DNA of 64,000 bases, from contig JABABU010000031.1 of NCBI GenBank assembly GCA_014238065.1, positions 1-64,000 on the forward strand, read 5' to 3'. This document shows positions 1 through 64,000 of the stretch, piece after piece. This DNA comes from Actinomycetota bacterium. Its GTDB lineage: Bacteria; Actinomycetota; Acidimicrobiia; Acidimicrobiales; Poriferisodalaceae. The notes beneath the pieces are model-generated. The model did not search any database. It was not told the origin of the DNA and saw nothing but the letters and a program-made list of their open reading frames with translations. The number at the start of each line of letters is the position of its first letter. Position 1 is the stretch's first letter. A program made the translations under genes and the position numbers.

Positions 1-51
1 ATCCCTGATCCCACCGTCGCGAGGATTGTCTTGCCGGTACCGTCTCAGGTA

Positions 52-138
52 GCCCGGGTGGCGGAATTGGCAGACGCAGAGGGCTTAAACCCCTCGGACC
101 CCGTAGGGGTCGTGCGGGTTCGAAACCCGCCCCGGGCA
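52..138 (+). tRNA. tRNA-Leu (anticodon UAA)
   Basis: The acceptor arm GCCCGGG (52-58) pairs perfectly with CCCGGGC (131-137), followed by discriminator A; CCA is not encoded. The anticodon stem GAGGG/CCCTC encloses the loop CTTAAAC, giving anticodon UAA (reads UUA). A long variable arm (GGACCCCGTAGGGGTCGTG) identifies a class II tRNA, and the T arm has GGTTCGAAACC. The A discriminator and long variable arm fit leucine. The sequence just downstream (139-2640) is poor in confident genes, as is common beside tRNA integration sites, but I see no duplicated tRNA 3' end in the window. Confidence 0.97.
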
Positions 139-305
139 CGTTGACCAGGATATTTAGTAGGCCAGCCATTGAGGCTGCCACCAGCTTTTTAGCTCGCAAG
201 GCGACGAGATCTCTCTTGCTCCAGCAGATGCCTCTCAAGGTCGGCCTCGGAGCCTGCAATGGCTCTGATCGACTCGTCCTTGAGGGCTGAGTCTCGAGCG
301 ATAGC

Positions 306-1135
306 TTGCCACTCGGTTGTTGGCTTCAGCTGAGGCTCGGTGAGCACAACGACGTTGGCGGATACCACTTGGAGTTCCGAGGCCTCCCACCAACCTTCGC
401 CCTGCGGCATGTCTTTCATGACAGCTCATACCTCGGGAAATGGGACGGTGGGGAATGGGACGACTCAGCGTCAGATGACCCAAGCGACTTCGACGGTGTG
501 ACGGTTCACTTCAAGAGCGGCATAGCGTCGATCCCTGCGACGGCTGCATCGCCGTCAGGGCCGTGCGAATCCATATGGCTCCTCGATCCGTTCGATAGTT
601 CAGGTCTTGCCGTGGGCGGTCCTGCTATCGACTTCACGAGCGACGTCACCCAGATCCAACTCGCACCTGGACATGTCGAGCTGATCCGCCGCGTGCTCGT
701 CGAGTCAGGCATGGACACCCCTGACCTCGGTCAGTTGATTGCGTTTCAGATCGACCTGGAGAACGACGGTGTCGATGAGGTGCTGTTGTCTTCGAACTCT
801 GGCGCGCTGACTTCTATCGATCGAGGGCTGGCGACCACTCTGTCTGGATCCTTCGAAGGATCCACGAGGGAGCGGTCCACAACGTGTTGCTCCACCTCAA
901 TCTGACAACCGGCAACGAGGGCTTCGACACTGCGCTCGAGATCTATCAAGGACCGGAGGACGTGTTCCTCAATTATGTCTGGTACGTCGATCTACTCGAA
1001 GTCGTCGACCTCAACGGAGACGGTCTCGCCGAACTGCTTTTCGACGGCTACGCCTGGGAAAGCTCAGGGACCAACGTCGTCGACCTCACCATCGACCTCG
1101 CGGAAGCTGTACTCCGCACAGGCTGCGGCGTGTAG
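306..1135 (+). pseudogene. Frameshifted FG-GAP/VCBS-like repeat protein remnant
   Basis: Two open frames overlap in different registers (306-905 and 884-1135). The first carries FQIDLENDGVDEVLL and the second VVDLNGDGLAELLFDGY; both are Asp-rich calcium-loop motifs of the FG-GAP/VCBS beta-propeller type (D-x-(D/N)-x-D-G). Reading the second frame upstream past its nominal GTG gives plausible protein back to about position 800, so one frameshift around 795-830 would restore a single chain of about 275 residues. No signal peptide or good ribosome site is seen at the 5' end (TTG 306), so the N terminus is probably lost too. The product would have been an extracellular or lipoprotein-type propeller; function unknown. 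A sequencing error is an alternative to true decay. Upstream, 139-305 holds no convincing gene. Confidence 0.5.
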
Positions 1136-1432
1136 GCATCTTGGCAAACCAACATCGGCTTCGGCTCGTACGTGACTTTCAGGCCCACCGAGATCACGGA
1201 TCGGCTCTCGATCAAACCACGGCCATGCGTCCGATAGCGCTACGGTCGCGGCCTAGCACTCCGACACACGAGCGCCCCCCACTCACAACGAGCAACAGTT
1301 CGGCCCCGATGCAGTGCCCGAACTCCACGTGAGGGCGAGGTCCGGTCGGAACTCGGGGATCTCGACCGCCGACCACGAACCGTCGCGCCCTCGCAATACC
1401 TGCGTCATCCAGTTCGGTGCCCGTCCCACCAC
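1136..1432. other. Stretch without recognisable gene
   Basis: About 300 bases between the propeller remnant and the end of the deaminase gene. The open frames here are short and of skewed composition (Arg/Ser/Thr-rich), and none resembles a known family. I see no tRNA, strong hairpin or repeat. It is probably eroded sequence belonging to the same decaying patch next to the tRNA. Confidence 0.4.
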
Positions 1433-1936
1433 TTAGGTGTCTTGGCGCTGGTTCCTGCTGAGAAAGTTTGTAACGAGCTTCTGAATGCGACCGTTTGGGT
1501 CACCGTGATAGGTGAGTTCAAGCGGCTGCAGGAGAAGTTCTGCCATTGCTGCGGCATCCAAGCTGCTGATGTAGGCGGCGTCGCCAACATCGCTACGTCT
1601 ACACGCAAAGACGATCTCCCTGACACCAGCGACTGCAGCACTGTGAAGACACATGGCGCATGGTTCCAGCGTTGTGAACAAGGTGGCTCCCGGCGAAAGC
1701 CGACCACTTGCTGCAGCTTTTCGAAGGGCCGAAACCTCGGCGTGCGCAGTCGGATCTGCACCGGCCTCGGCCTCACTCCCGGAAGCAGCAACGACATCTT
1801 GCCCAATGACGACACAAGCACCGTTGGGGAAGTCTCCGGAGCGAGCGGCGGTCTCAGCCGCATCGATGCAGGATCCCATCCAACGATCATGATCGCTCGG
1901 TCTCATGGCCCTGTTGATGTGTCGTTCATGTTCCAT
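1433..1936 (-). CDS. Cytidine/deoxycytidylate deaminase family protein
   Basis: A 167-residue zinc-dependent deaminase of the CMP/dCMP/TadA superfamily. The zinc and proton-shuttle motif HAE (THAEVSAL, about residue 70) and the second zinc motif PCAMC (LEPCAMC, about residue 95) are both intact, so an active hydrolytic deaminase is expected. The substrate is not evident: the length and the HAE...PCxxC spacing suit guanine/cytosine or nucleoside deaminases of the TadA-like group as well as dCMP-type enzymes. It is probably not the essential tRNA deaminase, whose usual PGHAEINAL pattern is absent. A second in-frame ATG lies 30 bases inside (1906) and may be the true start. It is divergent from the small HTH gene at 2029 across 92 bases. 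Confidence 0.85.
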   Translation of the reverse strand: MEHERHINRAMRPSDHDRWMGSCIDAAETAARSGDFPNGACVVIGQDVVAASGSEAEAGADPTAHAEVSALRKAAASGRLSPGATLFTTLEPCAMCLHSAAVAGVREIVFACRRSDVGDAAYISSLDAAAMAELLLQPLELTYHGDPNGRIQKLVTNFLSRNQRQDT

Positions 1937-2028
1937 ATCTGGATCCCTGAGCGGACACTAGGCGAGCTTTCGGGACAAGAAAGGTGGTCTTCCTCAGCGA
2001 GCAGTGACATCGGTCGACCGGTGTTGCC

Positions 2029-2355
2029 ATGTGGCAGAAACTCATCGACGTCGCGCGGGACGCATCAGTGCATCCTCGTGATCTCGTCATCGCCGTCCAC
2101 AAAGGTCGCATTGAAGGTCGGGAGATCAAGGGAGTTGTCTTCGTTCGAACCGACGAAGTAGCCGCTCTCGATCTTGTTCACGTCGACTGGTTCACAGCAT
2201 CAGAGTGGGCGGAACAGACCGGCACCTACTACCGGAACGTTCGCCGACAGATGACAGATGGCGTCCTGGACTCGGTCGATGACGGTCCTCGACGACGGTG
2301 GGTGTTGCCGTCCATGAACAGGCCACCGGCTCGAGTGGGCGCCGACCGGCCGTAG
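2029..2355 (+). CDS. Small protein with two excisionase/MerR-like helix-turn-helix modules
   Basis: A 108-residue protein. Residues 3-45 (LIDVARDASVHPRDLVIAVH...VFVRTDEVAAL) and residues 52-95 (DWFTASEWAEQTGTYYRNVRRQM...RRRWVLPS) each have the shape of the compact winged HTH found in excisionases and MerR-type DNA-binding domains: helix, turn, recognition helix, then a short beta wing with a basic residue. Two such modules in tandem would suit binding to direct repeats. The assignment is by pattern only, without alignment. It lies 2 kb from tRNA-Leu with no integrase seen, so it could be a relic of an integrated element or a stand-alone regulator. The C terminus is Pro/Arg-rich and probably disordered. 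Confidence 0.55.
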   Translation: MWQKLIDVARDASVHPRDLVIAVHKGRIEGREIKGVVFVRTDEVAALDLVHVDWFTASEWAEQTGTYYRNVRRQMTDGVLDSVDDGPRRRWVLPSMNRPPARVGADRP

Positions 2356-2638
2356 TGTCTTCGGAGGAGCACAGCGGTCTGGAGGCCGCGTTCTGCGGGA
2401 GTTCGGGCCTTGCGGGGTGGCAGATGTTGTTGCGGCACAGGGCACGGGCATAGTCCCGAGCTGGGTCTCAACTGGCTGGAATCGGTCTGATGAAGTCGAT
2501 CCCTGCAGGTCGGAAGGAGACGATGGGTCAGAGCGACTTCGTCGGTTCACAGGGTCGGCCTCGTCTCGTGGTCACAACTGCAGCGTGACGAAGGCGCTGA
2601 ACGCATAGCCTCGAACGACACGCGAACTGGGGGCAACT
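2356..2638. other. Intergenic stretch, no gene seen
   Basis: Short open frames on both strands are compositionally biased and resemble nothing known. The segment presumably carries the promoter for the hydrolase that starts at 2639, but no convincing -35/-10 pair can be assigned by eye. Confidence 0.35.
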
Positions 2639-3466
2639 GTGCCATCGATCGATCTGAACTCGACCGAGATCTGGTATTCCGACACCGGAGGCGACGGTGA
2701 GGTCGTGCTGTTCCACCACGGATACACCTCGAGTCACGACATTTGGCAACTGACTCTCGATCGGTTGCCCTCCGGTCGTCGTTACATCACCATGGATGCC
2801 AGGGGAGCCGGCGACTCCGGTCGTCCTGATGACGACTCGTACACCATGGCCAACTATGTGTCAGATGTGCTCGGCGTCGTCGATCATCTGGGTATCGACA
2901 CTTTCAGCTACGTCGGACACAGCATGGGCGGAGCAATCGGGTTCATGCTCGGGATCGAGCATGGTCACCGCCTCGACAAGCTGATTCTCGTTGCACCCAT
3001 ACCCAGCGGAGGAATCACGGGGGTCAATGAGCGCCACGTTGTCGAAGAGGCACTGTGGGCGAACCGCGCCGAGGAACAACTCATCCGGGCGCGTCTGGTC
3101 GGCTCAGCCAGGCCCGAATCGGTCGACGAGACCAGGGTCGAGTCGTCTGTGGCGCGTCTGCTGTCGGTCTCTGCTGGCCACTACCGCCAGTCGTGGGCCG
3201 AGATGGATAGTTTCAACGTCACCGACCGACTCGGCGAGTTGACGACCGAGACCCTGATCGTTGCCGGTGCCGCCGACGGCCTGGCGCAGCCGAATGTGAC
3301 CGACTATCTCCGGCTGCCGAATGCGAGCCTGCACATGTTCAATCGTGTCGGCCACGGGCCGCCGACCGAGGTTCCCGACGAGTTCGCTGATGTCGTCGAC
3401 GACTTCCTCACGAACGGTCTCGTCACGGCCAGGATGTTGCTCGACCGGGTCAACCAGATCGGCTGA
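2639..3466 (+). CDS. Alpha/beta hydrolase
   Basis: A 275-residue alpha/beta-hydrolase-fold protein with GTG start. The oxyanion loop FHHGYTSS lies near residue 25, the nucleophile elbow GHSMGG puts Ser at about 95, the acid AGAADG is near 215, and the catalytic His of VGHGPP is near 240. The fold supports ester, lactone, epoxide or C-C bond hydrolysis; substrate cannot be told from sequence. It is cytoplasmic (no signal peptide). The next gene, an NAD(P)-dependent oxidoreductase of the sugar/cyclitol type, follows on the same strand after 38 bases, so the two and the S9 peptidase behind may be cotranscribed. Confidence 0.85.
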   Translation: MPSIDLNSTEIWYSDTGGDGEVVLFHHGYTSSHDIWQLTLDRLPSGRRYITMDARGAGDSGRPDDDSYTMANYVSDVLGVVDHLGIDTFSYVGHSMGGAIGFMLGIEHGHRLDKLILVAPIPSGGITGVNERHVVEEALWANRAEEQLIRARLVGSARPESVDETRVESSVARLLSVSAGHYRQSWAEMDSFNVTDRLGELTTETLIVAGAADGLAQPNVTDYLRLPNASLHMFNRVGHGPPTEVPDEFADVVDDFLTNGLVTARMLLDRVNQIG

Positions 3467-3504
3467 TCATCGCGGTAGTCGCTCATGGTGGGAAGATCGT
3501 CGGA

Positions 3505-4572
3505 ATGGATCAAGTGAGGTACGGCGTCATCGGCGCCGGTCTGATGGGCAGGGAACACATCGCGAACGTCAACGCCCTTCCCGGCGTTGAGGTGACCGCT
3601 GTGGCCGATCCCCATGAAGCCTCGCGTGACGCCGCCGTCGCAGTGGCTGAATCGACCGTCTCGGTCTTCGCCGACTACCGAGAGATGCTGGATGCCGATG
3701 TGTGCGATGCGTTGGTGGTCGCCACGCCGAACATGACCCATATCGACGTTCTCCGTGACGTGCTGCTGTCAGACGTCGCGGTGCTGGTCGAGAAACCGAT
3801 GTGTACCACCATCGACGATTGTCTCGAAGTCGTCGAACTGTCGGCCAACCGGAATGGCCTCGTGTGGGTGGGCCTCGAGTATCGATACATGGCCCCCGTT
3901 GCTCACCTGCTCGACGAACTCGCGACCGGCGTCGCCGGTCGTCTTCAGATGGTGGCCATTCGCGAGCACCGATTCCCTTTCCTCGAGAAAGTCGGTAACT
4001 GGAACCGCTTGTCGCGAAACACCGGGGGAACTCTGGTCGAGAAGTGCTGCCATTTCTTCGATCTCATGAGTGTGATCGCGGGTGCGAGGCCGATGCGTGT
4101 GATGGCGAGTGGAGGGCAGAACGTGAATCACCTCGAAGAGTCCTACGAGGGTGAGCACAGCGACATTCTCGACAACGCCTATGTGATCGTCGAGTACGAC
4201 AACGGAGTGCGCGGTCTGCTCGATCTGTGCATGTTCGCCGAGGCAACGCACAACCAGGAGGAGATCTCGGTGGTTGGGCACGCGGGCAAGCTCGAAGCGT
4301 TGATTCCGGAGGACATCATCCGCGTAGGTCGACGAGGTGAACATCGGATCGGGCATGTCGAGACACGCGGTGCTTCGTCTTCGAGCGTTCCGTATCAGGG
4401 ACTGCATCATGGCTCGAGCTACATCGAGAACTCGAAGTTCGTCGAAGCGGTTCGTTCCGGCGGTGAGCCCGAAGTCGACGTGATGGACGGCCTCATGTCG
4501 GTCGCGGTGGGAGTGGCTGCGCATCGCAGCATCGAACTCGGTCGACCGGTGTTGATGTCCGAACTGATTTGA
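3505..4572 (+). CDS. Gfo/Idh/MocA family NAD(P)-dependent oxidoreductase
   Basis: 355 residues. The N-terminal Rossmann fold shows GVIGAGLMGREH (residues 7-18), with the usual acidic residue after strand 2 (VADPHE). The family motif EKP (VLVEKPMCTT, about residue 97) supplies the catalytic Lys. The C-terminal alpha/beta domain has the expected EYRYMAP and GGTLVEKCCHFFDL segments, where the His serves as general acid/base in the family. Such enzymes oxidise or reduce sugars, inositols or related polyols, or biliverdin-like compounds; the substrate is not predictable here. It sits between a hydrolase and a peptidase on the same strand, with short gaps that suggest one transcription unit. Confidence 0.88.
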   Translation: MDQVRYGVIGAGLMGREHIANVNALPGVEVTAVADPHEASRDAAVAVAESTVSVFADYREMLDADVCDALVVATPNMTHIDVLRDVLLSDVAVLVEKPMCTTIDDCLEVVELSANRNGLVWVGLEYRYMAPVAHLLDELATGVAGRLQMVAIREHRFPFLEKVGNWNRLSRNTGGTLVEKCCHFFDLMSVIAGARPMRVMASGGQNVNHLEESYEGEHSDILDNAYVIVEYDNGVRGLLDLCMFAEATHNQEEISVVGHAGKLEALIPEDIIRVGRRGEHRIGHVETRGASSSSVPYQGLHHGSSYIENSKFVEAVRSGGEPEVDVMDGLMSVAVGVAAHRSIELGRPVLMSELI

Positions 4573-4615
4573 ATACGCGCCACTCAGTGCCTGATCGTCG
4601 TGAAAGAGTGGCACG

Positions 4616-6523
4616 GTGAAACCCAACGACATTTCGAAGTACTCGACGGTGCACGATCCGCAGGTCCACCCGGACGCCACCCGCATTGCTGTGGTCGTCA
4701 CGAAAGTGAATCTCGAAGACGACGCCTACGACTCGGCCGTGTGGCTCTGGGATGGCTCTTCGATGGTGCCCTTCACACACGGACCAGCCGACGCTTCGCC
4801 GAGATGGTCGCCCGATGGCTCGACACTTGCCTTTATCAGGGGCTCCAGAGTCGAGGGTGACGCGGCGCAGTTGGCGACGATGCCGACCGATGGCGGAGAG
4901 GCCACGGTGATCACCGACTTCGGACTCGGCGTTGCATCGTTCGAGTGGAGACCGGACGGAGCAGGCTTCGTGGTCGTGGCCAAGGAGTGGACCGAGGAGT
5001 GGGCCGACCTCGACCCCGAAGAGCGGGCAAGACGGCCCCGAAGAATAGCCGGACCCGAATGGCGCTTCGATGGCGCAGGCTTCCTCCACGACAAGACCAG
5101 CACCGTCGTCACCCTCGACCGTGATGGAGGCGAGCTGATGCGGCTGAGCGAGGTCGGGCTCAGGACAGGAAGCGCAACATGGAGCCCCGACTGTTCGATG
5201 ATCGCGTTCATCGACCAGATCCATGACAAAGCCGGCCTCGACGGCGCCAATCAGGTGTGGCAGGTGGCGTCCGGCGGCAGCGACCCGACGGCCTTGACAT
5301 CCGTCGGCTCGTGGGATGAGGTCGCGTACGACCCGTCAGGGACGCCTCACGTGCTCGGCACTCCCGATCTGGGGTCGCGACCGACGCCTGATGCGATCTT
5401 CCGGTGCGCCGACGGCACCGTTGCCAAGCTCACGACGTCACTCGACACCGACGTCATCTGGCCTTCGGGAGGACCCCAGTGGCTCGACGACGGCTCGTTG
5501 GTGGTGATGATCGAGGATCGCGGCGCCCAACACGTCGTGCAGGTCAACGCTGACGGGACTCATGTGGTGCTGCTGGACGGGCAGCGTCAGATCACAGGGG
5601 TCTCGTGTTCGGCAGACGGGGCGGTCATCGCGGTGACGGCCACGACACTGACCGATCCTGGGGAGCTTGTCGCCATGCGCAACCGAACCGAGATGACGTT
5701 GAGCTCGTTCAACGCCGCATTCAGAGACGCTGTGCCCGTGTCCGACGCGACGCATCTCACCGTCGAGCGCGACGGCTTCGAGTTCGATGTCTGGGCCTTC
5801 ATCCCCGAGGGCGAAGGTCCGTTCCCCACCATCTTCAATATTCATGGTGGCCCGATGGCGCAGTACGGCTGGGGTTTCTTCGACGAGTTTCAGATCGAAC
5901 TCGGCGCTGGTTATGCAGTTGTGGCCACCAATCCCCGCGGCGCCAGCGGCCGCGGCGACGCATTCATGAAGGGTGAGGTCGGCACCTGGCACATGGAGCA
6001 ACCACCTGATGCCCTCGACTTGCTCGCTGCGCTCGACGGGGCACTCGATGCCTTCCCGGAACTCGACCGTGATCGTCTCGGTGTCATGGGCGGCTCCTAT
6101 GGAGGTCTCATCAGCTCGAAGATCCTGTCGTTCGATCACCGGTTCAAGAGCGCTGTCCCAGAGCGTGGCCTCTACAACTTCGTGTCCTTTTCAGGAACAT
6201 CCGACATCGGTCTGTGGTTTGACTCGATGTTCGTTGGCCAGCGCGACTATGCCAACTGGGAGCCGTTGTGGGAGGCAAGCCCGCTTCGGACCGCCCACCA
6301 GATCACCACGCCGTGCCTCGTGATCCACTCCGATAGCGACTGGCGGTGCCCGGTTGAGCAAGGTGAGCAGCTGTATTCGGTGCTCATCGCGAACGGTGTC
6401 GAGGCCGAGTTCCTGCGGTTTCCAGGAGAAGGTCACGAGCTCTCGCGGTCAGGTGCACCGAAGCACCGGGTCGAGCGCTTCGATGCAGTTCTCGATTGGC
6501 ACGCCAGATTCCTGATGTCGTGA
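4616..6523 (+). CDS. S9 family serine peptidase (acylaminoacyl-peptidase type)
   Basis: 635 residues, GTG start. The first 380 residues contain WD40/PD40-like blades (repeats with SPDG and WSPD patterns), forming the beta-propeller gate of prolyl oligopeptidase relatives. The C-terminal 250 residues are the alpha/beta-hydrolase domain: HGGPMAQYGW (oxyanion side), GGSYGG with the nucleophile Ser near 495, the acid in HSDSDWRCP and the catalytic His in GEGHELS near 607. These enzymes cleave short peptides or N-acylated residues in the cytoplasm. It is convergent with the amidohydrolase gene at 6524 with no intervening base. The adjoining N-acyl-D-amino-acid deacylase-like gene makes a shared role in modified-peptide breakdown plausible (inference). 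Confidence 0.9.
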   Translation: MKPNDISKYSTVHDPQVHPDATRIAVVVTKVNLEDDAYDSAVWLWDGSSMVPFTHGPADASPRWSPDGSTLAFIRGSRVEGDAAQLATMPTDGGEATVITDFGLGVASFEWRPDGAGFVVVAKEWTEEWADLDPEERARRPRRIAGPEWRFDGAGFLHDKTSTVVTLDRDGGELMRLSEVGLRTGSATWSPDCSMIAFIDQIHDKAGLDGANQVWQVASGGSDPTALTSVGSWDEVAYDPSGTPHVLGTPDLGSRPTPDAIFRCADGTVAKLTTSLDTDVIWPSGGPQWLDDGSLVVMIEDRGAQHVVQVNADGTHVVLLDGQRQITGVSCSADGAVIAVTATTLTDPGELVAMRNRTEMTLSSFNAAFRDAVPVSDATHLTVERDGFEFDVWAFIPEGEGPFPTIFNIHGGPMAQYGWGFFDEFQIELGAGYAVVATNPRGASGRGDAFMKGEVGTWHMEQPPDALDLLAALDGALDAFPELDRDRLGVMGGSYGGLISSKILSFDHRFKSAVPERGLYNFVSFSGTSDIGLWFDSMFVGQRDYANWEPLWEASPLRTAHQITTPCLVIHSDSDWRCPVEQGEQLYSVLIANGVEAEFLRFPGEGHELSRSGAPKHRVERFDAVLDWHARFLMS

Positions 6524-8227
6524 TCAGCTCGCCAGCGGGCCCCTCAGCAGCTGCCCTGAAGTGCTGCTCGTTGGCTCTCCGTCCTCGATCAGCACCTCGC
6601 CATTGACCAAGGTGGCCCTGAATCCCGTCGCCGTCTGGCGCAGTCGCCGCGCTCCTCCAGGAAGGTCATAGAGCAGCTCGGGCAGGTTTGGGCTGACGGT
6701 CTCGAGGTCGAACACGTTGATGTCGGCCGCCATCCCCGGCGCTAGCTCACCTCGATCGCCAAATCCCCACGCCCGTGCGGGCAACTGGGTCATTCGATTG
6801 ACCGCCTGTTCGACGGTGAACTCGCCCTTGTCCCTTACCCAGTGGCCGAGCATGTGCGTTTGCAGGGACGAGTCCATGATCTGTGACACGTGGGCCCCGC
6901 TGTCGCTGAACGTCGGAATCGACCTCGGGTGTTGCATCAATTCGAGGACGAGATCCTGATCTTGGTTCGCCGCAGCCTGCATGAAGAACATCTGAAGATC
7001 GGATTCGAGGGCGCAATCGACGAATGCATCCATCTCTGACACGCCTCGTCTCGCCGCGATCTCCTCGATTGACTCGTAAGGAGGCAACCCCGCGGTGACG
7101 GGATAGACCCAGTTCCACACCGGCTTGCGCGCTTCTGCGCCAATGGCGCGTCCGTAGTCGCCGTGTTCGGCTTCGGCCACGAGCTTCTCGCGAAGAGTGG
7201 CATCTCGAAGCGCAGCGCGCTGCTCGTCGAGACTCTGAGCTCGCAGATCGGCCCACAGGGGGAGCTTGTCGAACGGCGTCCGGGTCTGGAACGAGAGGAG
7301 CGCTCCGAACTGACGAGTGTGTACCTGAGCCCACGAGGTTCCTCCGCCGCCATTGATCCTGTCGAGCAGTTCGACGACTGGACGCCAGAGGTGATCTGCA
7401 CTCCCGAACGCGAGCATGCCGTAGGTGAACGGAACTCCCGTCGACACGGCGAGGTCTACGAGCCAGCTGATGTAGTCCTCCCTCTTCGCGGGATCTCTCG
7501 ATCGCAGCTGGAGATCGTGGGCGAGTTCGAAGATGCCGGCGCCCGTCTCGCCCATCGCTCCGACCAGAGCGTTGATCTCGGCTCGCGATGCCATTCTGCT
7601 CGCGACCGGACGATCGTCTGCCGTCTCGTGGTTGCCCGATATCGATGTGGTGAACCCGATGGCGCCGGCTCTGATCGAGTCCTTGACCTGGCCCACCATC
7701 ATCGCGATGTCTGTGTCGTTTGCCTCTTCTTCGAAGGCGCGCTCACCCATCGCCCACGTCCGCAGCGCGCTGTGGCCGACGTAACCCGCGTAGTTGATGC
7801 CCTTTGGTGTCCGTTCGACGAAGTCCAAGTACTCGGGGTAGGTCTCCCAGCTCCAGTCGATGCCGGCCGCCATGGCCTCCGCTGCGATGTCTTCCGCTCT
7901 CTCGAGGTTCCGCACCACGAGTTGGCGCTCTGCGTTGTGTACCGGGGCGAGGGTGAATCCGCAGTTCCCCATGACGGCGGTCGTGACTCCGTGGAAACAC
8001 GAACACTCACCACGCGGGTCCCAGGCGATCTGGGCATCCATGTGCGTGTGAACATCGACGAAGCCGGGGCTCACGATGTGTCCGCTCGCATCGATGGTCC
8101 TTGACGACTCGCCGACATCGGCCCCTATCTCGGTGATGACGCCATCGTCGATCGCCAGATCGCCGTGGCGTGCCGCCGACCCTGTCCCGTCGACGATCGT
8201 GCCGTTCTTGATCACCAGATCGTGCAT
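6524..8227 (-). CDS. N-acyl-D-amino-acid deacylase family amidohydrolase
   Basis: 567 residues, the size of D-aminoacylase/dihydroorotase-type amidohydrolases in this family. The protein opens with the typical beta-sandwich IKNGTIVDGTG. The metal motif VDVHTHMDAQ (HxH) follows near residue 60, then NCGFTLAPV, ELAHDLQ, VHTRQFG, and the late metal Asp region SDSGAHVS near 435. The C terminus returns to the beta-sandwich (GELAPGMAADINVFD). The expected reaction is hydrolysis of N-acyl-D-amino acids or related amides with one or two zinc ions, in the cytoplasm. Its stop codon abuts that of the S9 peptidase, so the two messages converge. Confidence 0.9.
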   Translation of the reverse strand: MHDLVIKNGTIVDGTGSAARHGDLAIDDGVITEIGADVGESSRTIDASGHIVSPGFVDVHTHMDAQIAWDPRGECSCFHGVTTAVMGNCGFTLAPVHNAERQLVVRNLERAEDIAAEAMAAGIDWSWETYPEYLDFVERTPKGINYAGYVGHSALRTWAMGERAFEEEANDTDIAMMVGQVKDSIRAGAIGFTTSISGNHETADDRPVASRMASRAEINALVGAMGETGAGIFELAHDLQLRSRDPAKREDYISWLVDLAVSTGVPFTYGMLAFGSADHLWRPVVELLDRINGGGGTSWAQVHTRQFGALLSFQTRTPFDKLPLWADLRAQSLDEQRAALRDATLREKLVAEAEHGDYGRAIGAEARKPVWNWVYPVTAGLPPYESIEEIAARRGVSEMDAFVDCALESDLQMFFMQAAANQDQDLVLELMQHPRSIPTFSDSGAHVSQIMDSSLQTHMLGHWVRDKGEFTVEQAVNRMTQLPARAWGFGDRGELAPGMAADINVFDLETVSPNLPELLYDLPGGARRLRQTATGFRATLVNGEVLIEDGEPTSSTSGQLLRGPLAS

Positions 8228-8289
8228 CAGTTCCCCCGAACCCCTTGGCCGCTGTGTCAGAAGCCGTCTTCAGGCATGCTAGGTCCCGC

Positions 8290-8655
8290 ATGGATGCCGC
8301 TGTCAGAAGAGCGCTCGAGAACGACTTCACCGTCGACATCACCACATGGGGGCGTGTCTCGGGCAAGCCGCGTCGGATCGAGATCTGGATGCTTCATATC
8401 GGTGGCCGGTTCTTCATCACAGGTACGCCGCGGCCCAGGGATTGGCTAGCGAATCTGAGCGCGAGACCCGACCTCGTCGTTCACCTGAAACAAGCTGTCG
8501 TCGCTGGTCTCGACGCCAGGGCCGAGATCGTCACAGACCACTCGACTCGGCGGCAGGTTCTGGAGAGCGACGACGCCGATTGGTATCGCGGTCAGTGCCC
8601 CTTGGATGAACTGCTCGAGTCAGCCCCGATGGTGGAACTGTTCTTCGAGAACTGA
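8290..8655 (+). CDS. DUF385 family F420H2-dependent reductase-like protein
   Basis: 121 residues from ATG 8290; an upstream in-frame TTG at 8245 would add 15 residues. I prefer the ATG because the family consensus begins shortly before the DITTxGRxSGKPRRIEIW segment, seen here as DITTWGRVSGKPRRIEIWM. The continuing GRFFITGTPRPRDWLANLSARPD and HLK signature is that of the split beta-barrel deazaflavin (F420) nitroreductase/quinone-reductase group. Members use reduced F420 to reduce quinones, nitro compounds or unsaturated substrates, but many are uncharacterised. It is divergent from the amidohydrolase gene. Confidence 0.85.
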   Translation: MDAAVRRALENDFTVDITTWGRVSGKPRRIEIWMLHIGGRFFITGTPRPRDWLANLSARPDLVVHLKQAVVAGLDARAEIVTDHSTRRQVLESDDADWYRGQCPLDELLESAPMVELFFEN

Positions 8656-8788
8656 GTCAGCTCGCGAGGTCCGTGCCGAGGATCGGAAACGGGTCGGTCT
8701 GCTTCGCCATTCTGCAACCACCACTGTGAGCTGCCCGCCCAACAGTGAAGGTAGCTGTTGATAGCGCGAACGCGTCTGCGCTCTGCGG

Positions 8789-9946
8789 CTATGCCGTTGT
8801 CCGGAGTTCTTCGATGAGTGCGTCTGTGGCGAGGCCCCACGGCGGTCGTAGAAACCCGAGTGCACGAACATCTTCGAACCACGAAGCGAAGGGGCTGCTG
8901 GCGGAGAGACTCCCCCCACCGATCACTCTTGAGATCGTCGTGAGGCACGACTCCGCCAGGTTGGCTGTTCCGAGCTTTGCCCGCCTCGCGGCCTGAGCCG
9001 CAGCAGGAGGGTCGTCCGCCTCGCACAGGTTGACGACGCTGTCGCGTGCCGCTCCGAGAAGGAACCGGTCGATCTCGGCCTCCGCCCATCCCGCTGCTTC
9101 GAAGGTGCCGAGGTCGCTCCGGCCGCGGAGCCGGCTACCGGCTTCGGCCATGGCGGTGTCGACCACTGCAGCGATGATAGAGATCCAGACAGCTGCCGAA
9201 GCGGCGATGATCGAGTCGATGTGCGCGGCCCAGCCACCGCTCCAGCTGTAGCGCCTCGCAAGGACACCTTCGAGCGAGGCACCGTGGCTTTGCGTTGCCT
9301 TCATCCCGACTCCGTCCCATGGTGCGATGAGTGACATGCCATCGACGGCGCCGCTGGGCCAATCCGCCGCTTCGATCACGAAGATGTCGGGAAATGGCTC
9401 CACGGAGTGGCCGTCGCGCACTGCTGTCGTGATGAGTCGGTCGAGGACGCCCGAACCTGACCCGAAGTGTTTGATCCCGCTGAGGGCGTACATCTCGCCC
9501 TCGACGTGGGTTGCCGATGTTGTGGTCTTCATGAAATCGCCACCGGTCCCGGGCTCGGAGGTGATGGTTCCGAGCCATGTTCCCGACATGACGGCGGCAA
9601 AGACCTCGTCGATCTCCGCGCGCCACGTTGAAGCGATGTCCGACGGAGGATCTGTCGGGAGTGCCCACCAGATGGCAACAGTCGGGTGCATGGAGGCCAC
9701 GAGGGCAAGCGAAGGATCGACAGTTGCGACTTTGGCCAGGATCCTGGTCATGGCACCAATTGATGACAGCCCGGAAAAGGAGCCGCCATGGTCAACGGGA
9801 ACGGCCAGCGTGAGATAACCCGCCGATGCAAGATCTTGGAAGTCGCCGGGATCGAGTGCTCTACGCCGGAGGCGATCTGCCCGTTGAGGGGTCCATCGTT
9901 CGACGAGTTCGTCGACTTTCGTCTCGATCTCGATGATGCTTTGCAT
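8789..9946 (-). CDS. Acyl-CoA dehydrogenase family protein
   Basis: About 385 residues from ATG 9946. An in-frame codon at 9979 would add 11 residues, but that part overlaps a likely operator and promoter, and the -10-like TACAAT (minus strand, 9953-9958) lies 6 bases before ATG 9946, which would give a leaderless message. The protein has the three-domain layout: N-terminal helices (LASAGYLTLAVPVDHGG), the flavin-binding middle (GTWLGTITSEPGTGGDF, ALSGIKHFGSGSG) and a C-terminal helical bundle. The usual catalytic Glu region is not obvious, and the middle domain resembles the DszC/flavin monooxygenase-like side branch, so oxidation of an acyl-CoA is probable but not certain. It is divergent from the aminotransferase gene. 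Confidence 0.82.
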   Translation of the reverse strand: MQSIIEIETKVDELVERWTPQRADRLRRRALDPGDFQDLASAGYLTLAVPVDHGGSFSGLSSIGAMTRILAKVATVDPSLALVASMHPTVAIWWALPTDPPSDIASTWRAEIDEVFAAVMSGTWLGTITSEPGTGGDFMKTTTSATHVEGEMYALSGIKHFGSGSGVLDRLITTAVRDGHSVEPFPDIFVIEAADWPSGAVDGMSLIAPWDGVGMKATQSHGASLEGVLARRYSWSGGWAAHIDSIIAASAAVWISIIAAVVDTAMAEAGSRLRGRSDLGTFEAAGWAEAEIDRFLLGAARDSVVNLCEADDPPAAAQAARRAKLGTANLAESCLTTISRVIGGGSLSASSPFASWFEDVRALGFLRPPWGLATDALIEELRTTA

Positions 9947-9953
9947 CCAAGGA

Positions 9954-9970
9954 TTGTATTGACGCAACAA
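9954..9970. promoter_or_regulatory. Candidate operator TTGTATTGACGCAACAA
   Basis: This 17-mer matches 16 of 17 bases of the site at 60736-60752 in front of the XRE regulator. It contains the outer inverted repeat TTGT...ACAA. It lies in the divergent region between the acyl-CoA dehydrogenase and the aminotransferase and overlaps TACAAT (minus strand, 9953-9958), a likely -10 box of the dehydrogenase, so a bound protein would block that promoter. Inference from two copies only; a match of this quality can also arise by chance in 64 kb. Confidence 0.45.
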
Positions 9971-10082
9971 CCGCCTCACTGAAGCGAAGATTCTCGAAAA
10001 AATTTCCTTCGATCTGTCGCAATTCTTTCCGAATCGACAGGAAACGAAACGTCAGCTGTGCTAAATTATCTTTCACGTCGCT

Positions 10083-10096
10083 CGGGAGAACTCCCG
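10083..10096. promoter_or_regulatory. Perfect palindrome followed by T-rich tract in aminotransferase leader
   Basis: CGGGAG-AA-CTCCCG, followed within a few bases by TTTCTGCTTTTT (10101-10112), just before the aminotransferase start at 10126. An AT-rich segment with TAAATT (about 10063) precedes it and may be the promoter. The 2-base centre is too tight for an ideal RNA hairpin, so a DNA-level operator is as likely as an attenuator. Confidence 0.35.
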
Positions 10097-10125
10097 GGCG
10101 TTTCTGCTTTTTGAGGTTCGGCCCA

Positions 10126-11442
10126 GTGACGCTCTCTCCTCCCAGCCGTTCGAGCAACGCAACCAGTGATCTCGCTGAGCGCTACGCACGAGTGCTTCCC
10201 TCGTTTGTGAAGCCGATGTACGCCGAGCCGATGTCGATCGATCACGGTCAAGGCAGCTATGTCTGGGACATCGAAGGCAATCGGTACCTTGATTTCTTCG
10301 GTGGTGTCCTGACCACCATGGTCGGCCACAACAACCCCACCGTCACCGCCGCGGTACAGGCTCAGGCGGCGAAGGTCATGCACACGTCGACGCTGTATCT
10401 CTCGAAGCCGATGATCGAACTGGCCGAGGAGATTGCGTCCGTCTCCGGCATTCCTGACGCGCGAGTGTTCTTCACGACCTCAGGTACCGAAGCGAATGAC
10501 ACCGCCATCCTGCTCGCCACGTCGTATCGCAAGTCGAATCAAGTACTGGCGATGCGCAACAGCTATCACGGCCGCTCCTTCACTGCCCAGGCCGTCACCT
10601 CCCACGCGTCGTGGTCCTCCACCAGCTTGAGTGGGCTGCAGGTCAATTTCGTCCAGGGCCCATACCGCCTCCGTAGTCCGTTTGCTCATCTCGAAGACGA
10701 TGCATTTGTCGCGGCATGTACCGACGACTTGGTGCAGTTGCTCGACATGACCAGCGCCGGCGACGTAGCGTGTCTCATCGCCGAACCGATTCAGGGTGTC
10801 GGCGGATTCGCCACCCCACCCGATGGCATGTTCGGATCAATCCACAAAGAACTGTCGAACCGGGGGATCCTCTACATCTCCGACGAGGTACAGACCGGCT
10901 GGGGTAGAACCGGAGATCACTTCTGGGGCTACCAAGCTCACGACATCGTGCCCGACATGCTCACCTTCGCCAAAGGTGTGGGGAACGGCATCACACTCGC
11001 TGGCATCGTGGCTCGCGCCGACATCATGGACACGATCAAGGTCACGTCGTTCTCGACGTTTGGTGGTAACCCGCTGTCTGCGGCTTCGGGCCTTGCGACG
11101 CTCGACTACGTGAGGTCGAACGATCTTCAGGGCAACGCCAAGACGCGTGGTGCTCAGTTCGAGGCTGAGTTCAGACCTGTTGTCGAGCGCACTCCGTGGA
11201 TCGCCGAGCTCCGTGGCCGCGGCTTGATGCAGGCCTTCGAGATGACATCACCCGACTCGCTCGAACCAGATGCGGCCAGGACCGGCGCGGTGCTCGAGGC
11301 AGCCAAGACCCATGGGCTGCTCGTCGGAAAGGGTGGGCTCTACGGGAATGTCATCCGGCTCGCACCGATGCTCGACGTCACCGAGGCTGAGATGTCAGAG
11401 GGCACCGCGGCGCTCGCGGCAGCTGTCTCCGACGCGAACTGA
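10126..11442 (+). CDS. Class III PLP-dependent aminotransferase (AGXT2-like)
   Basis: 438 residues from GTG 10126, chosen because TGAGG lies 10 bases upstream; TTG 10111 is the longer alternative without ribosome site. Fold-type I features are complete: FFTTSGTEANDTA (phosphate binding), SYHGRS, EPIQGVGG, SDEVQTGWGRTG with the PLP Asp, and TFAKGVGNGI with the Schiff-base Lys near 285. The nearest functional group by pattern is alanine-glyoxylate/beta-aminoisobutyrate aminotransferase 2 and other omega-transaminases, so transfer from beta-alanine-like or D/L-alanine donors to glyoxylate or pyruvate is likely. It is divergent from the acyl-CoA dehydrogenase and convergent with the transpeptidase (4-base gap). 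Confidence 0.9.
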   Translation: MTLSPPSRSSNATSDLAERYARVLPSFVKPMYAEPMSIDHGQGSYVWDIEGNRYLDFFGGVLTTMVGHNNPTVTAAVQAQAAKVMHTSTLYLSKPMIELAEEIASVSGIPDARVFFTTSGTEANDTAILLATSYRKSNQVLAMRNSYHGRSFTAQAVTSHASWSSTSLSGLQVNFVQGPYRLRSPFAHLEDDAFVAACTDDLVQLLDMTSAGDVACLIAEPIQGVGGFATPPDGMFGSIHKELSNRGILYISDEVQTGWGRTGDHFWGYQAHDIVPDMLTFAKGVGNGITLAGIVARADIMDTIKVTSFSTFGGNPLSAASGLATLDYVRSNDLQGNAKTRGAQFEAEFRPVVERTPWIAELRGRGLMQAFEMTSPDSLEPDAARTGAVLEAAKTHGLLVGKGGLYGNVIRLAPMLDVTEAEMSEGTAALAAAVSDAN

Positions 11443-11446
11443 CCGC

Positions 11447-12937
11447 TCAGGGGCGGTCGCGATAGACCCACACATCGATGCCGATCGGGGCGAGATCGGC
11501 GTGATACCAGTAGTTCATAGCTGCGATGGTCAGGCGCGAGCAGCCATGCGATGCCGGATAGCTCGGTACCGAACTGGACCCATGGAAAGCGATACCGCCG
11601 TTGAAGTACTTGGGGCGCCACAGCGAGCCGAGGTGGGAGACACGCCATCCGTTCGGGCGTTCCCAGTTCACCGAATAGCGGCCCTCCGGTGTCTTGGCAC
11701 GATACCAACGCCCGTCATACTCGTACGGTCTCTCGGAGCCGGTGCTGGTGTTGAAGGTCCAGAGCGTCTCGCCGTCGCGTACGACAAACACGAGCTGACG
11801 TGTGAGGTCGAGTTCGATGATGTTGCCGTCGGCAGTCGCCGGCCGTGGTCGAGAGGCAATGACGAGTTGCTGCATCGTCACCGCGTCGGCCTTTCCGGTT
11901 CTCGGAAGCCCAACCCACTTCTGGAACGCCATGACTGCCTGTGAGGTGAGCCCGCCATATGCCCCGTCGATGTTCCCGAGCCAGTATCCGAGATCGGTGA
12001 GGCGTTGTTGGAGAGCGGCGACGTCGGGTCCTCGTGAACCGCGACGTACCTCGGTGGTCTGGCCGTAGAGCAACCAGTAACCGCCGTCTGGAGTCGAGTC
12101 GATCGCCACCACCGGAGCGGTCAAGGCACCGGGCATCGTTGAAGCGTTGCCGTGGTCGCCGGCTTCATAGGCCGCAACATCACCGTCGCTGTACGCCAAA
12201 AGATAGCCCGCTCCGGAACCGGCGATGGAAGCGACTTTCGATGGGTGGCCTGCACCGCTCGCGCTGCCCTTGTAGGTGGCTGTGCCGAACGTGAAGACGC
12301 CTCCGTCAGTTGCTGCGAGCCAGTATCCGTTTCCGTCTGGGGCTGAAGCGATGTCCACGATGTCGCCGGCAAGACGTTGACCAGGGCCGAGTTGACCGGG
12401 CACCGAACCAACGAACGGGGCATCGCCGAAGGTGAACACCCCTCCATCTGATCCGATGATCCAGTAGCCAAGACCCGTTGGGGTCGGGGTCATCGCGACG
12501 ATCGGTTTGGCGAGCTCAGCCCCTGGTGGCAAGGCTCCAGGGACCGAGCCGAGGAACGCGGCATCACCGAATGCGAAAACTCCGCCGTCGGACGCGGTCA
12601 GCCAGTAGCCACCCCCGCTTGCTGTTGGGGCCATGTCGACGATCGGAGCGCGCAACTGGATACCGGCGGCGTCTCCAATCCATTTCGCATCTCCGAAGGC
12701 ATGGACCGTGCCGTCGAGCGTGACGATCCAGTAGCCGTCACCTGTGCTCATGGCCGCGAGCGACGCGACGTTCGGTATGCCGTCGCCAAAGGGTCCGAAG
12801 TCGCTCGCCGGACCGAATGCGCTGACAGCGCCTGAGACACGATCGGAGGCCAACGGATGCTCGATGGTTCCGCCAGGACTCGTCAGCAGGGCTGCGAACA
12901 GAAAGAGCGAGATCACTCCAACAAGACTTTGCTGCAC
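11447..12937 (-). CDS. Secreted L,D-transpeptidase with FGDA repeats and peptidoglycan-binding domain
   Basis: 496 residues from GTG 12937, chosen over TTG 12949 because GGAGG lies 5-6 bases upstream. A signal peptide (residues 1-25, VISLFLFAALLTSPGG) is followed by about six repeats of the form GYW(L/I)xxxDGxVFxFGDAxxxGS (residues 60-290), probably a beta-propeller. Residues 305-360 are a PG_binding_1 module (RGSRGPDVAALQQRLTDLGY). The YkuD domain ends with IAFHGSS and SHGCSRL near 475, where Cys is the nucleophile. The enzyme should make 3-3 cross-links or attach proteins to peptidoglycan outside the membrane. The repeat region may bind wall polymer or position the catalyst. Confidence 0.92.
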   Translation of the reverse strand: MQQSLVGVISLFLFAALLTSPGGTIEHPLASDRVSGAVSAFGPASDFGPFGDGIPNVASLAAMSTGDGYWIVTLDGTVHAFGDAKWIGDAAGIQLRAPIVDMAPTASGGGYWLTASDGGVFAFGDAAFLGSVPGALPPGAELAKPIVAMTPTPTGLGYWIIGSDGGVFTFGDAPFVGSVPGQLGPGQRLAGDIVDIASAPDGNGYWLAATDGGVFTFGTATYKGSASGAGHPSKVASIAGSGAGYLLAYSDGDVAAYEAGDHGNASTMPGALTAPVVAIDSTPDGGYWLLYGQTTEVRRGSRGPDVAALQQRLTDLGYWLGNIDGAYGGLTSQAVMAFQKWVGLPRTGKADAVTMQQLVIASRPRPATADGNIIELDLTRQLVFVVRDGETLWTFNTSTGSERPYEYDGRWYRAKTPEGRYSVNWERPNGWRVSHLGSLWRPKYFNGGIAFHGSSSVPSYPASHGCSRLTIAAMNYWYHADLAPIGIDVWVYRDRP

Positions 12938-13045
12938 TGATTCCTCCAAACTCGGCTCGCTGAGCTCAGAGTCTTACAGGACCAGCCATCCTCGAACACC
13001 CCTCAACGGTCCCGTACTCTCGGACCAATCGCTGCCATAGGGACG

Positions 13046-13702
13046 TTGAACGAGGGATCGCTGCACGCGGCGCTGAAGACGCGCTACGCCGAGCGCGGAT
13101 CGAAAGAAGAGTTCGAGCTCGAAGGCTTCGTGGTCGACATCAGGTCGGGCGAAGGCATCGTCGAGATTCAGACAGGCTCATTTGGTGCCATGGGTTCCAA
13201 ACTCGACCGCCTGCTTCCGGACCATCAGGTACTGGTGGTTCACCCGATCGCTCGACGCATCACCTTGGCCAGGAAAGGCATGGCCGATCGGCGCTCGCCG
13301 AAGCGTGGCCGACTCCACGATCTCTTCGATGAACTCGTCAGCATTCCGACCCTCATCGATCATCCCAACTTCTCGCTCGAGGTGGTGATGGTCGATGAGC
13401 GACGTGTGAAGGTGCACGACCCGAGTCTCCGACGCCGCAGAGGCGGGTGGCGCACAGTCGACCGTCAGCTGCTCGATGTGGTGGCGACCCATCGGTTCGA
13501 GTCCGCCGATGATCTGATGGCCTTTCTGCCGGATGACCTGCCGGAGACCTTCACGACGGCCGACATCTGCGCTGAGCAGCCCTTCGGGCGTCCGACGGCT
13601 CAGAAAATCGCATATTGCCTCCGTGCTCTCGACAAGATCGCTGTCGTCGACCGCGGCAGAACCGGCTACCGGTACGTTCTCACCGGAGACACCGCGGCGT
13701 AG
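13046..13702 (+). CDS. Conserved hypothetical protein with nuclease-like N terminus
   Basis: 218 residues, TTG start. Residues 20-45 read GFVVDIRSGEGIVEIQTGSFGAMGSKL; an Asp on one strand followed by E-x-Q on the next resembles the PD-(D/E)xK fold used by nucleases and some non-catalytic relatives. A basic linker (KGMADRRSPKRGRLHDLFDEL) leads to a predicted helical region, and residues 165-215 (FTTADICAEQPFGRPTAQKIAYCLRALDKIAVVDRGRTGYRY) look like a winged helix. I recognise it as a widespread unnamed family; nuclease activity is unproven and the active-site Lys is replaced by Gln. It stands alone between two minus-strand genes. Confidence 0.7.
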   Translation: MNEGSLHAALKTRYAERGSKEEFELEGFVVDIRSGEGIVEIQTGSFGAMGSKLDRLLPDHQVLVVHPIARRITLARKGMADRRSPKRGRLHDLFDELVSIPTLIDHPNFSLEVVMVDERRVKVHDPSLRRRRGGWRTVDRQLLDVVATHRFESADDLMAFLPDDLPETFTTADICAEQPFGRPTAQKIAYCLRALDKIAVVDRGRTGYRYVLTGDTAA

Positions 13703-13773
13703 CGCGGTCTGGCGGCGGGTGCTGCGTGAAGCTGTCACACACCACCCGGTCGGTTGAGTGTGGCGGTCCTGAC

Positions 13774-15360
13774 CTAGATGGCGACGTCTATGCGCTTCAT
13801 GTCGTGGCCGGTTGCCCCGTTCGGAGCTGGGTTAGATGTCATGTCGGTCTGTGTGGCCCCGGTGCCATCGGTGGCGCGAACGCTGAGGACGTAGCGTCCC
13901 TCGGCTAGTTCGACGTCATGGAACCACTGGACCCAAGACTCGTCACCTATGTCAGGGCCGAGTGACGCCTCGGCCCACGGACCTTCGTCGACTCTGACCT
14001 CCACCTTCGAGATTCCGCGGGTTGGTGCCCACGCAACACCTGCGACGGTGATCGTTCCTGGTGCGACGGGGCCACTCGGCACGTCGATTCGGGATTGCGT
14101 TTTGATCGGCCCCTCCTTCGACCAACCCCGGGAGATCCAGTAGCCGTGGTTGTTCTCCCAATCGTTGATCTCGATCTCATCGAGCCACTTGGTTGCCGAG
14201 ACGTAGCCGTACACGCCGGCGATCACGAGACGCGCCGGGAAGCCGTGTCGCGTGGGAAGAGGCTCGCCGTTCATGCCGACCGCAACGAGCGCGGTTCGTC
14301 CGTCGCCGACGATCGATGTCGGGAACCCGGCGGTGAAGTCATCGACCGATTTCGCAAACACCTGTGTCCCTCCGGGCTGGACGCCGGCTTCTTCGAGCAG
14401 ATCCTCCAGAGGGACACCCGTCCATCGTGCGTTGCCGACAAGATCGCCCCCCACACGGTTCGACACGCAACTCAGCGTCACGTCAGCTTCGGTGGTGGCG
14501 CGTGCCAGAAGCTCGTCGTAGGTGAATTCGAGTTCGTTGTCGACGAGTCCCTTGACCTTGAGCGACCATCCCACCGGGTCAACCTGAGGAACAGTGAACG
14601 CCGTGTCGATTCTGTAGAAGTCGTCGTTCGGGGTGTACAGCGGAGTCATTCCGGGTATCGCCAGGGCCTCTTGGAAGGGAGGCAGCGTGCTCGGTGTCAC
14701 CACTGTTGAGAGGTCGACTTGGGCTCGGGTTGCCTCGATACTGGCTCGGTTGGCCAGTCGCCGACCGATGATCGGAGCAAACACGACCGCCCCGAGGCCA
14801 CCGACCGCGGTGAGCATGAAACGTCGTCGGTCCTCTGTCGTGGCCGCTGGGCGTGACGCACCGGAGGCCAGCTGGAGGAGGTAGTAGATGGCGAGTGAGC
14901 CGAGGACCACTGCGACACCAGCTGGAACGATGGCCCACCATCCCGAGGCGAGAGGATTGCGAACCGTGGCGAGCACGCCGAGGGTCGCCACGATGGACGT
15001 GGCGACTGGGGCCACCCACGCTCTGCGCCGGGTCGCAGGGCCGACGAGGCTGCCGAGCAGAACGCAGATGACGACGATGCCAACTGCGAGCGCCGGCTTG
15101 TCGTTGGTCCCGAAGGTCTCGATACCGAATTTGACGAGGGTGCTCGGGGAGAGGTCGATGACGGCTTCGCCGACGGACTCGACTATTGAGGGGATGCGTG
15201 TTGAAAACCCTGCGACCAACTCGGTGGTCGCGAGGGCCACACCGGCTCCGAGGACTCCCGCCATCCGCTCGCGACCGGGCGCGGTTCTGCCGGTGGTCGG
15301 TTCGTCGGGGAGGGACGACTCGAGGTCGGTCTCCGGTGTTTCGATCTCGCTCACGGACAA
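13774..15360 (-). CDS. Membrane-anchored sulfite-oxidase-like molybdopterin oxidoreductase
   Basis: 528 residues. An N-terminal part with about five hydrophobic segments (residues 30-170) anchors a periplasm-facing catalytic domain. The Mo-cofactor domain (residues 235-400) contains YTPNDDFYRIDTAF and TLSCVSNRVGGDLVGNARWTG; Cys of LSCVSN is the expected molybdenum ligand. It continues with GVPLEDLLEEAG, PTRHGFPARLVIAGVYG and ISRGWSKEGPI, then the Mo-co dimerisation domain with PTRGISKVEVRVDEGPW. No haem domain is present, so electrons must pass to a separate carrier. The substrate (sulfite, S- or N-oxides) is not predictable. The gene is monocistronic, 205 bases from the divergent hydrolase. 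Confidence 0.9.
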   Translation of the reverse strand: MSVSEIETPETDLESSLPDEPTTGRTAPGRERMAGVLGAGVALATTELVAGFSTRIPSIVESVGEAVIDLSPSTLVKFGIETFGTNDKPALAVGIVVICVLLGSLVGPATRRRAWVAPVATSIVATLGVLATVRNPLASGWWAIVPAGVAVVLGSLAIYYLLQLASGASRPAATTEDRRRFMLTAVGGLGAVVFAPIIGRRLANRASIEATRAQVDLSTVVTPSTLPPFQEALAIPGMTPLYTPNDDFYRIDTAFTVPQVDPVGWSLKVKGLVDNELEFTYDELLARATTEADVTLSCVSNRVGGDLVGNARWTGVPLEDLLEEAGVQPGGTQVFAKSVDDFTAGFPTSIVGDGRTALVAVGMNGEPLPTRHGFPARLVIAGVYGYVSATKWLDEIEINDWENNHGYWISRGWSKEGPIKTQSRIDVPSGPVAPGTITVAGVAWAPTRGISKVEVRVDEGPWAEASLGPDIGDESWVQWFHDVELAEGRYVLSVRATDGTGATQTDMTSNPAPNGATGHDMKRIDVAI

Positions 15361-15565
15361 ACATTACGAATACCAGCGCTGACGGTTCCGTTGATGCCTG
15401 GTGTTCCTCAAATGTTCACTTTCTCGGTCGAGAGTCCGTTACTGCCTTCTGGATGTAGCTGCCGCCGGCGATAGGTTGTCTCGCTGTCGGCGCCGAAAGA
15501 CCTGTGCTTCTGAGCAGAGCCGACCTGCAACAGCGCTTGGGGTGACGTGACATGGGTGCTGCGAG

Positions 15566-16489
15566 ATGACTGAACGGATGGAAGAGCGTTCGTATCCAGG
15601 AGCACGCCGGCCCGATCGTCGTCGAACCGTGGACAGCTTCGGTGTTGGCTTGTCAGTGGTGGAGTGGGGAGACAGCGATGGACCCCCGATTCTGCTCGCT
15701 CACGGAGGCTTTGACTTCGCAGGCACGTACGACCTGCTGGCGCCGCGGCTTGCCGACGCCGGATGGCGGGTGGTCAGCTGGGATCAGCGTGGCCACGGCG
15801 ACTCGGACCACGCGGTGCTCTACACGTGGGATGCCGATATTCGAGATTCGCTGCGCGTGCTCGAGTCGACCTGCGATGGCCCTGTTCCCTTCGTCGGACA
15901 CTCGAAGGGCGGGGGAATGATGATGACGCTGGCCGAGGCACGCCCGGATCGCTGCAGTGCCATTGTCAACCTCGACGGACTTCCCACGAAACGAACCCAG
16001 CCCGACGTCGCCGATCATGACAGAACCAGAATGCTGGCCGAAGACCTGTCTGACTGGCTCGACCATCGCCGGCGCATCGCCGAACTCGAACGCAAGCCAG
16101 GGACGATCGAGGAACTCGCGGCCCGTAGAGCGCGGATGAACCCGCGACTCGACACCGGCTGGCTCGAGTACCTGGTGACGGTCGGAGCACGACGCGACAT
16201 CGATGGCTGGCGGTGGAAACTCGATCCTGCGATGCGTTTCGGTGGCTTCGGGCCGTGGCGTCCAGAGTGGGCGCTACACAGGATGCGCGGTCTTGCCGTG
16301 CCATTTCTCGGTGTGCTCGGACTCGTGTACGAGGAGATGGGTTGGGGAACAGTGCCTGAAGATCTCGCCGGCTATCTACCGGTTGGCGGCCGGCTTGTGA
16401 CCCTCGAAGACACCGGGCATTTCGTTCACATCGAACGTACCGACGTCGTCGCTGGGCACATCACCGACTTCCTGGGAGGCTCGACGTGA
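15566..16489 (+). CDS. Alpha/beta hydrolase
   Basis: 307 residues. It shows LLAHGGFDF (oxyanion), SWDQRGHGDSD, the nucleophile elbow GHSKGGG with Ser near 112, and a C-terminal catalytic His in DTGHFVHIE near 290. The sequence is that of an active serine hydrolase with a helical lid between residues 145 and 235. The substrate is unknown. Its stop overlaps the start of the next hydrolase-like gene by 4 bases (GTGA), so the two are translationally coupled and probably work together. Confidence 0.86.
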   Translation: MTERMEERSYPGARRPDRRRTVDSFGVGLSVVEWGDSDGPPILLAHGGFDFAGTYDLLAPRLADAGWRVVSWDQRGHGDSDHAVLYTWDADIRDSLRVLESTCDGPVPFVGHSKGGGMMMTLAEARPDRCSAIVNLDGLPTKRTQPDVADHDRTRMLAEDLSDWLDHRRRIAELERKPGTIEELAARRARMNPRLDTGWLEYLVTVGARRDIDGWRWKLDPAMRFGGFGPWRPEWALHRMRGLAVPFLGVLGLVYEEMGWGTVPEDLAGYLPVGGRLVTLEDTGHFVHIERTDVVAGHITDFLGGST

Positions 16490-17145
16490 CGGTCTCGGTG
16501 ACGATGATTCAACACATGCGAGCCGAACTGGCTCTGCATCAGCTGAGGGAAGGCGATGGGCGGCCGCTACTGATGCTCCACGGTCTCGGCGAGCGGACGC
16601 CAGGCTCGGTTCCGCTGTATGCCGACCGCTGGCCCGGCCCGATCTTCGGACTCGACTTCACCGGTCACGGAGCTTCGACGGTGCCGGTTGGTGGTGGCTA
16701 CACCGCAGAAGCGTTGATGAGCGATACCGACGCTGCGTTGGATCACATCGGGGAGGCGACCGTCGTCGGGCGTGGACTCGGCGCCTACGTCGCGCTGCAG
16801 ATCGCCGGAGCGAGACCGATGCTGGTGAAGGGTGCTGTGCTCGCCGATGGTCCCGGCCTGTTCGGCGGGGCTTCGGGGCCGACCACTCCGTTTGTGCTGG
16901 CACCGAGTGGACTCGAGGCCGGAACCTCACCCGACCCGTTCGCGCTGATGGAACTGAGTCGCGACATCCGCCCGACCGACTACGCGATGAGCTTTCTCCG
17001 CCAGGCTGTTCAGCTTTCTGATCTCCAAGTTCCCGTGACGATAGCGGCAGTCGGTCGGCCCGATTGGCTGGCCGCGGTCGCGTCGGATCCATCGATCGTG
17101 TTCACGCCGCTCGAATCGGCACTGGAGAACTACGCGTCGATCTGA
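16486..17145 (+). CDS. Catalytically degenerate alpha/beta hydrolase-fold protein
   Basis: 219 residues, GTG start overlapping the upstream stop. The fold is clear (LLMLHGLGER, FGLDFTGHGAST), but the nucleophile elbow reads VVGRGLGAYVALQ: the expected G-x-S-x-G has Gly in place of Ser. The chain is also short and has no recognisable terminal catalytic His, so it is probably not a classical hydrolase. Translational coupling to the intact hydrolase upstream suggests a partner, regulator or non-enzymatic binding subunit. It could also be a lyase or ligand-binding member of the fold, where the Ser is not needed. Confidence 0.75.
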   Translation: MTVSVTMIQHMRAELALHQLREGDGRPLLMLHGLGERTPGSVPLYADRWPGPIFGLDFTGHGASTVPVGGGYTAEALMSDTDAALDHIGEATVVGRGLGAYVALQIAGARPMLVKGAVLADGPGLFGGASGPTTPFVLAPSGLEAGTSPDPFALMELSRDIRPTDYAMSFLRQAVQLSDLQVPVTIAAVGRPDWLAAVASDPSIVFTPLESALENYASI

Positions 17146-17159
17146 ACCTCACAAGTCCA

Positions 17160-17178
17160 CCACATGAAGTGAAATATC
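17160..17178 (+). promoter_or_regulatory. Motif CCACATGAAGTGAAATATC shared with another promoter region
   Basis: This 19-mer upstream of the subtilase gene matches 16 of 19 bases with CCACATAAAGTGAGATTTC at 48414-48432 upstream of the FtsH-like gene. Both lie in unusually AT-rich leaders of proteolysis genes. It may be a regulator site or extended promoter element; based on two copies only. Confidence 0.25.
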
Positions 17179-17190
17179 AAACTACCTATG

Positions 17191-17258
17191 GTGACCAATA
17201 ACATCACTTTCTGTCATAAAAAGGCCATCTCGATGACCACATGGGCAACATTGGTCAC
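17191..17258. repeat. Perfect 9-bp inverted repeat in AT-rich leader
   Basis: GTGACCAAT (17191-17199) and its exact complement ATTGGTCAC (17250-17258) are separated by 50 bases in the low-GC region upstream of the subtilase. The spacing of about five helical turns between arm starts would suit a looping or paired operator; as RNA it would make a long-loop stem. Confidence 0.4.
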
Positions 17259-17325
17259 TGAGGGCGTCTAAATCCACAGCCGAAGCTCTATCGACTGAAA
17301 CAATCGGCCGGTACCGTTGGGTTGC

Positions 17326-18666
17326 ATGCCGTTGGCCGTGCGCGCCATCCCCGATCGACGTCGGGCGCCAGCTCCGCGAGCCGTGATCCTCGTTGTTCTC
17401 ACGGCCCTGGTAGCCACGTTCGTCACCACTGTGACCCGAATACAGGCCACTCAATCACGACGGGGTCAGCAGTGGGCGCTCGACACAGTCGACTTCGGGG
17501 CCGTGCATGCCGACGTCACCGGCGCCGGAATCATCGTCGCCGTTTTGGACACGGGAATCAGCGCAGGGCATCAAGATCTCGTCGGAAAGATCATCGGCGG
17601 GTACGACTTCGTAGAGGATCGGCCGTTCGACCCTTTCGATGCCGACAGGCAGACAGCGGTCTCCGACCACGGGACCATGGTGGCCTCGATCATCGCGGCT
17701 CCGCACGACGAGATCGGCATAGACGGCGCCGCGCCAGGCGTTCGGGTCATGCCGGTGAGGATCGTTCCCGACAGTACTCAAGGCACTGCAGGCGACATGG
17801 CCTCAGGGATCGAGTGGGCACTCGACAACGGCGCTGACATCATCAACATCTCGATCAGAACCGGTCGTGACTCGACGGCAGTTCGACTAGCGGTCGAGCG
17901 CGCAGATGCAATGGGCGTGCCGGTTGTCGCAAGTGCCGGCTTGGCGCCAACCGAGCTGAAGTTCTATCCAGCCGCGTACGAGTCGACCATCGCCGTCGCG
18001 GCTCTCGACGATGATCTGAACCCCTACTCGGGTTCGCCAAAGCGCGCATACGTCGACGTCGCGGCGCCAGGGGTTGGCATTCTCGCTGCTGGTGGCTCCC
18101 GGCCGGATCTGTATCGCGTTGGGAGTGGCACGTCGTTCGCGGCGCCGCACGTGACTGCAGCCATCGCTCTTGCGATGGTGTCGAGCAACGGTGACGCGGC
18201 ACGAGCAGTCGATGTGGTGATGCAGACCGCGGTCGATCTCGGACAGCCAGGTCGAGATGACGTGTTCGGCATGGGGCTCATCGATCCGCTCGCGGCGCAT
18301 CGTTCCATGGCTCCTGTCACACCGAACGCGCCCGCAAACGTGTCGGCGACCGGATTCGGTAACCGGATGCTGGTGTCGTGGACAGCCGTCGAACATGCCT
18401 CCCGTTATGACGTCGTCGTTGACGGAGCCATTTTCGCGACGTCATCGAAGACGTTTCACTTCCTCCGGCCGGCGCGATACGGCCACGATCGATCCATCGG
18501 CGTCCGAACCCGAGCCGACGACGGGACGACGAGCGACCTTGTCCTCGTGCAGGGCCCCCGAACAGGTAACAGCGCTCGAGTCGAGCTGCCAAAGAAAGCT
18601 CCTTCGAACTACTGGATCTGCGATCGGTGCTTCCCCTCAGATCTCGATCGCTGGCGAGGAGACTGA
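17326..18666 (+). CDS. Subtilisin-like S8 serine peptidase, secreted, atypical oxyanion site
   Basis: 446 residues from ATG 17326; a TTG at 17317 is the other option. A basic N terminus and one hydrophobic segment (AVILVVLTALVATF, residues 20-40) give a signal peptide or anchor. The triad is present: Asp in VAVLDTGI (about 73), His in SDHGTMVASI (about 118) and Ser in GSGTSFAAPHV (about 270). The oxyanion position, normally Asn in AAGN, reads VVASAGLAPTE, so the stabilising Asn is missing. Residues 335-420 look like a fibronectin type III module (PANVSATGFGNRMLVSW). The tail carries a C-x-x-C (WICDRC) near the end, possibly a metal site or disulfide. Confidence 0.88.
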   Translation: MPLAVRAIPDRRRAPAPRAVILVVLTALVATFVTTVTRIQATQSRRGQQWALDTVDFGAVHADVTGAGIIVAVLDTGISAGHQDLVGKIIGGYDFVEDRPFDPFDADRQTAVSDHGTMVASIIAAPHDEIGIDGAAPGVRVMPVRIVPDSTQGTAGDMASGIEWALDNGADIINISIRTGRDSTAVRLAVERADAMGVPVVASAGLAPTELKFYPAAYESTIAVAALDDDLNPYSGSPKRAYVDVAAPGVGILAAGGSRPDLYRVGSGTSFAAPHVTAAIALAMVSSNGDAARAVDVVMQTAVDLGQPGRDDVFGMGLIDPLAAHRSMAPVTPNAPANVSATGFGNRMLVSWTAVEHASRYDVVVDGAIFATSSKTFHFLRPARYGHDRSIGVRTRADDGTTSDLVLVQGPRTGNSARVELPKKAPSNYWICDRCFPSDLDRWRGD

Positions 18667-18709
18667 GCCACTTTCTGCTGCGGCAGCTGCGAGGACTACG
18701 GTCCCTTGG

Positions 18710-19411
18710 ATGTCCGAAGCCGAGCCGAAATCGTTCCCTCAGATGCGGTACACACGTCCGCCAACAGCCACCGACATTCTGCTGGTGAGACACGGTGCCT
18801 CAGCTGCCGTTGTCGAAGGCCAGCGGTTTCCCATGCTCGACGGTCAGGGGAACCCAGGCCTCGCACCGAATGGCAAGGAGCAAGCTGAGCTGGTCGGCGC
18901 TCGCCTCGAACGCGAGCCGATCGAGGCGATCTACGTCTCGTCGATGGTGCGAACACACGAGACGGCGGCGCCGCTCGCGTCGAGGGTCGGGATGACGCCA
19001 AGCGTCGATCCCGACCTTCGCGAAGTTCACCTCGGTGATTGGGAGGAAGGTCGGCTCAGAAAATTCTCGGCCGAAGGCCATCCGATCGCCCTTCAAATGC
19101 ACGAGCAGGAACGCTGGGACGTCATTCCGAACGCCGAAAGCTCGGAGGACTTCACGGCGCGAACGGTGGGCGCGATTCGGCGGATCGCCGATGCGCACAG
19201 CGATCAGATGGTGGCCGTGTTCTGCCACGGCGGCGTGATAGGGGCGATTTGTGCCTATGCGGCCCGAAGTCGGCCGTTCGCGTTCGGCGGAGCTGACAAC
19301 GGATCAGTCACTCAGTTGGTGGTCGACGGCGATCACTGGAACGTGCGGCGGTTCAACGACTCGTCGCACCTGTACGACACGCTCAGCACATCAATCGATC
19401 ACATGACATGA
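18710..19411 (+). CDS. Histidine phosphatase (phosphoglycerate-mutase-like) family protein
   Basis: 233 residues from ATG 18710; the frame is open further upstream but that part overlaps the subtilase gene in another register, and ATG 18743 is a shorter option. The catalytic motif LLVRHGAS carries the phosphorylated His (about residue 27), followed by SSMVRTHETAAPLA, LREVHLGDWEEG and the second catalytic His in VFCHGGVIGAI. The family includes phosphoglycerate mutases and small-molecule or sugar phosphatases; the length fits a phosphatase. The stop overlaps the next ATG by 4 bases (ATGA), so translation is coupled with the luciferase-like oxidoreductase. Confidence 0.9.
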   Translation: MSEAEPKSFPQMRYTRPPTATDILLVRHGASAAVVEGQRFPMLDGQGNPGLAPNGKEQAELVGARLEREPIEAIYVSSMVRTHETAAPLASRVGMTPSVDPDLREVHLGDWEEGRLRKFSAEGHPIALQMHEQERWDVIPNAESSEDFTARTVGAIRRIADAHSDQMVAVFCHGGVIGAICAYAARSRPFAFGGADNGSVTQLVVDGDHWNVRRFNDSSHLYDTLSTSIDHMT

Positions 19412-20352
19412 GCATCGACCTGGGAGTACACGTCGGTCAGCAGAACATGTCCATGGACGACATGCGGATGCTGTGGCGCAAGCTCGACGGCGCCGGGGTC
19501 GACTGGATCTCCGCGTGGGATCACATCTACGAGGCTCCACCCGCCGGCGGCACGATCGACCACTTCGAGGCGGTAGCGGTGTTGGGCGCACTGGCGGCCG
19601 AGACGAACCACGCTCGACTCGGGTGCCTTGTGTTCTACGTCGGCTACCGAAACCCTGCCCTGCTCGCGAAGGTCGCTTCGACGCTCGACCATATCTCCGG
19701 GGGCCGGTTCGAACTCGGGCTCGGCGGCGGTTGGCACGGCCAGGAAGCTGCAGCCTACGGCTATGACTTCCCCTCGATCGGTGTGCGACTCGACATGCTC
19801 GAGGAGGCGATTCAGATCGCCCGCGGATTGCTCACCCAAGACAGAACCACCTTCGCGGGAACCCATTTTTCGGTCACCGACGCGTCGAACCTTCCTGCGC
19901 CGATCCAGAAGCGAATGCCCATTTGGATCGGAGGCATCGGCAAGACTCGGACGCTTCCGATGGCGGCGAGACACGCCGATGGATGGAACGCGGCGTACAT
20001 CACGCCCGAGCACTTCTCGACCCTGTGCGAAGTCCTCGACGAGACCTGCGACCGCATCGGACGCGATCCTGCCGAGGTTCAGCGCAGCGTGAATCTGTCG
20101 TTCGAACTCGCTGTCGATGAGGCAGGAGTGGCGACACGTGAGGCTGCCGTGCGGGAAAGCTGGGGCGAAGCGGCCGAGCGAATCCTCGGAGGCTCACTCA
20201 TCGGAACGCCTGGCAGCGCTGTCGAGCGGATTTTGGAGTATCGCGATGCCGGTGCGGGGATGGTCAACATCGCACTTCGGGCCCCGTGGAACGATGAGTC
20301 GCTCGACGCCTACCTCACCGAAGTGATGCCAGCGGTGCGCGATGCCACTTGA
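19408..20352 (+). CDS. Luciferase-like (LLM class) flavin/F420-dependent oxidoreductase
   Basis: 314 residues with the TIM-barrel pattern of the bacterial luciferase family: VDWISAWDHIYE near 35, LGCLVFYVGYRNPALLAKVASTLDHISGGRFELGLGGGWH (70-110), and PIWIGGIGKTRTLPMAARHADGWNAAY (170-200). The GGGW segment and the late cofactor-binding loop are typical of F420-dependent members, so coenzyme F420 is more likely than FMN. Substrate unknown. Start ATG 19408 overlaps the phosphatase stop. The gene converges on the aminopeptidase gene with a 7-base gap. Confidence 0.88.
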   Translation: MSIDLGVHVGQQNMSMDDMRMLWRKLDGAGVDWISAWDHIYEAPPAGGTIDHFEAVAVLGALAAETNHARLGCLVFYVGYRNPALLAKVASTLDHISGGRFELGLGGGWHGQEAAAYGYDFPSIGVRLDMLEEAIQIARGLLTQDRTTFAGTHFSVTDASNLPAPIQKRMPIWIGGIGKTRTLPMAARHADGWNAAYITPEHFSTLCEVLDETCDRIGRDPAEVQRSVNLSFELAVDEAGVATREAAVRESWGEAAERILGGSLIGTPGSAVERILEYRDAGAGMVNIALRAPWNDESLDAYLTEVMPAVRDAT

Positions 20353-20359
20353 TGTGTTG

Positions 20360-21625
20360 TCAGCCGACGCCTGACAGGAAGGTCCTCAGCGATGCCGTCA
20401 GGTGAGCCGGATCTTTCGATCCGCCCATCTCGCGTGCAGAGTGCATCGAGAGTTGGGCGCTTCCGACATCGACCGTCCGCATCCCGAGGTTCGCGGCCGT
20501 GAGCGGTCCGATGGTCGAGCCGCAAGCGAGGTTCGTCCTGTGAACGTAGGACTGCATCGGAACTCCCGCCGCCTCACAGACCCGACTGAACATCGCCAAT
20601 CCTGGGGCATCGGATGCGTATCTGACGTTGGCGTTCATCTTGACGACCGGTCCTCCGTTGAGGCGAACGTGGTGATCAGGTTCATATCGATCGAGGTAGT
20701 TCGGATGCACTGCGTGGGCTCCGTCGGCACTGACGCACCACGAGTTCGTGATCGCCCGCAACAGATCCTCCCGATCTCCTCCCGAAGCGATGACGACGCG
20801 CTCGATCACGTCCGGGAGAAAGGCGCTGTCGGCTCCTGTCTGTGAGGTCGACCCGATCTCTTCGTGATCGAACAGGCACATCACCGACATTGTTTCAGTG
20901 ACGTTGCTGCTCACCATCGCGCTGACGGCTGCGTGGCAGGACGCCAGGTTGTCGATTCGAGGGGCAGCGTAGAACGCACCACCCTCGCCGAGACGGGCCG
21001 ACGGCGTGAGGTCGTGGGCCATCAGGTCGAATGCTCTGATTGCTGTCGCGTCGAGCCCGGCGGCGAAGGCGATCATCTCGAGAAAGGCCGGCCCGTGGCC
21101 ACTCTCACCCCAGATCGGGCTGAGGTGGGCCTGGCGATCGAGTTTCAGACCTTCGTTCGCATCGCGATCGAGGTGTATGGCGAGCTGGGCGACGCGCAGC
21201 AACGGCTGGTCGATTCGGCACAGAGTCACTCCCTCATCGGTCACGACCCTCCCTGAGATTCCGAGGTCCCTGTCGAGCCAGGAGTTGAGAAGCACGCCTC
21301 CGTAGATCTCGACTCCGAGCTGGCGGTAACCAGCGCGCTCGGACTCCGGCTGCGGCTTGATCCGAAGGTTCGGACTGTCTGTGTGTGCTCCGACCAGGCG
21401 CATCGGACAGGAAGCATCGGCTCCCTCGGGTCGATCCCATGCGATGAGTCCGCCGCCTCGTTTAACGAAGTACTTGCCGTCGGCTTCCTCGAAGGCTTTT
21501 TGCTCGTCGATCTCCGCGTAGCCCCCGGCTTCGAGGCGCACGGCAGCCGCGGCCACCGCGTGAAACGGCGACGGCGAGGCGTCGATGTAGGCGAAGAGGT
21601 CGTCGAGCACAACGTCAGCAGTCAT
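20360..21625 (-). CDS. M18 family zinc aminopeptidase
   Basis: 421 residues, typical for the M18 (aspartyl aminopeptidase) family. Metal and catalytic segments are intact: GAHTDSPNLRIKP (first His ligand and Asp, about 80), IDNLASCHAAV (bridging Asp), DHEEIGSTSQTGADS (general base Glu-Glu pair, about 260), and a late His in THLACGST-type context read here as HRTNLACGSTIGP. The expected role is cytoplasmic removal of N-terminal acidic residues from peptides by a dodecameric tetrahedral complex. GGAG stands 5 bases before ATG 21625. A hairpin with repeats lies immediately upstream at 21645-21671. Confidence 0.93.
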   Translation of the reverse strand: MTADVVLDDLFAYIDASPSPFHAVAAAAVRLEAGGYAEIDEQKAFEEADGKYFVKRGGGLIAWDRPEGADASCPMRLVGAHTDSPNLRIKPQPESERAGYRQLGVEIYGGVLLNSWLDRDLGISGRVVTDEGVTLCRIDQPLLRVAQLAIHLDRDANEGLKLDRQAHLSPIWGESGHGPAFLEMIAFAAGLDATAIRAFDLMAHDLTPSARLGEGGAFYAAPRIDNLASCHAAVSAMVSSNVTETMSVMCLFDHEEIGSTSQTGADSAFLPDVIERVVIASGGDREDLLRAITNSWCVSADGAHAVHPNYLDRYEPDHHVRLNGGPVVKMNANVRYASDAPGLAMFSRVCEAAGVPMQSYVHRTNLACGSTIGPLTAANLGMRTVDVGSAQLSMHSAREMGGSKDPAHLTASLRTFLSGVG

Positions 21626-21644
21626 GTCTCCAGTCTGCCGCCCT

Positions 21645-21671
21645 TGTCACAGGGATCTGGCCCTTGTGACA
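21645..21671. repeat. Hairpin and TTGTSACA repeats upstream of the aminopeptidase
   Basis: TGTCACAGGG (21645-21654) pairs with CCCTTGTGACA (21661-21671) across a 6-base loop, with one bulged base. A third copy of the motif, ACCTTGTCACAC, lies at 21693-21704. The cluster sits 20-80 bases upstream of ATG 21625 on the minus strand, where a promoter or leader is expected. It may be an operator array, or a terminator for the candidate minus-strand ORF that ends at 21711. Confidence 0.4.
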
Positions 21672-21710
21672 GATTCGGTAAAAGGTGTCTGAACCTTGTC
21701 ACACGTTTGG

Positions 21711-21921
21711 CTAGGCAGTGGCGGGAGTGTGGCCACCGCCAAGGAGAAGCATCCACGCAAGCGTCAAGGCTGCTGCGGGCGTGCCGAGATCAGGGAATCG
21801 CCGCAAATCGAGGGCCACCGCGGTGGGCGGGTCGAACGCCGCGAGTTCGGCGGAGAGGTTCGGGTCGACCGACGAGCATTCCGAACATGATCAGGGAGCC
21901 GGCGAGCATTCGGGAGGCCAT
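21711..21921 (-). pseudogene. Possible frameshifted small membrane protein
   Basis: The roughly 400 bases between the aminopeptidase and rhomboid genes hold no clean ORF. On the minus strand, ATG 21921 opens MASRMLAGSLIMFGMLVG, which looks like a signal peptide or membrane helix. After a shift of register the sequence continues as DPNLSAELAAFDPPTAV and then PAAALTLAWMLLLGGG, with GC-rich third positions, to a TAG at 21711. This could be a small two-helix membrane protein with one frameshift. The evidence is codon bias and hydrophobicity only; chance is possible. Confidence 0.25.
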
Positions 21922-22027
21922 TGGTGCCCATCGGCCACATCGGCCGATGACCTGAGTACCAACGCCTCGGGGCAGCCGGGGTGGCTTTGGATCGGAACGT
22001 GGTGACTCGCTGTAGCGTTCCCATCAC

Positions 22028-22837
22028 ATGGAAACCTGCTACAGGCACGACGAGCGTGAGACCGGTCGGCACTGCACGCGTTGTGCAAGGGCCGCGTGTA
22101 GTGACTGTCTCCGACCGGCTTCGGTTGGCTCGCACTGCCTCGACTGTGTCAAGGCCGCTGCGCCGCCGGTGGCCGAGCGGGTCAGGATTCAGGTCGCGAC
22201 CGCAGGTCCTGTCCTGACCTACATCTTCCTCGCGGCCAACCTGGCGGCCTTCGTTGTTGTTCCAGGAAGCGGACCGCGGCTTGCCGAGTATGCGCTGTGG
22301 GCTCCTGCCATCGACATCAACGGCGAGTGGTGGCGAATCATCACCAGCGGTTTTCTTCACGGAAGCGTCATGCACATCGCGTTCAACATGTTCGCCCTCT
22401 ACCGGATTGGCCCGGTTGTGGAGCAGACCCTGGGATGGCTCCGGTTCCTCGGGGTCTATGTCATCAGTCTGCTCGGCGGGTCGTTTCTGGCAATGGTGCT
22501 CGAGCCGGAGTCTCCGGCTGTTGGCGCGTCCGGCGCTTTGTTTGGTCTCTTCGGGGCGCTGTGGGTCTTGTATCAGCGGGGCGGTATCAATCCGTGGCGT
22601 ACCGGGATCGGCAGCCTGATAGTCATCAACCTGCTCATCACGTTCGCGGTGCCGATCATTTCTGTGGGCGGCCATGTCGGAGGCCTTCTCGCTGGAGGCG
22701 CTGCGGCGTTCATGCTGTCGCCCGAGCGGACGGGATGGCGCTCGAACACTTCAGCCACCGTTGTGATCATCGTGGTCGGTGTTGCCGCGATGTTCTCCGC
22801 AGCGCTCGTTGCGGCGAATGCTTCGACCCCGTTGTAA
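22028..22837 (+). CDS. Rhomboid intramembrane serine protease with N-terminal zinc-finger
   Basis: 269 residues. Residues 1-42 hold a B-box-like zinc cluster with eight Cys/His (CYRHDE, CTRCARAACSDC, HCLDC). Six hydrophobic segments follow, with the rhomboid marks HGSVMHIAFNM near 118, the nucleophile GASGALFGLFG with Ser near 165, and the catalytic His in GGHVGGLLAGG near 217. The protein should cleave transmembrane substrates in the cytoplasmic membrane; the zinc finger probably faces the cytoplasm and may bind partners. ATG 22028 has no evident ribosome site and may be leaderless. This finger-plus-rhomboid fusion is usual in actinobacteria. Confidence 0.93.
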   Translation: METCYRHDERETGRHCTRCARAACSDCLRPASVGSHCLDCVKAAAPPVAERVRIQVATAGPVLTYIFLAANLAAFVVVPGSGPRLAEYALWAPAIDINGEWWRIITSGFLHGSVMHIAFNMFALYRIGPVVEQTLGWLRFLGVYVISLLGGSFLAMVLEPESPAVGASGALFGLFGALWVLYQRGGINPWRTGIGSLIVINLLITFAVPIISVGGHVGGLLAGGAAAFMLSPERTGWRSNTSATVVIIVVGVAAMFSAALVAANASTPL

Positions 22838-22937
22838 ACGCTGACGCCCCAATTATTCGACCCAGAGGTTGGTTAAATACCCTGATCGCTGAGTACCCTC
22901 GCTGGGTCGTACCGAGTCCAGGACATCGAGGAAACAA

Positions 22938-23531
22938 ATGGCCATAGAGCTCCCCGAATTGCCGTACGGCCTTGCCGATCTGGCCCCGCACATCAGTCAG
23001 GAGACGCTCGAGTTTCACTACGGGAAGCATCACGCGTCGTATGTCGCGAATCTGAACAAGATGATCGACGGCACCGAGGACGCGGAAGCCTCGCTCGAGC
23101 AGATCATCACCCGTTCGGCAGGTGATGTAACTCGAGATGGACTGTTCAACAACGCAGCCCAGATCTGGAACCACACGTTCTACTGGAACAGCATGAAGCC
23201 AGCGGGAGGCGGCAGGCCGTCAGGTGAGGTCGGGGAGGCCATCAACTCTGCGTTCGGGTCCTACGAGGCCTTCCGGTCATCGTTCACCGAGGCAGCCATG
23301 ACCCAGTTCGGATCTGGTTGGGCCTGGCTGGTCGATGACGGGTTCGGACTCAAGATCATGAAGACGTCGAACGCCGATCTCCCGATGGTCCACAGTGCAC
23401 AGGCGCTCCTGACCATCGATGTCTGGGAGCACGCGTACTACATCGACTTCCGCAATGCCCGGCCTGGCTACGTGAGCACCTTCATGGACCACCTCGTCAA
23501 TTGGGATCACGTCGGAGCGCACCTCGGCTGA
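22938..23531 (+). CDS. sodB: Superoxide dismutase, iron type by motif
   Basis: 197 residues. Metal ligands: His in LEFHYGKHHASYV (about 27), His in AAQIWNHTFYWNSMKP (about 75), and the Asp/His pair in DVWEHAYYIDFRN (about 157 and 161). The Gln in AAQxWNHTFYW and GGGRPSG are typical of Fe-SOD rather than Mn-SOD, though metal choice is not certain from sequence. It converts superoxide to hydrogen peroxide and oxygen in the cytoplasm. GAGGAAACAA precedes ATG 22938, a good ribosome site. The gene converges with the small acidic protein gene (16-base gap). Confidence 0.95.
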   Translation: MAIELPELPYGLADLAPHISQETLEFHYGKHHASYVANLNKMIDGTEDAEASLEQIITRSAGDVTRDGLFNNAAQIWNHTFYWNSMKPAGGGRPSGEVGEAINSAFGSYEAFRSSFTEAAMTQFGSGWAWLVDDGFGLKIMKTSNADLPMVHSAQALLTIDVWEHAYYIDFRNARPGYVSTFMDHLVNWDHVGAHLG

Positions 23532-23547
23532 GCCTCGAGGGCGTCAC

Positions 23548-23781
23548 TCACTCGAGTGGAGGAAGGTCGCCGAACCCGAGTTCGAACGGCTGATCGTCGA
23601 TTGGCTTCGAATGCTCGACAGCGATCTCGACCTTCGTCTTCTCCGGTTCGAGGATCTCGCCGACAGCGAGCATCATTCCTGCCAGGATCGGCGCGGCTGT
23701 TGACGCTGACTTCCTTGGCGGGATCGGCGTGTCGAACTCCTCATCGCAGGGCTCGTCCGGGTCGTCGGCGCTGTCCGTCAC
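23548..23781 (-). CDS. Small acidic hypothetical protein
   Basis: 77 residues from GTG 23781. The frame stays open up to 23916, but that part overlaps the DUF4262 gene, so the shorter start is preferred. The N terminus is very acidic (TDSADDPDEPCDEEFD), the middle has a weakly hydrophobic stretch (STAAPILAGMMLAVGEIL), and the end is again acidic (DDQPFELGFGDLPPLE). I recognise no family. It is the last gene of the minus-strand operon that begins with the luciferase-like oxidoreductase, 27 bases after DUF4262. Confidence 0.6.
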   Translation of the reverse strand: MTDSADDPDEPCDEEFDTPIPPRKSASTAAPILAGMMLAVGEILEPEKTKVEIAVEHSKPIDDQPFELGFGDLPPLE

Positions 23782-23807
23782 GACGACAGTTTGGCCTGTT
23801 GCGTTGG

Positions 23808-24290
23808 TTATTCGCTCGCGAGGACGGGTTGGAGCAGCCGCATCTCGTGGGGCCATTGATCTTCCCATGGGAAGGCACCGTTGCTGTGTGGCCACACCAG
23901 TTGCGTCATTCGCCATGGCTGGAGGCCGTATACCGCTGCTGGCGTCGGGAAACGATCGCCATGCACGCCGAGGTCGATCGTGACCAGCATCGACCTGAGC
24001 TGATTGTCGAGCAGTCCGACGAACGGCTGATCGAGGGGAAGTCGAACGCCGGCCGTCAGTTGCCCGACGGTCATCTCCAGTAGTCCCCGCGATGCAACCG
24101 CTGACAGGCCGAAGATCGCGATCTCGGGATGACCGACAAGAGCTTCGAGCCCGACCGTGTATGAGTACGTCGGAAACGGGTCGGTCGCGTCGTCAACAGC
24201 CCGCACTGGCTCGACGAGCCAACCGGCTGTCTCGAGCATCCACCGGATCTTCTCGGAATGTTCCATTGGTTCGTACTGGAGTTCGCTCAT
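23808..24290 (-). CDS. DUF4262 family protein
   Basis: 160 residues. YSYTVGLEALVGHPEIAIFGLS near residue 45 is the signature of the DUF4262 family, and the later MLVTIDLGVHGDRFPTP and QLVWPHSNGAFPWE segments also fit. The function of the family is unknown; members are soluble proteins often found near toxin-like or metabolic genes. The ATG lies 4 bases after the stop of the PASTA-like gene, so the two are likely coupled. Confidence 0.82.
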   Translation of the reverse strand: MSELQYEPMEHSEKIRWMLETAGWLVEPVRAVDDATDPFPTYSYTVGLEALVGHPEIAIFGLSAVASRGLLEMTVGQLTAGVRLPLDQPFVGLLDNQLRSMLVTIDLGVHGDRFPTPAAVYGLQPWRMTQLVWPHSNGAFPWEDQWPHEMRLLQPVLASE

Positions 24291-24294
24291 GAGG

Positions 24295-24615
24295 TCATTG
24301 AGGCCCGCGTCGTCGGCGCCTCGCGGCTGCGGGGTAGGTCATGTACACCATCACCTTGCGCTCGGTGGTGATCAACGTGCCGGGTTCTGGCTCCTGAAAC
24401 GTGACTGTGCCCTCGACGGCGACCTCGACAGGTTCCATTGCTCTGAAATCGAGCTGGAGTTCGAGTCTCTGGCACTCGTCGCTCGCCTTCCTGAAGGTCA
24501 GGCCGATGAGGTCGGGCATGTCGACTCGATCCTTGGGGCGGGGTACAGGTTCCGAGAACGACTCGACACCTCCGTGAAACAGATCGATGATGTTCTCGAA
24601 GATCCTGAACGGCAC
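24295..24615 (-). CDS. Small PASTA-like domain protein
   Basis: 106 residues from GTG 24615. Residues 30-93 (DMPDLIGLTFRKASDECQRL...VTFQEPEPGTLITTERKVMVYM) have the beta-alpha-beta-beta layout of a PASTA domain: V-P-D-L-x-G, helix, then Q-x-P-x-x-G-x-x-V. PASTA domains usually bind muropeptides on the outside of the cell; this protein has no signal peptide or membrane anchor, so it must work in the cytoplasm or be a variant with another role. The tail is Arg-rich. It lies between an alcohol dehydrogenase and DUF4262 in one operon (11-base gap upstream). Confidence 0.65.
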   Translation of the reverse strand: MPFRIFENIIDLFHGGVESFSEPVPRPKDRVDMPDLIGLTFRKASDECQRLELQLDFRAMEPVEVAVEGTVTFQEPEPGTLITTERKVMVYMTYPAAARRRRRGPQ

Positions 24616-24626
24616 GTCTTGCCTTC

Positions 24627-25712
24627 TCAGCGGGTTGGGTCGACCATGATCTTGGCATGGGCTTCGGGGTCGGCCAGTGCCTGGAATGCCTCGGCGACTC
24701 CGTCGAGGCCGACGGTGCCGGTGACGAGTTGGGCAACCTCGAGCTCGCCTTCGGAGATTCCTCGGAGCGTGTCAGCGAACTCATCTGGCGTGTACCCGAG
24801 CACGAATTGGAGATTGAGTTCCTTGCTGGTGCCCATCAACGGCCGGATCGAGTCATTCTCCATGCAGACTCCAACGATGACGATGCGGCTGTGTCTCATC
24901 GAACCCGACATGACTTGGTTGATGACACCCGGAACGCCGACACACTCGAAGATCAGGCCAGGGGCAGGAGCGAATCCCAGGATTCCGAGCAACGGGTCGT
25001 GGCGATCTCTGTCGTCGGGAAGTCGACCCTCCCACGCGGTATCGGCCCAGGTCTCATAGGGCGACCTTTCGCTGGGATCGAGGACCAGGTCGGCGCCGAG
25101 ATTCTCTGCGAATGAACGTCGGCGGGGCGAGAAGTCGGCAGCAATCACAGGACCGAGACCCTTCTGCTTCAGGGCGGCAATGACTGCGAGGCCGACCGGA
25201 CCGCAACCGACGACCAGAATGACGTCGTCTGTGGTCGCGTTCGACTTCTCGACTGCGTGTCGGCCGACTGCCATGGGTTCTGTCATTGCAGCAAGCTGTG
25301 GGTCGAGTCCGTTCGGCACAGGAAGCAGGAGCCGATCGCTCAACAACATCTGCTCGGCGTATCCGCCTGGAAGGTCGTTGTTGTAGCCAACCGCTGCGGG
25401 ACGTCCGTTGGCGAAAGCCATCGGCACCGAGCAGACGATGGTTCCTTCTGGAAGGACGGCGTTGGAGGTTGTTGCGATGATCTCGGCACAGAACTCATGG
25501 CCCATGATGAGGTCTCGGTTCGGGTCGAAATTCATTGAACCGCCGACCTCGCCCTGCACGCGTGACATGTCGTGGCTGTGCTTCAGCGCGTGCAGGTCTG
25601 AGCCGCAGATTCCGCAGGCAAGCGTCTTGACGACGACGTGGCCATCCTGAGGTTCGAGGTCGTCGATCTCGTCGACGACGATGGCGCCTCCGCGCATGAT
25701 CGCGGCGCGCAT
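24627..25712 (-). CDS. Zinc-binding MDR alcohol dehydrogenase
   Basis: 361 residues. Catalytic zinc ligands are in CGICGSDLHALKH (Cys near 34) and GHEFCAEII (His-Glu near 72). The NAD(P) Rossmann motif is VVGCGPVGLAVIAALKQKG near 170. The structural-zinc four-Cys lobe of classical enzymes is not visible, and the long LPGGYAEQMLLSDRLLLPVP insertion fits the threonine/sorbitol dehydrogenase-like branch. It should oxidise a secondary alcohol or polyol; the substrate is unknown. The start ATG overlaps the stop of the luciferase-like oxidoreductase by one base (TGATG), showing coupled translation. Confidence 0.88.
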   Translation of the reverse strand: MRAAIMRGGAIVVDEIDDLEPQDGHVVVKTLACGICGSDLHALKHSHDMSRVQGEVGGSMNFDPNRDLIMGHEFCAEIIATTSNAVLPEGTIVCSVPMAFANGRPAAVGYNNDLPGGYAEQMLLSDRLLLPVPNGLDPQLAAMTEPMAVGRHAVEKSNATTDDVILVVGCGPVGLAVIAALKQKGLGPVIAADFSPRRRSFAENLGADLVLDPSERSPYETWADTAWEGRLPDDRDRHDPLLGILGFAPAPGLIFECVGVPGVINQVMSGSMRHSRIVIVGVCMENDSIRPLMGTSKELNLQFVLGYTPDEFADTLRGISEGELEVAQLVTGTVGLDGVAEAFQALADPEAHAKIMVDPTR

Positions 25713-26608
25713 CAGTTGTGTAGCGGAAGGCAGGCGGCCGCAACGCCCTCGAGTTCATCGGTCCAGTTGTCAGGCTCGCCGACGAGAACCGGCACGAACT
25801 TCGAAGCTCCAGCCTCGATGAAGCGCTCGAGTTGCTCACGGAGGCCTTGCCAACCAACCGGGATGATCTCACTCGGATCGGTGTCTGGTGCCCTGCGTTT
25901 CAGTATCTCGACCGTTGGCGGGTTCAGTTCGCCGTGTGTGTACGGCACGAGCGCGCCGAAGTGGTCCTCTTCGATCTGTCGGCCGTGATCTTCGGCAACC
26001 TCATTGACGACCTTCCAGCCCTCGGCGGCGATGGCCGGTGTACAGAACGAAGGCAGCCAGCCGTCGGAGAGTCGGCCCACTCGCCGGAGTTCGGCCGGTG
26101 AGGCCCCACCGAGCCACACGTCCATGGGTTTCTGTCGTGGTTTCGGTTCGACCCTGAGATCGGTGTAGTTGTAGAACTCGCCATCGTGGTCGACGGACTC
26201 TTCGGTCCAGATTCTCCGAAGAAGGGGAAGCACCTCATCGAAGATCTTCGCTCGCTGGTTGCGCTGGACGCCGAAAGCCATCTGCTCGTGCTCGTCCCTG
26301 ATCCCCAGCCCGAATGCAGGGAGTAGACGGCCACCGCTGAGCCGGTCGAGGCTTGCCAACTCCTTCGCTAGGAGAGCTGGATTTCGGCCGGGAAGGACCA
26401 TGACGCTCGCCCCGAACTTGATGCGTCTGGTCCTGCCGGCTGCGTACGCCATACCGACCACGGGGTCGGGACATTCTCCACCGATGCGCTCACTCAGCCA
26501 CAGAGAGTCGAAGCCGAGGCCTTCGAGCGCGTCGAGCAGCGGGTCGAACTTCTCTCGGTCGTTGGTGAGCGTTCTGGTCCCGAGGCCGAATCCAATGCGG
26601 ATCTTCAT
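25712..26608 (-). CDS. LLM class F420-dependent oxidoreductase
   Basis: 298 residues. Bacterial luciferase-family TIM barrel: GLGFDSLWLSERIGG (30-45), VMVLPGRNPALLAKELASLDRLSGGRLLPAFGLG (70-105) and PMDVWLGGASPAELRRVGRLSDGWLPSF (160-190). These match F420-dependent members such as F420-linked reductases and dehydrogenases. It is the first gene of a minus-strand operon with the zinc dehydrogenase, the PASTA-like protein, DUF4262 and the small acidic protein, and is divergent from the VOC gene across 59 bases. Pairing with an alcohol dehydrogenase suggests successive redox steps on one metabolite (inference). Confidence 0.88.
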   Translation of the reverse strand: MKIRIGFGLGTRTLTNDREKFDPLLDALEGLGFDSLWLSERIGGECPDPVVGMAYAAGRTRRIKFGASVMVLPGRNPALLAKELASLDRLSGGRLLPAFGLGIRDEHEQMAFGVQRNQRAKIFDEVLPLLRRIWTEESVDHDGEFYNYTDLRVEPKPRQKPMDVWLGGASPAELRRVGRLSDGWLPSFCTPAIAAEGWKVVNEVAEDHGRQIEEDHFGALVPYTHGELNPPTVEILKRRAPDTDPSEIIPVGWQGLREQLERFIEAGASKFVPVLVGEPDNWTDELEGVAAACLPLHN

Positions 26609-26667
26609 GGTAGGACCTTACGCGTAGCGCATCCGCGGACCCACTCGACTCAGCCTACGATGAGGGC

Positions 26668-27333
26668 ATGGCAGAGTCCGCGCGTGCGCACGAAGACCTC
26701 GACGGCGTTGCGGTCTGGGTCGACCACATCGTCCTGGCTGTCCCCGATGTCGAGCAAGCAGAGCGCAACATCGCGGAGCAGTGGAATGTTTCTCCGACAC
26801 CCGGCGGATCGCACGTGGGTCGCGGAACGCGAAATGTGCTGTTGTCGCTGGGGTCACGAACCTACCTCGAGGTGATCGGCCCCGATCTGGATCAGCCCGA
26901 TCCCGGGTCGCCGCGGCCGTTCGGTGTCGATGACATCCCTGCATCTTCGACAGGTGTGCTCGCGGGCTGGGCCCTTGGCACTGACGACATCCTGTTGGTT
27001 GCGACGCGACTCGCATCTGAGGGACTCGATCTCGGTCCGGTGTCGTCGATGTCGCGTGTTCGTCCGGATGGGGTTCGTCTCGATTGGCGGTTGACGCTCG
27101 GTCCGGGAATGTCGCCGTCGATTCCCTTCGTCATCGACTGGGGTTTGACGCCGACACCTGCCCTTGACTCAGCCGCCGGATGCTCGTTGTTAGCAATGGA
27201 CCTCGTCGCTGCCGGCCCGGCTGCGAAGTCGATCAGCGCGCTGGGCCTCGAAAGCGTCGGCGTCGCCGACGGTAAGCCCGGCCTGGTCGTGCGACTCTCG
27301 ACGCCGGGTGGTGAGGTCGAGTTGGTCTCCTAG
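26668..27333 (+). CDS. VOC superfamily protein (glyoxalase-like domain)
   Basis: 221 residues. WVDHIVLAVPDVEQAERNIAEQWNV (13-37) and GTRNVLLSLGSRTYLEVIGPD are the first metal-binding half of a Glyoxalase_3-like fold, with His and Glu ligands visible; the second half begins near VIDWGLTPTPAL. The family covers isomerases, dioxygenases and many unknown enzymes. Nothing shows the substrate. It is divergent from the luciferase-like operon, so the two may share regulation. Confidence 0.8.
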   Translation: MAESARAHEDLDGVAVWVDHIVLAVPDVEQAERNIAEQWNVSPTPGGSHVGRGTRNVLLSLGSRTYLEVIGPDLDQPDPGSPRPFGVDDIPASSTGVLAGWALGTDDILLVATRLASEGLDLGPVSSMSRVRPDGVRLDWRLTLGPGMSPSIPFVIDWGLTPTPALDSAAGCSLLAMDLVAAGPAAKSISALGLESVGVADGKPGLVVRLSTPGGEVELVS

Positions 27334-27455
27334 CCCACCGGCGATTCGGGACTGACCGCTCTGTCGCTCCCGCTGAGCGGGATTGCCAACCAACGGTATG
27401 CTCCCGGTGTGACGCGGATAGTGGTTGAGCAAACGCTTAACGAGAGTCATGCTTC

Positions 27456-29561
27456 ATGACGTTGCGTCGCAAGCTTCTCCTCAGTCTGCTCCTGACCTCG
27501 GTGTCTCTCGTCGCGCTCGGCGTCACGGTCTATGTCCTCGTCACCGACGCGTTGATGGACGACGCCAGAGCGGACGTCGCCGATCGCGCAGCATTCAGAG
27601 CTGATGAGTTCGATCGTCGGCTCGAAGCGGTGGCCGCCGATCTCGAAGGTGTGGGCCAGATCAGCGTCGCTGTGCCCAGCTTCGACGGTCAAGGTTGGAA
27701 CATCGGCGTTGCCATCGACGGTCATCCTGCCCGGCGAATCGACTCGGAGCGACTGGTGTCAGGCGGCATCGGGGTTGCCGATCAGGGACCAGCGGCCACG
27801 CTGGGAGCTTTCTTGATCGATGGAGCATCTGGCCCGATATTGGTGTTCATCGGCGATCATGACGATGTCGAGCGAGCGGCCGACGTGGCCAGAACGGACG
27901 TCTCAGGCACCGATGTGATTACCGCCGTCGCTGAGTCCGAACGTTCCGATGTGACTGTGGCGGTCGCCCAAGACCGAGCCGACGTCCTCCAGCCACTCGG
28001 TCGGCTCCGAATAGCAATCGTCGCGGCGTTGATTTTATCGGTGTTGGTCGTCGTCGCGCTGGCCAACACCCTTGGAAAGACCATCAGCGATCGCATCGCG
28101 CGCCTCTGCGATCTCACGAACGCCATCGGTGGAGGCGACTGGACACGCCGGGCAGGCGACTTCGGCAGTGACGAGCTGAGCGATTTGTCGGCGTCGATCG
28201 ACAAGATGGCCGATCGGTTGGAGACCGACAACGAACACCGTCGCCAGATCCAGGACGAGCTCTTGCATCGGGCGCTGCACGACCCGCTCACCGGTCTCGC
28301 GAACCGGGTCAAGTTCCTCGATCGGCTCGACGATGCCCTCGCCAGATCGCAACGCTCTGGGGCTCACATCGCCGTGTTGTTCTGCGATCTTGACAACCTC
28401 AAGGAGGTAAACGACCAGCTCGGACACACGGCTGGCGACGATCTTCTGATCGGCGTTGCAGCCCGTTTCACCTCTTTGGTCCGTCGGAGCGACACCGTCG
28501 CTCGGTTCGGAGGTGACGAGTTCGTTGTTCTGTGCGCCGAAATGGCTTCGGCCGAGGATGCTTCCGTGATTGCCGAGCGATTGTCGAGCGCGTTGATCGA
28601 ACCCTTCGAGATCGCTGGTGTACCCGTCAGATCGACGGCGTCCATAGGCATCGTCGTCAGCTCGGGAGATTCTGCGGACGCAGACGAGCTTGTCCGGGAC
28701 GCCGATGCGGCGATGTACGTGGCGAAAGAAGGCGGAAAGGCTCGCTACGTGGTGCACGCCGACTCGATCAGTGATCGGGCTACTCGGCGCGAAGAACGAT
28801 CGAACGAGCTCACGATGGCACTCTGCGACGGGCAACTGCGGCTCGAGTACCAACCCGTTCTCGAACTCCAGAGCGGGCGACTCACACACGTCGAGTCGTT
28901 CGTTCGATGGGACCACCCCGACAGAGGGCTTGTGGGTCCTGAAGAACTCCTCGCTCAGTTCAGGGAATCTGCAGCGGTCATCGACCTGGACCGGTGGGTG
29001 CTGAATGAGGCGGTTGGGCAACTGGCCGTATGGAATCGATCGCGAGGGAGACGACACCGCGTCCCGTTGACCATCAACGTGTCTGGTGAGTTCGTGCAGG
29101 CCAAGGACATGGCCGAGGAGATCGGCGAAGCGTTGCGTCGCCACATGGTCGACCCGTGTCAGATGAAGATCGAGGTCGGAGAGACGGCACTCGCTGACGA
29201 TCCAGGTATAGGAGCGCAGAACCTCGATCTGGTTCGGTCACTCGGGGTCGGTCTGGTGTTGGACGATTTCGGAACTGGGCACATGTCGATCGAACATCTG
29301 AGACGCTTTGGGTTCTCGGTGATGAAGATCGATGGAACTCTCGTCGAGACGCTCGACTTGTCGCACGACCACTCGCCCATGGTTGCAGCGTTGGCTCTGG
29401 CAGCTGCGCTCGAAATGACAGCGGTTGCCGAGGGGGTCGAGCGAGTCGAGCAGGTTCCCGAGCTGTTGCGGCACGGCTGTGCCTATGGACAAGGGCATCT
29501 GTTCAGCCCGTCGGTCGGTCCTGCCGGGCTCGAAAGGTGGCTCGACCGACTGGAGGTTTGA
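27456..29561 (+). CDS. Membrane sensor diguanylate cyclase/phosphodiesterase (HAMP-GGDEF-EAL)
   Basis: 701 residues. Two membrane helices (residues 7-28 and about 188-208) enclose an extracytoplasmic sensor of about 155 residues, followed by HAMP (210-260). The GGDEF domain has intact FGGDEFVVL near 350, with the inhibitory I-site RRSD five residues before it, so cyclase activity is expected. The EAL domain (445-695) is partly altered: the EAL triplet reads ESF (HVESFVRW) and the usual EITE reads EVGE, while NVS, DDFGTG, KIDG and AEGVE are kept. Hydrolysis of c-di-GMP is therefore possible but weakened. It precedes a propeller protein gene by 25 bases, perhaps one unit. Confidence 0.92.
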   Translation: MTLRRKLLLSLLLTSVSLVALGVTVYVLVTDALMDDARADVADRAAFRADEFDRRLEAVAADLEGVGQISVAVPSFDGQGWNIGVAIDGHPARRIDSERLVSGGIGVADQGPAATLGAFLIDGASGPILVFIGDHDDVERAADVARTDVSGTDVITAVAESERSDVTVAVAQDRADVLQPLGRLRIAIVAALILSVLVVVALANTLGKTISDRIARLCDLTNAIGGGDWTRRAGDFGSDELSDLSASIDKMADRLETDNEHRRQIQDELLHRALHDPLTGLANRVKFLDRLDDALARSQRSGAHIAVLFCDLDNLKEVNDQLGHTAGDDLLIGVAARFTSLVRRSDTVARFGGDEFVVLCAEMASAEDASVIAERLSSALIEPFEIAGVPVRSTASIGIVVSSGDSADADELVRDADAAMYVAKEGGKARYVVHADSISDRATRREERSNELTMALCDGQLRLEYQPVLELQSGRLTHVESFVRWDHPDRGLVGPEELLAQFRESAAVIDLDRWVLNEAVGQLAVWNRSRGRRHRVPLTINVSGEFVQAKDMAEEIGEALRRHMVDPCQMKIEVGETALADDPGIGAQNLDLVRSLGVGLVLDDFGTGHMSIEHLRRFGFSVMKIDGTLVETLDLSHDHSPMVAALALAAALEMTAVAEGVERVEQVPELLRHGCAYGQGHLFSPSVGPAGLERWLDRLEV

Positions 29562-29586
29562 CGAGCTACGTGCTCGAATCAGGTCA

Positions 29587-30687
29587 ATGTCGCTCGGATC
29601 GAACACAGAAGCCGTCATACGACGGCCATCGGTCCTCGCCGCGGCGGGCGCTTTGGCGTGCATCGCGCTCGGCGCCGTTGCTGTCACGGCTCGAGACTGG
29701 CCCCCGACCCCAGCGGCGAGGGAAGGCCGCAACCTGACCCGATTCATCGATTCCCCCTCGATCGCTGACAACCGCGTTGCGGTGACATCAGTGCGAGACG
29801 CGAACGCTGCGGGAGCCACTCGTGTGGTGATCGGCACTGATGGCCGGCTCCTTGTTTCGGACCCTGCGACAGGGGCGACGTTCGAGCTCGCACCTGATCT
29901 CCCGCTCACGAAACCGCTCATTGTTACCCCTGACGGCGTCGTGGCCGTGAGTCGGGGCTCCGCCGTCTTCATCTCGACGAACGGCGAGCATCAGCTCGAA
30001 CTCGGTGTTGCAACTGACGTTTTTGTCGGCTCGGACGGCACGCTCTGGTTGTCGCACAACGACAATGGCCCCCAGTACCTCGAGCGCATCTCAGGACGAG
30101 AGCCAGGTGGCGAGCGGGTACTGGTCGGGTTCGGCGCGTTGGTTTACGGACTCGCTGACAACGGCCTGCTGCTCGGAAGGAGTCAGTCGACCGAGGTCGT
30201 CGAGCCCGGTTCGGACGAAGTGAAAGTTCAACTTCGACGGTTCACGACTGTGTTCAGCGTGCAACGTGACGTGGTCGTCGGAACCGACAGTCGGTGCGAC
30301 TCGCGCCGATGCAGTCTGGCAGTGATCGACGCGTCCACTGGCGAAGGAGGCGAGTGGGAGCTCGGATCGTTCAGGCTCCCGAACAAGCCGAGCGGCGAGG
30401 TGTCGCCAGACGGCTCACACCTCGCGATGTTCCTCGTCGATGCGCAGAGGAACCTCTTTGTCGGCGTTATCAACCTCGCCACTGGCGAACTCCAGCGAGG
30501 TCAGATACTTGGATCGTCACGGTCGAGCGCCGATGTCTCCTGGGCCCGCGACGGGACGGCCGTGTACTACGTCGACCCGGTCGAGTCCGGTATCGTTCGC
30601 GAGCTTCGACCCTTCGATGAGACGCCGAGCGATATTGCTTTGCCGTGGCGGTTCGGTTCGATCACGAGCGTTGCTGATCTCGGCTGA
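29587..30687 (+). CDS. Membrane-anchored or secreted beta-propeller-like protein
   Basis: 366 residues from ATG 29587; the frame is open further upstream but overlaps the EAL gene. A hydrophobic segment near residues 15-38 (SVLAAAGALACIALGAVAVTA) is a signal peptide or anchor. The rest shows repeated strands with DGRLLVSD, PDGVVAVSRG, SDGTLWLSHN and SPDGSHLAMFLVD, resembling six- or seven-bladed propellers, and a pair CDSRRC. No catalytic motif is seen. The position behind the GGDEF-EAL sensor suggests it could be its extracytoplasmic partner (inference). Converges with fumarase (3-base gap). Confidence 0.75.
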   Translation: MSLGSNTEAVIRRPSVLAAAGALACIALGAVAVTARDWPPTPAAREGRNLTRFIDSPSIADNRVAVTSVRDANAAGATRVVIGTDGRLLVSDPATGATFELAPDLPLTKPLIVTPDGVVAVSRGSAVFISTNGEHQLELGVATDVFVGSDGTLWLSHNDNGPQYLERISGREPGGERVLVGFGALVYGLADNGLLLGRSQSTEVVEPGSDEVKVQLRRFTTVFSVQRDVVVGTDSRCDSRRCSLAVIDASTGEGGEWELGSFRLPNKPSGEVSPDGSHLAMFLVDAQRNLFVGVINLATGELQRGQILGSSRSSADVSWARDGTAVYYVDPVESGIVRELRPFDETPSDIALPWRFGSITSVADLG

Positions 30688-30690
30688 GGG

Positions 30691-32328
30691 TCAGCTGGTT
30701 CGAACTGACACCGGCGTCGAGACATCGCGATAGAAGTCGTTTCCTTTGTCGTCGACGATGACGAACGCCGGGAAACTCTCGACGTCGATGCACCAGACAG
30801 CTTCCATCCCGAGCTCCGGGTATTCGAGGAGCTCGACATTACGGATGGAGTCTTTGGCCAGCCTGGCCGCGGGACCACCGATCGAGCCGAGGTAGAAACC
30901 TCCGTGACGTCGACACGCGTCGGCGACCTGTCTGCTCCTGTTGCCCTTGGCCAGCATCACCAACGAGCCGCCGGCCGCCTGGAACTGTTCGACGTAGCTG
31001 TCCATCCGGCCTGCCGTGGTCGGACCGAACGACCCCGATGCATAACCGTCGGGCGTCTTCGCAGGGCCCGCGTAGTACACCGGATGATCTCTCAGGTACT
31101 GAGGCATCTCTTCGCCCGCGTCGAGGCGGTCCTTGATCTTCGCGTGGGCGATGTCGCGGGCCACGACCAGGCGACCGGTGAGCGAAACCCTGGTCTTCAC
31201 CGGCAGAGCCGACAGCTGGACCCTGATATCGGCCATTGGCTGGTTGAGGTCGATCGGAACTTCGGCATCGTCGAGGTCGTCTTCTGTGGCCTCTGGAAGG
31301 AATCGTGCAGGGTCGGTTTCGAGTTCTTCGAGGAACACACCTTCTGCGGTGATCTTTCCGAGGGCTTGGCGGTCAGCGGAGCATGACACCGCAATGGCGA
31401 CTGGGTTCGACGCGCCGTGACGAGGAAGCCGGATCACCCTGACGTCGTGGCAGAAGTACTTGCCGCCGAACTGGGCACCGATGCCCATCTGCCGCGTGAT
31501 TTCGAGAATCTCGGTCTCCCACTCTGGGACTCGAAACCCGTGTCCGGTCTCGGATCCCGAAGTTGGGAGCGAGTCGAGATAGTGCGCCGATGCGTACTTG
31601 GCGGTCTTCAGTGTGAACTCGGCGCTCGTGCCGCCGATGACCACGGCAAGGTGGTAGGGCGGGCACGCCGAGGTGCCGAGCAGCTGGAGCTTTTCGGCGA
31701 GAAAGGTCGCCAGACCTTTCGGATTGAGCAGCGCCTTGGTCTCCTGGAACAGGTACGACTTGTTCGCGGAGCCGCCTCCCTTGGCGATGAACAGGAACTT
31801 GTAGGCATCCCCGGGCTCTGCGTACAGCTCGATCTGCGCCGGCAGGTTGTTGCCCGTGTTGCGCTCGGTGAACATGTCGATCGGCGCCATCTGCGAGTAC
31901 CGCAGGTTCGAGGTGAGATAAGTGTCGTACACGCCTTTGCTGATGGCTGCGGCATCGTCGAAACCGGTCCACACCTGTTGGCCCTTCTTGCCCATCACGA
32001 TCGCCGTGCCGGTGTCCTGACACATCGGGAGCACTCCACCGGCAGCAATGTTCGCGTTCCGGAGCAACTCGGTCGCAACGAACTGGTCGTTCCCCGAGGC
32101 TTCAGGATCGTCGAGAATCGACGCCAGCTGCTCGAGATGGTCGGTGCGAAGGAAGTGAGCGATGTCGTGCATAGCGGTTGCTGTGAGCAGTTCGATCGCC
32201 TCACGTTCGACCTGGAGGAAGGTGTGTCCGTTGGCCTCGAAGGTCGACACACCATCGCTCGTGAGCTTGCGGTACGTCGTGACGTCCGGTCCCACGGGGA
32301 GCAGATCGGTATAGGCGAAGTCAGTCAT
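30691..32328 (-). CDS. fumA: Fumarate hydratase class I (iron-sulfur)
   Basis: 545 residues from ATG 32328, preceded by AGGAG; the open frame runs further upstream but overlaps the next gene. The length and colinear single-chain layout match class I fumarases of the FumA/FumB type. Cluster cysteines are visible in [14 protein letters not shown] (about 105), [14 protein letters not shown] (about 225) and AVSCSADRQ (about 320). The C-terminal domain carries [27 protein letters not shown] and [13 protein letters not shown]. It interconverts fumarate and malate in the citric acid cycle and depends on an oxygen-sensitive [4Fe-4S] cluster; mesaconate is a known side substrate in the family. Confidence 0.95.
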
Positions 32329-32357
32329 CGGTACTCCTGTGTCGACCTGTGACGACG

Positions 32358-32948
32358 CTACACATCCCCGGAGCGGATGAGGCCTGACCACCTCCGTTGG
32401 CCAGCCACGACAGCGCCGACACAGCCACCGGCAAAGGACTCTGCGAGATCGGTGATGGTATCGTCGTACGTCAGTTGTAAGCCTGTCGTTCCGCTTCGGC
32501 TGACCAGGTATTCGACGATTTCCCACAGCACGATCGTGGTCGCGCCCGTCCCGATACCGAGTGCGACGACGGTGAGCAGCGGTGTCCTCGACCTGAGGAC
32601 GAGGGTTGACGCGCCGAGCACGAGAAGGAACCAATTCAGCGCGTGCAGCACATCGTCGAAATTGTCGACCTCGAAGAGTCCGATCAGGTTCGCTCCGATG
32701 TCGAGCGCGAACGGTGTCACCAGCAGCGCTCCCGCGAGGTGTGGGAACGGCTCACGAGACCCTCGAAGCCGCCAGCCTATCGGCACGACGATCGCGCACA
32801 CTGGGTAGAACACGGCCCTGAGCACCATGCCCTTGTTCTCGAGGTGTGTGGCATCTCGAAGGAACACGCCGATGGCGAGCTCAGTAATCAGCCAGCCGAT
32901 GACGGCAAGATGGATGCGCCGCGACCACTGAGGTTCGCGGATGGTCAT
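32358..32948 (-). CDS. Integral membrane protein (DUF2238/YjdF-like)
   Basis: 196 residues with about five or six hydrophobic helices. The motif [25 protein letters not shown] near residue 160 and the spaced [28 protein letters not shown] resemble the DUF2238 membrane family, with conserved Asp and His residues within helices that might bind metal. Function unknown. It lies 29 bases upstream of fumarase on the same strand, and 9 bases after the thioredoxin-like gene, so the three may be cotranscribed. Confidence 0.65.
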
Positions 32949-32957
32949 CGACGGGGA

Positions 32958-33443
32958 TCAGGCAGGTGTTCCGGCAAACGGTGCCGGATCGCCCTTGGCG
33001 GGAAGTTGTGGCTTCGACCGCCAAGCCATGGTCTGTTCGACACCGTCGAGGACCTCGAGCCAGTCGATCGGTTGCCACCCTTCGGCGGCGCCGGCGAGTG
33101 AAGCGTCCTGACGGAGGTGGATCAGTGCCGGGAGGAACTCGAGCCCGAGGGACTCGATCATCGTGCGGTCGGGATCGAGGAGCACGAGGTGATCGTCTGC
33201 GTATGGTCCCAGGTACGACGCGGCGCCTTCTGCATCGGCGGCAACGACGAAGCAACAGCGGATGTCGGCTTCGCGATAATGATTGAAGATCCGCGCTGCA
33301 GTCGGGAGAATCCAACCGGACTGATGTGTGTAGGGATCGATGACGACCGAGAGCTGGTTGAACAAGACGAGGCGTACGCTGAGCGTTGCTTCGTATCCGC
33401 TGAGATCGGTGATTGCCAGGTCGGCAGAAGGGTCCGTCGCCAC
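32958..33443 (-). CDS. Thioredoxin-fold protein without CxxC
   Basis: 161 residues from GTG 33443. The frame is open to 33524, but that would run through the divergent gene's start. Strand-helix order (LSVVIDPYTHQSGWILPTAARIFNHY, IRCCFVVAADAEGAASYLG, HLVLLDPDRTMIESLGLEFLPALIHLRQD) resembles a thioredoxin fold, including a cis-Pro-like FLPALIHL. The active-site position, which should be C-x-x-C, reads HQSGW, so it cannot be an ordinary disulfide reductase. It may bind a ligand or partner. Annotated on fold resemblance only. Confidence 0.6.
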   Translation of the reverse strand: MATDPSADLAITDLSGYEATLSVRLVLFNQLSVVIDPYTHQSGWILPTAARIFNHYREADIRCCFVVAADAEGAASYLGPYADDHLVLLDPDRTMIESLGLEFLPALIHLRQDASLAGAAEGWQPIDWLEVLDGVEQTMAWRSKPQLPAKGDPAPFAGTPA

Positions 33444-33518
33444 GGCCGAGAACGGTAGCGCACAAGCAGCCCTCCTCCCACCTTCTCGCGGTGATACAGG
33501 CTCAACTAACGTTCGCGA

Positions 33519-34322
33519 GTGCATCCGATCGAGCGACTGCGATATGTGGCCAGGGCCGGTGGCGTCGATCAGGTGATGCTCGTTCGCGAGACCGCAGGTG
33601 CTCTTTCGGCGTTGGGATTCGATCCGGCTGGACTCGTCACGTCATGCCGTCGACTCCTGGGGCGTCACCCGATGGCCGGCGCGTTGTGGACGCTGGCAGC
33701 TAGATGTCTGATGGCGGCCGACCCGATGGCAGAGGCCTGGCGCTTCGCTGATGAGCTCGCCGACGACCCCACGCCGCGCGAGTTGGCGGCCGTCATTCCC
33801 GACGAGGCAACCGTGATGGTGATCGGTTGGCCTGATGTCGTTCCGTCAGCGCTGGCGCGACGCGGAGATGTGCGAGTGCTCGTCGTCGATGCGTTCGGCG
33901 AGGGCAGCGGCCTCGTGCGTCAACTCGATTCTCGCGACGTCGATGCTCAAGACATCCCACTCACAGGCATCGGGGCAGCGGCAACGGCTGCCGACATGGT
34001 CCTGCTCGAAGCTGCGATTGCCGGGCCCGAGGGTGCGGTGTGTCCTTCGGGCTCTCTCGCCGCGGCAGCGACTGCCGCCCACGCGGGTACCCCTGTGTGG
34101 GCGACCGTTCCCGTGGGGCGGGCCCTTCCGCCGAGCATGTGGGAGTTCGCGACCAGGTCGCTTCGTGGTCCGGAACCTTGGGAGAACGACGAGGACATCG
34201 TTCCCGTCGGGCTCATCGATGCGATGATCGGGCCGATCGGACTCCGCGCCGGTGATGAGTTGATGGCTCGCTGTGACGGACCTGTGGCTCCTGAACTGTT
34301 ACGGGGCCTCCGGGACATCTGA
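33519..34322 (+). CDS. Hypothetical protein, eIF2B/M1Pi-like fold
   Basis: 267 residues, GTG start. Residues 95-210 show VLVVDAFGEGSGLVRQL, ATAADMVLLEAAIAGPEGAVCPSGSLAAAATAAHAGTPVWATVP; the arrangement (Rossmann-like strands, ADxVLLxA, then GS-LAxxAxxxxxPVW) resembles the C-terminal domain of eIF2B alpha/beta/delta and methylthioribose-1-phosphate isomerases. The catalytic Cys and Asp of the isomerase cannot be placed confidently. The N-terminal half is helical. It may bind a phosphorylated sugar or nucleotide. Stand-alone gene, divergent from the thioredoxin-fold gene. Confidence 0.55.
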   Translation: MHPIERLRYVARAGGVDQVMLVRETAGALSALGFDPAGLVTSCRRLLGRHPMAGALWTLAARCLMAADPMAEAWRFADELADDPTPRELAAVIPDEATVMVIGWPDVVPSALARRGDVRVLVVDAFGEGSGLVRQLDSRDVDAQDIPLTGIGAAATAADMVLLEAAIAGPEGAVCPSGSLAAAATAAHAGTPVWATVPVGRALPPSMWEFATRSLRGPEPWENDEDIVPVGLIDAMIGPIGLRAGDELMARCDGPVAPELLRGLRDI

Positions 34323-34471
34323 GGTGGGGGTGCACACCTCGGGCACTCACCGAACGATGGACTGGAGCGCACGACATTCAACGCGTGTGCGACATATTTC
34401 AGGAGGGCCGGCGGTTCCGATCGGGTTGTGCGCGGCTGGCGTCGCTGCGTTGCCAGCTGCGAGAAGCAGAC

Positions 34472-36403
34472 TCAGGTTTGCTCGACGCGAGAGCTGAGGC
34501 GTTCCCATTCGCTCATCAGTTCGGCGGCGAGGGTCTTGGCGGCGTCGTGCTCTGAGGTGAGCTCTCGGATGGCGTGGTGTTGCTGGTAGGTGGCAGGGTC
34601 GGCCAGCTTCTCCTGCAACATGACAACAGCCGCCTCGGCGGCTTCCCAGTCCCGTTCGACCCTGGCGAGCCGTTTTCTCAGGTCCTTGGTCTTCTGGTGC
34701 CTGTCATTGCGCGATGCAGCAGCGGCGCGCCTTTCGGTCTTCGCAACATCGGTTTTCTTCGGGTTGACGTCAGCGACCTCGCGGGTCACCACCGGCTTCG
34801 TGATCGTCTGGCCTGGCGCCAGTACCCGCTCATCGACACCTTCGTGCCACCGCGCTGTTCCGTCGCGGACCTCCAGCAACGCGTCGGCCACGCCGCGAAT
34901 GAGGTGGCGATCGTGGGTGACAAGCACAACTGTGCCCGGGTAGGCCCTGAGCGCATCCTCGAGCAGATCGCAGCTCGGAAGGTCAAGGTGGTTCGTCGGC
35001 TCATCGAGGATGAGAAGGTTCACCGGTCTTGCCATCGTCATGGCGAGCGCAAGTCGAGTCTGCTCACCGCCGGAGAGCTCGACGATTCTGCGGTCGGGAG
35101 CATCGCCGGAGAACCCGAACGATCCGAGAACGGTCCGCATGTTCCGGTCGAGCATCTCGCCGACTGTCGAACGGAACTCGTCCAGCACCGTCTTCGTGAG
35201 ATCGAGAACTTCAGTTTGGTGCTGGTTGAACGTCGCCATGTCGACGTTGTTGCCGATGGTCACTGTGCCGTCAATGGCCGGGAGTTCGCCAAGCAGCATC
35301 TTCACAAGCGTCGTCTTGCCTGCGCCGTTCGGTCCGACGAGAGCGACCTTGCGGCCTCGTTCGACCACCATGTCGACATCGGTCAGAACGACGTCGTCGT
35401 CGTAGCCGGCTGTCACGTCGTGCATCTCGACCACGACTCGAGAGCTACGACGAGGCTCCGGAAACGCGAACCTGGCCTGGAGTTGCTTGCGATCGGGAAC
35501 CTCGATCTTCTCGAGACGCTCGACCAACTTGATGCGCGACTGGACCTGGCGCGCCTTCGTTGCCTTGTACCTGAAGCGTTCGATGAACTGCTCCATGTGC
35601 GCGCGTTTGCGTTCCTGTTGCGCGAGCGCAGCCTCGATCCGCATGAGCTCCTCTTCGCGCAGAATGACGAACTCGGCGAACCCGCCGACGTACTCGCTGG
35701 CTTTCCCGCCGACGATCTCGACCACCCGGTTGGCGACTCCGTCGATGAAGTCCCTGTCATGGCTCACGAAGAGCAGTGCGCCAGACCAAGCCGAGAGATG
35801 ATCCTCGAGCCATGCCACAGAGTCGACGTCGAGGTGATTCGTCGGCTCATCGAGCACGAGGATGTCGGGCTGGCTGAGCAGGAGCCTGGCCAGAGCGACT
35901 CGCATCCGCCAGCCACCGCTCATCTCCTCCACGGGGCGTCCTGTCATCTCCGGTGTGAAACCGAGCCCGGCGAGAACACGATGGGCTTCGGCCTCCAGCG
36001 CGTAACCACCGAGCTGTTCGAAACGACTCTGGGCCTCTCCGTACTGTTCGATGACCTTCGTCTGCTCGTCGCCGGTCGTCGTCGCCAACTTCTCCTCGAG
36101 AATGGCGAGGCGGTCCGAAATCTCGTTGATGTACGTCGCCCCAGCCATCGTTGCCGCGATGACTGTTCCCTCGACCCGTTCAGTCAGGTCCTGAGGTAGG
36201 TAGCCGATCCGCAGATCCTTCGATCCGTGGACCTCACCTGTGTCAGGTGGCTGAAGCCCGACGAGAATTTCGATGAGCGTTGTCTTACCGACGCCGTTGC
36301 CACCAACGAGGGCGATCCGATGACCAGGCAGCAAGCGCATGGTGACGTCCCGAAACAACACCCTGTTCCCGTGGGCGCGGCTCAAGCCGGTTGCGGTCAA
36401 CAC
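34472..36403 (-). CDS. ABC-F family ATPase (ribosome-associated type)
   Basis: 643 residues from GTG 36403. The frame stays open to 36775 but the extra N terminus is antisense to the helicase gene and nonsensical. Two ATP-binding domains without membrane helices: Walker A GGNGVGKTTL and GPNGAGKTTL; signature MSGGWRMRVALARLL and LSGGEQTRLALAMTM; Walker B ILVLDEPTNHLD and LLILDEPTNHLD. A basic linker between the domains (about 240-320) and a C-terminal coiled coil (about 560-640, DLRKRLARVERDWEAAEA) match the Uup-like branch. ABC-F proteins act on the ribosome to relieve stalling or drug binding; which one is unclear. It is divergent from the helicase. Confidence 0.93.
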   Translation of the reverse strand: MLTATGLSRAHGNRVLFRDVTMRLLPGHRIALVGGNGVGKTTLIEILVGLQPPDTGEVHGSKDLRIGYLPQDLTERVEGTVIAATMAGATYINEISDRLAILEEKLATTTGDEQTKVIEQYGEAQSRFEQLGGYALEAEAHRVLAGLGFTPEMTGRPVEEMSGGWRMRVALARLLLSQPDILVLDEPTNHLDVDSVAWLEDHLSAWSGALLFVSHDRDFIDGVANRVVEIVGGKASEYVGGFAEFVILREEELMRIEAALAQQERKRAHMEQFIERFRYKATKARQVQSRIKLVERLEKIEVPDRKQLQARFAFPEPRRSSRVVVEMHDVTAGYDDDVVLTDVDMVVERGRKVALVGPNGAGKTTLVKMLLGELPAIDGTVTIGNNVDMATFNQHQTEVLDLTKTVLDEFRSTVGEMLDRNMRTVLGSFGFSGDAPDRRIVELSGGEQTRLALAMTMARPVNLLILDEPTNHLDLPSCDLLEDALRAYPGTVVLVTHDRHLIRGVADALLEVRDGTARWHEGVDERVLAPGQTITKPVVTREVADVNPKKTDVAKTERRAAAASRNDRHQKTKDLRKRLARVERDWEAAEAAVVMLQEKLADPATYQQHHAIRELTSEHDAAKTLAAELMSEWERLSSRVEQT

Positions 36404-36518
36404 GCAGGGGAGGGTACCAATGCCGTCCCTCTGCGAGCCGTTAAGACGCCAGGGAGGCTCTGCCCGACCTTGCGCTTGTGTCATGGCCCGAGACAGCAGG
36501 GCAGATAAGATCGAACGT

Positions 36519-38597
36519 ATGTTCGTGAATGGGGCTGTCGATGTTGATTCGAACGAGTCGAAGTGGGCAGTGGGGCTGAATCCCGAGCAGCGGGCTGCGG
36601 TGTACCACGATGGATCGGCGCTGATGATCGTTGCCGGGGCCGGCACCGGGAAAACGAAGACCCTCGCCGCACGTGTGGCGCGGCTGATCGATGATGGTGT
36701 TGATCCCGACAGGATCTTGTTGTTGACGTTCACGCGTCGCGCCGCACAGGAGATGCTCGATCGGGTGTCGGCCATGACCGACCGGCGGGCCGCGGCGAGG
36801 ATCTGGGGCGGTACGTTTCACGCGATTGGCAACCGGCTGCTCCGCGCCCATGGAGAAGCGGTCGGCATGTCGCCGTCGTTCACTGTGCTCGACCCCGGTG
36901 ACTCGTCCGATCTTTTCGGGCTGGTCAGGAACGAAGGCAACTACACGAAGTCTGTCCGCCGATTCCCCAGGCCGGAGACACTCGCGTCGATCTACTCACG
37001 TGTCGTCAACAGTCAGACGAGCCTCACTGAAGTTGTCGAGGCGAACTTCCGGTGGTGCATCGACCACACCGACGCGATCCGCGAGATCTCGAAGGCCTAC
37101 ACCGTCAAGAAGCGTAAGCAGCGGGTGCTCGACTACGACGACCTGCTGTTGCATTGGCGCGGGCTCGCTGCGTCTCCCTCTGGTGGTGAAGCGATGCGGA
37201 ATCGGTTCGATCACGTGCTGATCGATGAGTACCAGGACACCAACTCGATCCAGGCCGACATCGTCAAGGCTCTCTGTAGCGGTAAAACCCAACTCACCGT
37301 TGTCGGCGACGACGCCCAGGCGATCTATGGCTTCCGCGCTGCAACAGTCGAGAACATGTGGCGCTTTGCCACAGATTTTCCAGGAGCGAGGACCGTCACG
37401 CTGACCAGGAACTACCGCTCGACGATGCCGATCCTCGATGTGGCAAATAGATTGCTCGCACAGTCGAAGGTCCTGGTGCACAAAGAGCTGGCTTCGGAGC
37501 GAAGTGGTGGCTCGCTTCCTCGTCTCGTCACCTGTGCCGACGAGGCGTTTCAGTCGAACTGGGTCTGCGACGAGGTGTCAAGGATGCGCGAGGAAGGCAT
37601 CGACCTGCGCGATCAGGCCGTGCTCTTCAGAACTGGCCATCACAGCGCGCATCTCGAGCTCGAGCTGGCACGGCGTGACATTCCTTTCGTCAAGTTCGGG
37701 GGTCTGAAGTTTCTCGAAGCGGGCCACATCAAGGACATGCTTTGCCTGCTGCGGGTGCTGGACAACCCTGGAGACGAGCTCGCGTGGTCGCGTGTGCTTG
37801 GCTCCCTCGACGGTGTTGGTCCCGCCACAGTGCAGCGATTGTTTCTCGATCTCGGCGTTGCCGGCGATGACTCCGACGCGGTCCTGACCCGATTCCTCGA
37901 GGGAGACCTTCAGGTCTCGCCGCGCTCGCACGACGACATCGAGTCGCTGAGATCTGCGTGGTCCGACTGTCGTACCGTGGCAGGTGAGCCGTCGATCCCG
38001 CTCGCCGAACAATTTGATCGGTTGAGCGACGTCTGCCGTCGCACCTTTCCCAGGCGTTATGAGGACGCGGATGCTCGGCTGAGCGATCTCGACCAGCTTG
38101 CGGTTCTCGCCAGCGGGTATCAGTCGCGTAGCCGGTTCTTGACCGAAGTTGTGCTCGATCCTCCCGAACGCACTGGCGATCTTGCCGGTCCGCCCCACCT
38201 CGACGATGAGTATCTGACATTGTCGACGGTTCACTCGGCGAAGGGATCCGAGTGGAGCGCGGTGTATCTTCTTCACGCCGCCGACGGCAATCTTCCTTCC
38301 GATATGGCGATCGATGATGCCAAAGGTCTCGATGAAGAGCTCCGACTGGCGTATGTGGCTGTGACGAGAGCCAAGGCGCAGCTCAACGTGACCTTCCCTC
38401 TCAGGTACCACGTGCGCCGCTATGGCAGTGACGACCGCCACAACTATTCGCAGCTCTCGCGATTCTTCGAGCCGATCCGCGACAGCTTCGATGTGTCGTC
38501 TGCTGGTGTGGCTGCAGCCGACGATCAGGTGCTGGCGACAGACAGGATCGATCTCACCGACGAGGTTGACGCGATGCTCGAAGGGCTGTGGGACTGA
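36519..38597 (+). CDS. UvrD/Rep-type superfamily 1 DNA helicase
   Basis: 692 residues from ATG 36519; ATG 36483 is also in frame, and the open frame further upstream is antisense to the ABC-F gene. Motifs in order: Q motif LNPEQRAAV, Walker A VAGAGTGKTKTL (about 40), Ia TFTRRAAQEM, II LIDEYQDTN (about 235), III VVGDDAQAIYGFR, IV TLTRNYRST, V STVHSAKGSEW and VI AYVAVTRAK. The expected role is 3'-5' ATP-driven unwinding in repair or recombination. The length and single-lobed C terminus resemble actinobacterial UvrD-like helicases without nuclease domain. Confidence 0.93.
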   Translation: MFVNGAVDVDSNESKWAVGLNPEQRAAVYHDGSALMIVAGAGTGKTKTLAARVARLIDDGVDPDRILLLTFTRRAAQEMLDRVSAMTDRRAAARIWGGTFHAIGNRLLRAHGEAVGMSPSFTVLDPGDSSDLFGLVRNEGNYTKSVRRFPRPETLASIYSRVVNSQTSLTEVVEANFRWCIDHTDAIREISKAYTVKKRKQRVLDYDDLLLHWRGLAASPSGGEAMRNRFDHVLIDEYQDTNSIQADIVKALCSGKTQLTVVGDDAQAIYGFRAATVENMWRFATDFPGARTVTLTRNYRSTMPILDVANRLLAQSKVLVHKELASERSGGSLPRLVTCADEAFQSNWVCDEVSRMREEGIDLRDQAVLFRTGHHSAHLELELARRDIPFVKFGGLKFLEAGHIKDMLCLLRVLDNPGDELAWSRVLGSLDGVGPATVQRLFLDLGVAGDDSDAVLTRFLEGDLQVSPRSHDDIESLRSAWSDCRTVAGEPSIPLAEQFDRLSDVCRRTFPRRYEDADARLSDLDQLAVLASGYQSRSRFLTEVVLDPPERTGDLAGPPHLDDEYLTLSTVHSAKGSEWSAVYLLHAADGNLPSDMAIDDAKGLDEELRLAYVAVTRAKAQLNVTFPLRYHVRRYGSDDRHNYSQLSRFFEPIRDSFDVSSAGVAAADDQVLATDRIDLTDEVDAMLEGLWD

Positions 38598-38704
38598 CCT
38601 CGGCTCGAAGCGCATACACCTGGCCTCGTCGAGATCTTTGGCGCGGTCAGCGGACGTCGCTGCCGAAGCGAGGAGGAATGTGTCTCGTTTCTGAGTGCGT
38701 TCGT

Positions 38705-40285
38705 CTAGCGGTCTGTGTCGGCCAGCAGCCGGCGTGCGATCAGCTTGAGGCAGAGGGTCTCGTCAGCACCCTCGAAGATCGACAGCACGCGAGCATCGAC
38801 GAAGAGCCTGCTGACGCGGTACTCCTCCGCGAAGCCGAAGCCACCGTGGATCTGCATGGCTTCTCTGGTGACCCATTCGGCTGCCTTGCAGACGTAGGCC
38901 TTCACCATCGAAGCTTCGAGCATCCCTTCGCCCTTGGCCATCATCGTCGCGACCGAGTAGCTGTACTGGCGGGCGCTGGCAATGATCGCGGCCATCCTGC
39001 CGAGCTTGGCCTGCGTCAGCTGATAGTCGGCTATGGGCTGGCCGAAGACGTGTCGGTCAGCTCCGTACTGCCGGGCCTCGTCCAGAGCGGCCTGCATCAC
39101 GCCGACAGCTCTCGCTGCTGTTTGGAGGCGCCCGTTCTCGAAGCCGGCCATCTGGAGGTAAAACCCCTTGCCCTCGCCCTCCTGGCCACCGATGAGGTTG
39201 TCGTCTTCGACGAACCAGTCCTCGAACGAGACCTCGAAGCTGTGCATGCCGCGGTAACCGAGAGTCGGTATCGAGCGGCCCTCCATCCTGCCGCCCGAGT
39301 CCTGAAGATGATCGAACTCGTGGCCGCGGCCTTGCGGCTTCGGCACGATGAACAGGCTCAGCCCACGGTGCGCTTTCGACCGGTCGGGGTCCGTTCTCGC
39401 CAGCAACATCAAAACGTTGGCGCGCCCGGCGAATGTGCACCAGGTCTTGACGCCGTTGATGTTCCATCCACCGTCTGTCCTGGTGGCGGTGACCTTGAGG
39501 TTGGCGACGTCGGAGCCGTAGTCGGGTTCGGTGACAGCAACCGCGACCATGGTCTCGCCGGTGGCGATCGTGGGAAACCAGGTCTGTTTCTGCTCCTCTG
39601 TGCCGCCGCGCTCCAACGCCCTCGTCAAGATCTCGGGACGAGTGATGAGTGAGCCACCCGCGCCAAGAGATGCGCGCGACAGCTCTTCGGTGGCAATGAC
39701 CATGCCGAAGTAGTCGCTTTCCGTGCCTGAAGCGAACCCGCCGTATTCCTCTGGCACGGAGAGTCCGAAGCACCCGAGTTCGGCGAGCCCCTGAATGATG
39801 TCTTCGCCGATGTCGGCATCGTTGCGGTGGATGTGTTCGGCCTGCTCGAGGATCTTTTCCTCGCCGAACCGACGGAACGTCTCGGCAACCAGTTCGAAGT
39901 CGTCGTCGAGATGCGATGGTGCTTCGAGCGTGGCCAGAGACGCCATGAACACCGGATCCCGGTAGATCGCAACGAACTCTCGCGTGCCGTCCAGCACGCC
40001 TGGCTCGACCCCCCAGAGCTGTTCGCGGCCGAAGATCTTTGATCCGATGTCGGCAACGGCGTCGGCGATGAACGCGCACGCGAACCTGGCCTCTACGTCC
40101 CCCTTGGCTCCGTAGTCGATGAGCGACCCACAGATTTCGATGGCTGAGGCGGCATGAGCGATGTCATACAGAAGGACCTGCTCCAGCTCGGGGTCTTCTT
40201 CACCTCGGAGCCGGGAGAGTGCGCTGCTGATGACAGCTCGGGCGGTTGCGGTTGCAGCTGCGGCTGGCTGCATGTCGATCGTCAT
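38705..40285 (-). CDS. Acyl-CoA dehydrogenase, probable (2S)-methylsuccinyl-CoA dehydrogenase
   Basis: 526 residues, about 140 longer at the N terminus than ordinary acyl-CoA dehydrogenases, as in methylsuccinyl-CoA dehydrogenases. The core has ELGCFGLSVPEEYGGF, VAVTEPDYGSDVANLKVTA, the FAD segment INGVKTWCTFAGRANVLMLLARTDPD, YRGMHSFEVSFEDWFVEDDNLIGG, and near the C terminus MQIHGGFGFAEEYRVSRLF and LSIFEGADETLCLK, where Glu of EGADE is in the position of the catalytic base. The long extension, the TWCTFA segment and the DPDRSKAHRGLSLF run match methylsuccinyl-CoA dehydrogenase as I recall it. A MaoC hydratase of the same pathway type lies 2.5 kb away, which supports an ethylmalonyl-CoA pathway role. 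Confidence 0.8.
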   Translation of the reverse strand: MTIDMQPAAAATATARAVISSALSRLRGEEDPELEQVLLYDIAHAASAIEICGSLIDYGAKGDVEARFACAFIADAVADIGSKIFGREQLWGVEPGVLDGTREFVAIYRDPVFMASLATLEAPSHLDDDFELVAETFRRFGEEKILEQAEHIHRNDADIGEDIIQGLAELGCFGLSVPEEYGGFASGTESDYFGMVIATEELSRASLGAGGSLITRPEILTRALERGGTEEQKQTWFPTIATGETMVAVAVTEPDYGSDVANLKVTATRTDGGWNINGVKTWCTFAGRANVLMLLARTDPDRSKAHRGLSLFIVPKPQGRGHEFDHLQDSGGRMEGRSIPTLGYRGMHSFEVSFEDWFVEDDNLIGGQEGEGKGFYLQMAGFENGRLQTAARAVGVMQAALDEARQYGADRHVFGQPIADYQLTQAKLGRMAAIIASARQYSYSVATMMAKGEGMLEASMVKAYVCKAAEWVTREAMQIHGGFGFAEEYRVSRLFVDARVLSIFEGADETLCLKLIARRLLADTDR

Positions 40286-40334
40286 GGCGAGAATCGTAAC
40301 GGCGGATACAGCTCCCTAAGTCATGTGTGTCGGG

Positions 40335-42620
40335 TCAGCGGGGAACTGCGGCGACCGCGTGGACGAACTCGGGGATCTCGGAACCTGGCACTGGCCGCTG
40401 GAAGAAGTAACCCTGCGCCCTGTCGCAGCCGAGAGCCCTGAGGTTGTCGAGCGTCCACTCGTCTTCCACGCCCTCGGCCACGACTTCGAGATCGAGGTTG
40501 TGACCCAGCTCGACGATTGACCGGACGATGACGGCATCGTTGTGATTCGTTGCCATCTGCCCCACGAACGACCGGTCGATCTTGATCTCGGCGACGGGAA
40601 GTTGGCGCAGGTGGGTGAGTGACGAGTAGCCGGTGCCGAAGTCGTCGATCGAGGTCTTGATGCCGAGCGAAGAGAGCTCGAGCAACACTTCGGTGGCGAG
40701 CTCGACGTCGTCGACGACCTGACTTTCTGTGATCTCCAGCATCAGGCGTTCGGGAGCGACATTGTGGGTTTGCAGAGCTTCCACGATGAACGACACAAGC
40801 CCCTCATCGTGGAAGTCGCGTACGGACAGGTTGACAGCCACGTCGAGGTGGATACCTGCTTCGTCCCAGATCGTGAGTTGCTGGACCGAGCGGGTCAGCA
40901 CCTGCCGGGTGAGTTCGGTTACGAGCCCCGACACCTCGGTGAGCTCGATGAATTCGTCAGGGGCGATCATGCCGAGATCTGGATGTTGCCACCTCACGAG
41001 CGCCTCGACACCGACCACGGTGCCGATCGTCAGATCGATCTTCGGTTGGTAGTAGACAACGAGTTCCTCCTTGCTGAGGGCACGGGGCAGCTCACCGAGC
41101 AGACGGAGCCGTCTGACGGAGAAGCGGTCGTCATATTGGGAGTACCAGGTCCATCCCCTGCGAAGCGTCTTGGCCTGATACATCGCGATTTCGGCCTTCT
41201 GCAAGAGTTTGCCGGTGTCGGTGCTGTCATCGGGGTATCTCGCGATGCCGATACTCGGCCCGACCTGAACCTGCAGCCCTTTGAGCGTGAGGGGCCGTTT
41301 GATGCTCTTGATGATGTTTGCCGCGGTCTCTTCTGCCCGCTCGGATCCGCAAGGGCTCAACAAGATCGCGAACTCGTCGCCTCCGAGCCTGGCGAGTAGG
41401 TCGTCGCCGCGGCGTTGGTCGGCGAGTCGTGCTGCCACCTCGCGCAGCATTTCCTCACTGTAGTGATGACCGATTGTGTCGTTGATCTCTTTGAACTGGT
41501 CGAGGTCGAGGTCGAGCACGAGCAATGCAACGTCTGCGGCCGACTCGGGGTTGTCGGAGGCTTCGGTCCTGCGAAGCAGCATGCGCATGTGTTCGAGCAG
41601 ATGCGATCGGTTCGGAAGACCGGTGAGTGGATCGTGGAGCGCATCGCGTCGCTGTTGCTCGCGGTCACGTCGCTGATCGTCACCGAGTTCCTGCAGCTTG
41701 ACTTCAAGCGCTTCGGATCGCTCTGCGACGGTCTTCGTCGCCGTGATGTCTGTCGCGACGCCTCGCAGTGCCCATCCGCCGTCCGGTCGACGTTCGGCTT
41801 GGACCGTGTCGCGCATCCATACCCAGTCACCGTTTCGGGCGCGGAGTCTGAACTCGCGGACGTGAGGCCAGGAGATCTCGTCGATACGTGTGACGTCGAT
41901 GACCTCGTGTTGATCGTCGGGGTGGACGATGTCCGACCAGCAGATCTTGCGAAGTGCGAGTTCCCACGGCCCATACCCGAGAACGTGGCGGACCTTGCCG
42001 CTCACGAAGGCGACGCTGTTCTCGTTGGCGTCGGCTTCCCACACGATGCTCGCCGAGCCATCAATCGCAGTGCCGAGTCGACGAATCGAGACCTCTCGCT
42101 CGTCGGCGAGCTTGCCGACCACGAGCACTGAAGCCCATGACCCTGTGCCGAGGGCAGCGAGGGACAAGATCGCGGACTCGGGTACGACGAGCACGGCTGT
42201 TCCGGCGACTGCCGCGACGGCGATGACGGCGGTGAGCCAACCGGCGCGGTAGCCATCACGTGATGACTCGACGACAATCACCAACATCATCGCCACGATC
42301 AGGCCGGGCCATGCTTCAGTCGGGGCGAGGATGAACGCGCCAGCCGTCACGATTGCGTCCACGGGGCCAGTCATCCGGGGCCACTGTGCGCGATGCAGCG
42401 CTTCACGTAGCAGGAAGGTGTGCCACGGTGCGAGCACGCCGACGAGTACGAGCATCAAGAACGTGGCGTTGGCGCTAGTTCCGAACAGACCGACGACGGC
42501 GGCGCACCCGAGTGAAGCGACGACGCGAGCGGCTGCCACGCCTGCCAACACTCTGCGCGTCAGGTCGAGGGGTAGTCGGTAGCCGGTTCGTTTGATCTGG
42601 GTCGAGATGTGTGAGGCCAT
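40335..42620 (-). CDS. Membrane-bound PAS-GGDEF-EAL c-di-GMP enzyme
   Basis: 761 residues. The first 180 residues have five or six membrane helices, then a PAS domain (about 205-315, WEADANENSVAFVSGKVRHVLGY...WSDIVHPDD) with PAC (DWVWMRDTVQAERRPDGGWALRGVATDIT). GGDEF is intact (RLGGDEFAILL, about 415) with I-site RGDD five residues upstream. EAL is intact: EALVRWQHPDLG, NLSVRDF, EITESQ, IDDFGTGYSSL, KIDRSFV, EGVED. It is therefore able in principle both to make and to break c-di-GMP. The gene stands between the methylsuccinyl-CoA dehydrogenase-like and MaoC genes. Confidence 0.94.
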   Translation of the reverse strand: MASHISTQIKRTGYRLPLDLTRRVLAGVAAARVVASLGCAAVVGLFGTSANATFLMLVLVGVLAPWHTFLLREALHRAQWPRMTGPVDAIVTAGAFILAPTEAWPGLIVAMMLVIVVESSRDGYRAGWLTAVIAVAAVAGTAVLVVPESAILSLAALGTGSWASVLVVGKLADEREVSIRRLGTAIDGSASIVWEADANENSVAFVSGKVRHVLGYGPWELALRKICWSDIVHPDDQHEVIDVTRIDEISWPHVREFRLRARNGDWVWMRDTVQAERRPDGGWALRGVATDITATKTVAERSEALEVKLQELGDDQRRDREQQRRDALHDPLTGLPNRSHLLEHMRMLLRRTEASDNPESAADVALLVLDLDLDQFKEINDTIGHHYSEEMLREVAARLADQRRGDDLLARLGGDEFAILLSPCGSERAEETAANIIKSIKRPLTLKGLQVQVGPSIGIARYPDDSTDTGKLLQKAEIAMYQAKTLRRGWTWYSQYDDRFSVRRLRLLGELPRALSKEELVVYYQPKIDLTIGTVVGVEALVRWQHPDLGMIAPDEFIELTEVSGLVTELTRQVLTRSVQQLTIWDEAGIHLDVAVNLSVRDFHDEGLVSFIVEALQTHNVAPERLMLEITESQVVDDVELATEVLLELSSLGIKTSIDDFGTGYSSLTHLRQLPVAEIKIDRSFVGQMATNHNDAVIVRSIVELGHNLDLEVVAEGVEDEWTLDNLRALGCDRAQGYFFQRPVPGSEIPEFVHAVAAVPR

Positions 42621-42808
42621 GAGTCAACGGCCCAATGGGCCTCCCGCGGAGAGTACGGGTCGCATGATTCGCACTCGTGGCAATGCGGAGACATGGTGGC
42701 GAAGAAACCACCCAGAGTGAGATTAAGTGAATGATCGCTTTGGTTCCTCTGACGCAAGAACCGCTGTCTACGATCTCTGTGCCACGACCACGGCAACGAG
42801 GAGTAGAC

Positions 42809-43324
42809 GTGAGCACGCACGATCGTGAGTTTGGCCGCTATCTCGAAGACTTCGACATCGGCGATGTGTACAGGCATTGGCCTGGCAAGACGATCACCGA
42901 GGCAGACGACCATCTGTTCTGCATGATCACGATGAATCATCATCCATTGCACACGAACCAGTGGTTTGCCCAGAACGAGACGGTCCACGGTAAGAACGTC
43001 GTTGTCGGCAACCTCGTGTACTCGCTCGTTCTCGGGATGAGCGTCCCCGACGTCAGCGGTGCCGCCATCGCCAACCTCGAGGTCGAAGCGCTGACGCACA
43101 AGAAGCCGACGTTTCACGGTGACACGATCTACGCCGCGTCCAAGGTGATCGACAAGAAGGAGTCGTCCTCCCGACCCGACCGTGGCATCGTGACCATCGA
43201 GACCCGTGCCGTCAACCAGCGCGAAGAAGAGGTCTGCTACTACCGGCGCAAGGTCATGGTCTGGAAGCGAGACGCGGCACCCGCGAGGGCTTTTCCATAC
43301 TCCGACGACCTTTTCGAGGACTGA
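42809..43324 (+). CDS. MaoC-like hydratase, candidate mesaconyl-CoA hydratase
   Basis: 171 residues from GTG 42809, preceded by GAGGAG; the open frame extends to 42731 but lacks a ribosome site. Single hot-dog domain with the hydratase motif EADDHLFCMITMNHHPLHTN (catalytic Asp and His, residues 30-50), then VVVGNLVYSLVLGMSVPDVSG and DTIYAASKVIDKKESSSRPDRGIV. This subfamily occurs in actinobacterial ethylmalonyl-CoA gene clusters, where it hydrates mesaconyl-C1-CoA to methylmalyl-CoA. With the nearby dehydrogenase this role is likely, but a general enoyl-CoA hydratase is possible. MutY follows after 10 bases. Confidence 0.82.
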   Translation: MSTHDREFGRYLEDFDIGDVYRHWPGKTITEADDHLFCMITMNHHPLHTNQWFAQNETVHGKNVVVGNLVYSLVLGMSVPDVSGAAIANLEVEALTHKKPTFHGDTIYAASKVIDKKESSSRPDRGIVTIETRAVNQREEEVCYYRRKVMVWKRDAAPARAFPYSDDLFED

Positions 43325-43334
43325 CGTCCGGCTG

Positions 43335-44219
43335 ATGCTCTCGTCCGAATCGATCGACTCCCTGCTCGAATGGGGTCGGGCGGCGCGGCGTGACCTGCCA
43401 TGGAGAAGGACGCGTGACCCCTGGCTCGTCCTTGTCTCCGAGGTGATGTTGCAACAGACCCAGGTCGATCGAGTCGTCGATCGTTATCTGCGGTTCACCG
43501 AGAGGTGGCCGGCGCCACGAGATCTCGCGGCCGAGGATCTCGCAACGGTTCTGCGCGAGTGGCAGGGGCTCGGCTACCCGCGGCGCGCCAGGAACCTGCA
43601 CCTGGCGGCAGTGCAGATGGTGGCCCGTTTCGAAGGAGCGGTTCCCCACCGATATGACGACCTGTTGACGCTGCCAGGGATTGGCCCGTACACGGCAAGA
43701 GCGGTCCGAGTCTTTGCCTACGAGCAGCACGAGGCAGTGCTCGATACCAACGTGGGTAGATTGCTCGCCCGCTGGAACGGCTCGTCGCTCGCAGCCGAAG
43801 AGGCTCAACGGGCGGCTGACGCACTCGTTCCGTCCAGTCGGTCGTGGGAATGGGGCCAGACGCTGTTCGACTTCGCGTCGGCTGTGTGTGCGAAGAGACA
43901 TCCGGCTTGCGTCGAGTGCGTTCTCGCCGACGTCTGTCCGTCGTCAGAGCTCGCCGGCACGCAACGTGACCCTGCCGTCAACAGCGCTGCGGTGAGCCGT
44001 CGTCAGTCGCCATTCGCCGGATCTCATCGTGAAGCGAGGGGCGTGGTGCTGCACGTCGTGGGTGCTCGGTCGATCTCGGCGCGAGACGTAGCCGAGGTCG
44101 CTGCTGCTGAACTCGGTTCGGACGAGACGCGCGTGAATACGGCGCTAGAGAGTCTCGTGGCTGACGGACTCATCGAGCTGGTCGATGGTCAGGTGCGGCT
44201 TCCCGCTAGCCGGCGATGA
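43335..44219 (+). CDS. mutY: A/G-specific adenine glycosylase MutY
   Basis: 294 residues from ATG 43335; upstream reading overlaps MaoC. HhH-GPD core: LVSEVMLQQTQVDRV (catalytic Glu near 36), LTLPGIGPYTARAV (hairpin, about 117) and VLDTNVGR (catalytic Asp, about 138). The [4Fe-4S] loop has C-x6-C-x2-C-x5-C (CAKRHPACVECVLADVC, 190-206). It excises adenine opposite 8-oxoguanine. The usual C-terminal Nudix-like domain, which recognises 8-oxoG, is missing; instead about 65 residues look like a winged helix (ISARDVAEVAAAELGSDETRVNTALESL). The 3' end overlaps the selenoprotein gene by 14 bases, in convergent orientation. Confidence 0.92.
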   Translation: MLSSESIDSLLEWGRAARRDLPWRRTRDPWLVLVSEVMLQQTQVDRVVDRYLRFTERWPAPRDLAAEDLATVLREWQGLGYPRRARNLHLAAVQMVARFEGAVPHRYDDLLTLPGIGPYTARAVRVFAYEQHEAVLDTNVGRLLARWNGSSLAAEEAQRAADALVPSSRSWEWGQTLFDFASAVCAKRHPACVECVLADVCPSSELAGTQRDPAVNSAAVSRRQSPFAGSHREARGVVLHVVGARSISARDVAEVAAAELGSDETRVNTALESLVADGLIELVDGQVRLPASRR

Positions 44220-44721
44220 TCTCTGTCAGCAGACGCTCGACGGTCGCGTCGGCTATCGCGATCATCTCCTGATCGGTCCGGTCCTGGATCGGATGTTCGA
44301 CGTAGACCGCAGCCGGGTCGGCGCCGAGTGCTCGTGCCTGGACCTCTGCGCCGCCGACGAACTGTGTCGTGGCGACAAAGACTCCGGGAATGCCACGGCT
44401 CTCGAGCTCAACGATGTCGTGCACACTGCACGACGTGCAGCTGCCTCAATCGGCGAGAGCTTCGATGACGACGTCGCAGGTCGTCGAGATCTCGTGGCGT
44501 AGATCGACGGGCGCCGGTTTCGAGAACGTTGGCTTCTTGAACCGTTCGACCTTGGCGCCGATCTGTTCGAGGCGGATTTGGAGGTGGTCCAGGAACACGT
44601 CGCCGCGCGGTTTTGAAATGTCGAGAAGACCAACGGTGAGCCCATCGAGGCTTGTCGGGCGCTCGAGTCGCTGCCAGTCCGAAGGCTTGCGTTCGCCAGT
44701 TGGGTCGAGAACTGTCGTCAT
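44206..44721 (-). CDS. UGSC family selenoprotein with in-frame UGA (Sec92)
   Basis: Two minus-strand frames (44745-44449 and 44445-44206) lie in exactly the same register and are separated by a single TGA at 44446-44448. Read through as selenocysteine they give a 171-residue protein from ATG 44721 (GAAGGGGG 5 bases upstream) to TGA 44206. Around the codon the chain reads CDVVIEALAD-U-G-S-C-T-S-C-S-V-H-D, the defining motif of the UGSC (seleno)protein family. The UGA is at codon 92, and sequence after it is as protein-like as before it. A SECIS-like hairpin follows (44416-44434). The molecular function of the family is unknown; U-G-S-C plus a further Cys98 indicates a redox centre. It is 51 bases behind the Trx-domain gene, so they form an operon. 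Confidence 0.93.
44416..44434 (-). promoter_or_regulatory. Candidate bacterial SECIS hairpin for Sec insertion
   Basis: Counting the U of UGA as 1 on the minus-strand mRNA, bases 15-22 (GUCGUGCA) pair perfectly with bases 26-33 (UGCACGAC), leaving the apical loop GUG at 23-25. Bacterial SECIS elements such as that of fdhF have a stem just after the UGA with essential loop residues G23 and U24; the same positions are met here. The loop is small, but opening A-U at its base enlarges it to five. An alternative 6-bp hairpin (9-14 with 18-23) competes. Confidence 0.82.
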
Positions 44722-44772
44722 GTGTTCCCCCTTCGCTTCCTGCAAGGGTAACTCTGCGGGCGGGTCAAGACC

Positions 44773-46230
44773 TTATGGCCGGATCGGGACCGTGGTCTTC
44801 TGACTGCCCATCTCGCCACTCACCCAACCAGGGAGCAGCATGCTGAAGAGCCCGGCGCCGCTGCCTGCGTGGGCGATCATCAGACCACCCGGCTGAACCT
44901 TCGGCACATTCTCGGCTTCGGCCATGAAAGCCGGAATACCCTCGGTGATTCCACCCGCGCCCCGAACGAGTTCAGACCCTGGTCGCTCCGTCAGCTGAAC
45001 GATGCGTTCGATCAACTGTTCTTTCGACCATCCAGCATCGCGGAATCGGGATGCGTGTTCGGGTCCTAGAACCAGCATGGCGTCGAAGCCGAGCACCGAC
45101 TTGGAGTTGCCCATTCCGAGGAGACCAGCCGCGAGCGAGCGACAGAGCGACTCGGGTTCGCGCGACAACTGGTCGGTGATCAGTGTTGTTCCGCAGGTGG
45201 CAAAGGCCGTGACGGCGTCCTCGCCTGCGACACCGCCGAGGTCGGCGTTGAGTGGACCCCACGGAGATCCTTCCTCGTCCTCAGCGAAACAGAAGCCGAG
45301 TTTGCCCGGCTGTCCGTGTGTGGCCCGATCGACCTCGCCTGGCCTCCCTCCGCCGACATTGCGAATCACCAGCTGAAGGGCCCGACCGATGGTGCTGTTG
45401 GCCCGGTTTCCCTGCCCCATGGCGTTGTGGGACCAGTTCATACCGATGCGTTTGCGAATCTCGCCGTTCACGACGATGACCGGACCCGCCGGCATCGTCG
45501 TCGCCAGCAAACCGTGCATGTTGAACGTTTCGTTGCACACTGCCTCGACGGCGGCGAGCACAACGGGGAGATACTCGGGTTTGCATCCTGCCATCACTGC
45601 GTTGATGGCTACCTTCTCGACGGTGCAGTCCACGAGGTCAGGCGGTGCGACTACGACGATCTCCGAGGGTGACCGCGTCGTCCCGTTGAGCATGGCTAAA
45701 ACTCTGGCCTCCGTGGGAGGAACGACGGGTAACCCGTCTGTCCAACCTCGCTGAAACATCGAGTCGAACTCGTCTTCCTGCGCTGCGAATACGATCCTGC
45801 GAGAAGAGATCTCCGAACCGCTGAACTTGACCATGAGGTCGTTCGCCAGATTCGGATCGACCGACAGGGACCCGCACCCGGGGCGCCACTCGGGGAGGCC
45901 GCCGCCAAGGGCTTCGAGTCCGGTGAATGGTTCCCATTGTTCGCGACTCCACCCGACGATCCGTTCGACCTCCGCCCCGTTCTCGACGCGGATCAGCGTG
46001 GGAACAGTCTCGATGTCGTGGTGCCAAGAAACAGAGAGCTCTGTGTCGTCGATGCGTTGGTTCACAGCTTCCGGGAACGCCGGATCATCCTGCGTGTAGG
46101 TGGTGAGACCGGTTCTGGCCTCGATGTCGGCCAGGACATCACCCACGAGTTCGCAGGTCGGGCAGTCGCGTTTCACGAATGCCACCAAGCCATCGGGAAG
46201 TGCTGGTTTCGTCATCGGTGGAGCCGCCAT
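44773..46230 (-). CDS. Thioredoxin-like domain fused to large uncharacterised domain, selenoprotein partner
   Basis: 485 residues; ATG 46215 (residue 6) is an alternative start. Residues 6-105 form a thioredoxin-like domain with CPTC (VKRDCPTCELVGDVL, about 23-26) and a cis-Pro-like IETVPTLIRVENG. Residues 120-485 are an uncharacterised domain with GWTDGLPVVPPTEARV, several conserved Cys/Gly patches (DCTVEKVAINAVMAGCKPEYLPVVLAAVEAVCNE), NGEIRKRIGMNWSHNAMGQGNRAN and CFAEDEEGSPWGPL. I recognise the latter as a type found next to UGSC genes, without known activity. No signal peptide. It is the upstream gene of the operon, and may supply electrons via CPTC to the Sec centre (inference). Confidence 0.8.
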   Translation of the reverse strand: MAAPPMTKPALPDGLVAFVKRDCPTCELVGDVLADIEARTGLTTYTQDDPAFPEAVNQRIDDTELSVSWHHDIETVPTLIRVENGAEVERIVGWSREQWEPFTGLEALGGGLPEWRPGCGSLSVDPNLANDLMVKFSGSEISSRRIVFAAQEDEFDSMFQRGWTDGLPVVPPTEARVLAMLNGTTRSPSEIVVVAPPDLVDCTVEKVAINAVMAGCKPEYLPVVLAAVEAVCNETFNMHGLLATTMPAGPVIVVNGEIRKRIGMNWSHNAMGQGNRANSTIGRALQLVIRNVGGGRPGEVDRATHGQPGKLGFCFAEDEEGSPWGPLNADLGGVAGEDAVTAFATCGTTLITDQLSREPESLCRSLAAGLLGMGNSKSVLGFDAMLVLGPEHASRFRDAGWSKEQLIERIVQLTERPGSELVRGAGGITEGIPAFMAEAENVPKVQPGGLMIAHAGSGAGLFSMLLPGWVSGEMGSQKTTVPIRP

Positions 46231-46581
46231 TTCGGGTGTTCATGCAATCTAGTGACGGACTTTCGGCCAAGCCAGATGGCGAAGAAGACGCTCACGTGAA
46301 AGGGGACTCGAACGTCGATTCGCACTTTTGGTCCGAGTCGGCGGATCAGAACAGCGTGATGATCAGCAGCGTGAACCCGTCAGATGGTCTCGATCGGTAG
46401 CTCCACCGCCCGGTCGAGAGCCTCTGGCGATGCTTCATGTTCGGTCGCATGGCTCTGCCGGTTGACGGAGTCGTGTCGATGCTGTGGTCGATCTGACACG
46501 AAGGGTGACGTGACGGATGTCTCTTGAGTCGCCAACGCCTACGTATCTAGCTTCAATGGATCTGCGCTGAAGGGACCGGCT
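46231..46581. other. Divergent intergenic region, no gene seen
   Basis: About 350 bases between the selenoprotein operon (minus) and the MBL hydrolase (plus). Short open frames exist on both strands, none convincing. It should contain both promoters; TTGAGT near 46525 and TATCTA near 46545 could be part of the MBL promoter, although their spacing (14) is short. No selenium-related RNA such as tRNA-Sec is visible here. Confidence 0.4.
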
Positions 46582-47403
46582 TTGAGGGTCAAGTTTCACG
46601 GAGTGCGTGGCTCGACTCCGAGCCCATGCAACTCAAATCGTCGCTACGGAGGAAATACCTCGTGCGTGACGGTCCACGTCGGTGACGAGAACCCGATCCT
46701 GCTCGACCTCGGCACCGGAGCGAGGGAGTTCGGTCTAGCCATGGCCCGGCCGTTCGACGGCGCCGTGTTCATCACCCACCTGCACTGGGATCACATCCAG
46801 GGGCTTCCGTTCTTCGGACCGATGATCATGGCAGGAGCATCGACCACGGTCTATGGCCCGGCTCAGCCCGGCGAGACGCTCAAGGAAGCGCTCGACAGCT
46901 TCATCCGCCCACCATTGTTCCCGGTCATGATCGACGGATTGCCGTCGAAGATCGATGCGGTGGCAATCGGTGAGGAGACCATCGATCTCGGGTATGCGTC
47001 GGTCGTCTCCCGGTCGGTTCCCCACGTCGGTGACACCAACGGTTACCGGGTCGAGGTCGGCGACCGGTCAGTTGCCTACATTCCCGATCACCAACAGCCA
47101 AGCGACCCAACGGCGATTGCCCCGGGTGTGCGTGATTTGTGTCGGGAAGCCGATGTGCTGATCCACGATGCGCAGTACACCCCCGACGAGTTCGCAACGA
47201 AGCCGCACTGGGGCCATTGCACGATCGACTACGCGGTTCACGTCGCGGTGATGTGCGGTGTGAAGCAGCTCGTGCTGTTCCACCACGATCCGTCGCATCA
47301 CGACGACATGCTTGATGAGCTCGTCGCCGAGGCCAAGGCCAAGGGGGCGGTAGCCGGCGTCGAGGTTGTTGGCGCCCACGAAGGCCTCGAAATCGCCATC
47401 TGA
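46582..47403 (+). CDS. MBL-fold metallo-hydrolase (lactamase B family)
   Basis: 273 residues, TTG start. The metal motif THLHWDHIQG (HxHxDH, near 68-75) is complete, with later His ligands in RSVPHVGDTNGY, ADVLIHDAQY with Asp, and a terminal LFHHDPSHHD. The opening VKFHGVRGSTPSP and RRYGGNTSCV is typical of the phosphodiesterase-like MBL group often found beside response regulators and c-di-GMP proteins (PDE/RNase Z-like). Hydrolysis of a phosphodiester or cyclic nucleotide is likely; no substrate can be named. Stand-alone on the plus strand. Confidence 0.88.
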   Translation: MRVKFHGVRGSTPSPCNSNRRYGGNTSCVTVHVGDENPILLDLGTGAREFGLAMARPFDGAVFITHLHWDHIQGLPFFGPMIMAGASTTVYGPAQPGETLKEALDSFIRPPLFPVMIDGLPSKIDAVAIGEETIDLGYASVVSRSVPHVGDTNGYRVEVGDRSVAYIPDHQQPSDPTAIAPGVRDLCREADVLIHDAQYTPDEFATKPHWGHCTIDYAVHVAVMCGVKQLVLFHHDPSHHDDMLDELVAEAKAKGAVAGVEVVGAHEGLEIAI

Positions 47404-47509
47404 GTCGACGAGTGGCTGAGATGATTCCTGATCGAGTGTCCGCGCCCCGGCTAGGGAGCACTTCGCAGCCGTAGTTACACTTCTGTGAGGATGAACAGGG
47501 AGACGACAA

Positions 47510-47998
47510 GTGAGCGAAGAAGCGGTGATCGGTCCAGACGAGTTCAAACGGGTTCTCGGGCACTTCGCGTCTGGGGTCACCGTCGTCACGTCGGTGATCG
47601 ATGGTGTCCCAGCTGGTATGACGATCCAGTCGTTCACGTCTGTGTCACTCGACCCACCTCTGGTCGGATTTCTGCCAAGCCGCGATTCATCGAGTTGGCT
47701 CGCGATGAAAGAGTCGGGCTCGTTCTGCGTCAACATCCTCGGATTTGCTCAGGAGGACTTGTGCATGACCATGGCGAGTCGTGCCGAGGACAAGTTCGAC
47801 GGCGTCGACTGGGTAGCTGGACCCACAGGCTCGCCTGTGTTCCCAGGGTCGATCGGATGGATCGACTGCACGATCGAGGCCGTCCATGAAGCGGGTGACC
47901 ATGACATCGTCGTGGGAAGGGTTGTCCATCTCGAGGCGGTCGAAGACGGCGCTGACCCGTTGCTCTTCTTCAAAGGTGGTTTCGGCGCATTCTCGTGA
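47510..47998 (+). CDS. Flavin reductase family protein
   Basis: 162 residues, GTG start. The split beta-barrel flavin reductase fold is clear: FKRVLGHFASGVTVVTSVIDGVPAGMTIQSFTSVSLDPPLVGF (12-54) with the FMN-binding S-F-x-S-x-S-x-x-P-P motif, SFCVNILG, and the C-terminal HDIVVGRVVHLE...PLLFFKGGFG. It probably reduces free FMN or FAD with NADH for a partner monooxygenase, or carries tightly bound FMN. Its stop overlaps the next start by 4 bases (GTGA), coupling it to a MauE-like membrane protein. Confidence 0.92.
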   Translation: MSEEAVIGPDEFKRVLGHFASGVTVVTSVIDGVPAGMTIQSFTSVSLDPPLVGFLPSRDSSSWLAMKESGSFCVNILGFAQEDLCMTMASRAEDKFDGVDWVAGPTGSPVFPGSIGWIDCTIEAVHEAGDHDIVVGRVVHLEAVEDGADPLLFFKGGFGAFS

Positions 47999-48363
47999 CC
48001 ACTATGGCGGCGATCGTGCTCGGGGTGGTGTTCACAGCGTCGGGAGCGCTGAAGCTCCGCGACCCGATGTGGCCTGACGCAGCGCTGTCGCTCGGAGCCC
48101 CTCTGTGGGCCGTTCCCGCTGTTGCGCCGTTCGAGCTGATTCTTGGAGCGATGCTCGTATCGGGACTTGCGCAGCGCCAGCTCGCGATCCTTGCCCTCGT
48201 CACGCTCGTTGTCTTCACGTTGCTTTTGGTCCGGCAACTCCGATCTGGCGATGAAGCGCCGCCGTGCGCGTGCTTCGGGTCGTTGTCGGCAAAGCCGATC
48301 GGGATCCACTCGATCGTGCGGAACGGGGTACTGATGCTGCTCTCGATCTGTGCCGCAGTTTGA
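47995..48363 (+). CDS. MauE/DoxX-like small membrane protein
   Basis: 122 residues, GTG start overlapping the flavin reductase gene. Four hydrophobic helices; the first (MAAIVLGVVFTASGALKLRDP) has the DoxX/MauE sequence GxxF...G..KL, and the loop PPCACFGSLS carries a C-x-C-F-G pattern typical of MauE-like proteins, which support disulfide formation or quinone-linked redox. It may transfer electrons between quinones and thiols in the membrane (inference). It is followed by an AT-rich spacer before the FtsH-like gene. Confidence 0.85.
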   Translation: MTTMAAIVLGVVFTASGALKLRDPMWPDAALSLGAPLWAVPAVAPFELILGAMLVSGLAQRQLAILALVTLVVFTLLLVRQLRSGDEAPPCACFGSLSAKPIGIHSIVRNGVLMLLSICAAV

Positions 48364-48413
48364 TTCCAGCACTCACAGAGAGTGGTATATGGGCTTGCTC
48401 TGGGTGTTTCTAA

Positions 48414-48432
48414 CCACATAAAGTGAGATTTC
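48414..48432 (+). promoter_or_regulatory. Motif CCACATAAAGTGAGATTTC shared with subtilase promoter region
   Basis: It matches 16 of 19 bases of 17160-17178. Located 32 bases before ATG 48465 of the FtsH-like gene in an AT-rich stretch. Could be a binding site or a promoter variant; two copies only. Confidence 0.25.
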
Positions 48433-48464
48433 GCAATCCCGTCCACTTTCGCTTTGGAGATCTC

Positions 48465-50246
48465 ATGGAGCTCAGCCGACTCTCGGACTCGACCGTCATC
48501 TCCGATGCCATGGTCGACGTCGCAGCCACCAGAGAACGCTCGCGCCGCGTCCGGGTCGGGAAACTTGGGTTCGTGCTCGCCATTGTTGCCGGGTACATGT
48601 GGTGGAAGCTGCTCAACGGCGAATCGGTCTGGCCAGGGCTCCCGGACATCCCGATCCGCCAAGAATTTGTCTTCCCGATCATCCTGATTCTCGTTCTCGG
48701 GATCGCACTACTCGGGCCGTTACTCGGAGCGGGTAAGTCGCCCCATGTCGCTTATCATCCCAGCGAGATCGACATCGGCATCGACGACGTCAAGGGAATC
48801 GACACCATTCGTGACGAGGTGGTGAAGACCCTCAACCTGTTCCTGGCCCACAAGACGTTCAAAGATGAGATGGGAGGGACGCCGCGACGCGGGATTCTGT
48901 TCGAAGGTCCCCCGGGAACCGGCAAGACGTACATGGCGAAGGCCATGGCGAGCGAGGCCGGCGTGCCGTTTCTCTTCGTGTCGTCCTCGGCGTTCCAGTC
49001 GATGTATTACGGCCAGACGAACCGTAAGATCCGCAGCTACTTCACAGCCCTCCGCAAGACCGCTCGCAAGGAAGGCGGCGCGATCGGGTTCATCGAAGAG
49101 ATCGATGCCATCGGCGCGGCTCGACAAGGAATGGGCGCGAGCACCGGCCGAGAAGGTATTTCCGGCGTGGTCAACGAGTTGCTGATCCAGCTCCAGTCAT
49201 TCGACCAGCCAACGCTCAGAGTTCGCATGGTCAATGCCTTCATCGACCGCGGCAACCGGTTCCTTCCGACGCATCGCCCGATCCCGAAGCGAAGGGTCGA
49301 CGATGCCAACATCCTGGTCGTAGCGGCAACCAACCGCGCCGCGGATCTCGACCCCGCGTTGACAAGGCCGGGCCGGTTCGACCGTTCGATCTACTTCGGC
49401 CTTCCCGGCAAGGCTGGGCGGCGCGAGATCATCGACTTCTACCTCGCCAAGAAATCGCACAGCGCCGAGATCGATCATGAGGACAAGCGCGAATCGCTCG
49501 CCGCGATGACGATGGGCTACTCGCCCGTGATGATCGAGCACCTCTTTGACGAGGCACTCGTGTGGGCGCTGCGGCGAGGTGCAGATGCGCTCGACTGGAG
49601 TGACATCCAGCAGGCGAAGATGACTGAGGAGCTTGGACTCACCGAGCAGGTCGTCTACACCGAAGCCGAACGCAGGACCATCGCAACCCACGAGGCAGGA
49701 CACGCCACCGTTGCGCACCTCGTCGGCGCGAGCCGAAAGCTCGAGGTGCTCTCCATCATCAAACGCAAAGACGCGCTAGGCCTCCTCGCGCACTCCGAAC
49801 TCGAAGAACGGTTCACGAAGACACGCTCTGAGATCGAAGCTGGCATCGACATTGCGTTCGGGGGAATGGTTGCCGAAGAGCTGTGGTTCGGAGAATCGGG
49901 AACCGGCCCGTCCGGTGACCTCTCTGCCGCGACCCGCGCTGCGGCGGTCATGGTCGGAGCCCTCGGCCTCGGGGACAGTTTGATCTCCTATGATGCTGCC
50001 GACATGGGCAATGGCGCTGATGTTGTGGCCAAGGTCATCGCCAGCGACGCAGCACGAGCCGCAACAGAGGAGATCCTCGAAGATTCGAAGGATCGGGTGA
50101 CGGAAATGCTCGAGCGCAACCGCCACTTCGTCGAAGCGCTCCGCGACGCTCTCCTCGATCGAGAAGAACTTGTCAGCGAAGAGATTCTTGACGTACTCGC
50201 GACCGCGGCCACGGAGCACGAAGACCAAGTTCTCGATCTACGCTGA
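48465..50246 (+). CDS. FtsH-like membrane AAA+ zinc protease, divergent
   Basis: 593 residues from ATG 48465 with GGAGA 5 bases upstream; GTG 48423 is the longer option. Two membrane helices (about 30-50 and 65-85) flank a very short external loop, unlike the roughly 75-residue loop of usual FtsH. Walker A GPPGTGKTYMA (about 150); Walker B GFIEEIDAIG has Glu in place of the first Asp; SRH TNRAADLDPALTRPGRFDR. An insertion of about 30 residues (RVRMVNAFIDRGNRFLPTHRPIPKRRVDD) lies between Walker B and the SRH. The protease motif HEAGH (THEAGHATVAHL) and the third-ligand region PSGDLSAATRAA are intact. It should degrade membrane and soluble proteins. Confidence 0.9.
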   Translation: MELSRLSDSTVISDAMVDVAATRERSRRVRVGKLGFVLAIVAGYMWWKLLNGESVWPGLPDIPIRQEFVFPIILILVLGIALLGPLLGAGKSPHVAYHPSEIDIGIDDVKGIDTIRDEVVKTLNLFLAHKTFKDEMGGTPRRGILFEGPPGTGKTYMAKAMASEAGVPFLFVSSSAFQSMYYGQTNRKIRSYFTALRKTARKEGGAIGFIEEIDAIGAARQGMGASTGREGISGVVNELLIQLQSFDQPTLRVRMVNAFIDRGNRFLPTHRPIPKRRVDDANILVVAATNRAADLDPALTRPGRFDRSIYFGLPGKAGRREIIDFYLAKKSHSAEIDHEDKRESLAAMTMGYSPVMIEHLFDEALVWALRRGADALDWSDIQQAKMTEELGLTEQVVYTEAERRTIATHEAGHATVAHLVGASRKLEVLSIIKRKDALGLLAHSELEERFTKTRSEIEAGIDIAFGGMVAEELWFGESGTGPSGDLSAATRAAAVMVGALGLGDSLISYDAADMGNGADVVAKVIASDAARAATEEILEDSKDRVTEMLERNRHFVEALRDALLDREELVSEEILDVLATAATEHEDQVLDLR

Positions 50247-50406
50247 GTAGGGTCGCTCCCTGCCCGACATCGTTGACGCTGTCCTTCAGAGGGTTGCCAC
50301 GCCCCTTTTCGCTATGGCCTGTGAAGAGAATCACCACGGCCGGTCTCAGGGGGTTGGACACGTGTCACGGGAAATTGGCGAAAGCGTCATCGTCGATTTT
50401 ATCGGA

Positions 50407-52476
50407 TCAGGTGACGGCAGTGATGATGAACGCGAGCGTCTCTGCCTCATCGCGCCATGCGTCGTAGCGGCCGCTTGGACCGCCGTGGCCAGCCCCCATC
50501 TCGGTCTTCAACATGATCGGCGTGCCCGCTGAGTTGTGTGTCCTCAGTTTCGCAACCCACTTCGCCGGCTCCCAGTACTGGACCCGAGGGTCGTTGAGTC
50601 CTGCCGTCACGTACAACGCAGGATGACGAACATCGGCGACGTTCTCATAGGGCGAGTACTCGCACATCGCCGCGTAGATGTGCGGGTCCGCTGGGTTGCC
50701 CCACTCGTCGTATTCGTTGACGGTGAGCGGGATGCTCGCGTCGAGCATCGTGTTGACGTTGTCGACGAAGGGCACCTCGGCGACGGCTGCAGCAAATAGG
50801 TCTGGAGCCATGTTGACCACTGCCCCAACGAGCAGCCCGCCCGCCGAGCCGCCTCGCATCACCAGCCGATCGCTGGCGACCCAACGGTTGTCGATCATGT
50901 GACGTGCCACCGCGATGAAGTCGGTGAACGTGTTCGACTTCCGCTCGTAACGCGCTCCGTCGTACCAGCTTCTGCCGAGCTCGCCGCCGCCGCGGACATG
51001 AGCGATGGCGAACACGAAGCCGCGATCGAGAAGCGACAGTCGCGCGCTCGAGAACGAAGCTGGGAGAGTGATCTCGTACGAGCCGTAGCCATACAGCAGC
51101 CCTGGTGCGGTGCCATCCCGTGCTGTGTCGGTGTGCCAGACGACGCTGATGGGAACGAGCGTCCCGTCAGGAGCGGTTGCCCATTCGCGCGCGGTCTTGT
51201 ATTTCGACTCTTCGAACTCGCCCAGAACCGGCTGGCGTTTCAGAAGGGTTCGCTCGCGTGTCACCAGGTCGTAGTCGTAGACCGCCGCCGGCGCCGTCAA
51301 CGACGTGTAGCCGAAACGATAGAGCGACGAATCGAACTCGGCATTCGCTCCTCCGCCGGCCTCGAAAATGTCGTCGTCGAAATGGATCTCGTGCTGGTCG
51401 CCGGATTCGAGGTCGAGCACCGCGATGGTCGGCACGTTGTTCTGTCGTCTGGTGATGACGAGGTGAGACGCAAATGCTTCGACATCGGTGAGACGCACGC
51501 CATCGGCCGCGGCAATGATCTGCTCACTCTCGGCGATCGACGGCGAGTCGATCGATGTTGCGACTAGCCGAAAATCGGGGGCATCATCGTTCGTCACGAT
51601 GAGGAGACGATCCGGCCCACCTGGCAACACCTGGTGTTCGACCTTGTACTCGTGGCCGGTGACTCGACCCAGCACCAGGCGAGGCTGGCCCTCAGGATCG
51701 TCGGCGTCGATCAGGTACATCTCTGAAGTCGTCGACGACTCTGTGGCCACGACGATGAACCGTTCGCTTCTCGTGCCGCCGAGGCCGACCCAGAATTGCC
51801 CGTCGTCCTCCTGATAGAGAAGCTCGTCGGACTCGACCGGAGTCCCGAGGGTGTGCCTCATCACCCGATGTGGTCGATGGGTCTCATCGGGCAGCAGGTA
51901 GTGGATCGTCGCGTTGTCGTTCGACCACGCGAGGCCGTAACTGATGTCGGCGACCGTGTCTGCCAAGTCGTCGCCTGTTGCAAGATCCTTGATCCGGAGT
52001 TCGTAGTACTCGTCGCCATCGAGGTCGACGCTGTACGCCATGAGTCGATGATCCGGACTCACCGCAAGATCGCCCACGGCGAGGTACTGGCTCGATCCTG
52101 CGAGTTCGTTCTCGTCGAGAATCACCTGTTCGACGTCACTCGGCGCACCGTTCTCGTCACGACGACGAACGTGAACTGGGTACTGTCGGCCCTCGATCGT
52201 CTTGGCTTGATACCACCAGTCGTCCTTGCGAACCGGAACCGACATGTCGGTCTCGAGGATTCGGCCCTTGATCTCCTCGAACAATTCGGTCGGAAGCTCG
52301 CCCCACGCCTCGACCGCGGCGCTCGTATGAACGTTTTCCGCCTCGAGGTACGCGATGACCTCAGCATCTTCCCTGTTCCGCATCCAGAAGTACGGGTCAG
52401 CGACTTCGGTACCATGAACCGACCGCGTGTGGTCGCGTCGCGGCGCGACCGGCGGACTCGGAAGCTGTTCAGTCAT
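50407..52476 (-). CDS. ptrB: Oligopeptidase B (S9A family)
   Basis: 689 residues from ATG 52476, matching the length of oligopeptidase B. N-terminal seven-bladed propeller (RDHTRSVHGTEVADPYFWMRNRED...), then the catalytic domain: GYGSYE, ARHMIDNRWVASDRLVMRGGSAGGLLVGAV with Ser near 540, the acid in AGLNDPRVQYWEPAKWV and His in MGAGHGGPSGRYD near 660. Conserved acidic residues (CEYSPYENV) fit a preference for basic residues at P1. It cleaves short peptides after Arg or Lys in the cytoplasm. It is divergent from the carbonic anhydrase-like gene. Confidence 0.94.
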   Translation of the reverse strand: MTEQLPSPPVAPRRDHTRSVHGTEVADPYFWMRNREDAEVIAYLEAENVHTSAAVEAWGELPTELFEEIKGRILETDMSVPVRKDDWWYQAKTIEGRQYPVHVRRRDENGAPSDVEQVILDENELAGSSQYLAVGDLAVSPDHRLMAYSVDLDGDEYYELRIKDLATGDDLADTVADISYGLAWSNDNATIHYLLPDETHRPHRVMRHTLGTPVESDELLYQEDDGQFWVGLGGTRSERFIVVATESSTTSEMYLIDADDPEGQPRLVLGRVTGHEYKVEHQVLPGGPDRLLIVTNDDAPDFRLVATSIDSPSIAESEQIIAAADGVRLTDVEAFASHLVITRRQNNVPTIAVLDLESGDQHEIHFDDDIFEAGGGANAEFDSSLYRFGYTSLTAPAAVYDYDLVTRERTLLKRQPVLGEFEESKYKTAREWATAPDGTLVPISVVWHTDTARDGTAPGLLYGYGSYEITLPASFSSARLSLLDRGFVFAIAHVRGGGELGRSWYDGARYERKSNTFTDFIAVARHMIDNRWVASDRLVMRGGSAGGLLVGAVVNMAPDLFAAAVAEVPFVDNVNTMLDASIPLTVNEYDEWGNPADPHIYAAMCEYSPYENVADVRHPALYVTAGLNDPRVQYWEPAKWVAKLRTHNSAGTPIMLKTEMGAGHGGPSGRYDAWRDEAETLAFIITAVT

Positions 52477-52549
52477 CCGCTGAACGGTACCGAGCGATCT
52501 ATGGATCGATGTGAACCGCGGTGTGTGGTGTTGGGTACGGTTCAACGCC

Positions 52550-53071
52550 ATGGCGATCTACAGACTCGGTGACCAGGTACCCCAGATCCACCCGCGGGCT
52601 TACGTTCATCCCGACGCCGTCGTGATCGGCGACGTCGTGATCGGTGACGAGTCGACCGTCTGGCCAAGCGCGGTACTTCGAGGTGACGACGGGTACATCC
52701 GCATTGGTGACCGAACCTCGATTCAGGACGGCAGCGTCATTCACACGACCGCGGAGATCCCCACTCTCGTCGGCAACGACTGCGTCGTCGGTCACCTGGT
52801 CCACCTTGAGGCGTGCACGATCATGGACGGTGCCCTCGTCGGGTCGAACTCAACTGTTCTTCACGAAGCCGTCGTGGGCAGCGGAGCACTCGTCGGCGCA
52901 AACGCGTTGGTACCAGGAGGAATGATCGTCCCCGAACGTGCAATGGCTCTCGGTGTTCCCGCAAAGATCCGCGAAGACGCGGTCGATGCGGACTTGCTCA
53001 TCGTCCCCGGCAAAGACACCTATGTCGAACGGGGCCGCCGGTTTTTGGCAGAACTCGAACGAATCGATTGA
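52550..53071 (+). CDS. Gamma-carbonic anhydrase-like left-handed beta-helix protein
   Basis: 173 residues from ATG 52550; the frame opens earlier at 52511 but begins poorly. Hexapeptide repeats (VVIGDVVIGDESTVWPSAVLRGDDGYIRIG...) form a trimeric left-handed beta-helix. Of the three zinc His of gamma-carbonic anhydrases, VIHTT and VGH are present, but the third, normally in the L-H-G-C of VGHxxxLHGC, reads VGHLVHLEAC: Glu replaces His, and a His lies two residues earlier. Metal binding may be altered. The family includes carbonic anhydrase and thioester or acyl-carnitine-linked roles; activity not assured. The C-terminal helix is standard. Confidence 0.85.
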   Translation: MAIYRLGDQVPQIHPRAYVHPDAVVIGDVVIGDESTVWPSAVLRGDDGYIRIGDRTSIQDGSVIHTTAEIPTLVGNDCVVGHLVHLEACTIMDGALVGSNSTVLHEAVVGSGALVGANALVPGGMIVPERAMALGVPAKIREDAVDADLLIVPGKDTYVERGRRFLAELERID

Positions 53072-53190
53072 TTTTCGAGCCCCGCTGGGTCGTGCCGGGC
53101 AGCGTCACTGCCGCGGCGAGGTACAACCGTTCGCGGGACAGCGACAGCCGTGTTCGCGGTTAGGGCCTCAGACCGGTTACGTTCAATGCG

Positions 53191-53253
53191 ATGGCTGAGT
53201 TTCCCCACGCTTCATCACATGTGGAGTCCCACATCGCCGACGTGGTGTCTTGA
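53191..53253 (+). CDS. Possible 20-codon leader ORF of the ABC exporter
   Basis: ATG 53191 opens 20 codons (MAEFPH...DVVS, with His at 6, 10 and 14) and ends at TGA 53251-53253, which overlaps the TTG start of the first ABC subunit by two bases. The exporter TTG has no ribosome site, so reinitiation after this ORF could set its translation. A hexamer TACGTT ends a few bases before the ATG, which would suit a leaderless message. Short ORFs of this size are common by chance. Confidence 0.3.
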   Translation: MAEFPHASSHVESHIADVVS

Positions 53254-55133
53254 CGGCTGCGAGTTCCAACTCAGGCCGACCAATTCCAACTGGCTCCCCG
53301 ATCACCTTTGGCTCGGGCGCTCCTCTGCCGCGCCAGGGGCCACCCCCGGGGTTGACTGAACTCGATCTGACCAAGGAGCGCACCGGCACCGGTCTTCGTC
53401 TGCTCCGCCAGGCGATCGGTGAACATCGAAGAGGTATCGCGCTCGGTATGGCGGTGTCGATCCTCTGGACGTTGGCCAAGATCAGCGTTCCGCTGCTGAT
53501 CCGGCAGGGCATCGATGACGGCATCAGAGGCGACGGGTCGCTGTTGCTGTGGAGCTTGCTCGTCGTCGCGGTGGGAGGGGTTTCGGCGATCTGCACCGGA
53601 CTCCGTCGCTACGTCGCCTTCCGCAATGCCAGGGCGGTCGAAGCCGAGTTCCGCGATCGCGTCTATCAACACATCCAGAGGCTCCATTTTGCGTTCCATG
53701 ACAGGATGCAGACAGGTCAGCTGATGAGTCGCGGCAATACCGATCTCCAGCAGTTCCAGAACTTCATCACCATGCTGCCGGTCACTGCTGCAAACCTGAT
53801 GACCGTCGTCGTCGCCGCTGTGATCCTCTTCTGGCTGAACTGGAGCCTTGCGACCCTCGCCCTCATGGGGCTGCCGTTGGCGAACTATTTCGGCCGACGT
53901 TTCGCGAAGAAACTTCACCCAGCCGTCATGGGAATCCAGGAAGAGTCGGCGCAGCTGGCGACTGTTGTTGAGGAAACCATCGCCGGCGTCAGGGTGGTCA
54001 AAGGCTTCGGCGCAGAGCAGATGCGCGCCGACGCGCTCGCCAAGGAAGCCGATGACGTCTATCTCAGGTCGCTCGAAGCCGCGAGCGCACGGGCGGCGCA
54101 TCTTCCTGCGCTCGAGCTCGTGCCGAACATCGGGCTCATCGCCGTGCTCGGCTATGGCGGCCACCAGGTGCTGAACGGCACCCTCGAAGTCGGCGAACTC
54201 GTGCTGTTCAACATCTATGTCGTGCTGTTGATCCAGCCTCTCAGGATGCTCGGAATGATGGTCGCCAATTACCAGCGTGCTTCGGCGGCGGGGGAACGGC
54301 TCGCATCGGTGCTGGATACCGAGGTCGAAATCGTCGACCCCGATCAGCCAACACCGCTACCCGACGTCATGGAAGCGGGTGCTGTCACCTTCCGTGACGT
54401 CGACTTCGAGTACGAGCCGGGAGAGCCGGTGTTGCGTGGGTTCGATCTCGAGATCGCGGCAGGCGAATCAGTCGCCATCGTCGGTGCCACGGGAAGCGGA
54501 AAGTCGACGGTGGCGCGGTTGTTGCCACGGTTCTACGACATCGGGTCCGGCTCGATCGAACTTGACGGAGTGTTGGTGAACGAGGTTGCCCTCGACGAGT
54601 TACGAACGGCGATCGGCATCGTGTTCGAGGACACGTTCCTGTTCAGTTCGTCGGTTCGAGACAACATTGCCTTCGGCGTTCCGGATGCGAGTGACGAGGT
54701 CATCCGGCGCGCTGCACTGCTGGCAGGTGCCGCCGAGTTCATCGCAGAACTCCCTGACAGCTATGACACGGAACTCGGTGAGCGAGGATTCTCGCTGTCT
54801 GGCGGCCAGCGTCAGCGGATCGCGATTGCGCGCGCCATCGCATCGGACCCTCGTGTTCTCGTCCTCGACGATGCCACCTCCGCTGTGGACCCGACGAAGG
54901 AACACGAGATCAGGGACGCGCTCGGCGAGGTGATGCGTGACCGCACCACCATCGTGATCGCCCACAGGGCCGCCACGATTGCGCTGGCCGACAGAGTCGT
55001 GCTGCTCGATGAGGGCAGAGTCGCTGCCATGGGCACGCATGACGAACTCCTCGCCTCGAACGAGCGTTACCGGGAGGTTCTCGCGCAGGGTGCAGCGAAG
55101 CACGCCAAGGCTCATGACGAGGTTGTCGACTGA
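53250..55133 (+). CDS. ABC exporter subunit, membrane-fused, degenerate catalytic site
   Basis: 627 residues, TTG start. A Pro/Gly-rich N terminus, then six membrane helices (about 60-340) and a nucleotide-binding domain (380-610). Walker A VGATGSGKST, signature LSGGQRQRIAIARAI, Walker B VLVLDDATSAVD: the catalytic Glu is Asp, the degeneracy known in heterodimeric exporters such as TM287/288. Its stop and the next start share one base (TGATG), and the second subunit carries the canonical Glu. The pair should expel lipids, drugs or peptides across the cytoplasmic membrane. Substrate unknown. Confidence 0.93.
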   Translation: MTAASSNSGRPIPTGSPITFGSGAPLPRQGPPPGLTELDLTKERTGTGLRLLRQAIGEHRRGIALGMAVSILWTLAKISVPLLIRQGIDDGIRGDGSLLLWSLLVVAVGGVSAICTGLRRYVAFRNARAVEAEFRDRVYQHIQRLHFAFHDRMQTGQLMSRGNTDLQQFQNFITMLPVTAANLMTVVVAAVILFWLNWSLATLALMGLPLANYFGRRFAKKLHPAVMGIQEESAQLATVVEETIAGVRVVKGFGAEQMRADALAKEADDVYLRSLEAASARAAHLPALELVPNIGLIAVLGYGGHQVLNGTLEVGELVLFNIYVVLLIQPLRMLGMMVANYQRASAAGERLASVLDTEVEIVDPDQPTPLPDVMEAGAVTFRDVDFEYEPGEPVLRGFDLEIAAGESVAIVGATGSGKSTVARLLPRFYDIGSGSIELDGVLVNEVALDELRTAIGIVFEDTFLFSSSVRDNIAFGVPDASDEVIRRAALLAGAAEFIAELPDSYDTELGERGFSLSGGQRQRIAIARAIASDPRVLVLDDATSAVDPTKEHEIRDALGEVMRDRTTIVIAHRAATIALADRVVLLDEGRVAAMGTHDELLASNERYREVLAQGAAKHAKAHDEVVD

Positions 55134-56935
55134 TGGCTGGGTGGATGTCGGCTGGTGTCGATGAGGACAGCAAACTCGACAAAGGAGATGCGCAGAAGGT
55201 CGTGAAACGCACCGCTGCGCTGCTGCGGCCATATCGGGCACTGGTCATCCGAGCCGGCACGCTGCTCGTCGTGTGGACCGGACTTCTCGTGACGTTGCCG
55301 GTCCTGTTCGGCAAGGCCATCGACGCCATCGATCGTGGCGACTCCGCGGTTCTGAATCGATCGATCGTCGCTTATGTCGTCATCGCAGTCGCGAACTACT
55401 TCCTCTGGCGGTCGGCGATCATCTCCTTGGCTCGGGCCGGTGAGAAGTTCCTTCGCGATCTCCGTCGACGGGTATTCGACAAACTGCTGAACCTGTCGAT
55501 GCCCTTCTACGACCGTGAGAAGGCCGGTGTCATCGTGTCGCGTATGACGAGCGACATCGATTCGCTCGCCGAACTCGTCCAATTCGGTCTGCAGATGTTC
55601 CTCAGCAACATCCTGCTCTTGTTCGGCGTCGCGATAGTGCTTGCGATCTTGAGTTGGCAGCTGTTTCTCGTGTGTCTGGTCTCGGTGCCGCTCGTCACTA
55701 TCGCCAGCCGCAAATTCCAACGCGACTCGAACGACGCGTACCTCAGGGTCCGAGATGGCATCGGCGCGACGTTGTCGAGCCTCCAGGAAGGCCTGGCCGG
55801 GGTCAGAGTCATCCAGTCCTACTCCAGGACGAAGATCGAGTCCGAGCGATTCCACGCCACCAACTATTCGCTTTTCCGTTCGCATATGAACTCCACCAGG
55901 ATCGCGGCCTGGTACCTCCCGGTCGTCGATCTCGCTGGCATCACCACCACTGCCGTCGCCCTCGGCATCGGCGGTTGGATGGTGAACGACGGTCGACTCT
56001 CGCTCGGAACGGTGGTGACCTTCGTCCTGTTGCTCCAGAACCTCTTCGAGCCGGTGCAGCAGTTGAGCCAGTTGTTCAACATGGTGCAGAGCGCGGCAGC
56101 AGGGTTGAACAAGCTGTACTCGTTGCTGGACGAGGAGATCGAGGTTCCTGAAGCGGTTGCCCCAGTCGAACTTCCTTCCAGGGCTGACGTTCTGGTCACC
56201 GGAGTCGGTTTCTCGTACGCCACAGGGCCGCCCGTGCTCCGAGGCGTCGACCTCCACATCGGCATGGGAGAAAGGCTCGCGCTCGTGGGACCGACGGGCG
56301 CCGGCAAATCGACGTTGGCCAAGCTGATTGCTCGGCTCTATGACCCGACCGAGGGTTCCATCGAATATGGCGGTATCGATCTTCGGCTGGCATCGAGGGC
56401 TTCGCTGCGTGACCGAATCATCGTCGTGCCCCAGGAAGGCCACATTTTCGACGGCACGGTGCGCGACAACATTCGCGTCGCGAGAGCGAGTGCTACTGAC
56501 GAGGAGATCGACGACGCCCTTCATCGGATCGGCGTTCACCATCGATTTGTCGCACTACCTGAGGGCATTGACACTGAGGTCAGAGAGCGCGGCTCGAGGT
56601 TGTCGGCCGGCGAGCGCCAGTTGGTCTCGCTGGCACGAGCAGCGCTGGTCGATCCAGGTGTCCTCATCCTCGACGAAGCGACCTCGTCGCTCGATCCTGG
56701 AACTGAGGCCGTCGTCGAAGCTGCGATGGACGTGTTGATGACGGACAGAACCACCATCGTCATCGCCCATCGGTTGTCGACCGCGGCGCGATGCGATCGA
56801 GTGGGCGTCGTCGATGCGGGCATGCTGGCCGAACTCGGAACGCACGACGATCTCGTCGGCCTTGGCGGCCGGTACACAGCTCTCTTCGCGGCGTGGCAGG
56901 GGGCGCAGGAACCGATCGGAAGCACCGGCCCCTGA
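55133..56935 (+). CDS. ABC exporter subunit, membrane-fused, catalytically canonical
   Basis: 600 residues, start overlapping the preceding stop. Membrane domain with six helices (about 35-310), then ATPase: Walker A VGPTGAGKST, signature LSAGERQLVSLARAAL, Walker B VLILDEATSSLDPGTE with the catalytic Glu, and the switch HRLSTAARCD. The LSAGE signature instead of LSGGQ is characteristic of one half of heterodimeric ABC exporters. Together with the previous gene it makes one transporter. Confidence 0.93.
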   Translation: MAGWMSAGVDEDSKLDKGDAQKVVKRTAALLRPYRALVIRAGTLLVVWTGLLVTLPVLFGKAIDAIDRGDSAVLNRSIVAYVVIAVANYFLWRSAIISLARAGEKFLRDLRRRVFDKLLNLSMPFYDREKAGVIVSRMTSDIDSLAELVQFGLQMFLSNILLLFGVAIVLAILSWQLFLVCLVSVPLVTIASRKFQRDSNDAYLRVRDGIGATLSSLQEGLAGVRVIQSYSRTKIESERFHATNYSLFRSHMNSTRIAAWYLPVVDLAGITTTAVALGIGGWMVNDGRLSLGTVVTFVLLLQNLFEPVQQLSQLFNMVQSAAAGLNKLYSLLDEEIEVPEAVAPVELPSRADVLVTGVGFSYATGPPVLRGVDLHIGMGERLALVGPTGAGKSTLAKLIARLYDPTEGSIEYGGIDLRLASRASLRDRIIVVPQEGHIFDGTVRDNIRVARASATDEEIDDALHRIGVHHRFVALPEGIDTEVRERGSRLSAGERQLVSLARAALVDPGVLILDEATSSLDPGTEAVVEAAMDVLMTDRTTIVIAHRLSTAARCDRVGVVDAGMLAELGTHDDLVGLGGRYTALFAAWQGAQEPIGSTGP

Positions 56936-57331
56936 TCGCTTCGGTCGAATCAGGCGCGGCCGACCGAGTTCTCGGACGACCTCACCGAACCCGGGGATGC
57001 TTCGCTGAGCGCGTTTCTCGCAAGTGAAGCTGTAGCAGGCGTGTGGAAGCGGGAACTCGTGGGATGTTCACACCTCGTGTGGCAGCCTGCAGGAAGGTAG
57101 GCCTTCACTGTCGGTCCTCGTCTTCGAATCGACGCTTTCTGTGGCGGCCGGCGTCTAACCGACGGTTGTCAACTCCGGGTAGGTCCTCGACGTCACCGCC
57201 ATCATCAGTTGTGTTCGTATTCCGGTGGCGAGACGGTTGGGTGGACCGAGAACGAAAGTTGTGACACGGTCTCGGGCTGTCGCCCCGGCTCGCCAGACTC
57301 GCCGACCTGGATGACGCGAGGAGCCTCAGCC
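56936..57331. other. Intergenic stretch, no gene seen
   Basis: About 400 bases between the ABC exporter and the nuclease-like gene. No convincing ORF, tRNA or repeat. GAGGAG at 57318-57323 is the ribosome site for GTG 57332. A promoter is expected but no strong -35/-10 is visible. Confidence 0.4.
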
Positions 57332-58312
57332 GTGCCGTCTATTCGCACCGAAATCACCGAGATCGCCACGGCGCTCGGGATGCTCGGCTACGACTCTGTC
57401 GAACGGGCAATGGTGCACCGACCCCGTGAACTTGACGACGTCGACGACGCGACCTGGGCTCGACTGAAGAACGTGCACGACGATCCTCAGCACCGTCCCG
57501 ATTTCGCCGGCGCCTTTCGCAACGGTGAGGTGTTCCTCCAAAGCGACGACGCACTTCGTGGCCGCAGACCGGCGCTGATCGAGTGGAAGGGCGGGCACAG
57601 AGCGCCAGGGGCAGAGACAGTTCCCGTCGATCTCAGGGTCGACCACGTTTTCTTGGTCTCGTGTAAGTACGCCAGCAGGATTCTGCTGAACTCGGCACCT
57701 GCCGCGCTGTTCGGAGGCGCTGACGGTGACTGGTACGGCCATGTCGCATCTTCGGAACATGAAGCGCTGTATCGGGCGATCAGATCGAAGGGGTCGATCA
57801 CCGAGCTGCCGTCGTTCGCATCCGATCTGGCCAAACATCACCGGTCGCTTGTTCGCGTTGTCGCAGAGGAGGTCTGGGATGGCGAGTGTCAGGAGCTCTA
57901 CCTCTCGATGGCGCGTGAGGTCGGGCGTGCTTCGGCTTCGGCATGGCGCTCGACGCTCTCTTCCAAACGCGAGCGTGAATCGATGTTGTGGCGGCTGCTC
58001 AGAATCGGCTCTGCCCCGTACTTCGTCCTCGGGTCGTCACGCGACAGCGCCTTGCGGATCCGGGTGACGACGCCGTGGGACTGGCGTCGCCGCTTCGAGT
58101 TCCGGTCGTTCGAAGTGTGGGGCGATGAAGCTGGGCAGCCCCGCGTCGGTTGGAAAGCGGTTGTTCGTGACCACGAACTCGGAACGGACGGCTCTGTCGA
58201 CGGCCACGTCGAGGTGAGGTGGAGCCACGGACGATTCGGACAGCCACCCGAGGCAAAGGTGTACCTGGACACCCCACACGATCGAGTGCCCGGCTATCTC
58301 CCGCTGACGTGA
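57332..58312 (+). CDS. Hypothetical protein with nuclease-like core
   Basis: 326 residues from GTG 57332, chosen for GAGGAG 8 bases upstream; an in-frame ATG at 57311 is less likely. Near residues 75-120 the segment ALIEWKGGHRAPG...DLRVDHVFLVSCKYASRILLNSAPA has a strand with D-x-x-x-L-V-S-C-K, similar to the second motif of PD-(D/E)xK nucleases with Ser in place of the acid. The rest is rich in Arg and Trp and may bind nucleic acid. I know no named family. It lies upstream of sufB with a hairpin between. Confidence 0.55.
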   Translation: MPSIRTEITEIATALGMLGYDSVERAMVHRPRELDDVDDATWARLKNVHDDPQHRPDFAGAFRNGEVFLQSDDALRGRRPALIEWKGGHRAPGAETVPVDLRVDHVFLVSCKYASRILLNSAPAALFGGADGDWYGHVASSEHEALYRAIRSKGSITELPSFASDLAKHHRSLVRVVAEEVWDGECQELYLSMAREVGRASASAWRSTLSSKRERESMLWRLLRIGSAPYFVLGSSRDSALRIRVTTPWDWRRRFEFRSFEVWGDEAGQPRVGWKAVVRDHELGTDGSVDGHVEVRWSHGRFGQPPEAKVYLDTPHDRVPGYLPLT

Positions 58313-58327
58313 CGGAATTGACGTTGA

Positions 58328-58345
58328 CCAGGCCCTTCTGCCTGG
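58328..58345 (+). terminator. Hairpin after the nuclease-like gene
   Basis: CCAGGC-CCTTCT-GCCTGG, a perfect 6-bp stem with a 6-base loop, 15 bases after the stop of the upstream gene. No T-run follows, so it is at best a weak intrinsic terminator, or a pause site between the two genes. Confidence 0.35.
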
Positions 58346-58364
58346 GAATCGGGCGTTCGAATTG

Positions 58365-58385
58365 TTACTATCTACGTAGGAGTAA
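58365..58385. promoter_or_regulatory. Palindromic element upstream of sufB
   Basis: TTACT (58365-58369) and AGTAA (58381-58385) flank an internal CTACGTAG palindrome (58372-58379), centred 57 bases before the sufB ATG. Such symmetry suits a dimeric repressor, for example a SufR/IscR-like iron-sulfur regulator, but none is encoded in the window. Confidence 0.4.
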
Positions 58386-58431
58386 TTCCTCGGGCAACAC
58401 GGTGTGAAGCCTTGCATGCTGGAAGCGGAAG

Positions 58432-59829
58432 ATGACACAAGTCGATCTCGATCTCGGTAAGTACAAGCTCGGTTGGAGCGACGAAGAGGACTACGTCTAC
58501 AAGCCACGCCGTGGCCTCGACGAGAACCTCATCAAAGAGATCTCGTGGATGAAGGGCGAGCCGGACTGGATGCGCGACTTCCGTCTGCGCTCCTATGAGA
58601 TCTTCAAACGCAAGCCCATGCCCAACTGGGGCGGCGACATGTCGCAGATCTTCTTCGACGACATCTTCTATTACATCAAGCCAACCGATCACCAGGTCGA
58701 CGCGTGGGAAGAGCTCCCCGATTCGGTCAAGGACACGTACGAGAAGCTGGGTATCCCAGAGGCAGAGCGAAAGTACCTCGCTGGTGTCACGGCGCAGTAC
58801 GAGTCAGAGGTCGTCTATCACAAGAATCGCGAGGATCTCGAAGCGCAGGGCGTGCTGTTCTGCGACATGGACACGGCGATCCGTGAGTATCCGGAGATGG
58901 TGCGTGCCTACTTCGGCACCATCATTCCTCCTGGTGACAACAAGTTTTCCGCCCTCAACTCTGCTATCTGGTCGGGCGGCTCGTTCATCTACGTGCCGCC
59001 AGGGGTCGAGGTCGAGATGCCGCTGCAGGCCTACTTCCGCATCAATGCCGAGAACATGGGCCAGTTCGAGCGCACCCTGATCATCGCGGACGAGGGCGCG
59101 AAGGTGCACTACATCGAGGGCTGCTCAGCCCCGGTGTACACCTCGGACTCGTTGCACTCGGCGGTTGTCGAACTCGTCGCGAAGGATCACGGTCGCATCA
59201 CATACACGACCATCCAGAACTGGTCGCCGAACGTGTTCAACCTCGTCACGAAACGTGCTGTCGCCCACGAGGGCGCACACGTGGAGTGGATCGACGGCAA
59301 CATCGGCAGCCGCCTCACGATGAAGTATCCGGCGGTTTATCTGATGGGCCCCAAGGCCTCCGGCGAGGTCCTGTCGGTCGCGTACGCGGGTGCAGGTCAA
59401 CATCAGGATGCCGGCGCCAAGATGGTGCACGTTGCTCCAGAGACGACCTCGAAGATCGTGTCGAAGTCGATCAGCAAGGACGCAGGGCGCACGACCTACC
59501 GGGGTCTCGTTCGCGTCGAAGAAGATGCTCATGACTGTAAGAGCCACGTGCAGTGCGATGCGCTCATCCTCGACGACGAGTCGATCTCGGACACATACCC
59601 GTACATGGAGATCGGCACATCCGACGCAATCGTGGGGCACGAAGCGACGGTGTCACGCGTCGCCGATGAGCAGCTGTTCTACCTCCAGAGCCGCGGGCTC
59701 ACCGAAGAGCAGGCCATGGGGATGGTCGTCAACGGCTTCATCGAGCCGGTGACCCGCACGCTGCCAATGGAATACGCGGTCGAGTGGTCGCGCCTGATCG
59801 AGCTACAGATGGAAGGCTCCATCGGCTGA
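58432..59829 (+). CDS. sufB: Fe-S cluster assembly scaffold protein SufB
   Basis: 465 residues, the usual length. Family landmarks: MKGEPDWMRDFRLRSYEIF near 45, GVTAQYESEVVYHK, NKFSALNSAIWSGGSFIYVPPGVEVEMPLQAYFRIN (165-200), EGCSAPVYTSDSLHSAVVE, TIQNWSPNVFNLVTKR, and the C-terminal CDALILDDESISDTYPYMEI with Cys used for cluster assembly. SufB forms the SufBC2D scaffold in the cytoplasm. GGAAGCGGAAG precedes ATG 58432. Unusually, sufC, sufD, sufS and sufU do not follow; the next gene is on the other strand. Confidence 0.97.
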   Translation: MTQVDLDLGKYKLGWSDEEDYVYKPRRGLDENLIKEISWMKGEPDWMRDFRLRSYEIFKRKPMPNWGGDMSQIFFDDIFYYIKPTDHQVDAWEELPDSVKDTYEKLGIPEAERKYLAGVTAQYESEVVYHKNREDLEAQGVLFCDMDTAIREYPEMVRAYFGTIIPPGDNKFSALNSAIWSGGSFIYVPPGVEVEMPLQAYFRINAENMGQFERTLIIADEGAKVHYIEGCSAPVYTSDSLHSAVVELVAKDHGRITYTTIQNWSPNVFNLVTKRAVAHEGAHVEWIDGNIGSRLTMKYPAVYLMGPKASGEVLSVAYAGAGQHQDAGAKMVHVAPETTSKIVSKSISKDAGRTTYRGLVRVEEDAHDCKSHVQCDALILDDESISDTYPYMEIGTSDAIVGHEATVSRVADEQLFYLQSRGLTEEQAMGMVVNGFIEPVTRTLPMEYAVEWSRLIELQMEGSIG

Positions 59830-59850
59830 CGGTCGGGTACCTGACTCCGG

Positions 59851-60705
59851 TCAGACGACCTCGGCGCGCAGGCTGCGGAGCAGGTCGGGTACATCGGGTG
59901 GTTGGACTTCGGCTGCCTTGACGAGGTCGTCAAACTGCTCGATGAACGCAACGATCTGGTCGTATTGGTTGAGCACGATGTACATCTGGCCGAGGTAGAG
60001 CAGCACTCGGTCCATCCCGAAGATGGTGGTCGCCGAGGAGAAGCGCTGCCGCGCGTCATACAGGAACCAACGGAACGTCGGATACAGCTCTTCGCACAAC
60101 TCGGTCATGGTGTCGAGCTGACGTCGCCGGTCCTCAGCGCTGAGCCCGGCCCAGACGTCTTCGCCTCTGGCAAAGCTTCTGATCGCCTGGATCGAGTTGC
60201 AGCACTCGACATCGGTACCAGGAGTCCTCGCCATGTCGAGTGGCGCTCGTGATGTCGCGATCTTCTGCTCGGTGTAGACCGTCGCGAAACGCGACGTCTC
60301 GAACCTGATCGTCGATTCGTTCTTCAGGAGGTCAGGCAGTGAGGCGGGGAGGTACCGCACCTTCATGCCCCGCGACGTCTTGAACCAGCCGACGATGAGC
60401 TCGTCGAGATCGCTGAGAGCACCACGACGCACGGCGAGTTCCTCGGGAACTATGTCGGCGGTGCTCTGGCCCTCGGAGCTGAGGCCGAGCAGCCAGTCGA
60501 CTGAAGCCCCTGTCGCCTGTGACATCGCAACGAGGGTTTCGACCCGCGGGAGCCGCCGGTTCCGGCTACTCAAGAGCTGCGACATCGTCGAGCGATCAAT
60601 CCCGGCCTGACGCGCGAACTCGGCCTGACTCAGGTTCTTCTCGACGCGAAGATCGGTGAGCCGCTCGCGGAAACGCTCGAGAAGCGTCACTCGCTCGTTC
60701 ATCAC
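59851..60705 (-). CDS. XRE-family transcriptional regulator
   Basis: 284 residues; GTG 60705 or ATG 60702. Residues 8-65 are a lambda-repressor-like HTH (LTDLRVEKNLSQAEFARQAGIDRSTMSQLLSSRNRRLPRVETLVAMSQAT). The rest (about 75-284) is a helical ligand-binding or dimerisation region without recognised motif, with SRGMKVRYLPASLPDLLKNESTIRFETS and an alpha-helical tail. A candidate operator lies just upstream at 60736-60752 and recurs at 9954-9970, so it probably regulates itself, the divergent desaturase and the acyl-CoA dehydrogenase/aminotransferase pair. Convergent with sufB (21-base gap). Confidence 0.85.
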   Translation of the reverse strand: MMNERVTLLERFRERLTDLRVEKNLSQAEFARQAGIDRSTMSQLLSSRNRRLPRVETLVAMSQATGASVDWLLGLSSEGQSTADIVPEELAVRRGALSDLDELIVGWFKTSRGMKVRYLPASLPDLLKNESTIRFETSRFATVYTEQKIATSRAPLDMARTPGTDVECCNSIQAIRSFARGEDVWAGLSAEDRRRQLDTMTELCEELYPTFRWFLYDARQRFSSATTIFGMDRVLLYLGQMYIVLNQYDQIVAFIEQFDDLVKAAEVQPPDVPDLLRSLRAEVV

Positions 60706-60735
60706 TTTTGCCCCTATCCGACTCGGTCGTATGTG

Positions 60736-60752
60736 TTGTGTTGACGCAACAA
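60736..60752. promoter_or_regulatory. Candidate operator TTGTGTTGACGCAACAA
   Basis: Outer half-sites TTGT and ACAA in inverted order, with GTTG-ACG-CAAC inside, located 31 bases upstream of the XRE gene start and facing the desaturase. It touches TACAAT (minus strand, 60752-60757), a possible -10 of the regulator gene. Sixteen of 17 bases recur at 9954-9970. Confidence 0.5.
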
Positions 60753-60811
60753 TTGTAGTGGTGATGACGATTCGCTGCGATATGTGCGCAAATGCTGCTG
60801 TACAACCACCT

Positions 60812-60835
60812 AGTTATGACGTTCAGTAAATAACT
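60812..60835. repeat. Inverted repeat in desaturase promoter region
   Basis: AGTTAT (60812-60817) and ATAACT (60830-60835), spaced by 12 bases, in an AT-rich region directly upstream of GTG 60847. Could be a second regulator site or part of the desaturase promoter. Confidence 0.35.
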
Positions 60836-60846
60836 GACTACACAAC

Positions 60847-61767
60847 GTGACAGCAGTTCGAGATTGGAGTGATGTGATCAGGCCGAGGAACCACGTGGAG
60901 TGGGGGAATCTCGCCTTGGTGTGCGCGGTCTACTTTGCGTGGCTCGGATCACTAGCACTCAACTCGGTGCTGCACTGGGGACCAAGCGCTGCAGCCATCG
61001 GGATCGCCATCGCCTGGCACGGCTCGTTACAACACGAGCTGCTCCACGGTCATCCGTTCGGCTCCCAGACGGTGAACAACCTTCTCGCGCACCCGCCGCT
61101 GGCGATTCGTCTGCCGTTTTTCGTATATCGCCGCGACCATCTCCGTCACCACGACACACAGTGGCTCACCGACCCAGAGACCGACACGGAAAGCTTCTAC
61201 GTGACAGCTGAGACCTGGAGTCGGCTCGGTCCGTTCGGTCGAGCCGCGGCTCGCTTTCACCACACACTTCTCGGGCGGGTGCTCATCGGACCAGCTGTGG
61301 TGTTCGTGCGGTTTGCGCGAGCTCAACTACGCGAATTGCGATCGGGAGATGCCGACGCGCTCCGTTGTTGGATGTGCCACATTCCTTCAGTCGCTGCCGT
61401 GCTCTTCGTCGCCCTCCAACTCTTCGGCGTCGAATGGTGGGTCTATGCCACTGCCGTGTACATCGGGCACAGCATCATGCTCGTGCGATCGTTCCTCGAG
61501 CATCGCTGGACGGAGGGGGCCACTACCAGATGCGCGATGGTGCACAGCGGGCCCTTCTTCAGCCTGCTCTTTCTGAACAACAACCTCCATGACGCCCATC
61601 ACATGCGTCCGGAAGTGCCTTGGTATCGCCTTCCAGCGGTGGCAGCCGAGCTCGGATCCGACGATCGGTCGATGGCCGGCGCCGGCCTGTATCGCAGCTA
61701 TGCATCAGTGCTTCGTCGGCATGCACTCACGCCGTTCGACGAACCGCTTCATCCGCTCGAGCGCTGA
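60847..61767 (+). CDS. Membrane fatty acid desaturase/hydroxylase family protein
   Basis: 306 residues, GTG start. Histidine boxes for the di-iron centre: HGSLQHELLHGH (about 60-70), RDHLRHHDTQW (about 97-107) and NNLHDAHHMRP (about 240-250). Four hydrophobic segments frame them. The order H-x4-H, H-x2-HH, H-x2-HH resembles acyl-lipid desaturases and carotenoid ketolase-like enzymes. It would need electrons from a ferredoxin or other donor. Divergent from the XRE regulator across 141 bases, so regulation by it is likely. Overlaps the MFS gene's 3' end by 41 bases. Confidence 0.9.
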   Translation: MTAVRDWSDVIRPRNHVEWGNLALVCAVYFAWLGSLALNSVLHWGPSAAAIGIAIAWHGSLQHELLHGHPFGSQTVNNLLAHPPLAIRLPFFVYRRDHLRHHDTQWLTDPETDTESFYVTAETWSRLGPFGRAAARFHHTLLGRVLIGPAVVFVRFARAQLRELRSGDADALRCWMCHIPSVAAVLFVALQLFGVEWWVYATAVYIGHSIMLVRSFLEHRWTEGATTRCAMVHSGPFFSLLFLNNNLHDAHHMRPEVPWYRLPAVAAELGSDDRSMAGAGLYRSYASVLRRHALTPFDEPLHPLER

Positions 61768-62941
61768 CAGGGCGCGAACCCCGACTGGTCGGTGACACGA
61801 TCGCCGCTGTTGCGACCAGGCCGAGCATCAGAGCCGCGCCCCATGCGACGCCGTAGGTGTTCCATCGGTCGACCGACCAACCTGCCACCGGCGCTCCGGC
61901 AGCAAGTCCGGCGAGAAACCCGAAGATGACTACGCCTGACGCACGTCCTGCCGAGTCCGGTTCGACGCCATTCACCACTCGAAGCATGGCAACACCGTTC
62001 CATGCCGAGACGCTGAATGCCCCGGCTATGGCCGCCGGCCACAGGATCCAGCCTCCGACGGTGGTCGCCGTCGCGAGCATCAGTGCGGTCAGCGAAGCTC
62101 CGAGGCCCATCGCTACGAGCGGGGCAACGGTTGCCCCACGAATCTCGGCGAATCGACTGATCCAAATCCGCGTGCCGATGGCCAACAATCCGGTGAGGGC
62201 CGCGACCAGACCGGCCACGGCTGTCGAGTAACCGAGTTCTTCGTGTGCGAACAGTGGGATGAAACGGTTGATCATTCCGCCGGCCATGCCCATGGCGGCC
62301 GCGTAGATCGCAACGGTGATGACCATCGGGCCGAGTGGTGTCGACGAGCGCGATGCCGCCTTGGACCCCGGTGAAGGACGTGACTTGGCCTCGTCGAGGA
62401 CAGTGGCCGCGAGCACGGTTAGCGCAATCGCCACGAAGCTGTACCCGCCCATCGCCCAACGCCAACCGAAGCCGTTCGCCGCAAGTGGAAGGGTGGCACC
62501 GGAGAGGAAGACCGACACCTGCACTCCGCTCTGCTTGATGCCAAGGACCGTGCCGCGTCGTCCCTCGGGCAACCGTTCGACGATGAGCTTGTTGGTCGCA
62601 GGATTACCCCACCCTTGCGGGGCTCCTGCCACAACCGATCCGACAAGGAGAGCGGGGTATGACTGCGCTACTGCGACCATCGCGAGTCCAACAGCGCTGA
62701 CCAGCAGCAGCGCGATGATCGAGCGGCGCGCTCCCATGCGATCGGTAACCCGGCCGAGCCATGGCGCGAGCGCAGCCCCTGCAGCGGTGTTGACAGCGAG
62801 AAGGATGCCGATCTCGCTCCGCGTGATGTCGAACTCTTCGATGATGTCGGCAGCCAGCACCGACAAGCCGAACAAGGCAAGACTCGACGCGGCCATGGTG
62901 CCAACCAGGACCGTGAGGAGCCCGATGTTCGCCGTCCGCAC
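61727..62941 (-). CDS. MFS transporter
   Basis: 404 residues, GTG start, with twelve hydrophobic helices. The MFS loop motif between helices 2 and 3 reads GRVTDRMGARRSI, and an ETPxG-like SGVQVSV segment occurs in helix 5 region. Function as a solute or drug transporter in the cytoplasmic membrane; direction and substrate unknown. Convergent overlap with the desaturase at the 3' end and divergent from the GhrA-like gene. Confidence 0.9.
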   Translation of the reverse strand: MRTANIGLLTVLVGTMAASSLALFGLSVLAADIIEEFDITRSEIGILLAVNTAAGAALAPWLGRVTDRMGARRSIIALLLVSAVGLAMVAVAQSYPALLVGSVVAGAPQGWGNPATNKLIVERLPEGRRGTVLGIKQSGVQVSVFLSGATLPLAANGFGWRWAMGGYSFVAIALTVLAATVLDEAKSRPSPGSKAASRSSTPLGPMVITVAIYAAAMGMAGGMINRFIPLFAHEELGYSTAVAGLVAALTGLLAIGTRIWISRFAEIRGATVAPLVAMGLGASLTALMLATATTVGGWILWPAAIAGAFSVSAWNGVAMLRVVNGVEPDSAGRASGVVIFGFLAGLAAGAPVAGWSVDRWNTYGVAWGAALMLGLVATAAIVSPTSRGSRPVSARADEAVRRTA

Positions 62942-62996
62942 ACGCGTAGGCTACTCACCTACGATCCGCCGGCGACCGTCGAAGGGGTGAGTACCC

Positions 62997-63914
62997 GTGG
63001 CCGTACTACTGCATCCGGAGCAGGACCACGAAGAGTGGCGTGATGCGTTCCGTCGCGAGCTTCCCGAGGTTGAGTTTCGGTTCTTTGACGAGATCGACGA
63101 TCGCTCCAAGATCGAATACGCGGTCGTTTCACGACACGGTGGCGAGCTCGGCGAGCTCCCGAACTTGGAAGCAATCCTCGCCATGGGAGCCGGCGTCGAG
63201 CAGTTCACAGGGCCCGGCTTGCCCGAGGTGCCAGTCGTGCGGCTCGTCGATCAGGGCATGTCCGACGAGATGGCGACGTACGCGTTGAGCTGGGTCGCGC
63301 ACTTCCAGCGAAGGCACGATGCATTTATCGAGCTCCAGGCCGCGGGTCAGTGGGTGCCGCTTCCGTACACCCCCGCCGCCGATTATCCGGTGGGGATCCT
63401 CGGTATGGGCAACATCGGCCGCACCGTCGCCGAGCTGTTCGCCAAGGCCGGTTATCCGGTACACGCGTGGACGCGAGGCGGGGGAGCGGACGACTGGGTC
63501 ACTCATTTCGCCGGGCCCGACGAACTCGATGGCTTCCTGGGTTCGGTCAAGGCCGTGGTCAACGTCTTGCCTTCGACGAACTCGACCGCCGGTCTCATGG
63601 ACCGGGCTCGCTTTTCAGCAATGGACGACGACGCGATCTTCCTCAACATGGGGCGAGGAGCGACGGTGGCGGAGGCCGATCTGGTCGCTGCCATCGATGC
63701 GGCAGAGTTGCGTCATGCCGTACTCGACGTAACTGCTGTTGAGCCGCTGCCGGCGAGTTCACCTCTGTGGTCGCATCCGAAAATCACCATCACGCCACAC
63801 GTCGCGGGGTACACGCTGATTCCGTCGGCATCGAAGGTCATCGCTGCCAACATTCGCCGTCTGATGAACGGTGAGCAGCCATTCCCGCTGTACGAGCGTG
63901 ATCGGGACTACTGA
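62997..63914 (+). CDS. D-2-hydroxyacid dehydrogenase, glyoxylate/hydroxypyruvate reductase A-like
   Basis: 305 residues, GTG start. Nucleotide motif VGILGMGNIGRTVAELFAKAGYPVHAWTR (130-160), with Arg after strand 2 favouring NADP(H). Catalytic residues: Arg in VVRLVDQGM region, Glu in VTAVEPLPASSPLW (about 258) and His in ITPHVAGYT (about 275). The length and SPLW...TPHVA match the GhrA subfamily, which reduces glyoxylate and hydroxypyruvate. In this window it may serve glyoxylate made by the ethylmalonyl-CoA pathway or used by the AGXT2-like aminotransferase (inference). Confidence 0.9.
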   Translation: MAVLLHPEQDHEEWRDAFRRELPEVEFRFFDEIDDRSKIEYAVVSRHGGELGELPNLEAILAMGAGVEQFTGPGLPEVPVVRLVDQGMSDEMATYALSWVAHFQRRHDAFIELQAAGQWVPLPYTPAADYPVGILGMGNIGRTVAELFAKAGYPVHAWTRGGGADDWVTHFAGPDELDGFLGSVKAVVNVLPSTNSTAGLMDRARFSAMDDDAIFLNMGRGATVAEADLVAAIDAAELRHAVLDVTAVEPLPASSPLWSHPKITITPHVAGYTLIPSASKVIAANIRRLMNGEQPFPLYERDRDY

Positions 63915-64000
63915 CCCACGGCAGCAGACTTTCCCCAAGATTTCGTAGGTCACCCACTCCGCGAGTCGGTTCCCGAGGTGATTCGGGCGGCGATCAGCGG

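Follow-up and report, generated by a model that had tools for sequence, protein, structure and literature searches.

Selenoproteins of the UGSC family were already among the most abundant in an ocean survey of 2008, in which 255 sequences were recorded (PMC2398784). Passages of that survey also proposed a likely thioredoxin-like fold for UGSC and noted its fusion to a domain called 'Unknown_1'. Nevertheless, a 2026 review still places UGSC among the selenoprotein families with largely uncharacterized roles (PMC13188914). The same review gives the motif of the selenoenzyme GrdB as UxxCxxC. Here, we describe a UGSC locus of an actinomycetotal genome and compare it with these systems.

The window, that is the whole 64,000-nucleotide stretch of DNA analysed, belongs to contig JABABU010000031.1 of an assembly from the Poriferisodalaceae (GCA_014238065.1; 3.94 Mb, 94.65% complete). 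Its UGSC-family gene lies on the minus strand (44206..44721) and runs in a single register from the ATG at 44721 to a TAG stop at 44206-44208. The sole interruption is a TGA at 44446-44448, with 91 codons on its 5' side and 79 residues on its 3' side. A purine run resembling a Shine-Dalgarno sequence, AAGGGGGA, precedes the ATG (44726..44733, minus strand). The preliminary description had joined two minus-strand frames across this one TGA, had read the TGA as the U of U-G-S-C and had predicted that routine annotation would yield two fragments or a pseudogene. Our analysis bears out all three points: the register is continuous, the motif reads in full U-G-S-C-T-S-C, with a predicted selenocysteine as residue 92 where homologues have Cys or TGA, and the plain list of open reading frames splits the gene into pieces of 99 and 72 amino acids. 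When searched against the UGSC family, the joined 171-residue product reaches 148.4 bits with NCBIfam NF041046 (UGSC_fam; curated cut-off 125) and 145.7 bits with Pfam PF24696 (cut-off 25, E 2e-42). The match is not a chance one, since the joined product clears the curated NF041046 cut-off whereas its halves, at 57.7 and 51.9 bits, both fall short of it. U or C heads the G-S-C motif in aligned homologues, and by its sequence the window protein is an additional member of a family already known by 2008. An HhH-GPD DNA glycosylase gene (MutY-like in our reading) adjoins the UGSC gene at 43206-44219 on the plus strand, and homologues of it were seen near UGSC in six related loci.

Directly upstream of the UGSC gene and in the same direction, we found a gene for a partner protein of 485 amino acids (44773..46230, minus strand), which combines a thioredoxin-like N-terminus bearing a CPTC motif with an unnamed C-terminal domain. 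The thioredoxin-like domain extends approximately over 45916..46215 (minus strand), corresponding to residues 1-100 of a 480-residue form of the protein (P0122). The partner adjoins UGSC on the same strand in all 75 loci examined, and in one case (P0083) its end continues into UGSC within one frame. The thioredoxin domain is not universal, being absent from 31 of 70 partners when sought with a regular expression. The partner of UGSC shows no resemblance to GrdE (P 0.59), and it may be the same protein as the 'Unknown_1' domain mentioned in the passages of PMC2398784.

A structure model of UGSC, built from 51 sequences with Cys substituted for Sec, was obtained with a pLDDT of 93.9. It consists of beta-alpha units in series, with residue 92 placed after the third strand and before a helix spanning residues 93-108. 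PDB matches of the model include receiver, flavodoxin and lumazine-synthase chains; none of the 50 matches listed per search is a thioredoxin chain, an absence still compatible with a thioredoxin fold. On the basis of this model, the UGSC domain would be flavodoxin/receiver-like rather than thioredoxin-like. The 2008 proposal would instead give UGSC a thioredoxin-like fold and make it an ordinary oxidoreductase for thiol-disulfide or peroxide chemistry, and not a reductase of the GrdB/PrdB type. We consider this unlikely: the UxxC motif and the thioredoxin domain of the partner agree with it, as does the fold called likely in PMC2398784, but both the confident model with its matches to other folds and the register of the selenocysteine, which fits GrdB and PrdB-like profiles, argue against it.

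The latter comparison was made with two profiles, one built from 8 GrdB C-termini and the other from 16 UPxC proteins of the PrdB-like type, which match each other with a probability of 99.5. In alignments of UGSC with both profiles, Sec falls on Sec and a downstream G-I-P stretch on G-I-P. The hhalign score was 32.4 with GrdB (probability 39) and 34.6 with the PrdB-like proteins (probability 43), as compared with maxima of 20.7 and 21.0, respectively, over 200 column shuffles each; overall, 0 of 400 shuffles did as well as the true alignments. The UGSC product itself (P0001) has no match to Pfam PF07355 (GRDB) at E values up to 10. In the same genome, the C-terminal part of PF07355 has five matches, on contigs 23, 52, 16, 22 and 11. 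The one that was read (L106, contig 23) is PrdB-like with a U-P-V-C motif, so that this genome likely holds further selenoproteins. We found no link between UGSC and GrdB in the abstracts and the passages of PMC2398784, PMC13188914, PMC9312934 and PMC1088965 that we consulted.

The TGA is almost certainly decoded as selenocysteine, which would make the UGSC product a selenoprotein. This prediction is drawn from the homologues, from a conserved RNA hairpin and from the complete set of selenium genes that this genome carries. Database searches with the UGSC product found 3579 relatives, the best 120 of which were listed and examined. Among these 120, 107 are short (<=130 amino acids, mostly 94-103), and those that carry a name are mostly labelled 'hypothetical protein'. 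All 107, known as protein sequences only, end in LAD, the three residues that stand just before the TGA in the window. They look as if truncated at the TGA; such genes escape gene callers that end a frame at this codon. The other 13 relatives are longer, and 10 of them carry the motif, with C at the site in seven, W in two and R in one; homologues with Cys or TGA over the UGA, which the preliminary description had asked for, do therefore exist. Of 396 genomes sampled across the phylum, 28 contain a UGSC match, and 38 of the 47 matched places hold exactly one TGA. In the nine TGA-free places, all four that were read have Cys, the other five being partial matches or unread. The TGA is the codon before G-x-C in 34 of 34 TGA genes read. 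The genome studied here has four UGSC places with one TGA in each, the three further genes being located on contigs 10, 29 and 30. A scan requiring Cys returned 37 named loci, including ones from Methylobacterium, Elioraea, Bradyrhizobium, Bordetella, Cyclobacteriaceae and Nonomuraea; Methylobacterium brachythecii and Elioraea rosea are among the named carriers of the Cys type.

The termination of 107 short relatives at this point could also mean that the TGA is a true stop, giving a 91-residue N-terminal protein and a separate downstream frame. This is very improbable, as Cys-type homologues read straight through the site, the downstream part by itself retains the family profile (51.9 bits), and a hairpin of the SECIS type follows the TGA. 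It is even harder to regard the TGA as a nonsense mutation in a decaying pseudogene, despite the in-frame stop and the two short frames of a routine list, because exactly one TGA occurs in all four copies of this genome and in 38 of 47 matched places of the phylum sample, it precedes G-x-C in every one of the 34 TGA genes, and codon periodicity is kept downstream of it in the 15 genes compared.

The predicted bacterial SECIS hairpin (44416..44434, minus strand) has the form GUCGUGC-AGUGU-GCACGAC, that is a 7-bp stem and a loop AGUGU. It starts at base 15, counting from the T of the TGA, its loop is separated from the TGA by 18 nt, and its 19 nt fold with an energy of -10.9 kcal/mol. The bacterial SECIS model, as given in PMC13188914, calls for a loop of 3-9 nt, a stem of 4-16 bp, a G within the first two loop positions, a spacing of 16-37 nt and a minimum free energy of at most -7.5; the window hairpin agrees with every one of these constraints. 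In 34 TGA genes (33 distinct), 91.8% of the hairpin pair cells are standard pairs, and four of the seven pairs are altered on both sides. In shuffles that ignore the relatedness of the genes, 0 of 500 matched the pairing or the covariation score, and 2 of 500 matched the number of two-sided pairs. When the hairpin was slid along the alignment, at most 51.5% of cells were paired. The covariation score at +2 (0.168) came close to that of the true position (0.179), and four pairs with two-sided changes were also seen at -3 and +3, but these three offsets had only 35-50% of cells paired. Of 29 TGA genes, 26 form at least six of the seven pairs, versus 14 of the 41 with Cys (p 3e-6), the remaining three TGA genes lacking the hairpin at that offset, whereas a structure z-score hardly distinguishes Sec from Cys genes (p 0.07). 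AGT is the loop codon of 28 of the 34 TGA genes and of none of the 41 Cys genes. The innermost C-G pair is replaced by G-C in five genes, with the third Cys codon, TGC, changed to a Trp codon, TGG; in the same five genes, the codon two past TGG has its third base changed to C. Between 15 chosen TGA genes, third-position differences amount to 0.55 upstream of the TGA, 0.18 in the ten codons after it and 0.55 beyond, while first and second positions differ by 0.17-0.21, 0.04-0.06 and 0.22-0.28, respectively. These position-wise differences suggest that the RNA is constrained after the TGA and that the downstream part is translated.

The selenium pathway that the preliminary description had anticipated in this organism was indeed found, as selA, selB, selD and tRNA-Sec (selC), the gene set taken as the mark of bacterial selenoprotein synthesis, are all present. 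SelB scores 271.8 bits (cut-off 242.25) and selA 381.8 bits; the two genes adjoin on contig 10, which also carries the tRNA-Sec gene. The latter reaches 67.2 bits (Rfam gathering 47) and is called tRNA-SeC with anticodon tca by ARAGORN; as 5 of 14 control genomes also clear the Rfam cut-off, this score proves little by itself. SelD (365.8 bits) is located on contig 53 (L158, G000:C53:84000-93000) and has an in-frame TGA of its own in a U-G-C-K motif; judging from this sequence, it is likely a selenoprotein itself. With this gene set, and with C in 7 of the 10 longer motif-bearing relatives and in all four TGA-free phylum loci read, there is next to no room for insertion of another amino acid, be it Trp through a code change or a product of near-cognate read-through, even though W in two and R in one of these relatives are each one base from TGA, since these entries sit on contigs of 930-1002 bases and possibly reflect sequence errors.

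The preliminary description had called selenoproteins rare in actinomycetes, but across the phylum 236 of the 396 genomes sampled have a SelA match, 226 of them over the cut-off. Ignoring relatedness, 22 of the 23 genomes that carry a TGA-type UGSC have SelA, versus 214 of 373 others (Fisher p 1e-4); within the order of the window's organism, so do 12 of 12 TGA-type genomes versus 1 of 16 without UGSC (Fisher p 4e-7). The sole exception among the 23 is a genome 94% complete (G036), where the lack of a SelA match reflects either an assembly gap or a loss. Among the genomes with Cys as their only good UGSC match, two (G102, G150) have no SelA and one (G294) has it. In three genomes (L022, L134 and L135), UGSC and a selB-like gene were seen in one stretch, within about 13 kb; the selB-like genes were assigned by cluster, with confirmation by the selB profile for L022.

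The neighbours of UGSC may give some clues to its function. We compared 37 Cys-type loci with 38 loci from this genome and the phylum sample, in raw counts of one-query matches, with families represented by single sequences, no background rate and recurrent related strains: thioredoxin reductase is found within 5 kb of UGSC in 11 of 37 and 1 of 38 loci, respectively, the TctC receptor in 14 and 0, CoA-transferase III in 9 and 4, BKACE in 5 and 0, a dicarboxylate symporter in 5 and 0, and acyl-CoA dehydrogenase in 5 and 7. The thioredoxin-reductase matches of the Cys type stem from few lineages, and one of them (L074) was confirmed with TIGR01292 over its cut-off. These families point to the catabolism of small carboxylates. 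A gene of the TauD family directly adjoins UGSC copy B and shares its strand. Near copy D, a sulfoacetaldehyde dehydrogenase gene (720 bits, cut-off 600) is encoded on the strand opposite to the partner gene, together with DMSP-demethylase-like and succinate-CoA-ligase-like genes that score below their cut-offs. These neighbours (L025:998-4655) lie 3 to 6.5 kb from the partner gene and within 7 kb of UGSC, suggesting organosulfur catabolism around copy D.

On sequence evidence, we somewhat favour the idea that UGSC and the partner encoded upstream form a two-part reductase recharged by thioredoxin. Sec92 would stand after a beta strand, at the start of a helix, and its flavodoxin/receiver-like domain would be a relative of the one that carries Sec in GrdB and PrdB. 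By analogy with the chemistry of these two enzymes, as set out in the parts of PMC13188914 consulted, the selenolate of Sec92 could reductively cleave a bond in a small carboxylate substrate, held by the C-terminal domain of the partner; such a GrdB/PrdB-type chemistry is put forward tentatively. A selenenyl-sulfide would then form between Sec92 and Cys95, or Cys98 where present. Its reduction would fall to the partner's thioredoxin domain with the CPTC motif or, for partners devoid of this domain, to a separate thioredoxin. Thioredoxin would in turn be refilled via thioredoxin reductase and NADPH. It is conceivable, if somewhat speculative, that UGSC and its partner represent unrecognised and widespread two-gene reductases of the Stickland type outside clostridia. 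Their GrdB/PrdB-like domain would carry either Sec or Cys, thioredoxin would be built in or supplied as a separate protein, and different copies would serve different small carboxylates. Organosulfur compounds may be among these, in view of the copy beside the TauD-family gene and the copy within about 5 kb of the sulfoacetaldehyde dehydrogenase gene. With a fixed partner, a fold, kin among selenoenzymes whose chemistry is known, and named carriers of the Cys type, the function of UGSC becomes testable.

The partner gene, the three other UGSC copies and the link to GrdB/PrdB go beyond the preliminary description. As compared with thioredoxin, the corresponding domain of the window partner is fused to some 380 extra residues that belong to no Pfam or NCBIfam family. 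In the profile alignment, Sec of UGSC coincides with that of the C-terminal part of GrdB (PF07355), the G-I-P stretch comes after it in both, and the Cys located six residues past Sec in GrdB has its counterpart in Cys98. The GrdB sequences examined read U-G-T-G-T-R-C, with no Cys at +3, unlike the UxxCxxC quoted above from PMC13188914. UGSC differs from GrdB in that it has no counterpart of the N-terminal half, goes unmatched by the Pfam model, stands beside an unrelated partner and occurs in a genome where, at 94.65% completeness, PF09338 (GrdE) has no match. With the PrdB-like UPxC proteins, such as L106 of the same genome, UGSC shares a Sec residue in a U-x-x-C motif that a hydrophobic stretch precedes and G-I-P follows; they differ in having U-P-x-C where UGSC has U-G-x-C, and identity in aligned columns is 20%. 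From the UGSC family itself (NF041046, PF24696), as far as it is described in the passages of PMC2398784, the window protein does not differ in kind, having the same U-G-S-C motif and Cys homologues. What our analysis adds to this known family is the strict two-gene pairing, the modelled fold and the probable distant link to GrdB and PrdB.
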